A stretch of 28,487 nt of DNA from a virus. Position numbers and translations under genes: made by a program. Where the stretch lies: positions 1 to 28,487 of IMG/VR virus record IMGVR_UViG_3300017782_000147; one strand, given 5' to 3'. This document shows, piece after piece, positions 1-28,487 of this stretch. A model generated the notes under the pieces. That model was not told the DNA's origin. It did not search any database and saw nothing but the letters and a program-made list of their open reading frames with translations. How positions within the stretch are numbered: position 1 is the stretch's first letter; each line of letters begins with the position of its first letter.

Positions 1-1
1 A

Positions 2-1654
2 TTTGGTGACGGATTAAAGAATACAGCAGAAGGATTAGATGACCTTAATGATCTAGATTTAATTCCATCTAGATTTGACAGGATCGGTGAAGCTATTGAA
101 AATTTAATACCTGATAGTGGATTAAAAGGTGTTATATCAGCTAGAATATTAACAGGTGCAGCCTTCACTGATATGGCTAAAGGTCTAGACGATTTAAATA
201 AAATTGATACTACTAATTTCGAAACTAATTTTGATAGAATTGGTGGTGCTATTAGCAATTTAACAAATAACGTTGGTTTTGGCGGTGCAATTCAGCTTAG
301 AATACTTGATGGTACAGCGTTCAATAATTTAGCAGCAGGGTTAGAAGCATTAGATGGAGCTGATTTTGATGTAGGTAAATTACAGAAAGCTGGAGAAGGT
401 ATTGGCGCATTAACAAGAGAAGCCGCTAGTTTATTTGGTAACCAAGGTGCTACTATTATAACAAGACTAGGTAAGGCATCACTCGGCGATGTAGCATTAG
501 GACTTACGGCTTTAAGTAGTGTTAATACAGCTGACGACTTCGATCAAAGGATGGCTAAGGTTGGTCAAGGTATTAATTTACTAGTAACTGAGTCAACATC
601 ATTCAAAGGTGTCATAACAACTAGCCAGCTTACTACAATAGGTGAAGCATTACCATTAATTTCAAAAGGTATAAAGGACTTACAAGGGTTAGGTGACGCT
701 ACAGCAGTAGAAGCTACTCTAACGCAGGTTGGTACAGGACTTAAGAGTTTCTTAGATAGTACTGGTAATATAACAGATGTTATGATGACTAAACTATTAA
801 ATGATGAGACATTTAAACAGATAGCTACTGGTATAAATCACTTAACGGCACTGAAGGTTGATGGTGATGGTGACTCTACAAAGGTAAGAGACTCATTAAC
901 TGCTATTGGTACCGGGCTTGGTAACTTTCTTGATGGTACAGATAACTTATCAGGTACATTCGGTGCTAAAATACTATCAGGTGATACACTATCAACACTA
1001 GCAACTGGTTTAAGTGATATTAACAAATTAGATCTAGACGTAAATAAATTCGATAACATAGGTACAGCAGTTGATAATCTTATATCTGGTTTATCTGGTG
1101 AGATATCAGCAGATAAAGGTGATGGCGCTCTTGCGTTCTTGCAAGAGACACTTACTAGAGTTACTGGTGTATTTAGAAATGCTTCTACAAAGATAGTATC
1201 TGGTCCTATTGCTGATATTGCTGATGCTATGACCGCTCTTGATTCAGTTGATACATTAGATCAAGAAATCTTAGCTAAGAATGCTGATACTATCATTAAA
1301 ATTGTGCAAAACATACATGATGATATTATTACTGATGATTTTGACAACTTCGGCAACTTTATTGGTGAATTAAAGAAATTAGAAAAAATTGATATAAGAA
1401 GGATTGATCAGCTTGGTCAAACATTAAGTAAATTTAATTTTATTAATGTAGCACCACAGCAAATATCCGCACCACCTAATACTGAAGGTAAAGTACTATC
1501 AGATGCAGCAGTCCAACAAATAGTTTCAGCTGTTAATGCAGTTGATAATAGATCTACATCCGTGACAGATAATTCTACCGTGTCACAAACAACAAAAAAT
1601 ATTTCAAGGGTTACAATTAACCCAGTTCCACATCGAGTAATTATATCTAAGTAA
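2..1654 (+). CDS. Tape-measure-like repetitive structural protein, 5' truncated
   Basis: The frame is open from base 2, so the true start lies outside the window; an internal ATG at 173 is not the start. The visible 550 residues consist of degenerate repeats of roughly 55-60 residues. Each has a hydrophobic core like AxGLxxLxxxD, then FDxIGxAIxNL, then RIL or KIL (for example near codons 40-60, 95-115 and 310-345). This predicts a long helical repeat protein. The C-terminus becomes Asn/Ser/Thr-rich (SVTDNSTVSQTT), as in the ends of many tape-measure or tail structural proteins. Long helical repeats fit a tail-length ruler, but no family motif proves it; another virion structural protein is possible. 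It is the only plus-strand gene in the first 22 kb, and its stop codon directly abuts the 3' CCA of tRNA-Thr on the other strand. Confidence 0.5.
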   Translation, partial: FGDGLKNTAEGLDDLNDLDLIPSRFDRIGEAIENLIPDSGLKGVISARILTGAAFTDMAKGLDDLNKIDTTNFETNFDRIGGAISNLTNNVGFGGAIQLRILDGTAFNNLAAGLEALDGADFDVGKLQKAGEGIGALTREAASLFGNQGATIITRLGKASLGDVALGLTALSSVNTADDFDQRMAKVGQGINLLVTESTSFKGVITTSQLTTIGEALPLISKGIKDLQGLGDATAVEATLTQVGTGLKSFLDSTGNITDVMMTKLLNDETFKQIATGINHLTALKVDGDGDSTKVRDSLTAIGTGLGNFLDGTDNLSGTFGAKILSGDTLSTLATGLSDINKLDLDVNKFDNIGTAVDNLISGLSGEISADKGDGALAFLQETLTRVTGVFRNASTKIVSGPIADIADAMTALDSVDTLDQEILAKNADTIIKIVQNIHDDIITDDFDNFGNFIGELKKLEKIDIRRIDQLGQTLSKFNFINVAPQQISAPPNTEGKVLSDAAVQQIVSAVNAVDNRSTSVTDNSTVSQTTKNISRVTINPVPHRVIISK

Positions 1655-1730
1655 TGGAGCTGCTGGTCAGAATCGAACTGACTACCTGCTGATTACAAAT
1701 CAGCTGCTCTACCGAGTGAGCTACAGCAGC
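1655..1730 (-). tRNA. tRNA-Thr (UGU)
   Basis: On the minus strand the 76 nt fold as a full cloverleaf. The acceptor stem is GCTGCTG/CAGCAGC with an encoded 3' CCA. The D arm contains TAGCTC...GAGC, the anticodon stem is GCTGA/TCAGC around a loop with anticodon TGT, and the T arm is GTCAG-TTCGATT-CTGAC. The anticodon reads ACA and wobble Thr codons. The gene lies just downstream of the gp32-like gene on the same strand, and its CCA end touches the stop codon of the plus-strand structural gene. Confidence 0.95.
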
Positions 1731-1738
1731 ATAAGTTT

Positions 1739-1759
1739 GGGGAGCACGATTGGCTCCCC
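1739..1759 (-). terminator. Stem-loop after gp32-like gene
   Basis: A 7-bp perfect inverted repeat, GGGGAGC/GCTCCCC, with a 7-nt loop lies 13 bp past the stop of the gp32-like gene and just before tRNA-Thr. On the minus strand it is followed by CAAACTTATG, which lacks a real T tract. It may therefore be a 3' mRNA-stabilising or processing hairpin between the mRNA and the tRNA rather than an efficient terminator. Confidence 0.5.
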
Positions 1760-1772
1760 AGAGAGATAGCTA

Positions 1773-2696
1773 TTAAGATTTAGCTAGGTTTTGGAAGAAC
1801 GACAATGACTCGTCGTCGGTATCCTCAGCAGATGTGCTTAAAGGGACTTCAGCAGCAGCTGCTGTTGCAGATGGCATAGTCGGAGCTGATGCTGCCTTAG
1901 GGGCAGTAGCAAATGACTCAGCCGGCGTATTAACAGTCTCTGTTTCACCAAGAGCTAGTACTCTATAGAGTTTAGCTTTTAGTTCATCATATGACTTATA
2001 TGTATCAGGGCTAACGAATTCACTTAAAGGGTATTCTGATTTCCAGACTGCTTCAAGCTTATCATCATCATCTAATAGTGCCGCAGGCTCATCAAATTCT
2101 GACTTGTCATAGTTCCTGTAACCTTCTACATTACGAATTTTCAGCTTAAAGTTTGCACCTTGCCAAAGATCAAAAGGGTTAACAGGCTTTTCATCTTCAA
2201 ATTGCGGGTTCATAAGATCATTTAATTTCTCAAAGATCTTTTTACCGTATTTGTAGAGGAATACTTTACCTTCGTTCTCAGGATTACTAGGATCCTTAAC
2301 AACAACGATATTAGAGTAGAAAGAAAGCCTTCTTTTTTGCTTTCTTACTAAATCTTTATTAGATTCTATCCCAGAGTTCCAAAGCATAGAATTATACTCA
2401 GAAACCGGATCTTTCTGACCAATAGTAGTAAGAGATTTCTCTATATACCATTGACCTTGAGGTCCTTGGAATCCATGGTCCCATACTCTAACAAAAGGTA
2501 CATCTTCGTCAGCTGGAGCAGGTAGAAATCTAATAACAGCGTAACCGTTACCAGCTTTATCTACAGTAGGCTTCCAGATCCTGTCGTCGGGACCGTTTTG
2601 CTTATTCTGGGTGTTTGAATCAAGCTTAGTGAGGGCTTCAGTAAGCTTATCTAACTCGGCAGCCGAGTTGCTTTTTAATGCGCTAAATGACGTCAT
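1773..2696 (-). CDS. 32: gp32-like single-stranded DNA-binding protein
   Basis: This is the T4 gp32 homologue, which coats ssDNA and organises the replication and recombination machinery. The 307-residue length matches T4 (301). Recognisable segments are the N-terminal region with AELDKLTEAL, the core KAGNGYAVIRFLPAP (T4 NAGNGQAVIRFLP), the stretch NIVVVKDPSNPENEGKVF (close to T4 NILVVKDPAAPENEGKVF), YGKKIFEKL, and an Ala/Thr/Ser linker ending in the acidic tail EDTDDESLSFF, the usual partner-binding tail. The Cys/His zinc cluster of T4 gp32 is absent: there is no cysteine in the protein, and the equivalent stretch is TTIGQKDPVSEYNSMLW. The start is supported by AGGAG eight bases upstream. 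It is last in the order gp33, oxygenase, gp59, gp32. Confidence 0.95.
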   Translation of the reverse strand: MTSFSALKSNSAAELDKLTEALTKLDSNTQNKQNGPDDRIWKPTVDKAGNGYAVIRFLPAPADEDVPFVRVWDHGFQGPQGQWYIEKSLTTIGQKDPVSEYNSMLWNSGIESNKDLVRKQKRRLSFYSNIVVVKDPSNPENEGKVFLYKYGKKIFEKLNDLMNPQFEDEKPVNPFDLWQGANFKLKIRNVEGYRNYDKSEFDEPAALLDDDDKLEAVWKSEYPLSEFVSPDTYKSYDELKAKLYRVLALGETETVNTPAESFATAPKAASAPTMPSATAAAAEVPLSTSAEDTDDESLSFFQNLAKS

Positions 2697-2729
2697 ATTT
2701 TCTCCTGTATTTGCGTTATATTATGCGGT

Positions 2730-3320
2730 TTATTCACTTTTATCATAATCAAAATAATCTAAAGTATGAGCTTTAAACTTATCTAACTTAATAGATAAGA
2801 ACGGCTTATACTTCTTTATTATAGTATATTTATCGCTCCAGATCAAGTCTTTTTCAAGACTTTTATTCCATTGCGTACTATAATTCACGAGCATATCTAG
2901 TATGCACATTGTTTCAATACAAACATCACCTCTTAAATATGATCTCAACAAGGGAGGATGACCATATTTTTCGACAGCAAAGTTCTTATCAAAATCATCA
3001 TCAAGTTTCGTTAAATCATTTTTAAATGTATAAGTTAACGATTCTTGTCTTTTTTTCCATTCTCTATAAACTTCTTCTGGTGATGAATCTCTCATTGCAC
3101 CAACCCAGAAGTCTTTTCCACCATCTAATAAATTAGCCAGTAGAAAGTTCTCTACATCTTTATGTTTAGATAGCTTATAGAAAAAGTATTTATCTTTACG
3201 GACCTCGAATGAGGTCTCTTTTGCTCTTACTTTACCACCATATGTAAAGTAGTCATAATTCTTTTGTGTAAAATGATTCTTAAGAGCAATATATTTTGTA
3301 TAAACTTGATATGGTGTCAT
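2730..3320 (-). CDS. 59: gp59-like loader of the replicative helicase
   Basis: This 196-residue protein resembles T4 gp59, which binds forked DNA and gp32 and loads the gp41 helicase. It shows the gp59 pattern VYTKYIALKNHF...NYDYFTYGGKVRA...RKDKYFFYKLSKHK...FLLANLLDGGKDFWVGAM, matching T4 YKLYLMIKQHM, RRDKYFFQKLSEKYK and ISNLVANQDAWIGDI. A start at 3359 is possible in frame. The ATG at 3320 is preferred because it overlaps the stop of the upstream oxygenase as ATGA, and homologues that I recall begin MTP. Gene order gp59 then gp32 is as in T4, which supports the call. Confidence 0.88.
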   Translation of the reverse strand: MTPYQVYTKYIALKNHFTQKNYDYFTYGGKVRAKETSFEVRKDKYFFYKLSKHKDVENFLLANLLDGGKDFWVGAMRDSSPEEVYREWKKRQESLTYTFKNDLTKLDDDFDKNFAVEKYGHPPLLRSYLRGDVCIETMCILDMLVNYSTQWNKSLEKDLIWSDKYTIIKKYKPFLSIKLDKFKAHTLDYFDYDKSE

Positions 3321-4015
3321 TGTCCAGGTTTTAAATTGTCCGCGTAGTGCATGTTCCATTCTTTATGTTTATCTCCATCACAAACCCATATTATAAGTGC
3401 ATACCGCACACCGTCGCCCGTTACAGGCTCAACACTATGAAAGGTATTTGATGTAAATATACACATATCACCTTTATTAAGGTCAACAGGTGTCTTATTA
3501 CCATCACCACTATCAATCGTGAAGTCTCCATTATTATATTCGCTTTTGTCGTTCAGTGCAACTGATATAGAGATTTCTCTGTCTGGTCTTGAATTTTTAA
3601 GAAACATTGTTTCGGGGTTATCATCACTATTGTATTTAAAAAAGTCGAGAGTATCTTTATGCCATTCAAACTTGCCGCCTGATGTACCAAGATATCGATT
3701 TATTGTCCAATGCTCCATGTAGAACCATGATTGAATACCAGTCGACTCAGACCAATCCTTATGTAATAGCTTACGAAGCTTCTCAGGAAAATGCTCAGGC
3801 ATATTATCAGCATGCAATGATACTCCGTCTGCAATACGAGACTGCTTATCATAACTGTTTATATACTCTTCATCATACTCTTTTTTATTCTTCGCTTCAT
3901 CCGTGTGATGACTGGTTGTTTTCTGTACATTCCAGCCATCATTCTTTTCAAGAAAGATTGCAAATAAATCATCAATCTCCTCGTCGGACCAAAATTGACG
4001 GTAGACTTTATGCAT
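3317..4015 (-). CDS. 2OG-Fe(II) oxygenase inserted in the gp33-gp59 block
   Basis: This 232-residue protein has the double-stranded beta-helix signature of 2-oxoglutarate/Fe(II) dioxygenases: His119-x-Asp121 (WHKD), distal His193 (TFHSVEPVTGDG) and a 2OG-binding Arg204 followed by YALIIW. The GDMCIFTS and HSVEPV region is typical of prolyl-4-hydroxylase-like (PiuC-type) enzymes that hydroxylate protein or small-molecule substrates; the substrate cannot be inferred. It sits between the gp33-like and gp59-like genes, which are adjacent in T4, and its stop overlaps the gp59 start by 4 bp, so it is translated with the replication genes. At least four other proteins in the window share this fold. 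Confidence 0.85.
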   Translation of the reverse strand: MHKVYRQFWSDEEIDDLFAIFLEKNDGWNVQKTTSHHTDEAKNKKEYDEEYINSYDKQSRIADGVSLHADNMPEHFPEKLRKLLHKDWSESTGIQSWFYMEHWTINRYLGTSGGKFEWHKDTLDFFKYNSDDNPETMFLKNSRPDREISISVALNDKSEYNNGDFTIDSGDGNKTPVDLNKGDMCIFTSNTFHSVEPVTGDGVRYALIIWVCDGDKHKEWNMHYADNLKPGQ

Positions 4016-4017
4016 AT

Positions 4018-4275
4018 TTAAATCGGTAGTTTAGCACCAGTTGTTGGTTTGAGTAATCTCGTCTCTTCTGACTCAGCTGCGAGTTTTGCTTTTAGTACAT
4101 GACTAGTTTTAACAAGACTTGCTACTGTATCAATTTCAACTTCATTTTTTTCTGCAAAATGAATCATTGCATCAAGATAGTCAGAGCCCGTTCTTGCAAC
4201 GAACTCTTCTATCAATAGTGTGAAGTTTTTTGTGTTTAGAGTTTCCTCTACTGCTTTTTTAGCTTTCGCTGACAT
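4018..4275 (-). CDS. 33: gp33-like late transcription co-activator
   Basis: A small 85-residue protein with the shape of marine T4-like gp33: a helical body (LLIEEFVARTGSDYLDAMIHFAEKNEVEIDTVASLV), a Lys-rich linker and a short C-terminal tail ending in LPI. In T4, gp33 bridges RNA polymerase, the late sigma gp55 and the sliding clamp gp45. Sequence similarity to T4 itself is weak at this length, so the call rests on the general pattern plus position directly upstream of the gp59/gp32 genes, as in T4. The start has AAGGTAT upstream. Confidence 0.7.
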   Translation of the reverse strand: MSAKAKKAVEETLNTKNFTLLIEEFVARTGSDYLDAMIHFAEKNEVEIDTVASLVKTSHVLKAKLAAESEETRLLKPTTGAKLPI

Positions 4276-4289
4276 AATATACCTTAAAT

Positions 4290-4742
4290 TTAAGAATCAA
4301 TTGTTCTAATTCTTTCGATTAATCTTCCTGCTCTAGGTCCAACTTGTGTAAACCATTTTGAGTCTTTCATTTGAATACCAGCTTCCTGCCAATCTTTTGC
4401 TTCTATAGCGGCATGCATCTTTTTAAACTTTAAAAGTCTTGTCATACCAAGATTAAACATCATATTAACTAATACTTCTTGTACAACAAAGTTAAAATCA
4501 TCCCAATCATCAAAAGCCTTCTTACAGTCTTCTAATACAATATCAAGATCTTGAGCAAATAGCTCATTAACTCTCTCTTCATTGACATCAGCGCCAACTT
4601 CTAAATCATACTCAGGATCTGTCTCTAGAACAAGATGGCCAATGCCGCAAGTCTTGTATCCTAAATGATCCAAATATATTTCACAGACGATACCTTCGTC
4701 TTGCTTTAATTGTTGTTTTACTCGTTCTATATCAAACGCCAT
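4290..4742 (-). CDS. e: T4-type lysozyme (endolysin, GH24)
   Basis: This 150-residue muramidase cleaves peptidoglycan for host lysis. The GH24 catalytic triad is intact with the same spacing as T4 lysozyme: Glu16 in DEGIVCEIYLD, Asp25, and Thr31 in YKTCGIGHLV (T4 Glu11, Asp20, Thr26). The C-terminal lobe has FNLGMTRLLKFKKM and a substrate-facing WFTQVGPRAGRL segment, close to T4 WYNQTPNRAKRV. No signal peptide is seen, so export would need a holin; several one-TM proteins in the window could serve. The start has AAGGAG upstream, and a late-type promoter element lies about 50 bp upstream. Confidence 0.95.
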   Translation of the reverse strand: MAFDIERVKQQLKQDEGIVCEIYLDHLGYKTCGIGHLVLETDPEYDLEVGADVNEERVNELFAQDLDIVLEDCKKAFDDWDDFNFVVQEVLVNMMFNLGMTRLLKFKKMHAAIEAKDWQEAGIQMKDSKWFTQVGPRAGRLIERIRTIDS

Positions 4743-4792
4743 TCTATGCTCCTTATAATATAATAATTAGCTTCCACATAAGCTATTATAAT

Positions 4793-4801
4793 GTATTTAT
4801 G
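4793..4801 (-). promoter_or_regulatory. Late-type promoter for lysozyme (ATAAATA)
   Basis: The minus-strand sequence is CATAAATAC. This matches the ATAAATA core recognised by T4-type late sigma factors, in the relaxed form seen in marine T4-like phages. It lies in the only real gap in this region (4743-4809) and would place the start of transcription about 45 nt before the lysozyme ATG, in keeping with late lysis expression. Confidence 0.5.
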
Positions 4802-4809
4802 TTACGTAA

Positions 4810-5199
4810 TCAACGTAGATTACAGTTGTTTTCTGCGTAATCTAACAATTGAAAATTGTTATGTACGACTACACCAGTAATAGTGGTATTAACTATTAGA
4901 TCTTCATTGGTAATAAAACCAACCTGTTCATGAATAAATTGATATTGTGGTATAAGTATAGCTAGTTTAAGTGCAAGCATTTCCCAAACCTGAGGTTGCG
5001 CAGGTAAAAGTGGATTACCTTCTTTTAAACAATCATATTTTATTGCTTTTGCTGTAGAGTATATATCTAATAATTGAAACCCTATAAACATAGCCCAAGC
5101 ATCAAATGAGGCAGGCTCATCATCATTGAACGGTATAGATTGTAACCTTCTCAGATTTTCCTTTAACGAGTATTCTATCAACTTCTGTGAATGCTCCAT
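4810..5199 (-). CDS. Small membrane protein overlapping the cyclase 3' end (start uncertain)
   Basis: The frame downstream of the cyclase stop encodes FDAWAMFIGFQLLDIYSTAKAI, a Cys and EGNPLLP, then a hydrophobic LALKLAILIP segment and a C-terminal HNNFQLLDY. This suggests a small integral membrane protein with two or three helices, somewhat like DUF5658-type proteins. The frame extends upstream to 5415, but that part lies inside the conserved catalytic domain of the cyclase, so the longest start, with its apparent signal peptide, is probably chance. The Met at 5199 is used here; it has no clear ribosome-binding site and translational coupling to the cyclase is likely. Function is unknown. 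Confidence 0.55.
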   Translation of the reverse strand: MEHSQKLIEYSLKENLRRLQSIPFNDDEPASFDAWAMFIGFQLLDIYSTAKAIKYDCLKEGNPLLPAQPQVWEMLALKLAILIPQYQFIHEQVGFITNEDLIVNTTITGVVVHNNFQLLDYAENNCNLR

Positions 5200-6940
5200 C
5201 TGGACATTGTTTATAACACTCTTCCGATAACAGCACGTCCACCCCATCATAATTTCTTGTTTGGCCTTCGAGTCTAGCCCCAAGATTGACGGCATCTCCA
5301 ATGACGGAATAGTCAAATCTAAGTTCTGATCCCATGTTGCCGACGATACAGGTTCCTGTGGATATACCGATACCGATATTAATAGGAGGAAGATTGAGAG
5401 GTTTAAGTTCTTCATTTAATGCCTTAGTTGCTTCAACAATTTCTATTGAAGATTTAACTGCTAGTTCTGCGTGGTTAGGACAGTCAAGAGGTGCATTCCA
5501 AAATGCCATTATACAATCACCCATATACTTGTCTATGGTACCTTTATTATTTAGAATAATCTTAGTTTGCATGTCTAGAAACTTATTAACTAGTTCAACC
5601 AAACCTTCTGGATCATCATTATTTTTATAATGCTCACTTATTGGAGTAAATCCGCATATGTCCATAAACATAAACGTCATCTCTTTTCTCTCACCACCTA
5701 ACTTTAATAGTGATGGATCTTTCTGTAGCATTTTAACCATGTCAGGAGAGAGATAAGTACCAAACTGTTTCTGTATTTGTTGTCTTAATTTAAACTGGGT
5801 ATAGAATTGAGCGAAAGCTCCATGAGCGAAAACGAGAAGAAAAGTTAATACTGGTATGACTGGATCAACTAAAAGGTACTTTGTATTGAATGTATCAATC
5901 GCAAATATAATAGTACCGGAGGTTAAAACAAGAAAAGAAGCACCAGAAATAAATATTGGTGCTACTTTTAATAGCCCAAGTATAAGTAATCCTATTAATA
6001 ACATACCAAGCAATTCATAAACAAAATATTCAGGTGGCCTTTTAATAGTAGTGCCGTCTATAATTGTTTTAATTAGGTTAGCTTGGACGTCATGAGGATA
6101 CATTCCCCCTACAGACGTAGATATAATGTTAGTTCCTTCAAAGGTAGGCCCTACTATCATGATACTACCGGGAGATATAGTGTCAGACTGAATGTCCCCA
6201 AGGCTAACACGTTTAAAGCTGTTCCAGTACGTGTTATATACTGTTCCATCGAAAGTTGTGTTAACAGGGTTAAACTTAGGGACACGTGCCCATAATATAC
6301 CTGTTTCATCGGTTTTTAACTGATATGATATGTCTCCTACTGCTACTCTTACTACTTCTAATGCAAAACTCGGATATATCTTCTTATTAGCAGATACCAC
6401 GACAGGTAACCGTCTAGTTACACCATCAACGTCAGGTGCTGAGCTTATTGAACCATATCCCATAGATGCATTTGATAGTTCTTCTATCGGCAAAAGTATA
6501 CCAGGGTAATCCAGAGTGTATTCTTGAGCTGGTATTCTTCCTAGAGTAGCTGTACCGACATGTAGCTCTCTTTCAGTTTGTATTTGATTAGTTGGTGCTG
6601 TAGATAATATAGACGGATATTGCATTAACGTCTGAGAGAGTATATCATCAGTGTTAAACCTATCTTTCTCAGATAGTATTAATGTTAAACCAAGAAGGTT
6701 ACCTTGAGGTATACCAGAGAGAGCTTCTGCTAAATCTTTTCTTGGCCAAGGCCATTGACCATATTTTTGTATTGACTTCTCATCTATGTCAACTAATATA
6801 ATTTGATCTGATGATACCTGTTCATGTGAGCGTTGTAAAAAGTCAAAAAAGTTTAGTCGTGAGACCTCAACGAGAAATGGGTCCCATATTTTTATACCAA
6901 GACATAATATTAATGTTATACCTGCATGCCATAGTTTCAT
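5123..6940 (-). CDS. CHASE2-domain membrane adenylate cyclase
   Basis: A 605-residue class III nucleotidyl cyclase. It has an N-terminal TM helix (about 5-25) and an extracytoplasmic CHASE2 sensor (about 30-295, with IILVDIDEKSIQKYGQWPWPR and the GILLPIEELSNASMGYGSI region). Three TM helices follow (about 305-385), then a cytoplasmic cyclase domain (about 420-600). Both metal Asp residues are present (Asp427 in FMDICGFTP, Asp475 in KYMGDCIMAFW). Lys471 and Asp543 are the ATP-type specificity residues, and the transition-state Asn552 and Arg556 (VNLGARLE) are present. It should therefore be an active adenylate cyclase producing cAMP. It sits at the end of a minus-strand series with a FecR-domain protein and curli-type secretion genes, and overlaps the upstream gene by 4 bp. 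Confidence 0.92.
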   Translation of the reverse strand: MKLWHAGITLILCLGIKIWDPFLVEVSRLNFFDFLQRSHEQVSSDQIILVDIDEKSIQKYGQWPWPRKDLAEALSGIPQGNLLGLTLILSEKDRFNTDDILSQTLMQYPSILSTAPTNQIQTERELHVGTATLGRIPAQEYTLDYPGILLPIEELSNASMGYGSISSAPDVDGVTRRLPVVVSANKKIYPSFALEVVRVAVGDISYQLKTDETGILWARVPKFNPVNTTFDGTVYNTYWNSFKRVSLGDIQSDTISPGSIMIVGPTFEGTNIISTSVGGMYPHDVQANLIKTIIDGTTIKRPPEYFVYELLGMLLIGLLILGLLKVAPIFISGASFLVLTSGTIIFAIDTFNTKYLLVDPVIPVLTFLLVFAHGAFAQFYTQFKLRQQIQKQFGTYLSPDMVKMLQKDPSLLKLGGERKEMTFMFMDICGFTPISEHYKNNDDPEGLVELVNKFLDMQTKIILNNKGTIDKYMGDCIMAFWNAPLDCPNHAELAVKSSIEIVEATKALNEELKPLNLPPINIGIGISTGTCIVGNMGSELRFDYSVIGDAVNLGARLEGQTRNYDGVDVLLSEECYKQCPDGAFTEVDRILVKGKSEKVTIYTVQ

Positions 6941-7197
6941 GCAAACTTCTTTTGTATCTTTTTATAAATGTAATATATTGAGAGTCCATAAGTTGCTAAT
7001 ACTGTCATAGTGAAGCCAATGTATATTAGCTCTATAGGTGTAAGGAAGAGAACTTGCCATACAAAGTCAGATGCGGCCTCTACGTCACCTAATGCCTCAG
7101 GCATAACCATATCATTCTCTTCAAAGATTTCTAAAATCTCATCGTATTCTAGTTCAGTGAGACATTCGTAATACTCAGGTGGGCATTCTACTTTCAT
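6937..7197 (-). CDS. Small membrane protein between curlin-like protein and cyclase
   Basis: This 86-residue protein has an acidic N-terminal half (YYECLTELEYDEILEIFEEND), one clear TM helix near residues 53-76 (PIELIYIGFTMTVLATYGLSI) and a short basic tail KKIQKKF. It overlaps the preceding and following genes by 4 bp each, so it is translated with the curlin-like gene and the cyclase. I do not recognise the family. Its position suggests a partner of the CHASE2 cyclase, but that is inference. Confidence 0.7.
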   Translation of the reverse strand: MKVECPPEYYECLTELEYDEILEIFEENDMVMPEALGDVEAASDFVWQVLFLTPIELIYIGFTMTVLATYGLSIYYIYKKIQKKFA

Positions 7198-7919
7198 TCT
7201 TGAGTTACTGATGAACTACACCCACCAACTGTCATACAATCGACTGATATAGTATAAGACTGAGTACCACTAGTACCAAATTGTAGCAATGTTAAATCTG
7301 TTCCATATAAACCATCAAGAGTTATATTTGCAGTGTGATTTGCACTAGTTCCTTTCTGACGGACATACACATCATTGTTATCATTGTAGAGTGTTAGGTT
7401 TGCAGTTTTCGGTCCATTGCCTTGTTGCTTAATTATGACTTTATTATAGTCACCAGCTACATGCAAATCAAAGTTATGACCGTCCCATGCGTTATGTTGG
7501 TTTGTTTGTTGAACAGCTAAATCGTTATAGTCACCGTACATTGTGATGTCTATCTCGTGACCGCCGCCTTCACTACCATCATGACTCCAATCTAAATCAG
7601 TTTCTGAATCCAAGGTATTCCAAACAATACCCTGTCCTAATTTCATTTGATTACCTGTACCACTCACTTCATCAAATGTAATTTTGTTGGGATAGGTATA
7701 TGTGGAATGAGAGTTGTATTGAACCAAATACATATCTAAACTAGAAGCAGTAATATATGAATTACTATCTAGCATTTTAATTTCATTACTATAACCAATT
7801 TGGTCGATGCCTAGCTGTAGGTTATCGCCTGACTGAGTCATAGCTATGCTGTTGTCTGCTTTTGCATCATATGAGATGCACATAACAAGCATAATGAATG
7901 CTGTTATATATAAAGGCAT
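7194..7919 (-). CDS. Secreted curlin-repeat-like protein (second copy)
   Basis: From Met at 7919 the protein is 241 residues long with a signal peptide (PLYITAFIMLVMCISYDAKA). Degenerate curlin-type repeats follow, spaced as Q.G..N......Q.G..N: MTQSGDNLQLGIDQIGYSN, then blocks with GDYNDLAVQQ, GDYNKVIIKQQG and DNNDVYVRQKG. In E. coli CsgA/CsgB such Gln/Asn ladders form amyloid fibres exported through CsgG. The C-terminus has two Cys (VDCMTVGGCSS). The frame extends upstream to 7967 but that overlaps the IscA-like gene; 7919 leaves a 16-nt gap. The ending resembles that of the other curlin-like gene (9782-10516), suggesting paralogues. Confidence 0.7.
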   Translation of the reverse strand: MPLYITAFIMLVMCISYDAKADNSIAMTQSGDNLQLGIDQIGYSNEIKMLDSNSYITASSLDMYLVQYNSHSTYTYPNKITFDEVSGTGNQMKLGQGIVWNTLDSETDLDWSHDGSEGGGHEIDITMYGDYNDLAVQQTNQHNAWDGHNFDLHVAGDYNKVIIKQQGNGPKTANLTLYNDNNDVYVRQKGTSANHTANITLDGLYGTDLTLLQFGTSGTQSYTISVDCMTVGGCSSSVTQE

Positions 7920-7935
7920 AAAGTTTTTATCAAAA

Positions 7936-8259
7936 TTACTCAAAATTAACACTTGCTCCGCACCCACAAGATGCTACTTCCTGAGGATTAATTATTCTAA
8001 CGTTTCTATTTATACCATCTTCCACAACATCAACAGTTGATCCTTTTATCTTAGGATAAGATAGTTTATCTATTGCTACTTTAAATGTACCGAAATCTTC
8101 TTTATAATCATCTTCTGTAATTATATTATCCCATTTAATCTCATATTCGAATCCTGTACATCCAGCTGGTTTAAGTCCAATCCGTATAGTTGGTGTCGGC
8201 ATTCTAAGCTCATCAATGTATTTGAGAGCATTATTAGTAAAATCTATATCTGCTTTCAT
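7936..8259 (-). CDS. iscA: IscA/HesB-type Fe-S cluster carrier
   Basis: This 107-residue A-type carrier receives Fe-S clusters from the scaffold and passes them to apoproteins. The three cluster ligands are present: Cys34 in PAGCTGFEY, and Cys98 and Cys100 in the C-terminal SCGCGASVNF. The length is normal for the family. Its ATG overlaps the stop of the IscU-like gene by 4 bp (ATGA), so the two form a coupled pair. The subtype (IscA, ErpA or SufA) cannot be decided here. Confidence 0.9.
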   Translation of the reverse strand: MKADIDFTNNALKYIDELRMPTPTIRIGLKPAGCTGFEYEIKWDNIITEDDYKEDFGTFKVAIDKLSYPKIKGSTVDVVEDGINRNVRIINPQEVASCGCGASVNFE

Positions 8260-8684
8260 GATGGAGGATTGTTATGCTTACGTTTTGCCTGCTTTGTGTC
8301 CCAGTCAGTAAGAGCTTTCTTAATAGAGTCTTCTGCAAGGACAGAGCAATGTAATTTAATAGGAGGTAGGTCTAATGCTTCAGCAATGTCCTTGTCCTTA
8401 ATCTCTAATGCTTCGGTCATTGTAAGACCTTTTAGCATCTCAACGAACATAGTAGATGAAGCAATAGCACTCCCACATCCATATGTTTTAAACTTGACGT
8501 CTTCTATAACATCAGTATCTGGGTTAACTTTAAGATCTAGCTTCATAACATCGCCGCAAGCAGGTGCTCCTGCCATTCCGGTTGCTACGTTAGGGTCTTT
8601 AGGATCAAATCTGCCTACACCATGAGCTGCAGGATTGTTTAAAACCTCTTCGAATCTTTTTACTACTTTATCTGAATATGCCAT
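8256..8684 (-). CDS. iscU: IscU/NifU-type Fe-S cluster scaffold
   Basis: This 142-residue scaffold protein assembles nascent Fe-S clusters. All scaffold residues are visible: Cys43 and Asp45 (GAPACGDVMKL), Cys70 (YGCGSAIASS) and His112-Cys113 (LHCSVLAED). The HscA-binding motif LPPIK precedes the last Cys (LPPVK in E. coli IscU). No cysteine desulfurase, ferredoxin or chaperone gene is in the window, so it probably uses host IscS. It precedes the IscA-like gene and lies between the FecR gene and the second curlin-like gene. Confidence 0.93.
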   Translation of the reverse strand: MAYSDKVVKRFEEVLNNPAAHGVGRFDPKDPNVATGMAGAPACGDVMKLDLKVNPDTDVIEDVKFKTYGCGSAIASSTMFVEMLKGLTMTEALEIKDKDIAEALDLPPIKLHCSVLAEDSIKKALTDWDTKQAKRKHNNPPS

Positions 8685-8685
8685 G

Positions 8686-9831
8686 TTATCTTTGCCTGAT
8701 TACTATTTCTATTCCAGAACCATTACCAAAGTTGATAACACCTTGATAGGAGTCTACCGTTGTGTCGATGAAACCAGAATTACCTGCGGCTATCTGTATA
8801 TTTATAGTACCATTAACGCTTCTAAAGAAAACTAAATCACCATCACGTTCAAATATATTATACTGGCTATCAGGATTTAATCCTACTTTAGCACCTTTAA
8901 GTATAAATGAGCCTGTCTTAGATCCTTCTGCATTCTCATCATCAAGAGATACTAATGTCTTGTCTAACTCATCTAAGCCTTCTAAAAGATCTTTTAAGAA
9001 ATCAACTTCAAGCATATCTATATCTAGTTCAGTAAATTCTAATTCACCATTATCAGCTAGAGCATCTTGTTCTAGCTCATTAAATTCGAGGAAATCAACA
9101 TCAAGTATACCACTATCAGCATCAAGATCATTTTGAACTGACTCTTCGATCTGTGTCTGTATCTCTTCCGGTGGATTAACAATAAACATATTATCAATCA
9201 TAGAAGGTGTAACGCCTTGTAATGTTACAGTTGATTCTGGTATAGAGTTATATGATGCTATAGCTATGGCCTGATAAGCTTCAGTTAATGTTATTGAGCC
9301 AGCATCGTTTGTTATAATAATCTCTCCTGATGAGTCACCATTTTCATCTGGTAGTAGAATAATTAAACTTCTACCTATCTCATCAACAGAGGTTGTAAAA
9401 TCTGTACCACGAATACCAATCGTAGCTGTTGGTGTGCGAATATCTATATTTGCTTTATTAACCATAGCAAGTTTACCAGAAGCAAACCTCGCTGTACCGA
9501 GAGCAAATCTCATAGACATTTTTGATTTGGATGGATCGGGATCGTATATTACTTCATCAATATATACTTTGGTGTGCTCAGTTAAAGCTAATTCAGCCTT
9601 ATCTAAAAACTCAATCAGCATACGTCCATTAGCTGTTTGAGCTGTATCATATAAACTTATATTAAAACCAACATCAGTTGTTAATTGCTCATTATTACGA
9701 ACAATAGCTCCAATACCAGTTGATTCAACTATATCGCCAATGGAGTCAGCAAAACCGACTCCACTGATGAATAATAATATGCTAAGAGTCGTTAGCTGAG
9801 TCTTTTTGATTGATTTGAATAACTGCATCAT
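8686..9831 (-). CDS. Secreted FecR-domain protein
   Basis: An exported protein of about 380 residues. The N-terminal signal is basic then hydrophobic (KSIKKTQLTTLSILLFISGVGFA). A FecR-type beta domain follows (about 35-160) with LALTEHTKVYIDE and IDIRTPTATIGIRGTDF, the most conserved FecR stretch. The middle is acidic (FLEFNELEQDALADNGELEF, then LLEGLDELDK), and a small C-terminal beta region ends in FGNGSGIEIVIRQR. FecR domains act in periplasmic signalling or surface binding, and here it could feed the CHASE2 cyclase. The frame opens at 9843; nested Met codons at 9831 and 9828 fit the signal peptide equally well. It overlaps the upstream curlin-like gene by about 50 bp. Confidence 0.85.
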   Translation of the reverse strand: MMQLFKSIKKTQLTTLSILLFISGVGFADSIGDIVESTGIGAIVRNNEQLTTDVGFNISLYDTAQTANGRMLIEFLDKAELALTEHTKVYIDEVIYDPDPSKSKMSMRFALGTARFASGKLAMVNKANIDIRTPTATIGIRGTDFTTSVDEIGRSLIILLPDENGDSSGEIIITNDAGSITLTEAYQAIAIASYNSIPESTVTLQGVTPSMIDNMFIVNPPEEIQTQIEESVQNDLDADSGILDVDFLEFNELEQDALADNGELEFTELDIDMLEVDFLKDLLEGLDELDKTLVSLDDENAEGSKTGSFILKGAKVGLNPDSQYNIFERDGDLVFFRSVNGTINIQIAAGNSGFIDTTVDSYQGVINFGNGSGIEIVIRQR

Positions 9832-10516
9832 TTGATGTAACATCTAAATTAATATTGGATATAGGTGATGCGCAAGGTGATCCACCTACACATGTACCCG
9901 TTAATTGATTAATATCAACATTTGCATCATCACCGTCAAGTGTGAAGACGATTTTTGAATAAGCACCGTCTTTTTGCAATGTGTTAATATCATTATCAAT
10001 ACCATCAATATCAAGCGTAAAAGTTAAATCGTCCGCTTCCCAATCTATATCAAAATTATTTCCACTTCCTAATACTGTAACATCTGCGTCGAGTCTTTCT
10101 GCACTGAAAGCATAACCTTGATCTAAATCAAAAATGTTATTATCTCCAGTCACTGAAAAGTCATAATCACTGTATGTACTTGATCCAATGTATCCTATAT
10201 TCCAGTCAATAGAATTACTATCTCCTGTAAGAAGAATATCATAGGTAGAGTTTGTTGCTACAACAGGTCCAAATAATTTGTTCTGGTCTCCTATCATATC
10301 AATATCAAAATCTAAAGTAGCACCAGTAATAGTCATATTACTGCCAGTTCCACCGCTAAAATTGTCAAGCCCGATTTTGTTACCAAAACCTATTTGATCA
10401 ATATATAAAATAAAAGTGTCACCAGTTTGTGTAATCATGATTTCATTATCATCAGATTCAGCGGAAATATGTGTCGACAACATTATAATGAATAATAAAC
10501 TAATTAGTTTTTTCAT
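9782..10516 (-). CDS. Secreted curlin-repeat-like protein (first copy)
   Basis: From the ATG at 10516 the protein has 244 residues with a classic signal peptide (KKLISLLFIIMLSTHISA). MITQTGDTFILYIDQIGFGN follows, the same opening as the other curlin-like gene, then a run of GDxNxxxxD repeats (IGDQNKLF, LTGDSNSIDW, VTGDNNIFDLDQG, GDDANVDINQ) and a final QINQKDS. The repeat spacing and Asn/Gln ladders are curlin-like, but richer in Asp than E. coli CsgA. There are two Cys near the end (TCVGGSPC). The start is chosen for its ribosome-binding site (AAAGGAAAACGG) and overlaps the CsgG stop by 17 bp, arguing for coupled synthesis of channel and substrate. Confidence 0.75.
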   Translation of the reverse strand: MKKLISLLFIIMLSTHISAESDDNEIMITQTGDTFILYIDQIGFGNKIGLDNFSGGTGSNMTITGATLDFDIDMIGDQNKLFGPVVATNSTYDILLTGDSNSIDWNIGYIGSSTYSDYDFSVTGDNNIFDLDQGYAFSAERLDADVTVLGSGNNFDIDWEADDLTFTLDIDGIDNDINTLQKDGAYSKIVFTLDGDDANVDINQLTGTCVGGSPCASPISNINLDVTSNDAVIQINQKDSANDS

Positions 10517-11450
10517 TTCCGTTTTCCTTTGTAGGATGGAGATCATTAGTCCCATCAGCTTGATGAGGGTGACGATGCCCGTCCTTTATAACCCAAAAGC
10601 CTCTATCGTGGCCTTGGTATATTAGTTCCAGCACAGCAGCTTCAATAGCTGTCCGTACCGCGTAAGTCACTGATTCATTATTACCCACACCGTCCTCGAG
10701 TTCTACTAATTGAGTACCTTGCTCTACAAAGCGGAAGACGTCTCCGCCTGCTCCGTAAGACAATATAGTCTTCTTAGTTTGGACATTTAATAATACTTCA
10801 CCCGTTAGAACTGAAACAGCCCTCATGCTTATAGTAACAATATCTTGACGATATCGTCTACTGAAACCGATACCAAGAGTTCGTGCGCCTCGACCTCCGG
10901 ATTTTACATCGGTATCATAACCAATAATTCCACCTTCTATAATTATACCAGCGAATAGAAGTGGATTTAATTCTTTATATGTTTCTTCTTCGTTTGCTTT
11001 TGCAAAGTCTTGCCTGCCGGAACGGACTATCTGTCTCTCTCTAACCAGATTATCTATTCCTGTTCTTTCAACAACTCTAAACCATGAACCACCACCAGCT
11101 GTTTTAAGAGCATCGATAACCATTGTTGTACTGCCTTGTGTTACTGCAGTACTAAATGAAGCAAGATTATCAATTGCTTTTCTCTGACCTGTTAAGTCAT
11201 TAAATTTATAAACAGCAACAACCGGCTTTTCATCTGCAGGTGGTAGTTGTAATAACTCTAAGAACGAAGGTAGTTTGACAACAGTAGGCTGCTCAACGCA
11301 GATATATTTACGAGACATAGCCTTGTTAATACCATTAACTACATCTTTACTAAACCCTTCCTCGTACCTGCAATCTTTTGGATTTTCAGACCATTGAGGA
11401 ACAGATGCGCAACCTGATAAAAGAAGGATAGCCAATAATAAATGTTTCAT
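10500..11450 (-). CDS. csgG: CsgG-like curli secretion channel lipoprotein
   Basis: This 316-residue outer-membrane lipoprotein has a lipobox LLLSGC with the lipidated Cys14. The CsgG core follows: PVVAVYKFNDLTGQRK, then FRVVERTGIDNLVRERQ (E. coli VPLERQGLQNLLNERK), and FAGIIIEGGIIGYDTDVKSGGRGARTLGIG, then YRQDIVTISMRAVSVLTGEVLLNVQTKKTI. These match the membrane beta-hairpin and constriction region of CsgG, which forms a nonameric channel for curlin export. The C-terminal extension after ELIYQGH is His- and Asn-rich and not part of the core. It is preceded by a CsgF-like gene and followed by a curlin-like gene. Confidence 0.93.
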   Translation of the reverse strand: MKHLLLAILLLSGCASVPQWSENPKDCRYEEGFSKDVVNGINKAMSRKYICVEQPTVVKLPSFLELLQLPPADEKPVVAVYKFNDLTGQRKAIDNLASFSTAVTQGSTTMVIDALKTAGGGSWFRVVERTGIDNLVRERQIVRSGRQDFAKANEEETYKELNPLLFAGIIIEGGIIGYDTDVKSGGRGARTLGIGFSRRYRQDIVTISMRAVSVLTGEVLLNVQTKKTILSYGAGGDVFRFVEQGTQLVELEDGVGNNESVTYAVRTAIEAAVLELIYQGHDRGFWVIKDGHRHPHQADGTNDLHPTKENGNEKTN

Positions 11451-11932
11451 TATCCGCCGTCGCTATCTTGTCCGAAATTACCTGTACCGACTGGAATTTC
11501 TATAACTGTTGAAGTTCCATCTGAGTCAACAATTGTCATTCTTATTATTTCTGAGCCATCTTCCATTGTTATTACTTCATATGTAACAACATTACCTTCA
11601 AGTGTAAAAGAACCATATCTAACTGAGCCATCATTACTAAACATACTTTCAACTAACTGTTTAGCCATTTGAGCATATATTCTTGATTCTAAGTTACGTA
11701 TGAATTTAGCCATAACAGTATTATTCTCTTCTCTCTCAGCTGCTTTTCTGGCTGATTCAAGAGCTTCTTCTATGGCTTTCTTTCTAGAAAATTCCTGATT
11801 TTCAATAGTGAGATAGTGGGCACCAGTACCTACTCCACTAAAGGAAGGATTTTTAAATTTATGTACTATATCAGCGTTTACTACGCTTGTTGAGAGCACT
11901 AGGCTCATCATCATTAAACATTTTTTCAGCAT
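11450..11932 (-). CDS. csgF: CsgF-like curli assembly factor
   Basis: This 160-residue exported protein has a signal peptide ending at VVNA and then HKFKNPSFSGVGTGAHYLTIENQ, which follows the CsgF mature start (FQFRNPNFGGNPNNGAFLL in E. coli), the peptide that inserts into the CsgG pore. A long charged helix (EFSRKKAIEEALESARKAAEREE), the segment FIRNLESRIYAQMAKQLVES and a beta-rich end (TYEVITMEDGSEI...STVIEI) correspond to the CsgF helix and C-terminal domain. The last codon overlaps the CsgG start as TAATG, and GAGGT precedes the ATG. Its own start lies within the 3' end of the small membrane gene upstream. Confidence 0.85.
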   Translation of the reverse strand: MLKKCLMMMSLVLSTSVVNADIVHKFKNPSFSGVGTGAHYLTIENQEFSRKKAIEEALESARKAAEREENNTVMAKFIRNLESRIYAQMAKQLVESMFSNDGSVRYGSFTLEGNVVTYEVITMEDGSEIIRMTIVDSDGTSTVIEIPVGTGNFGQDSDGG

Positions 11933-12155
11933 TCTTATACCTCATTACTACCTCGATCTTTGACTTAAGTCTTATCATATCTTGATCGAGCATTCTAGTT
12001 TTATCAATAACACGTATCAACGCAATGTGCATTTCACCTATCTTAGGGTCAAGCTCATCATTAATAAAATTCCATATGTAGTATATGAAATATGCCATGC
12101 CCATTGACATGACCACCGGGAAACCATACTCAGCTATTATTGTTCCTATTTCCAC
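11871..12155 (-). CDS. Small one-TM coiled-coil protein
   Basis: A 94-residue protein with an N-terminal TM helix (GFPVVMSMGMAYFIYYIWNFI, about 11-31) and a cytoplasmic helical tail (LIRVIDKTRMLDQDMIRLKSK). The EIGTIIAEYGFPVV opening resembles YvrJ-type small phage membrane proteins. It starts exactly where the related upstream protein stops, and the two share architecture (TM near residues 10-30, then a coiled coil), suggesting a pair. A holin-like role or a partner of the secretion genes downstream is possible; neither is shown. Confidence 0.65.
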   Translation of the reverse strand: MEIGTIIAEYGFPVVMSMGMAYFIYYIWNFINDELDPKIGEMHIALIRVIDKTRMLDQDMIRLKSKIEVVMRYKNAEKMFNDDEPSALNKRSKR

Positions 12156-12451
12156 TAGTCCCTTCTTGCGTCTACTTTTCCATCTTCAACAAAATTCTCA
12201 GCTCTTGATACCCTCTCTAAATCAGGTGGTATGTCAAGAGCAGCGGATACAATAAGATCTATTTTCATTAACTCATTACTCATTGTTGTAGCACGAGTTT
12301 CTAGCATCTTACAGAAGTTTGTTAATGTATCTATATCATCAACAAGTCCACTTAATATTTGCTTAAGGATTATGAATATAAAAACGCCAGCAGCGATTGC
12401 TCCTGCGATTGGAACACCGACCTCTGAAATTAGTGTTAAGAAATCATCCAT
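12155..12451 (-). CDS. Small one-TM coiled-coil protein, sister of the next gene
   Basis: A 98-residue protein with the opening DDFLTLISEVGVPIAGAIAAGVFIFIILKQIL (TM about 12-34), followed by a helical tail (DTLTNFCKMLETRATTMSNEL) and a charged end. The EVGVPIAG motif parallels EYGFPVVM in the next gene, so the two are probably distant paralogues of the YvrJ/holin-like type. It is the first gene of the curli/cyclase block. The ATG lies just downstream of a 9-bp hairpin that would cover its translation start region. Confidence 0.65.
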   Translation of the reverse strand: MDDFLTLISEVGVPIAGAIAAGVFIFIILKQILSGLVDDIDTLTNFCKMLETRATTMSNELMKIDLIVSAALDIPPDLERVSRAENFVEDGKVDARRD

Positions 12452-12452
12452 A

Positions 12453-12483
12453 AAATACCATAAGCTTAGTCATGGTATTTATC
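12453..12483 (-). promoter_or_regulatory. Hairpin plus late-type element before the curli block
   Basis: Between the carbamoyltransferase stop and the 12451 start there is a 9-bp perfect inverted repeat (AAATACCAT/ATGGTATTT, arms 12453-12461 and 12472-12480, 10-nt loop). The minus-strand upstream edge reads GATAAATACC (12474-12483), matching the ATAAATA late-promoter core. The hairpin followed by a short T run could terminate carbamoyltransferase mRNA. As RNA from further upstream it would also block the 12451 start region; RNA from the late element itself would begin inside or after the hairpin. Confidence 0.4.
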
Positions 12484-12500
12484 GGAATCACATTGGGGAT

Positions 12501-13970
12501 CTAGTAAAAAACTTTGACGTCATACTTCTCTTCAAAACGCCACGCATCCTCTACTGTATTAACCATAGGTTCACCTCTAATGTTAAGAGATGTGTTTAAT
12601 AGAACAGGGCATCCTGTCTCTTTATACCATAGTTCAAGTACTTGTCTAAAGATTGATTTTTCAAACTTATTAATAGTTTGTACTCTACATGAGCCGTCTT
12701 CATGAACAATAGCTGGTAAATCTTTTAATGTTGGTTTAGTGCCATTAACAACATGTTGCATATATGGTGTAATGACATTCGGCTCAAAATATTTATGAGC
12801 ATGTTCTTCTAATACAGCAGGGGCAAATGGTCTGAATTTCTGTCTTCGTTTTATCTCATTTACTTTATCTTTCATATCTGGTCCTCTCGGATCAGCAATT
12901 AATGATCTATTGCCTAGAGCTCTCGGCCCAAATTCAGCTCTACCATATGCAACACCACATACTTTATGTTCAAGTAAGTGAGCTACGATCTGCTCTGCTA
13001 ATTGTAAACTGGTTCTTGTTAATGATTGCTCTGTTCTATGACCAAGAAATGCATCTTGCCAGATTAACTTCTTACCATAAGCAAGAGCTGCAGCACCAAG
13101 AGATGCTCCTGCATCACCAGGGTTAGGCATTATCCATAAGTTACCATTACATTGTTGTAATAGTTTAGTATTAGCTACACAATTAAGAGCAACACCTCCG
13201 CCATAAACAACATTATCAGATATCTCTAATGCTTTATTAAAAATATCTTTTAATCTTTCTTCAAGTATTAATTGAGCGTTAAAAGCAATATCAACATCTT
13301 TATATTCACTAAGCATATGTTTTAAAGATACATCAATAGGTATACCTTTATGTAAGTTATAATTAAAAAGATCATCTAACTTATCTAATAGCTGCGGATC
13401 TAACTTACCAAAAGCTGCCATACCCATAAAAATATATTCTTCATCAAGCGGCTTTAAACCAACGAAATGTGTTAATGCAGTATACCAGAGACCAATACTA
13501 TTTGGATATCTCTCATTATATACTTTCTTGTATACAGCTCTGCCAGCTTTATCATAGCTGCATTTCCATATTGTTGTACAATCCCATTCCCCAATACTAT
13601 CAACAACAACAGCAGCTGCTTCTTGATATGGTGATGTCTGGAATGTTCCAGCAGCATGTGACTTATGATGATGAAATGTTGTAGTTGGTTTCCATGCAAG
13701 TTGTCTTTTTGTTGCTACTGTTTTATATTGACCAGAATATAATTGTCTTGATTTTTTTAGTGCTGGTTTTTCAAAGAACGCTCTCTGTTTTATGTTTGGG
13801 TATCGCTCTTCTATGTACGACTTAAACTCTGGTGAGATGTGCTTTTCATGTTTGTTACCTGAAAATCTTTCCGAGTGTGAAGCAAATACAACTGAGCCGG
13901 TATTACCGTTTACAATAGTTGCAGCTGCATCATGAAAGCCTTCAGACCATCCTAATATTAAATTATCCAT
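12501..13970 (-). CDS. NodU/CmcH-family carbamoyltransferase
   Basis: From Met at 13970 the protein has 489 residues. It transfers a carbamoyl group from carbamoyl phosphate, by analogy with NodU, CmcH and TobZ, to a sugar or similar hydroxyl acceptor. The N-terminal domain begins NLILGWSEGFHDAAATIV and has the metal-binding TTFHHHKSHAAGTF motif (about 98-109). VVYGGGVALNCVANTKL and NPGDAGASLGAA follow, then the C-terminal carbamoyltransferase signature AYGRAEFGPRALGNRSLIADP. The end (LLNTSLNIRGEPMVNTVEDA) is complete. The longer frame to 14132 overlaps the SGNH gene and is not used. Its start overlaps the upstream stop by 8 bp. The acceptor is unknown. Confidence 0.93.
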   Translation of the reverse strand: MDNLILGWSEGFHDAAATIVNGNTGSVVFASHSERFSGNKHEKHISPEFKSYIEERYPNIKQRAFFEKPALKKSRQLYSGQYKTVATKRQLAWKPTTTFHHHKSHAAGTFQTSPYQEAAAVVVDSIGEWDCTTIWKCSYDKAGRAVYKKVYNERYPNSIGLWYTALTHFVGLKPLDEEYIFMGMAAFGKLDPQLLDKLDDLFNYNLHKGIPIDVSLKHMLSEYKDVDIAFNAQLILEERLKDIFNKALEISDNVVYGGGVALNCVANTKLLQQCNGNLWIMPNPGDAGASLGAAALAYGKKLIWQDAFLGHRTEQSLTRTSLQLAEQIVAHLLEHKVCGVAYGRAEFGPRALGNRSLIADPRGPDMKDKVNEIKRRQKFRPFAPAVLEEHAHKYFEPNVITPYMQHVVNGTKPTLKDLPAIVHEDGSCRVQTINKFEKSIFRQVLELWYKETGCPVLLNTSLNIRGEPMVNTVEDAWRFEEKYDVKVFY

Positions 13971-14775
13971 TATTAAAAATTTCCTCAAATAGATACTCAG
14001 CGTATCCTTTATGTGCCTCAGGTCCTGGATGACCACCTGGCTTCTTTTCATATTTATGCGTCTCAGTAAACTCATTAAATGAGAGATATTGAGGACGTGG
14101 GCGTGAAAAAGCATCATCTTGATTATGCTCAACCATACCTATTTTTTGTTTATCATCAAACCCGTCTAACATATCTTTATATTTTCCATGTATTCTTATT
14201 AGTCTATCACCGTAGTTTTTTAATCTTGTTTTTGTAAATGTTTTTGCTATTGAATAATTTACTGCTTGATGAAAAACACCACCATAAGGCTCAATGCCTA
14301 ACATTGCGCATGTATTATAAACATCTTTCATATAAAAGAAAGAATCAAGAATAGCTCCTTCATGAGAGTATAATTCATTATAATAAGTTTGCATTTGTTC
14401 TTTTAATAATCTAAATGGATATACATCTAGTCTTGCTGGTGACATTTGAGTAAACGGATTAGGTGATCTAAAGTTATTAGATAACTCCTGTATTGACTCA
14501 CCTGACTGAAGATCATATTGATGATGATAGTCAAGATTTAAGATTTCTACTCTCTCAAGTGCAGACCATAAAACAAGAAGATGGGTTATATCATTTTGAT
14601 TTAGTAATTGCTCTTTTACTGATCTCCAGATCGCTTTATTACTATTACCTGGTTTAGCAACATTAATAACTTCCATGTTAAGCAGTTTACCAAGATGGGT
14701 TGACCACCTCTCTTCTTCTATATTATCTAGTTCATCACCATAAGTAAATGAGCAGCCGCTAACTAATAAGGTCAT
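13963..14775 (-). CDS. SGNH-hydrolase-like protein A
   Basis: A 270-residue protein opening TLLVSGCSFTYGDELD, where GCSFTYG corresponds to the GDS block of SGNH hydrolases with Ser9 as candidate nucleophile. NVAKPGNSNKAIWRS (blocks II/III) and LLVLWSALERVE follow, with HPGPEAHKGYAEYLF near the C-terminus as the catalytic Asp/His block. Such proteins remove or transfer acyl groups on glycans or other polymers. It overlaps the carbamoyltransferase and the second SGNH-like gene, and the two SGNH proteins are clear paralogues. The substrate is unknown, and without a normal Asp before the terminal His a non-catalytic role is possible. Confidence 0.7.
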   Translation of the reverse strand: MTLLVSGCSFTYGDELDNIEEERWSTHLGKLLNMEVINVAKPGNSNKAIWRSVKEQLLNQNDITHLLVLWSALERVEILNLDYHHQYDLQSGESIQELSNNFRSPNPFTQMSPARLDVYPFRLLKEQMQTYYNELYSHEGAILDSFFYMKDVYNTCAMLGIEPYGGVFHQAVNYSIAKTFTKTRLKNYGDRLIRIHGKYKDMLDGFDDKQKIGMVEHNQDDAFSRPRPQYLSFNEFTETHKYEKKPGGHPGPEAHKGYAEYLFEEIFNNG

Positions 14776-15511
14776 GTTCTTCTATAAGCTCCTTAAACCA
14801 GTTAGCCATAAATGTATGAGCTTCATATGAAGGATGTCCTAATGAATACTCTGAAAATGGTAGATAATTATCATGCACTAATTGATTAAATGATATAGTA
14901 TTGTTGACACCAAAATTTAAATCATCAAGTGAAGTACGTAAGCTTTTAATTTTCTCTGATACTTTAATGACACTTGGATCTTTATTACTCTGCATATTTT
15001 TTAAAGCATGTCTGCACTGTCTTTCTATATTAGATTTATAACATTGAGATATATACGGAATATTTTTAGCTTTACATATCATCTGTATTGCATTCATATA
15101 TGATAATGTATCAAGGCATCTCTTTGCATCGGTATGCAAGAAAGAAAAATATGATTCTAATGCTTCTCTTTTAAAGTAATCATTAATATTAGTAACAGCT
15201 TGAGGTGTTATTTGAAAAAGATCAAATATCTCTCTATACCAGTCACCTTCTTTTGGCATATACCCTTCTAGTCTGCCAGGATCAGACCACATAACAATAA
15301 CCATATCAGGATCATTTGTAGATAGGTAGTCAATTGTATCACGAAATATTCTTTCGTTACAAGAACCAGGTAGTGCTTGATTAATAATTTCTTGATCTAT
15401 CATTTCACTAAGCTGAGCTGGCCATGAATTTTTTAGACAGTTTGTTGGACTATCACCATGTGGTGCAGTACCAATGCCGAAGGTATAGGAACAACCGTTC
15501 ACATATATCAT
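14759..15511 (-). CDS. SGNH-hydrolase-like protein B
   Basis: A 250-residue paralogue of the next gene: MIYVNGCSYTFGIGTAPHGD (nucleophile block, Ser8), QALPGSCNERIFRDTIDYL, MVIVMWSDPGRLEGY and the C-terminal LGHPSYEAHTFMANWF. The start at 15511 is preferred over the longer frame (15556) because GAGGATTAATT precedes this ATG and the GCSYTFG block then sits at the N-terminus, as in protein A. Its end overlaps protein A by 17 bp. Tandem SGNH-like genes beside a carbamoyltransferase suggest the tailoring of one polymer. Confidence 0.7.
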   Translation of the reverse strand: MIYVNGCSYTFGIGTAPHGDSPTNCLKNSWPAQLSEMIDQEIINQALPGSCNERIFRDTIDYLSTNDPDMVIVMWSDPGRLEGYMPKEGDWYREIFDLFQITPQAVTNINDYFKREALESYFSFLHTDAKRCLDTLSYMNAIQMICKAKNIPYISQCYKSNIERQCRHALKNMQSNKDPSVIKVSEKIKSLRTSLDDLNFGVNNTISFNQLVHDNYLPFSEYSLGHPSYEAHTFMANWFKELIEEHDLIS

Positions 15512-15513
15512 AA

Positions 15514-15657
15514 TTAATCCTCGTAAATAAAAGGGTCGTTCTTTTTCATTTTCCAAATTTTATACTTAGCGTATAATTTTTTTAACCAAGTTAATGGTCC
15601 ATGCTTGCGTTTAAGTTTATTTTTTTTCATCTGCTCAATAGCATCAAACTCATCCAT
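15514..15657 (-). CDS. Small basic protein (47 aa)
   Basis: A short ORF begins MDEFDAIEQMKKNKLKRKHG and ends FIYEDstop. It is Lys-rich (basic middle KLKRKHG...WLKKLYAKYKIWKMKKN). Its ATG overlaps the stop of the upstream oxygenase as TAATG, and its stop lies within the ribosome-binding site of SGNH protein B. The tight packing supports a real gene. The family is unknown; the high charge suggests nucleic-acid or membrane-surface binding. Confidence 0.6.
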   Translation of the reverse strand: MDEFDAIEQMKKNKLKRKHGPLTWLKKLYAKYKIWKMKKNDPFIYED

Positions 15658-16313
15658 TATAAAAGCCTGCTATGTGTATTACCGTAATGAGCTACTAGAG
15701 ATGTTTTTTCTACATCCTCAGGTTTGACAGTCTTACGATCTTCAGGTTTAGGAAAACCATCTGGGTCTTGAAACGCTACAGAGAATCTTCCATAGCCTTG
15801 ATGTACTTTAGTTGGAGCTACTCCTGTATGACTTACGTCACCTGGAAATATAGCAATACGTCCTGGCCTAGGAGCCGCGACTGCTATAACATCATCATCG
15901 TCATCCGCAAATGCAGTAAATCCACCCCAGTTTTTATTCCAACATCTATTAGGATATACCATAAATGTTTGTGAGTTAGGTGTACCAGGTGCATCTTTAT
16001 GAAACAAAGGTGTATCACCAAACTTAAAATTGTTAATTAGACAGCGACCGAAGTAAGGTACATCAATACCTTTATCACCAAGTCTTTCTCTCATAATATT
16101 TTGCATATCATCTAACATATGATGATAACCAACCCACTGATCCCACTTAAGTGATCTACATAGTGTAGCTGTTGATGCACCATAATCTAATTCATCGTAA
16201 CCAAGCCCCCACATAGTATAACTACCAAACCAGTTATCCATTATCCCTATTTCTCTCTCAGTGTACAACTCATCAACAACGGTTAACACATCATGTATTT
16301 TTTTAATCTTCAT
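15657..16313 (-). CDS. 2OG-Fe(II) oxygenase
   Basis: A 218-residue oxygenase with iron ligands His105 and Asp107 (LFHKDAPGTP) and His162 (GDVSHTGVAP), and 2OG-binding Arg176 in GYGRFSVAFQD. WNKNWGGFTAFADDDDDVIAVAAPRPGRIAIFP is the typical strand-rich core with the WGG turn seen in marine phage prolyl-hydroxylase-like proteins. The substrate is unknown. It overlaps the small gene upstream (ATG within AAAGATGAAG) and the 47-codon gene downstream. Confidence 0.87.
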   Translation of the reverse strand: MKIKKIHDVLTVVDELYTEREIGIMDNWFGSYTMWGLGYDELDYGASTATLCRSLKWDQWVGYHHMLDDMQNIMRERLGDKGIDVPYFGRCLINNFKFGDTPLFHKDAPGTPNSQTFMVYPNRCWNKNWGGFTAFADDDDDVIAVAAPRPGRIAIFPGDVSHTGVAPTKVHQGYGRFSVAFQDPDGFPKPEDRKTVKPEDVEKTSLVAHYGNTHSRLL

Positions 16314-16533
16314 CTTTTAGTCCTTGAAAGGTATACTTTTCTAGTCTCGTCACACGGGCTTCAAGCTCTCTGTAACCATCAAAACAATCAATAGGTATAG
16401 GTGGGTGTGCGTCTCGTTTAAGCGTGTTAATCTCTGATCTCATCTGAGAAATCAAACGCATATTTTTCTTCTCGAGGGATTTGCTTCGTGCGATCTCTTT
16501 GTACTTTGTGTCCGTAGGGAGTGTCATTATCAA
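16303..16533 (-). CDS. Small coiled-coil protein (76 aa)
   Basis: An acidic/basic helical protein: KSLEKKNMRLISQMRSEINTLKRD, a Pro/Cys turn (HPPIPIDCFDGY) and RELEARVTRLEKYTFQGLKDED, predicting two short coiled-coil segments. Its stop overlaps the oxygenase start (AAAGATGAAGATTAA). Its 5' part overlaps the next upstream small gene by 107 bp in another frame, so the real start may be the inner Met at 16461 or 16443. No family recognised. Confidence 0.55.
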   Translation of the reverse strand: MIMTLPTDTKYKEIARSKSLEKKNMRLISQMRSEINTLKRDAHPPIPIDCFDGYRELEARVTRLEKYTFQGLKDED

Positions 16534-16651
16534 ATAGTTCCTTAAAGTTTCGAGATCGTGCGTGCTGCTGCCTACGCCTGCTTTGACGTGCTGCTGCTGT
16601 TTTCGATCTCCATCGTGATTTAGGCATTTGTGGTCTTCTTTCCTGTCTCAT
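16427..16651 (-). CDS. Small very basic protein (74 aa)
   Basis: The N-terminal half is extremely Arg/Gln-rich (RWRSKTAAARQSRRRQQHARSR); the rest is charged (FKELFDNDTPYGHKVQRDRTK) with an acidic end FDFSDEIRD. It begins next to the sulfotransferase stop. The composition suggests RNA or DNA binding. It overlaps the 76-aa gene by 107 bp, unusually long for this genome, so one start may be wrong or one ORF spurious. Confidence 0.5.
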   Translation of the reverse strand: MRQERRPQMPKSRWRSKTAAARQSRRRQQHARSRNFKELFDNDTPYGHKVQRDRTKQIPREEKYAFDFSDEIRD

Positions 16652-17406
16652 TAGTATTTATAATTCCCTATATCAATAATAGGAGATTCAATCCTTGTTA
16701 TTTTATCTATAAGTTCAGGCGTATAATATTGCTCATAATCCTTTCCATACCCAGTTGAATTTATCTTTGGTATCATAGTTAGAGCCATATTAAAATTACG
16801 ATAAAAGAAGTCAATAATCTGATCATGATCTTCTATCTTCAAACAATGTAACGTACCATTACTTATAAGATTGTTAGACATACTAAGAAACGCTCTTGTT
16901 GATCCAACATTAAATGCAGTTCTACCTTCATCACTAGTTCCATAATATCTATATAAAGACTCAATCTCACCTTTATAAAGAGTAGGTGTATTAACTCGTT
17001 CTAATATGTCTACATAACTTTCAAATGAGTTAAAGTAATATTTAAGCTGATCTTCAACCATATCAAAATAGATAGTACTGTCTTCTATTTGACTATTTGG
17101 ATATCTTAACCTATAAGCTTCTATATCATCTTTGTATTTTATTTTCTCTTGAAACTTTTCTCGTTGATATAGATAATTACTTACATGACGCTCATAAGGA
17201 TTTCTTATTGTTGTAAATAAGAAGTCACCAAAATGATTAAAGGCAGGGCTTGCATAATGTTCAGCAGCAGTGGCATGAAAATTTTTACTGGCTTTACTAA
17301 CTTTACTGATAAGTTGATTATCGAAAATAGACTGCATTGTTTGACTGCCGCATTTTATACCTGCAACATACCAAGCTCTTTTATTTTCAGTCTTAATTGA
17401 ATACAT
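16651..17406 (-). CDS. Sulfotransferase-like protein
   Basis: This 251-residue protein resembles the PAPS-dependent carbohydrate sulfotransferases. The 5'-phosphosulfate loop is AGIKCGSQTMQSIF (about 15-28, usually PKxGTT/S) and the 3'-phosphate motif is FLFTTIRNPYERHVSNYLYQ, with Arg67 and Ser76 matching the RDPxxRxxS pattern. A later KGEIESLYRYYG...GSTRAFLSMSNNLI region would hold acceptor residues. It should transfer sulfate from PAPS to a sugar or protein hydroxyl. It belongs to the run of tailoring enzymes (carbamoyltransferase, GT2, SGNH). Confidence 0.72.
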   Translation of the reverse strand: MYSIKTENKRAWYVAGIKCGSQTMQSIFDNQLISKVSKASKNFHATAAEHYASPAFNHFGDFLFTTIRNPYERHVSNYLYQREKFQEKIKYKDDIEAYRLRYPNSQIEDSTIYFDMVEDQLKYYFNSFESYVDILERVNTPTLYKGEIESLYRYYGTSDEGRTAFNVGSTRAFLSMSNNLISNGTLHCLKIEDHDQIIDFFYRNFNMALTMIPKINSTGYGKDYEQYYTPELIDKITRIESPIIDIGNYKY

Positions 17407-17591
17407 TATTCGTCAGGAGTTAGTTTTACTAATACCTTCCCGTCTTCAGTTGGCTTACCATCAGTTAATAATAGATCATACAATTGATTAGCACCAAGCG
17501 TGATACCTTGTTCTCTACCTGTAAGGTAGCCATGCAAGAAAGCAATACCTACAAATATAATATATGCTATTTTAAGTATCGTGTCGTCCAT
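17406..17591 (-). CDS. Small one-TM protein (61 aa)
   Basis: An N-terminal TM helix (ILKIAYIIFVGIAFLHGYLTG, about 5-25) precedes a short soluble tail (REQGITLGANQLYDLLLTDGK). The stop overlaps the sulfotransferase start and the start overlaps the cupin-like gene by 20 bp. No recognised family. Confidence 0.6.
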   Translation of the reverse strand: MDDTILKIAYIIFVGIAFLHGYLTGREQGITLGANQLYDLLLTDGKPTEDGKVLVKLTPDE

Positions 17592-18057
17592 GCTCTAATC
17601 CTATAGAAAAACCAACTCGTGGTGTTAATACTTTAGGGTCATGATATACTGATCGTGGGATATATAATAAATCACCACCTTCAACAATATATACATTACC
17701 TTCAATTGTAAATTGAGTTTGTCCTTTACCACCTATAAAGAATACATCAGCTGTATCTCTATGACGGCCGAACGTTGCAGCTCCTGCGATAAGTGATACG
17801 TACATATGAATAGTTACATCACCTGTTCTTGGTGGATAGTCATTTAATAACTTTGCTGCAATTTCATCAATGTGAGGAAATACGCCTTCTATTTCTTCAT
17901 GAACGTATGAACCATCTCCAGTCCATATTGTATCTTCTGTTATGCAATCGATAATACGATTCCATCCAGCACATAATGACTCAGTATACTCTTTAATTAG
18001 TAATGGTGTTTTATCAGTATATGCTTTGGTGAGATCATCACTCACTTTGAGAACCAA
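17572..18057 (-). CDS. Cupin/JmjC-like Fe(II) protein
   Basis: A 161-residue protein with the beta-barrel pattern of JmjC/cupin dioxygenases: FGRHRDTADVFFIGGKGQTQF (His99-x-Asp101 iron ligands), GGDLLYIPRSVYHD (distal His139) and a C-terminal RVGFSIGLEHG strand. The pattern resembles cupin_4/JmjC-type hydroxylases that act on ribosomal or other proteins, but it is much shorter than cellular members. It overlaps both neighbours. It adds a sixth candidate Fe(II)-dependent hydroxylase to the window. Confidence 0.72.
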   Translation of the reverse strand: MVLKVSDDLTKAYTDKTPLLIKEYTESLCAGWNRIIDCITEDTIWTGDGSYVHEEIEGVFPHIDEIAAKLLNDYPPRTGDVTIHMYVSLIAGAATFGRHRDTADVFFIGGKGQTQFTIEGNVYIVEGGDLLYIPRSVYHDPKVLTPRVGFSIGLEHGRHDT

Positions 18058-18338
18058 TGCTTAATCATAGTAGGCTTCTTTTTACCTTGCATAATAATAA
18101 CATGATGATTATCTACTTCACTAGAACCATAATCACTATAACGATCTAATTGCACAAGAGCGAGATCAATAGTTTCAACTATCGTCTTATCTAGTATCTT
18201 ATTAATACTATTATTCTTTACAATGCAGCTAACGATCTCATAATGAGCAAGATCAGCTCTTTCTTCTGGTGAGTTAAAAAGCTCTTCACTATTAACACCC
18301 CATTTACTTTCGTTATAATTTACTTCTACATTAAACAT
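18042..18338 (-). CDS. Hypothetical protein (98 aa)
   Basis: An acidic N-terminal part (EVNYNESKWGVNSEELFNSPEERADLAHYEIVSCIV) is followed by DKTIVETIDLALVQLDRYSDYG and a basic end GKKKPTMIKHWFSK. It is probably a soluble mixed-fold protein with no membrane segment or motif that I recognise. It overlaps the oxygenase upstream (8 bp) and the cupin-like gene downstream (16 bp), so it is co-translated with two Fe(II) oxygenase-fold proteins. Confidence 0.6.
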   Translation of the reverse strand: MFNVEVNYNESKWGVNSEELFNSPEERADLAHYEIVSCIVKNNSINKILDKTIVETIDLALVQLDRYSDYGSSEVDNHHVIIMQGKKKPTMIKHWFSK

Positions 18339-19017
18339 TATCTTCTCCTATTAATTTTGAATATCGTATTTTATCCTCTTCGCTAAGAATAGGCAAGTCA
18401 TTTTTTTCTATCATCTGATCAAGGTGACCAGGCCATATATGATTAGAGTCAGTTCTGAAATAATTATAAAATGAGCCAAGCTCTGAGTCAAGATCAACAA
18501 AATGAAAGTAGTGTTGAATATGTAATGAGTTTAAAGAGTCTTTTCTACGATGATGCTCAGCACGACATCCATAATAAAAGAGAACATCACCAACATGCAG
18601 GTTAACAGGATGCTCATTACCAGCTGGATCTTTAACATAGATTGCCCAAGGCGCACTATCATAAGCAATTGGAAGTGTTACTGATACCTCACAGGGAACT
18701 CGATCACGATGTTTAAACATACCAGTTGTTTCTTTGGTATAAATTCTACCCATACTATAAGTTGGTATAGTTCTCATACCCATACTCTCTTGTAGCCAGT
18801 TAACAAGTAATGACTGAACCTTTTTAAAAGCAGGGCTGTTATGTTTTTCAGTATCAGCAAATTCAATAGCTGTACCATACATAGGAGGAGACTCACCTTC
18901 AATAATATCACCAGCATTATAAGCAGTCATATAAACATCATACATCTCTTCAATTAGAGTCTTAGGTATGAGGTCACAGGCTATGACAAAATTATTTTGT
19001 TGGAACTCTTCGTACAT
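18331..19017 (-). CDS. 2OG-Fe(II) oxygenase-like protein
   Basis: This 228-residue protein has His103-x-Asp105 (GMFKHRDRVPCEVSVTLPI), GDVLFYYGCRAEHHRRK with distal His155 or His156, and LHIQHYFHFVD as the last core strand. The iron site appears intact. The usual RxSxxxY 2OG anchor is not obvious, so the co-substrate is less sure. It overlaps the 98-aa gene and starts on the last base of the 109-aa gene. Substrate unknown. Confidence 0.75.
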   Translation of the reverse strand: MYEEFQQNNFVIACDLIPKTLIEEMYDVYMTAYNAGDIIEGESPPMYGTAIEFADTEKHNSPAFKKVQSLLVNWLQESMGMRTIPTYSMGRIYTKETTGMFKHRDRVPCEVSVTLPIAYDSAPWAIYVKDPAGNEHPVNLHVGDVLFYYGCRAEHHRRKDSLNSLHIQHYFHFVDLDSELGSFYNYFRTDSNHIWPGHLDQMIEKNDLPILSEEDKIRYSKLIGEDNV

Positions 19018-19346
19018 TATTTACCTATATATTTTAAATCTGATTTAGGTACAACTTGATAAGCACCTTTATTATAAGCAGGAGCGATAGCATAATTTTT
19101 ACTCTCTTCTATCTTCCAACTATTATCTATCTTAGTACCATTATTACCAACACTATTAAAGGTACCATCTTTAATCATCTCTTCCATAAGAGACTTATAT
19201 TGCTTTTCCTGCTTAGCTACTACCTGCTTGTATTGAGGAGTAGATTTAAAGTCAAGTTTCTTCTTCTTAACTTTCATTGAATTAGTTTTACGTTTCTTAC
19301 CATTCATAGAATAGCGAATTGATCCAGAGTAATTTAACATTCCCAT
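19017..19346 (-). CDS. Hypothetical basic protein (109 aa)
   Basis: Lys-rich N-terminal half (MNGKKRKTNSMKVKKKKLDF, then TPQYKQVVAKQEKQYKSLMEEMIKDG) and a C-terminal Tyr/Asn-rich end (NYAIAPAYNKGAYQVVPKSDLKYIGK). The C-terminal AYNKGAYQVV pattern looks like a conserved tail, but I cannot assign a family. The start overlaps the upstream stop as TAATG. Confidence 0.6.
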   Translation of the reverse strand: MGMLNYSGSIRYSMNGKKRKTNSMKVKKKKLDFKSTPQYKQVVAKQEKQYKSLMEEMIKDGTFNSVGNNGTKIDNSWKIEESKNYAIAPAYNKGAYQVVPKSDLKYIGK

Positions 19347-19618
19347 TAGCTTGCCCTCACGTAATTATCTATTAGATCCTGACCAGTAGCTGCTTTACCA
19401 AATATAAAAGTACCACCACCATTTAATAACTCACGTCTTACTGTACCATTATTATACTCTATATCGATAACATTCTTACCTTCAGCTGTATCTTGAGGTC
19501 GAGTATCATACCACATAGATGAAACAGAATGCGCATGTACAGATTTAACCTTACCAGCCCATTCTTCAGCTTCTAACTTAAGTCTTTGCCTCTCCACTAC
19601 ATCATCATATTGACTCAT
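19346..19618 (-). CDS. Hypothetical protein (90 aa)
   Basis: A soluble protein with a charged N-terminal helix (DDVVERQRLKLEAEEWAGKV), then beta-rich NVIDIEYNNGTVRRELLNGGGTFIFGK and a short end. It is the first gene after a strong promoter and has a good ribosome-binding site (GGAG 8 bases before the ATG). Function unknown. Confidence 0.6.
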   Translation of the reverse strand: MSQYDDVVERQRLKLEAEEWAGKVKSVHAHSVSSMWYDTRPQDTAEGKNVIDIEYNNGTVRRELLNGGGTFIFGKAATGQDLIDNYVRAS

Positions 19619-19639
19619 ATTTTTCTCCAGATTATCTAT

Positions 19640-19668
19640 ATTATATACTATAACGCATTATAAATCAA
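19640..19668 (-). promoter_or_regulatory. sigma70-type promoter overlapping the GT gene end
   Basis: On the minus strand TTGATT, 17 bp and TATAAT: a near-consensus host promoter. The -35 region is inside the last codons of the glycosyltransferase (VDLstop). It would start the transcript that runs through the oxygenase/sulfotransferase/SGNH block from 19618 down. Confidence 0.7.
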
Positions 19669-20440
19669 CTACGTCAGGAAAGGGTTTAATATATTTTAAT
19701 CTTTTATCTTCTGACTTCCATTTAAAGAGCTCGGCAATCATTTCACCGCTCTCAATATAATGATTATAAAGATCATAAAACTCTTGATAAACACTCTGAT
19801 TAAGTATTCTAGACATATCAGGTACTGCTTGATTGCAGAGCTTCTTTAGTTTGCCGAAAGGCATCATAGCTTCTTGATTGTTAGCAACAAGAGTAGCATC
19901 CATACCATAGGTATATGCAAATACCATATCATAACCATATGTCTCTTGCCATGACTCTCTACTTACTATAAACGAATTAATTGCAAAGTTGCCAGCATTG
20001 CCTGTAATCTCTTTTGTGAAGTCAAAATAATCAGTTCTAGCACCATAAGGAAATTGATGTACTAACTTGCATCCCCTGTAGTTATGAAAGTATTTCACAA
20101 ACCCTGATATACTTGTAGTGGATGCCCCGAAGAAGTGGAGAGACCCAGGCTCTGAAAGGTCTATAACTATGTCTAGGTCGAGTAATGCGTTCCATGTATT
20201 AGATGTTCGACGCATTAATATGTTTCTTGCTACTTCATTGCCCCAACCTAGATCTTCTTCTATTCTATATCCTATCCAATTGTCAGGAAGCATGTCTTTT
20301 GTGAGAGGATGTATTTGAGAGCCATCATCAATAACAGAGAAGTCGAACTCATTACTATACGGCTCATAATATTGTATTACTTCTTGTAGTAATTCAGGAT
20401 TATTATAATAAGTATAGTTAATTCTTATCTTTTCATTCAT
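19658..20440 (-). CDS. GT2-like (GT-A fold) glycosyltransferase
   Basis: This 260-residue protein begins with RINYTYYNNPELLQEVIQYY and FSVIDDGSQIHPL, the nucleotide-binding start of GT2 enzymes. DLGWGNEVARNILMRRT and NALLDLDIVIDL follow with a DxD-type metal site (Asp88-Leu-Asp90). The later half (GNAGNFAINSFIVSRESWQETYGYD) matches the acceptor/catalytic region of GT2-like proteins. It should transfer a sugar from a nucleotide sugar. It is upstream of the sulfotransferase and carbamoyltransferase, and together they could build one decorated glycan. Its start overlaps the 28-codon gene by 4 bp. Confidence 0.75.
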   Translation of the reverse strand: MNEKIRINYTYYNNPELLQEVIQYYEPYSNEFDFSVIDDGSQIHPLTKDMLPDNWIGYRIEEDLGWGNEVARNILMRRTSNTWNALLDLDIVIDLSEPGSLHFFGASTTSISGFVKYFHNYRGCKLVHQFPYGARTDYFDFTKEITGNAGNFAINSFIVSRESWQETYGYDMVFAYTYGMDATLVANNQEAMMPFGKLKKLCNQAVPDMSRILNQSVYQEFYDLYNHYIESGEMIAELFKWKSEDKRLKYIKPFPDVVDL

Positions 20441-20523
20441 TTATGCTTAATAAACTCCGTTACTACATGTGTTCCATAAGTCGCCCACGCAATAAACATC
20501 ATCCATAATATTAAATCAATCAT
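20437..20523 (-). CDS. Micro membrane protein (28 aa)
   Basis: A complete ORF begins MIDLILWMMFIAWATYGTHV and ends EFIKHKstop. It is one TM helix with a short basic tail. Its stop overlaps the glycosyltransferase ATG (ATGA). This matches the tiny TM ORFs elsewhere in the window. Confidence 0.55.
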   Translation of the reverse strand: MIDLILWMMFIAWATYGTHVVTEFIKHK

Positions 20524-20533
20524 TTTATTCGTC

Positions 20534-21079
20534 CTAATCCCGTAGTTCTTGACTATCCTGTGCTCTATCCCAAGCAATAGAACTTACAAAAAATATTTGT
20601 AGTGTTCTTCTTGCTTGATCCTTCTGATAAACTGGTGAAGTACAATGCTGCAACGGTGTTCTATAAAAGACTCCGTGTCCAAACTCCGGAACAGTAGCAG
20701 AAATATCATTATCATCGAAGGCCATAGCCCATCCACCCCAGCTTTTATCCCAACCTTTGTTTAAAAATATAGTTAACCCACCAAAATACTCTCCATCATC
20801 ATGAGGAGGTATGTATCCACCATTAATCATCTCATGTAATCCTATTTTCATTGCATAATCGTCAGGAACATTAAGTATTTTCTTAAGAGGAAGGAATTTT
20901 TCATCATCATGCCCATGTGCGTACTCATATTGACGTAGATGACCGTTCTGATCTTTAGGGAATGTAAAGTCTGCTTTGTAGTCTGTAAAGTAATCGTTAT
21001 GATCGAAGTCATCCGGTACACAATTCTTTAGTATAGTAATCTTACCATCGAGTTTTGTATCAATAATTTCTGGTTTCAT
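20534..21079 (-). CDS. 2OG-Fe(II) oxygenase
   Basis: From Met at 21079 the protein has 181 residues. Iron ligands are His93 and Asp95 (YIPPHDDGEYFGG) and His145 (PLQHCTSPV), with Arg157/158 as 2OG anchor (ARRTLQIFF). GWDKSWGGWAMAFDD is the same WGG core found in the 15657-16313 oxygenase, so these two are likely paralogues. The longer frame to 21109 would run into tRNA-Arg, and GAGGT lies before the 21079 ATG, so the shorter start is used. Confidence 0.87.
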   Translation of the reverse strand: MKPEIIDTKLDGKITILKNCVPDDFDHNDYFTDYKADFTFPKDQNGHLRQYEYAHGHDDEKFLPLKKILNVPDDYAMKIGLHEMINGGYIPPHDDGEYFGGLTIFLNKGWDKSWGGWAMAFDDNDISATVPEFGHGVFYRTPLQHCTSPVYQKDQARRTLQIFFVSSIAWDRAQDSQELRD

Positions 21080-21097
21080 GTATAACCTCATATAGTT

Positions 21098-21173
21098 TGG
21101 CGCGCCCACCAGGATTCGAACCTGGAACCTACAGCTTAGAAGGCTGTTGCTCTATCCGTTGAGCTATGGGCGC
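21098..21173 (-). tRNA. tRNA-Arg (UCU)
   Basis: A 76-nt minus-strand cloverleaf with acceptor GCGCCCA/TGGGCGC and encoded CCA, D arm TAGCTC...GAGC, anticodon stem ACAGC/GCTGT with anticodon TCT, and T arm CCAGG-TTCGAAT-CCTGG. It reads AGA/AGG, the favoured Arg codons in this AT-rich genome (and the only Arg codons in the C-free gene at 27998). Confidence 0.95.
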
Positions 21174-21181
21174 ATTTCAAA

Positions 21182-21505
21182 CTAACGTTTTTCTTTTTTA
21201 GTTCTTACTACACCCTTATAATAGACTGGAATAGCCCACCAAGGCAACTTCTTTCTGTCTTCTCTTGTCATGTCATAGTGATATTCTATACCATCTTTGA
21301 CCCATGCAACGTGATAACCCCACCAAGCATTACTTTTATACCATTTAGCCTTGCCACCACATGCGATAAGCTTCTCTAATACATAAAAGTAACAATTGTT
21401 ACGGGTATTATCTATTAGCCTGTAAGGCCATGTCCAAAAGAGAACGACCATAAAGGCAAACGTATTTAATCTAAGAATAAACTTAGAGCTCTTCGCGTTT
21501 ATCAT
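21182..21505 (-). CDS. Small membrane-anchored protein with conserved Cys/Trp (107 aa)
   Basis: An N-terminal TM helix (LRLNTFAFMVVLFWTWPYRLI, about 11-31) is followed by a Trp-rich domain: NNCYFYVLEKLIACGG, KWYKSNAWWGYHVAWVKDG, EYHYDMTREDRKKLPWWAIPVYYKG, and a basic end. The Cys near residue 38, His in GYHVAW and downstream Tyr/Asp would be compatible with a small NlpC/transglutaminase-like fold, but this is only a resemblance. Overlaps the upstream gene by 23 bp. Confidence 0.6.
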   Translation of the reverse strand: MINAKSSKFILRLNTFAFMVVLFWTWPYRLIDNTRNNCYFYVLEKLIACGGKAKWYKSNAWWGYHVAWVKDGIEYHYDMTREDRKKLPWWAIPVYYKGVVRTKKEKR

Positions 21506-21644
21506 ATACTTCTTCCATTATACCAAGCACTTCGGCAATAGCATAGCCTGCCGCCAATACAAATACACTTAATGAGGCCATGGCCCAGAAAGAGGAGATG
21601 ATTCTGATGAGTGATTTAACGAGTGAGATGTTGAAATGATTCAT
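21483..21644 (-). CDS. Small one-TM protein (53 aa)
   Basis: From the inner Met at 21644: an amphipathic start (NHFNISLVKSLIRIISSFWAM), a TM stretch (SLSVFVLAAGYAIAEVLGI) and an acidic end EEVYDKREEL. The frame opens at 21695, but the first residues there come from the inverted-repeat region. Neither start has a good ribosome-binding site. Function unknown. Confidence 0.5.
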   Translation of the reverse strand: MNHFNISLVKSLIRIISSFWAMASLSVFVLAAGYAIAEVLGIMEEVYDKREEL

Positions 21645-21693
21645 AATATATCCAAATTGTGTTAATAATAATCCTAATACTGGCCGGGGTCCC

Positions 21694-21743
21694 AATTAAC
21701 ATTAATATGTATCTAAAGTAAGCACTCTAGAATAATGTTAATT
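21694..21743. repeat. 10-bp inverted repeat, 30-bp spacer
   Basis: AATTAACATT (21694-21703) and AATGTTAATT (21734-21743) are exact inverted copies in the gap between two small membrane genes, flanked by CCC and GATCCC. It could be an mRNA hairpin or a binding site; no T tract follows in either direction. Confidence 0.5.
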
Positions 21744-21758
21744 GATCCCAACACTCAG

Positions 21759-21911
21759 TTAATATAATAAAAGTAAAAGTACCATTCCAAAGATTAGTCC
21801 TTTAATAAACGATAACCATATCATATGATAATCATCTAATCGCAATGCCTTCTGAAACGCAAATGTACGTTCCTCATGCCATGCTAAGAACTTTCTTATA
21901 AGTCGGTCCAT
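21759..21911 (-). CDS. Small one-TM protein (50 aa)
   Basis: An ORF with the strong ribosome-binding site TAGGAGGT six bases before the ATG. A basic/amphipathic N-terminus (DRLIRKFLAWHEERTFAFQK, then LRLDDYHMIWLSF) leads into a C-terminal TM segment (FIKGLIFGMVLLLLLYstop). It is a likely tail-anchored inner-membrane protein of unknown function, separated from the HTH gene by a terminator. Confidence 0.65.
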   Translation of the reverse strand: MDRLIRKFLAWHEERTFAFQKALRLDDYHMIWLSFIKGLIFGMVLLLLLY

Positions 21912-21947
21912 TTAACCTCCTATTTAAAAGCTTATAACTATTTAGGC

Positions 21948-21971
21948 AAAAAAAAGGCAGCCGAAGCTGCC
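21948..21971 (-). terminator. Intrinsic terminator of HTH gene
   Basis: Minus strand GGCAGC-TTCG-GCTGCC followed by eight T: a 6-bp GC-rich stem with a UUCG tetraloop. Confidence 0.9.
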
Positions 21972-21993
21972 TCTCAAATGAGATACTACTTAA

Positions 21994-22260
21994 TTAAGCA
22001 GCAACTCCAGAAGCCAAGGCTCTGTAACCGGCAGCTACAACTGCTCTCGTTGGTGTACCAGCTCTATAGAAAGTTTTAGTTCTTCCATTAGAGTCAGTTT
22101 TCTTATTAGCGTAAACCGCTACACCTGAGTTCAATCTAATTTCGCTAATGCGAGCTTTGATTGAAGCTGGCGTTGAGTTGAAATAGTTAGCCATTTGAGC
22201 GGCTGTTCTTTCATTCCCTTCAACTACGATTGAGTTGAATACTTTATCAAATAATGACAT
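21994..22260 (-). CDS. Small HTH-like DNA-binding protein (88 aa)
   Basis: The sequence SIVVEGNERTAAQMANYFNSTPASIKARISEIRLNSGVAVYANKK fits a winged-helix or HTH unit: helix (AAQMANYF), turn (NSTPA), recognition helix (SIKARISEIRLN), then a wing (GVAVYANKK...TFYRAG). The C-terminus is an Ala-rich tail. It is a single-gene transcription unit with its own leader, ribosome-binding site (GGAGAAG) and terminator. It probably acts as a transcriptional regulator, and a palindrome over its -10 region suggests autoregulation. Confidence 0.65.
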   Translation of the reverse strand: MSLFDKVFNSIVVEGNERTAAQMANYFNSTPASIKARISEIRLNSGVAVYANKKTDSNGRTKTFYRAGTPTRAVVAAGYRALASGVAA

Positions 22261-22286
22261 ATGTCTTCTCCATAATGATTAATAAA

Positions 22287-22308
22287 ATTATACATCTTTC
22301 AATGTATA
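22287..22308 (-). promoter_or_regulatory. -10 box overlapped by palindrome (HTH gene)
   Basis: Minus-strand TATAAT at 22287-22292 is overlapped by the perfect 7-bp inverted repeat TATACAT-N6-ATGTATA (22289-22308). There is no good -35 at 17 bp. The site lies 27 bp upstream of the HTH gene start, so a repressor or activator bound here could control it. Confidence 0.45.
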
Positions 22309-22313
22309 CCTAA

Positions 22314-22514
22314 TTATAAGGGCTTTTCGGCCTCAGTGCAACTATTATTTACCTTCTTTAAGAACAATGTATCATCATCCTTATAAGTCAGCTCAAACAT
22401 ATCACCTGGTTTAAAGCCTTGATGATCATCTCGTAAGAACAATCTCTCAAGACCCGTCTCAGGCCAATGAAACCCTTCCTCTGTTATATCAACATGATAG
22501 TCTATATAACGCAT
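22314..22514 (-). CDS. Hypothetical protein (66 aa)
   Basis: A small acidic soluble protein, opening RYIDYHVDITEEGFHWPETG and with LFLRDDHQGFKPGDMFELTYKDDDTLFLKKV, predicting a beta-barrel-like fold; the PGDMFEL turn resembles small SH3/AbrB-type barrels. A strong ribosome-binding site (AAGGAG) and promoter precede it. Unknown function. Confidence 0.65.
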   Translation of the reverse strand: MRYIDYHVDITEEGFHWPETGLERLFLRDDHQGFKPGDMFELTYKDDDTLFLKKVNNSCTEAEKPL

Positions 22515-22544
22515 TACACAATCTCCTTTTCAGCGTGTCTATAT

Positions 22545-22573
22545 ATTATAGCACGTAGTGCTTTGCGATGCAA
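22545..22573 (-). promoter_or_regulatory. sigma70-type promoter for 66-aa gene
   Basis: TTGCAT, 17 bp, TATAAT on the minus strand. The spacer holds the inverted repeat GCAC-TAC-GTGC, a possible operator. Confidence 0.8.
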
Positions 22574-22582
22574 GAAAAATTT

Positions 22583-22825
22583 TTAGCTAATTTCCTTACT
22601 GTTAAGCATCTTAAAGAGTAAGTCGATGATAGGATCAACGAGAAAGTCCTTATGTATAGCTGGTGCTATGTCTAACGTCTGCTTATTCACAATGCCCGTC
22701 TTAAGAAAACTACCTATTGTTAATGTAGTAGGCCCATGTAACATACATTTGATTGTAATAGGCTCGTCTCTATCATTAATAATACGTTCGTTTAATACTT
22801 CCATCTTAGTTTTAGGTTGTTCCAT
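22583..22825 (-). CDS. Hypothetical protein (80 aa)
   Basis: A small soluble protein: KTKMEVLNERIINDRDEPITIKCMLHGPTTLTIGSFLKTGIVNKQTLDIAPAIHKD and a C-terminal helix (PIIDLLFKMLN). AAGGAGCAGT precedes the ATG, and TATAAT lies at the divergent gap to the plus-strand oxygenase. No family recognised. Confidence 0.6.
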   Translation of the reverse strand: MEQPKTKMEVLNERIINDRDEPITIKCMLHGPTTLTIGSFLKTGIVNKQTLDIAPAIHKDFLVDPIIDLLFKMLNSKEIS

Positions 22826-22861
22826 ACTGCTCCTTTTATGTATACCATATTATAGTACCAT

Positions 22862-23398
22862 ATGCTAAATATATCTACTGTGCATACCATTAAAAACTAT
22901 CCAGAGTTACAGCTCTTTCAACTAGATAACGATGATCGAGTACTCTATAAGTGTAGTGATCTATATCATACTATAAAAGATAAGAAGAATGATACACATA
23001 CTACATTTAAAACTAAAGATGGCTTCCAAAGCGGTAATATACTACACGACTATCCTGACAACGATATAATGTTATCTATCGTAGATAGCATGGAACAAAA
23101 GATTAATGCACAATACAACATAGAGTGTAACCATGTATGTCTTCATATGTTAGACTATGCATCAATGAGTGAAGTACTATGGCACAATCACAAAGGTACA
23201 GAGGATATGTCATACATCCTATATCTAAACAATACACTAGATGGCAATACCGTCTTTCAGTTTACTAATAAGGAATGTATTAACGTCTTCCCTAAGAAAG
23301 GTCTCTTAGCCGTCTTCCCATCACATCTACAGCATTGCGGTGAACGATCCGTACAAGCCAAGCGCATCTTAGTCGGAGCCCTTCGATACAAAGTCTAG
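22862..23398 (+). CDS. Plus-strand 2OG-Fe(II) oxygenase-like protein
   Basis: A 178-residue protein with a double-stranded beta-helix core: VLWHNHKGTEDMSYILYLNNTLDGNTVFQFTNKECINVFPKKGLLAVFPSHLQHCGERS and KRILVGALRYKV. The distal His (His158 in LQHCGERS) and the 2OG Arg (Arg168) are clear; the first motif reads His108/His110 with Glu114/Asp115, less regular than HxD. It lies on the opposite strand to the other oxygenases, divergent from the 80-aa gene. The intergenic gap has TATTAT but no clear Shine-Dalgarno, so translation may begin near the mRNA 5' end. Confidence 0.75.
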   Translation: MLNISTVHTIKNYPELQLFQLDNDDRVLYKCSDLYHTIKDKKNDTHTTFKTKDGFQSGNILHDYPDNDIMLSIVDSMEQKINAQYNIECNHVCLHMLDYASMSEVLWHNHKGTEDMSYILYLNNTLDGNTVFQFTNKECINVFPKKGLLAVFPSHLQHCGERSVQAKRILVGALRYKV

Positions 23399-23533
23399 AG
23401 CGCAGAAAATTTCGCGCCAAAAAATTCTAGTTACCAATTCTCAGAAAACGGTTTAACCTCTTTGAGAGATCGCGTACTAAGTTAAGTAGTAGGGTACCTG
23501 GAGATATATGCAAAAGTCTACCCCGAACGAGAC

Positions 23534-23559
23534 AAAAAAAGAGCTCCCGAAGGAGCTCT
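23534..23559 (-). terminator. Intrinsic terminator of DUF932 gene
   Basis: Minus strand AGAGCTCC-TTCG-GGAGCTCT followed by TTTTTT: an 8-bp stem with a UUCG loop, 18 bp beyond the stop codon. Confidence 0.92.
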
Positions 23560-23576
23560 CTGTGAGTAGGTAAGTC

Positions 23577-24518
23577 CTACGCTGCAGCCTCCAATGCAGT
23601 CTCTAAAGCCTTCAGCTTCAGATTCTTAGATTGGCCATACCAGGCTGATTGCAACCTAACATCGTTGTTAGATCCTCTCTCATGGTCTGTGAAATAAGTC
23701 ACAGCGTTGAAAGCATTCCACCAGCTACCTGGTGCGTAGTTATGACCTGGTGATTGCTCAATCAGATCAAATACACGTTTAGCCGGAGTACTAAGCTCCT
23801 GAGCATGTAACGTCTTACTTCTTTCCTTCTTACTATAAGTAGGGAAGAGGCTATCTAGATAAACAAGTACATCATCCTTCTTGTACTTCTTCTTACCTAA
23901 GTGCTCAGCCATGTCCTTGTAATCATCTAACTTAACGTTAGCAATTCCAAGCATCTCTTTCACGTTGTCAGCATCAAATGCTTTCTTGTGATTCAACTTA
24001 ACTGCATTCTTAGATGAAGAGTTAAGAGATAGCGTAAGCGTATTGTTACATACAACTCGGATAGGTGTAAACCTAACATCAATACTCTGCCCAAACTTAT
24101 GAGGGTTTGAGAAAAGCAGATATGAATCAACTTGATCACCGCCAAACAATTCAAATGAATCTTTGACCTTAGCAAGTACCCATACAATCTTTCCGTCCTG
24201 AAGACTTCCAGCTGTATGCATCTCCATATCACCTTTAAGACAAAAGTCATTAAAGAATTGAAATGCAGTATCGTTCTGGCAAGGCTGCCATTCATCACCA
24301 ACTACATCAAGTACACTCATATCAGAACTTCTGATTAGAGCTTTCTTCTTAGGTACAACAATACCTTCCGAAGTTACAAGAGACTGTTTCTCAACAGCCC
24401 AATCAAGACCTGCAGCAATCTGCATGTCATAAGGAAGTAGATCACTCTCTACTTTAGTACCAAGCCCATGCCAGGGAAGTTGTCCCGCGTAAGCCATCGT
24501 TTCTACATTATGTGCCAT
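23577..24518 (-). CDS. DUF932/TIGR03299 phage-plasmid protein
   Basis: This 313-residue protein has the DUF932 pattern: AHNVETMAYAGQLPWHGLG start, LDWAVEKQSLVT, VPKKKALIRSSDMSVLDVVGDEWQPCQNDTAFQFF, FTPIRVVCNNTLTLSL and the C-terminal NYAPGSWWNAFNAVTYFTDH. These proteins are common in phages and plasmids; the biochemical role is unknown. It forms a monocistronic unit with several promoters upstream (24557-24758), a strong ribosome-binding site (TAGGAGGA) and its own terminator. Confidence 0.9.
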   Translation of the reverse strand: MAHNVETMAYAGQLPWHGLGTKVESDLLPYDMQIAAGLDWAVEKQSLVTSEGIVVPKKKALIRSSDMSVLDVVGDEWQPCQNDTAFQFFNDFCLKGDMEMHTAGSLQDGKIVWVLAKVKDSFELFGGDQVDSYLLFSNPHKFGQSIDVRFTPIRVVCNNTLTLSLNSSSKNAVKLNHKKAFDADNVKEMLGIANVKLDDYKDMAEHLGKKKYKKDDVLVYLDSLFPTYSKKERSKTLHAQELSTPAKRVFDLIEQSPGHNYAPGSWWNAFNAVTYFTDHERGSNNDVRLQSAWYGQSKNLKLKALETALEAAA

Positions 24519-24556
24519 AATTAAATCCTCCTATATATGTGATTATTAAAGCCCGT

Positions 24557-24588
24557 TTATTATATGAACTTGAGCGACAATATCTACT
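24557..24588 (-). promoter_or_regulatory. Second-class promoter with conserved TTGTCGCT block
   Basis: Minus-strand TATAAT (24559-24564) has no consensus -35; upstream lies GTAGATATTGTCGCTCAAG followed by TTCA. The same arrangement occurs before the gene at 26883 (26912-26943) with GTAGATTTTGTCGCTTGAG. The conserved block in place of a -35 suggests an activator-dependent promoter, as in T4 middle promoters. Confidence 0.5.
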
Positions 24589-24629
24589 TTTATCTAGTAA
24601 CCAGACTGAAATAAAAAAAATTAAATTTC

Positions 24630-24658
24630 TTGCCTATAGTTTAAATCGCATATAAAAT
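24630..24658 (+). promoter_or_regulatory. TAAAAT-type promoter (+)
   Basis: TTGCCT, 17 bp, TAAAAT (with preceding TA). It faces the minus-strand promoter at 24679-24707, and no plus-strand gene follows for about 940 bp. Confidence 0.55.
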
Positions 24659-24678
24659 CGCTCACTTCCATAAACTGG

Positions 24679-24707
24679 ATTTTATACTAGATCAGGTCTC
24701 AAGTCAA
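24679..24707 (-). promoter_or_regulatory. TAAAAT-type promoter (-), DUF932 gene
   Basis: TTGACT, 17 bp, TAAAAT on the minus strand, about 160 bp upstream of the DUF932 gene. Confidence 0.7.
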
Positions 24708-24729
24708 CTGAGAGTTTTAAAAGTTTTCG

Positions 24730-24758
24730 ATTTTATATTCAGCCGCGTGTTAGTGCAA
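24730..24758 (-). promoter_or_regulatory. TAAAAT-type promoter (-), distal DUF932 promoter
   Basis: TTGCAC, 17 bp, TAAAAT. The stretch from the -10 box through the start region (24715-24737) is identical over 23 nt to 27541-27563 on the plus strand. Confidence 0.7.
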
Positions 24759-24770
24759 GCTCTTTGGGCC

Positions 24771-24795
24771 AAAAAAAAGCCCGCGTGAGCGGGCT
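24771..24795 (-). terminator. Intrinsic terminator
   Basis: Minus strand AGCCCGC-TCAC-GCGGGCT followed by eight T; it closes the transcript of the three small genes at 24818-25338. Confidence 0.92.
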
Positions 24796-24817
24796 CGAGT
24801 CATCAGACTCTAGGGGG

Positions 24818-24970
24818 TTAAAATGTCCAGCCTTTATCTATTATCAACCAAACCAGCGGTAATGAGATAGCTGCTCCAAGCATCATAGTGACTAGAAGAG
24901 CATACACTGGATGTCTTTCTAGCCATCTATTAATGGCTTCTTCATTTCTTTTCTGTTGCTCAGTTTGCAT
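24818..24970 (-). CDS. Small tail TM protein (50 aa)
   Basis: The ORF starts MQTEQQKRNEEAINRWLERH, then has a TM helix (YALLVTMMLGAAISLPLVWLII) and ends DKGWTFstop. Its ATG lies inside the last codons of the 64-aa gene (11-bp overlap). The charged N-terminus plus TM suggests an inner-membrane small protein. Unknown function. Confidence 0.65.
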   Translation of the reverse strand: MQTEQQKRNEEAINRWLERHPVYALLVTMMLGAAISLPLVWLIIDKGWTF

Positions 24971-25154
24971 GTGCGCCCTCCTCTGTCCAAGCTTCAAACA
25001 GCTTGAATGATGTTTGCTTATCTATCGCGAATTCATCTCGCAATACAGCTGGTGCGCCAAACATGTTCATCGATCCTGACTCTCTCAAGTCATCCAAGAA
25101 CGTAAAAGCAAGGCTCTTAAGTTCGTCATCAATCCCTTCTATATAATTAGACAT
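24960..25154 (-). CDS. Conserved small protein (64 aa)
   Basis: An acidic helical protein: NYIEGIDDELKSLAFTFLDDLRESGSMNMFGAPAVLRDEFAIDKQTSFKLFEAWTEEG. The segment MNMFGAPAVLRDEF...FEAWTE recalls small conserved proteins of phages and bacteria that I have seen annotated as hypothetical; a small helix-turn-helix-like fold is possible. It is overlapped at both ends (8 bp upstream, 11 bp downstream). Confidence 0.7.
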   Translation of the reverse strand: MSNYIEGIDDELKSLAFTFLDDLRESGSMNMFGAPAVLRDEFAIDKQTSFKLFEAWTEEGAHAN

Positions 25155-25338
25155 TTGATGCCCTCCTAGTTAGTGATGGAGCCCAAGCCCCATAATAGAC
25201 GTTAAAAAGATCCCAAGATGCTTGATCAGTCAATCTGACATCGTTCCACAGCTCGCGCTCTTTTCGGTTTAAATAAGACCACTTCTGATAGTTCTCGAGA
25301 TGTGATCGCTCTTCTTTATAAATGAATTGCTCTTGCAT
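25147..25338 (-). CDS. Hypothetical helical protein (63 aa)
   Basis: From the ATG at 25338 (GGAGG nine bases upstream; the longer frame to 25434 runs through the promoter and is rejected). The sequence EEQ-type start QEQFIYKEERSHLENYQKW and YLNRKERELWNDVRLTDQASW is rich in Glu, Arg and Trp. First gene of the three-gene early unit. Unknown function. Confidence 0.65.
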   Translation of the reverse strand: MQEQFIYKEERSHLENYQKWSYLNRKERELWNDVRLTDQASWDLFNVYYGAWAPSLTRRASNV

Positions 25339-25368
25339 TTCTAATCCTCCAATTGTTAATACTCTTAT

Positions 25369-25397
25369 ATTGTAACCTCTAATTATAAAAACATCAA
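25369..25397 (-). promoter_or_regulatory. sigma70-type promoter for 25338 unit
   Basis: Minus-strand TTGATG, 17 bp, TACAAT, about 24 bp before the likely transcription start and 31 bp before the ATG. Confidence 0.75.
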
Positions 25398-25514
25398 CAG
25401 GTAAGGGAGAAGAGAAAAGAAGACAGTGATCCAAAATACAAGAAGTACTAGTGCGTTAATACCTTTCACGATCCCGATTATGGGCCGAAAGAATGTTGCG
25501 ATTGCCGTCCTAAT
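25383..25514 (-). CDS. Possible tiny membrane protein with ATT start
   Basis: A hydrophobic ORF (43 codons) reads RTAIATFFRPIIGIVKGINA, then LVLLVFWITVFFSLLPYLL. It lacks ATG, GTG or TTG near its start, but an ATT has AAGGGGA five bases upstream. A clear TM segment and its position in a gene-dense zone argue for it; the rare start codon argues against. The 3' end overlaps the promoter of the next unit. Confidence 0.3.
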   Translation of the reverse strand: MRTAIATFFRPIIGIVKGINALVLLVFWITVFFSLLPYLLMFL

Positions 25515-25600
25515 GAGAGTCCCCTTTTGTTGTTTGTTTCTACTCTTATTAATAGTAACTTATTACATACTATACATCCATATAGTACTTTAAAATAAAC

Positions 25601-25651
25601 ATGAATAAAGTAGTTGATCTATTTCAAAAAAGAGCCATAATGTGTGTCTGA
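25601..25651 (+). CDS. Possible 16-codon leader ORF
   Basis: ATG...TGA reading MNKVVDLFQKRAIMCV; its TGA overlaps the next ATG as TGATG. No strong ribosome-binding site. It may be a leader peptide that couples translation of the 41-aa membrane protein. Confidence 0.35.
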   Translation: MNKVVDLFQKRAIMCV

Positions 25652-25776
25652 TGAAAAGTATCTTATTTACCTTATTAAAAATAACGTTTTGGATTCTGAA
25701 GTGGACATTTCTATCTTTAGCTCTCCTTACTGTAGCGTTCTTTGCTGGTGGTAATGAGAAGCATTTCAATCAGTGA
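25651..25776 (+). CDS. Small one-TM protein (41 aa)
   Basis: The sequence starts MKSILFTLLKITFWILKWT, then LSLALLTVAFFAGGNEKHFN. One strong TM or signal-like helix. It is followed after 38 bp by an intrinsic terminator, so it ends a plus-strand unit. Unknown function. Confidence 0.6.
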   Translation: MKSILFTLLKITFWILKWTFLSLALLTVAFFAGGNEKHFNQ

Positions 25777-25814
25777 AACTAATAGGCCCCCCCTATTAGG
25801 TTTCTACTCCTCCT

Positions 25815-25839
25815 GCCCCCTGAAATGGGGGCTTTTTTT
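25815..25839 (+). terminator. Intrinsic terminator
   Basis: GCCCCC-TGAAAT-GGGGGC followed by seven T. Confidence 0.92.
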
Positions 25840-25861
25840 GGCTGCAATCTGCGGGCGCGCG

Positions 25862-25890
25862 ATTTTATATGCAGCTGCGTCAAAGTGCAA
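25862..25890 (-). promoter_or_regulatory. TAAAAT-type promoter (-)
   Basis: Minus-strand TTGCAC, 17 bp, TAAAAT. It diverges from the ncRNA promoter at 25914 and would transcribe leftwards, antisense to the 41-aa gene. Confidence 0.6.
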
Positions 25891-25913
25891 GAGAAAAATA
25901 AATTAAAAAACAG

Positions 25914-25942
25914 TTGACCTAGGTCGCAATCGCGCTTACAAT
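25914..25942 (+). promoter_or_regulatory. Strong promoter of the large ncRNA
   Basis: TTGACC, 17 bp, TACAAT: near-consensus sigma70. The palindrome GACCTAGGTC overlaps the -35 and spacer (25916-25925). Transcription should start near 25949. Confidence 0.85.
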
Positions 25943-25948
25943 ATGGTT

Positions 25949-26523
25949 AACTTAGCAGGGGCTATATGAACGTCGCGCGCTGAAGAACCTACCTAGGTAG
26001 AGAAGAGCTGAAATGCTCGATTGAACTAGGATGGTGGTGGAAGCGCTTAATGGTGATACCACGACTGGGACCTCGTAGTATGGACGTAGGCTTAATCAAC
26101 CTATTCACGTACGTAGAGATTTCATCCAGCTAAGCAGCAATCTGTGAGGATTGTAATTGGAACACTGAACCGTGTCAAACCGACTTAATGGAGAGATGAT
26201 GCCGCGGTAGAGTCAGGCGGAGGCGATCTTAATGATACACCTCATGCAGCCGAGTCATAAAAAAGTCAGGCTTGCTGACCGTACAATTACATTCCAAGAA
26301 CGTCAGGTTGTTGGCCCCACCTTTTTCAGAGCAGCTTGATCCTCTTAGCGGTCGACCAAGTCAAGCTCGAAACTGGACTGCAAACGTGAGCGTTGCTTAG
26401 TAGGTGATACGAGAACTATAGATAACTCGAGTACCCCTACCTGCGCGAGGAACAGTATCCGGTATTGCTCTAGCGAGTGATAGAAATCGCCCCTAAGGTT
26501 AAAAGCGTTAGGGGCACTTTTTT
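25949..26523 (+). ncRNA. Large structured non-coding RNA, about 575 nt, family unassigned
   Basis: This stretch has no plausible ORF, is visibly less AT-rich than its surroundings, and is bounded by a near-consensus promoter and a strong terminator. Local hairpins: 26034-26062, 26086-26104, 26138-26153 (CAATC/GATTG), 26162-26175 (ACAC/GTGT), 26265-26279 (GTCAG/CTGAC), 26333-26367 (7-bp AGCTTGA/TCAAGCT), 26380-26396 and 26400-26440. Long-range candidates are 25973-25978 TCGCGC with 26443-26448 GCGCGA, and 25957-25962 AGGGGC with 26489-26494 GCCCCT. CTTAAT recurs at 26046, 26091, 26184 and 26228. The size is close to ROOL-type and below GOLLD-type phage RNAs, but no conserved element of either was identified. 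Confidence 0.8.
26489..26523 (+). terminator. Intrinsic terminator of the large ncRNA
   Basis: GCCCCTAA/TTAGGGGC, 8-bp stem with an 11-nt loop, followed by ACTTTTTT. The left arm could also pair with AGGGGC at 25957-25962 near the RNA 5' end. Confidence 0.92.
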
Positions 26524-26537
26524 ATTTGAAAAAACAG

Positions 26538-26566
26538 TTGATTTTTCTCGGGGCTGAATATAAAAT
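26538..26566 (+). promoter_or_regulatory. TAAAAT-type promoter (+), antisense direction
   Basis: TTGATT, 17 bp, TAAAAT, just past the ncRNA terminator. It points into the 3' ends of two minus-strand genes; no credible plus-strand gene follows until 27134. Confidence 0.6.
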
Positions 26567-26618
26567 TGCACATCTTTTTGCTAAAAGAGCCGCAAATTGC
26601 TCCGAATAAGAATAAGTC

Positions 26619-26696
26619 TTATTCAGCTTTTGTGAGAAGAACAGCGATCACTACAATCGCTGTTAACAGTCCTAGCGTCACTAGAACGCTATCCAT
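26619..26696 (-). CDS. Micro membrane protein (25 aa)
   Basis: The ORF reads DSVLVTLGLLTAIVVIAVLL and ends TKAEstop, one TM helix. Its ATG overlaps the stop of the 64-aa gene (ATGGATAG). A weak hairpin with TTTT (GAGC/GCTC near 26587-26602) follows. Confidence 0.55.
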   Translation of the reverse strand: MDSVLVTLGLLTAIVVIAVLLTKAE

Positions 26697-26883
26697 AAAT
26701 GGCCTCCATCCTTGCTGGAATCACAACGTGGGTGTTGCAAGCGTCACAACAACGAACATCGGCAACTGGAAGAGCGTTATGCCCTCCTTCCCAAACTACC
26801 TCGTTGGTTTCTGGATGCCTTAGTGGCTTGATGTAACCATCACAAAGGCCGCATCTTTTATCTTCTAGGTTTGTTACGTTCAT
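26689..26883 (-). CDS. Small Cys-rich putative zinc-binding protein (64 aa)
   Basis: Two Cys pairs, RCGLCDGYI (CxxC, about 11-14) and RCCDACNTH (about 44-50) with following His, suggest a treble-clef or rubredoxin-like zinc site. The ribosome-binding site is AAAGGAGTAGAAA. Upstream are a second-class promoter (26912-26943) and a TAAAAT promoter (27028-27056). Such small zinc proteins in phage early regions often bind host proteins or nucleic acid; the role is unknown. Confidence 0.7.
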   Translation of the reverse strand: MNVTNLEDKRCGLCDGYIKPLRHPETNEVVWEGGHNALPVADVRCCDACNTHVVIPARMEAIYG

Positions 26884-26911
26884 TTTCTACTCCTTTTTAA
26901 ATTAACGTACC

Positions 26912-26943
26912 ATTATTATAACAACTCAAGCGACAAAATCTAC
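26912..26943 (-). promoter_or_regulatory. Second-class promoter with conserved TTGTCGCT block
   Basis: Minus-strand TATAAT (26915-26920) preceded by GTAGATTTTGTCGCTTGAG and TTGT. This closely matches 24557-24588 across about 30 nt in an otherwise different context. Confidence 0.5.
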
Positions 26944-26964
26944 TAAAATTAAAAAATAAAAAGC

Positions 26965-26993
26965 TTGCCTTGGTTGGGGTCTGTATATAAAAT
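26965..26993 (+). promoter_or_regulatory. TAAAAT-type promoter (+), distal for 27134 unit
   Basis: TTGCCT, 17 bp, TAAAAT. Faces the minus promoter at 27028-27056 with 34 bp between the -10 boxes. Confidence 0.65.
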
Positions 26994-27027
26994 CGAGCGC
27001 TTTGTACGGCGCTCTTCAAAGGCAGCA

Positions 27028-27056
27028 ATTTTATATTCTTCTTCAAACAAATGCAA
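27028..27056 (-). promoter_or_regulatory. TAAAAT-type promoter (-) for zinc-protein gene
   Basis: Minus-strand TTGCAT, 17 bp, TAAAAT. Confidence 0.7.
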
Positions 27057-27078
27057 GTAATTTATTTTAAAAATAAAG

Positions 27079-27107
27079 TTGCATATATAGAGCTCTGAAT
27101 CCATAAT
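27079..27107 (+). promoter_or_regulatory. Proximal promoter for 27134 unit
   Basis: TTGCAT, 17 bp, CATAAT. The spacer contains the palindrome AGAGCTCT (27089-27096), also found in the promoter spacer at 27576-27583. Confidence 0.6.
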
Positions 27108-27133
27108 TAGGGTTCATTAATAAGAGGAGTAGA

Positions 27134-27391
27134 ATGATGCAACAATTAAGCTTAAGATTTGATAATGAAGAGATCATGGAAGCTAACATTAGTAGAGCTA
27201 GGCATGGTGGATGTTATGATAGAGGGTCAGCTGATTCCTATTATGGTAGAGCGAGGTCACCACATTACTTTGTAGGAGCCACTCTACAATCAGAAAGAGT
27301 TTGTATTGATCAGATGTCTGAGTTTCAGATTAGAGAATACAATCATGGGTATGATGATAATGAAAAACAAGGTAACAAAAAAGAATGGTGA
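27134..27391 (+). CDS. Conserved small phage protein, RGSADSYYGR type (85 aa)
   Basis: Sequence GCYDRGSADSYYGRARSPHY followed by FVGATLQSERV and a C-terminal EYNHGYDDNEKQGNKKEW. I recall short uncharacterised proteins with the same DRGSADSYYGR...PHY...YNxGYDxNE...KxW layout in many phages and proteobacteria; none with known function. The ribosome-binding site is AAGAGGAGTAGA; the second Met is an equally possible start. The stop is overlapped by a GTG-started micro ORF. Confidence 0.75.
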   Translation: MMQQLSLRFDNEEIMEANISRARHGGCYDRGSADSYYGRARSPHYFVGATLQSERVCIDQMSEFQIREYNHGYDDNEKQGNKKEW

Positions 27392-27462
27392 GCCAACTAG
27401 AGTTTCTAGCCTACATGCTTCTTCTAATATATGGAGTTGTGTTGTTGGCTAGAGACAAGTAA
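27388..27462 (+). CDS. Micro membrane protein with GTG start (24 aa)
   Basis: GTG overlaps the TGA of the previous gene (GGTGA). The product, read with initiator Met, continues SQLEFLAYMLLLIYGVVLLA and ends RDKstop: one TM helix. A terminator follows 20 bp later. Confidence 0.5.
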   Translation: MSQLEFLAYMLLLIYGVVLLARDK

Positions 27463-27481
27463 GACTTGGAACCTACTTTTA

Positions 27482-27509
27482 GGAAGGCTCACTAGAGCCT
27501 TTCTTTTTG
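27482..27509 (+). terminator. Intrinsic terminator
   Basis: AAGGCTC-ACTA-GAGCCTT followed by TCTTTTTG; 7-bp core stem with two further outer pairs. Confidence 0.88.
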
Positions 27510-27519
27510 TCTAAAGTAG

Positions 27520-27548
27520 TTGATTTTTTATTCATTTGCATATAAAAT
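27520..27548 (+). promoter_or_regulatory. TAAAAT-type promoter for 27624 gene
   Basis: TTGATT, 17 bp, TAAAAT. A 9-bp perfect inverted repeat, AAAACTTTT-AA-AAAAGTTTT (27551-27570), lies at the expected transcription start. Confidence 0.75.
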
Positions 27549-27568
27549 CGAAAACTTTTAAAAAAGTT

Positions 27569-27597
27569 TTGAATTAGAGCTCTAGTGAGACTATAAT
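27569..27597 (+). promoter_or_regulatory. Proximal promoter for 27624 gene
   Basis: TTGAAT, 17 bp, TATAAT, with AGAGCTCT in the spacer (27576-27583), as in the promoter at 27079. Confidence 0.75.
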
Positions 27598-27623
27598 ATC
27601 CTTATAACAAAAAGGAGTAACTA

Positions 27624-27830
27624 ATGTATTATTTTAAACTTATATCAAATCTTTCTATTCTATTAATTTTGGATCTTTATACAACTTATATAAAAAAGCA
27701 ATCCACTCTTCTCACTAACTATACAAACCACCCTCTTCTATTCTCTAATGATAATATTAATGATGATTATATTTTAGGGTTTAATACTTATCTCAACCTA
27801 TTAGAGAAATTTAATATACTAGAAGGATAA
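27624..27830 (+). CDS. G-poor small early protein (68 aa)
   Basis: A hydrophobic N-terminus (FKLISNLSILLILDLYTTYI) is followed by an Asn/Leu/Thr-rich part (STLLTNYTNHPLLFSNDNIN, then YLNLLEKFNILEG). The ribosome-binding site is AAAGGAGTAACTA. I count about 15 G in 207 bases of the coding strand, against many more C; the product has no Ala, Val, Arg, Cys or Trp. This bias is opposite to the next gene. Function unknown; probably membrane-associated. Confidence 0.65.
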   Translation: MYYFKLISNLSILLILDLYTTYIKKQSTLLTNYTNHPLLFSNDNINDDYILGFNTYLNLLEKFNILEG

Positions 27831-27840
27831 AACCTTTTAG

Positions 27841-27869
27841 TTGATTTTTAATCCCTTTGCATATAAAAT
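27841..27869 (+). promoter_or_regulatory. TAAAAT-type promoter, first of tandem pair
   Basis: TTGATT, 17 bp, TAAAAT. It is part of a direct repeat with period 50 bp (27839-27880 and 27889-27930 are similar). Confidence 0.75.
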
Positions 27870-27890
27870 TGACAACTTTTAAAATAATAG

Positions 27891-27919
27891 TTGATTTTTA
27901 ACCTCTTATCATATAAAAT
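27891..27919 (+). promoter_or_regulatory. TAAAAT-type promoter, second of tandem pair
   Basis: TTGATT, 17 bp, TAAAAT, exactly 50 bp after the first. Confidence 0.75.
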
Positions 27920-27939
27920 CCAAAACTTTTAATTTAAAT

Positions 27940-27968
27940 TTGTTTTTGGTGAAGAGAAATGTTATAAT
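27940..27968 (+). promoter_or_regulatory. C-free proximal promoter
   Basis: TTGTTT, 17 bp, TATAAT, with no C in the promoter or the leader. A transcript starting near 27975 would have no C until base 28464. Confidence 0.75.
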
Positions 27969-27997
27969 GTGGGGGTAATAATTAAAAGGAGTAGATT

Positions 27998-28333
27998 ATG
28001 AAAATATTTAATAAAAGAGAATTTGTTGAGTTTGTTAGAGGTAATGAATATTTGTATATTGATAATGATAGAGATGATAGTTTTGAAAATGATATGAATG
28101 TTGTTAATGAAGTATTTGATGGTAATGGAATATATAGTTTGATGTTTGGTAGTAGGGGTGAAGTAGAATTTGTTAAAGTTAATAATTTTGTAGAAGATAT
28201 TATTGAGTGGAATAGTGTTAGTAATGATGAAAATGAATTTAGATGTATTAATGAAGGTGTTGATGATTATTTAGATTTGAATTGGGAAGAAGAATTAGGT
28301 TGTAGTTATTTTATTATTGTGGAGGTGAAGTAA
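27998..28333 (+). CDS. Acidic early protein encoded without any cytosine (111 aa)
   Basis: The coding strand from ATG to TAA contains no C. The product therefore has no Pro, Thr, Ala, His or Gln, and uses only AGA/AGG for Arg, AGT for Ser and TTA/TTG for Leu. It is acidic (EFVEFVRGNEYLYIDNDRDD, later NEGVDDYLDLNWEEELG) with beta-type stretches (GIYSLMFGSRGEVEFVKV, SYFIIVEVK). A strong ribosome-binding site (AAAAGGAGTAG) and three promoters precede it. No family recognised; an acidic host-inhibitor or DNA-mimic role is a guess only. Confidence 0.75.
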   Translation: MKIFNKREFVEFVRGNEYLYIDNDRDDSFENDMNVVNEVFDGNGIYSLMFGSRGEVEFVKVNNFVEDIIEWNSVSNDENEFRCINEGVDDYLDLNWEEELGCSYFIIVEVK

Positions 28334-28334
28334 G

Positions 28335-28487
28335 ATGAGTTATGATAAGAGTATGAAGAAATGGGTGTATGGTTATTTTTATAAAGGGTTGAGTGAGTTG
28401 ATTGATATGTTGGAGGATATGGATATTAGTGAAGAGAAGAAGGAAGAGTTAGAAAATGAGTTGCAAAATATAAGTGATAATTTGAGG
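28335..28487 (+). CDS. C-depleted early gene, 3' truncated by window end
   Basis: ATG one base after the previous TAA, open through the last base. It reads SYDKSMKKWVYGYFYKGLSE, then LIDMLEDMDISEEKKEELENELQ, a charged helical protein. GGAGG lies about 10 bases upstream, inside the previous gene. Only one C occurs in the 153 visible bases (28464). Translation is probably coupled to the 111-aa gene. Confidence 0.65.
   Translation, partial: MSYDKSMKKWVYGYFYKGLSELIDMLEDMDISEEKKEELENELQNISDNLR

Follow-up and report, generated by a model that had tools for sequence, protein, structure and literature searches.

Large ornate RNAs are rare and their functions unsolved, and the known phage examples are few. 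OLE is a bacterial protein-binding RNA, found mostly in Bacillota. GOLLD forms a homo-oligomeric cage of 14 copies, and ROOL forms an octameric cage with a conserved J6/8-L8 kissing contact. But how can contacts between RNA copies be read from a sequence? A cryo-EM study of GOLLD, ROOL and OLE describes loops in which one palindrome is replaced by another (GGCC by GAUC or AGCU; GC by CG), and such palindrome-to-palindrome switches were taken as evidence of symmetric kissing loops in OLE L9.3 and GOLLD L21a (PMC12286853). Structured RNAs have also been reported in T4-like marine phages: riboswitch-like leaders, an sRNA and a tmRNA. A glnA-type riboswitch is present in phage Melnitz as well (PMC9004378). 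A search of open-licence PMC papers brought up no description of an RNA in T4-like marine phages such as the one presented here.

The RNA gene and its setting

The window, by which we mean the whole stretch of DNA analysed, is a complete virus record of 28,487 bases from a T4-like marine phage, possibly a fragment of a larger genome. Its gp32 is nearest to those of Prochlorococcus and Synechococcus phages (~56%), and its DUF932 protein (gene at 23577-24518) to that of Methylophilales phage Melnitz (55%). The RNA locus lies at the right end, among small genes. Elsewhere the record encodes a fusion of a CHASE2 domain with an adenylate/guanylate cyclase catalytic domain (Pfam PF05226, PF00211; 5123-6940, minus strand) and, near it, a FecR-domain protein (8686-9843), which are unusual signalling genes for a phage. 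A curli-related set, as described for phage Melnitz, occupies 7194-11932 of the minus strand, with CsgG (10500-11450), CsgF (11450-11932) and a curlin-repeat-like protein (7194-7967; 9782-10555 looks alike by eye); NifU_N and Fe-S biosynthesis proteins sit within this stretch.

Is the locus truly non-coding? The first-pass annotation, made from the letters of the window, had proposed a large structured non-coding RNA at 25949-26523, with a promoter and terminator of its own, less AT-rich than its flanks and devoid of a plausible ORF. Its limits proved right within a base or two (25950-26523; Table 1), and the other features were borne out too. GC content is 48.1% within the RNA vs 35.9% and 38.0% in the flanks. 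The longest ORF has 42 amino acids and is not conserved; the best one in homologue L003 has 35, and that in L002 lies on another strand and in another frame. Gap lengths in the alignment are in most cases not divisible by three, and across the RNA homologues compared no ORF or protein is conserved.

The predicted promoter is the TTGACC-17-TACAAT element named in the annotation, and the predicted start of the RNA coincides with a conserved ACUUAG. L003 and L146 retain the -10 hexamer TACAAT, and the spacing to ACUUAG is similar in all members. In L108 the promoter carries TGCTATAAT and is of the extended -10 type, with the same ACUUAG start. At the other end, the GC-rich stem noted in the first reading is the hairpin GCCCCUAA...UUAGGGGC (26489-26515), followed by the T run. 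L108 and L146 retain this hairpin with the re-paired stem GGCAGG/CCUGCC around GGUUAAAAGC or GGUGAAAAGU, lack the T run and have a separate GCAA-looped terminator ~50 nt further downstream; the hairpin is therefore part of the RNA, doubling as terminator in the window phage. Its loop GGUUAAAAGC is nearly constant among members. The predicted transcript ends at its own terminator, with no gene downstream within it. Given the conserved promoter-like element and 3' hairpin, the RNA looks like its own transcription unit, and positions 25950-26523 of the plus strand are a free-standing non-coding RNA gene whose transcription is predicted.

Table 1. Features of the RNA locus, in window positions; bases are those of the window unless a homologue is named.
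Feature	Position	Strand	Sequence and remarks
RNA gene	25950-26523	+	~574 nt, from conserved ACUUAG to end of T run; has homologues, no conserved ORF
Promoter, sigma-70 type (predicted)	25914-25942	+	TTGACC-17-TACAAT; TTGACC begins at 25914, TACAAT ends at 25942; score 10/12
5' domain	25950-26321	+	~370 nt; absent from L108
Helix H2, 5' arm	25958-25962	+	GGGGC; pairs with 26314-26318; closes 5' domain; no covariation within arm
Helix H2, 3' arm	26314-26318	+	GCCCC; GGGGCC/GGCCCC in L146
Helix H3, 5' arm	25966-25970	+	AUGAA; pairs with 26121-26125; 2/5 pairs changed on both sides in three sequences
Candidate contact	26129-26134	+	GCUAAG; invariant in four long RNAs
Helix H7, 5' arm	26135-26143	+	CAGCAAUCU; long-range, pairs with 26305-26313; 5/9 pairs changed on both sides
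Helix H7, 3' arm	26305-26313	+	AGGUUGUUG; different bases in L146
Helix H8, 5' arm	26152-26159	+	UGUAAUUG; pairs with 26284-26291; 5/8 pairs changed on both sides
Helix H11, 5' arm	26212-26216	+	GUCAG; pairs with 26275-26279; closes junction with two hairpins
Hairpin H10	26220-26243	+	GAGG + CGAUCUUAAUGAUACA + CCUC; stem CGAUGC/GCAUUG in L146
Hairpin H12	26251-26274	+	CGAGUC/GGCUUG; AGCUCA/UGAGCU in L146
3' domain	26322-26515	+	~195 nt; alone in L108; covariance model R1 covers up to 26487
Helix Pa with inner hairpin Pc	26325-26372	+	Pa 26325-26332/26365-26372; Pc 26335-26341/26354-26360, loop with UUAGCG
Helix Pb	26373-26462	+	CUGGA-CUG (26373-26380)/CAG-UA-UCCGG (26453-26462); closes 3' domain
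Hairpin Pd	26410-26429	+	12-nt loop AACUAUAGAUAA (26414-26425)
Hairpin Pe	26463-26482	+	UAUUGCU-CUAGCG-AGUGAUA; paired in 5/5, 2 pairs changed on both sides
3' hairpin and T run	26489-26523	+	GCCCCUAA-GGUUAAAAGC-GUUAGGGGC + T run; terminator in window
TTGATT...TATAAAAT elements	26538-26566, 27520-27548, 27841-27869, 27891-27919		

The promoter of the RNA is unlike four near-identical promoter-like elements in its neighbourhood, TTGATT-TATAAAAT with a spacer of N15 (given also as 17). Their chance expectation is 0.02, L003 carries five of them, and they are likely an early promoter class of the window phage. Some lead directly into a hairpin with which the predicted transcript would begin. Directly 3' of the RNA terminator a promoter-like element leads into a short stretch (26566-26640) in which the same strand carries the inverted repeat GAATAAG-AATAAGT-CTTATTC but no obvious gene; this stretch is possibly another small RNA.

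Homologues and divergence

Homologues of the RNA occur in four other viral contigs, two of which (L003, L002) were found by a scan for the DUF932 neighbour and two (L146, L108) by motif scans. L003 and L002 carry the RNA at the same place as the window. L146 has a diverged long RNA that scores in the profile over its full length and whose 3' domain is 66-71% identical to those of the long forms; L108 is a natural short form of ~210 nt. Neighbouring genes and orientation differ in L108 and L146. Among the window, L003 and L002 the RNA is 76-78% identical, vs 93-95% for DUF932 gene DNA, so base pairs are kept despite rapid change. Such divergence relative to the DUF932 gene is unusually fast for a structured RNA.

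How widespread is the RNA? A blastn search of 50,697 phage records with four queries returned only chance matches of 27-31 bases. The covariance model R1 found no further member in 51 whole records, nearly all with the DUF932 marker, and none in 398 genomes of one phylum, an empty result that says little; its matches to L055 (E 4.1) and Melnitz (E 0.88) were dismissed as chance. When short conserved motifs were matched exactly against IMG/VR, profile search showed most hits to be chance, and the single match of pattern TGATANNAGAACTATAGATAAC in bacterial genomes, L172, is unrelated. Downstream of the RNA, L108 (10228-10283) and L146 (45-95, minus strand) share AUUACCUCCUUAUUAG. It contains ACCUCCUUA, the anti-Shine-Dalgarno sequence of 16S rRNA, which was given no weight because its complement can be read as an ordinary ribosome site plus ATG; the frame that follows has only 20 codons in L108 and 2 in L146.

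A two-domain fold

The sequences support a conserved fold of two domains, an optional 5' domain and a conserved 3' domain. L108, in which the 3' domain occurs without the 5' domain, shows the RNA to be modular. A fold of 42 pairs, derived by hand for the 3' domain, was tested on a MAFFT alignment of the five sequences. In it 90.4% of cells are paired, and 14 of the 42 pairs (21 cells) have changed on both sides; sliding the partner by 1-3 columns leaves 0-2 such pairs, and none of 500 shuffles reaches the observed value. Changes on both sides affect three of the eight pairs of Pa and five of the seven of Pc. Pb is paired in all sequences, with two pairs changed on both sides and four pair types at one; in L146 and L108 it reads CAGGA-CAG/CUG-GA-UCCUG. 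One place in the 3' domain holds alternative arms: the window has no arm there, L003 and L108 have a UUCG hairpin, and L002 and L146 have a longer arm. The arm type does not track how the flanking sequences are related, and this suggests that modules have been exchanged.

The full-length RNA of the window, L003 and L002 has both-side changes in 21 of 108 pairs (shuffle mean 8.0; slid 0-3), part of this structure being taken from the same three-member alignment (RNAalifold). L146 is the better test of the fold because it was not used to derive the 5' domain structure. Its arms pair at H2, H3, H7, H8, H10, H11 and H12, with bases that differ at all but H2; as these arms were picked by eye, the result is support for the 5' fold and not a blind test. 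H3, for example, reads AAGGA/UCCUU in L003 and ACUAUUAC/GUAGUAGGU in L146, and the long-range helix H8 is GAAUCGA/UCGAUUC in L146. The 16-nt middle of H10, CGAUCUUAAUGAUACA, does not vary among the four long RNAs, while the stem that bears it does. GCUAAG is complementary to the 5'-end CUUAG(C) (25951) and to the loop of hairpin Pc (26344), a candidate pseudoknot or domain-domain contact that shows no covariation.

Is the fold also visible in folding energies? Minimum-free-energy z-scores are -1.42 for the window RNA and 0.59 and -1.54 for two homologues, not significant as proof of structure, so it is covariation that carries the case. The first-pass annotation had read many local stems and two long-range pairings by eye. 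Comparison of the homologues backs the stems, which energy alone would not show, and at least GGGGC/GCCCC (25958/26314) and 26135-26143/26305-26313 answer to the long-range pairings. With no Rfam match, abundant compensatory changes and no conserved protein, its call of a large structured non-coding RNA with its own promoter and terminator is upheld.

A palindromic loop and possible self-association

What could such an RNA do? A hint comes from the loop of hairpin Pd, which reads AA-CUAUAG-AUAA in four members and AA-CGUACG-AUAA in L146. The two hexamers differ at four of six bases and both are self-complementary, a single switch among five members with a chance of ~1/64; the RNAs as a whole show no enrichment of six-base palindromes. 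The hexamer cannot pair with itself inside one loop, so the simplest meaning would be pairing between two RNA copies, and the Pd loop is a candidate symmetric kissing loop of the kind of OLE B3 and GOLLD B8. In the long forms the loop has possible intramolecular partners, namely CUAUA at position 13 of three RNAs and, in L146, CGUAC or GUACG at other sites; the short L108, devoid of the 5' domain, offers the loop no further CUAUA to pair with. The loop region of L108 is almost identical to that of L003, so its conservation there is not independent.

The odds of self-association are about even. The RNA would be made during infection and work as RNA. Its Pd loops would pair CUAUAG with CUAUAG, or CGUACG with CGUACG, giving a dimer or a larger homo-oligomer, the assembly mode of GOLLD, ROOL and OLE. 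By analogy, the resulting complex might be a scaffold or a container, binding or sequestering molecules of the host or the phage, or a sink for host factors. Our best explanation, with a probability of roughly 0.5, is a small, hitherto uncatalogued family of large structured RNAs of marine T4-like phages, most likely self-associating through the Pd loop. A bolder extension is offered only tentatively: that phages carry, besides GOLLD and ROOL and independently of them, a third RNA family whose members build RNA-only homo-oligomers via palindromic kissing loops. If so, RNA assemblies would have evolved convergently in marine T4-like phages, with the single-domain L108 form as a minimal version.

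Alternative explanations

Could the RNA act as a monomer? The same family might comprise trans-acting regulators or protein sponges for host take-over, with binding sites in conserved loops such as UUAGCG, CGAUCUUAAUGAUACA and GGUUAAAAGC and with the palindrome a coincidence or an intramolecular tertiary contact. Loop sequences are indeed conserved on changing stems, the locus lies among tiny genes of the kind phages use early, and the long RNAs contain an intramolecular partner for the Pd loop. However, the RNA has no constant neighbour that could be its target or protein partner, the genes next to it in L108 and L146 being different, and the size is far over that of a normal antisense RNA. 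We consider this rather unlikely, if worth serious attention. That the locus is a drifting intergenic region or gene remains, with a fortuitous promoter and terminator and no functional RNA, is scarcely credible: the low identity of the RNA compared with adjacent coding DNA (~94%) and the unremarkable folding energies would fit drift, but compensatory changes across five sequences contradict it, nor would drift be expected to leave blocks such as the 16-nt CGATCTTAATGATACA unchanged throughout the four long members.

Might the RNA instead be a highly divergent GOLLD, ROOL or other described family, beyond recognition by the Rfam models? A ROOL-like size, the phage location and a candidate symmetric kissing loop would agree with that, as would a conserved 3' and a variable 5' region as in GOLLD (PMC12286853). 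Against it, Rfam 15 gave no match on the window at gathering score, nor on the RNA at E up to 10 with permissive filters. The L003, L002 and L108 loci, searched at E up to 10, yielded 15 weak matches far below gathering scores and at chance level, none of them GOLLD, ROOL, HEARO or OLE. The models of raiA, RNase P and group I/II introns were likewise unmatched, and neither Rfam nor ARAGORN found a tmRNA. Moreover, the RNA is shorter than GOLLD and its core stands alone at ~210 nt in L108. A divergent member of a known family is thus improbable, and of the two options left by the first-pass annotation, a new class or a divergent member, the data favour the new class.

Comparison with known RNA families

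The RNA is long, non-coding and phage-encoded, with a covarying multi-helix fold and a predicted transcription unit of its own, and falls in the descriptive class of 'large ornate phage RNAs'. What does a further family offer? It is a tractable system, since its 3' core is defined, a short form exists in nature and its arms are swappable; the L108 form is small enough for probing, mutagenesis and cryo-EM, and the palindromic-loop prediction makes self-assembly directly testable. Its fast divergence with the fold kept hints at an interaction under changing selection.

The manA, wcaG, glnA and PhotoRC-II motifs are likewise structured RNAs of marine T4-like phages (PMC2864571, PMC9964418), but mostly cis-regulatory leaders, whereas the new RNA ends at its own terminator. 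Its candidate symmetric kissing loop resembles the one with a covarying palindrome in OLE (OLE L9.3, PMC12286853), a dimerisation mode, while there is no sequence or model match with OLE. Like ROOL it is phage-encoded, of the ~580-660 nt size class and complex in fold, with candidate pseudoknots (PMC12286853); unlike ROOL, whose Rfam model it does not match, it has one member that consists of the 3' domain only. Like GOLLD it is a phage-encoded large ornate ncRNA, with an apparent palindrome-to-palindrome covariation in a hairpin loop and with a conserved 3' region next to a variable 5' region (here absent in L108 and diverged in L146), which is a resemblance only. In contrast to GOLLD, it is 574 nt long vs often >800, has a ~200-nt 3' core, leaves the Rfam model unmatched and lies outside any tRNA island; this setting, typical of GOLLD and ROOL, is absent around the RNA, the nearest tRNA being ~4.8 kb away. 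The best reading is a new family, placed loosely among the large ornate phage RNAs, that is analogous and not homologous to GOLLD and ROOL and is probably self-associating.
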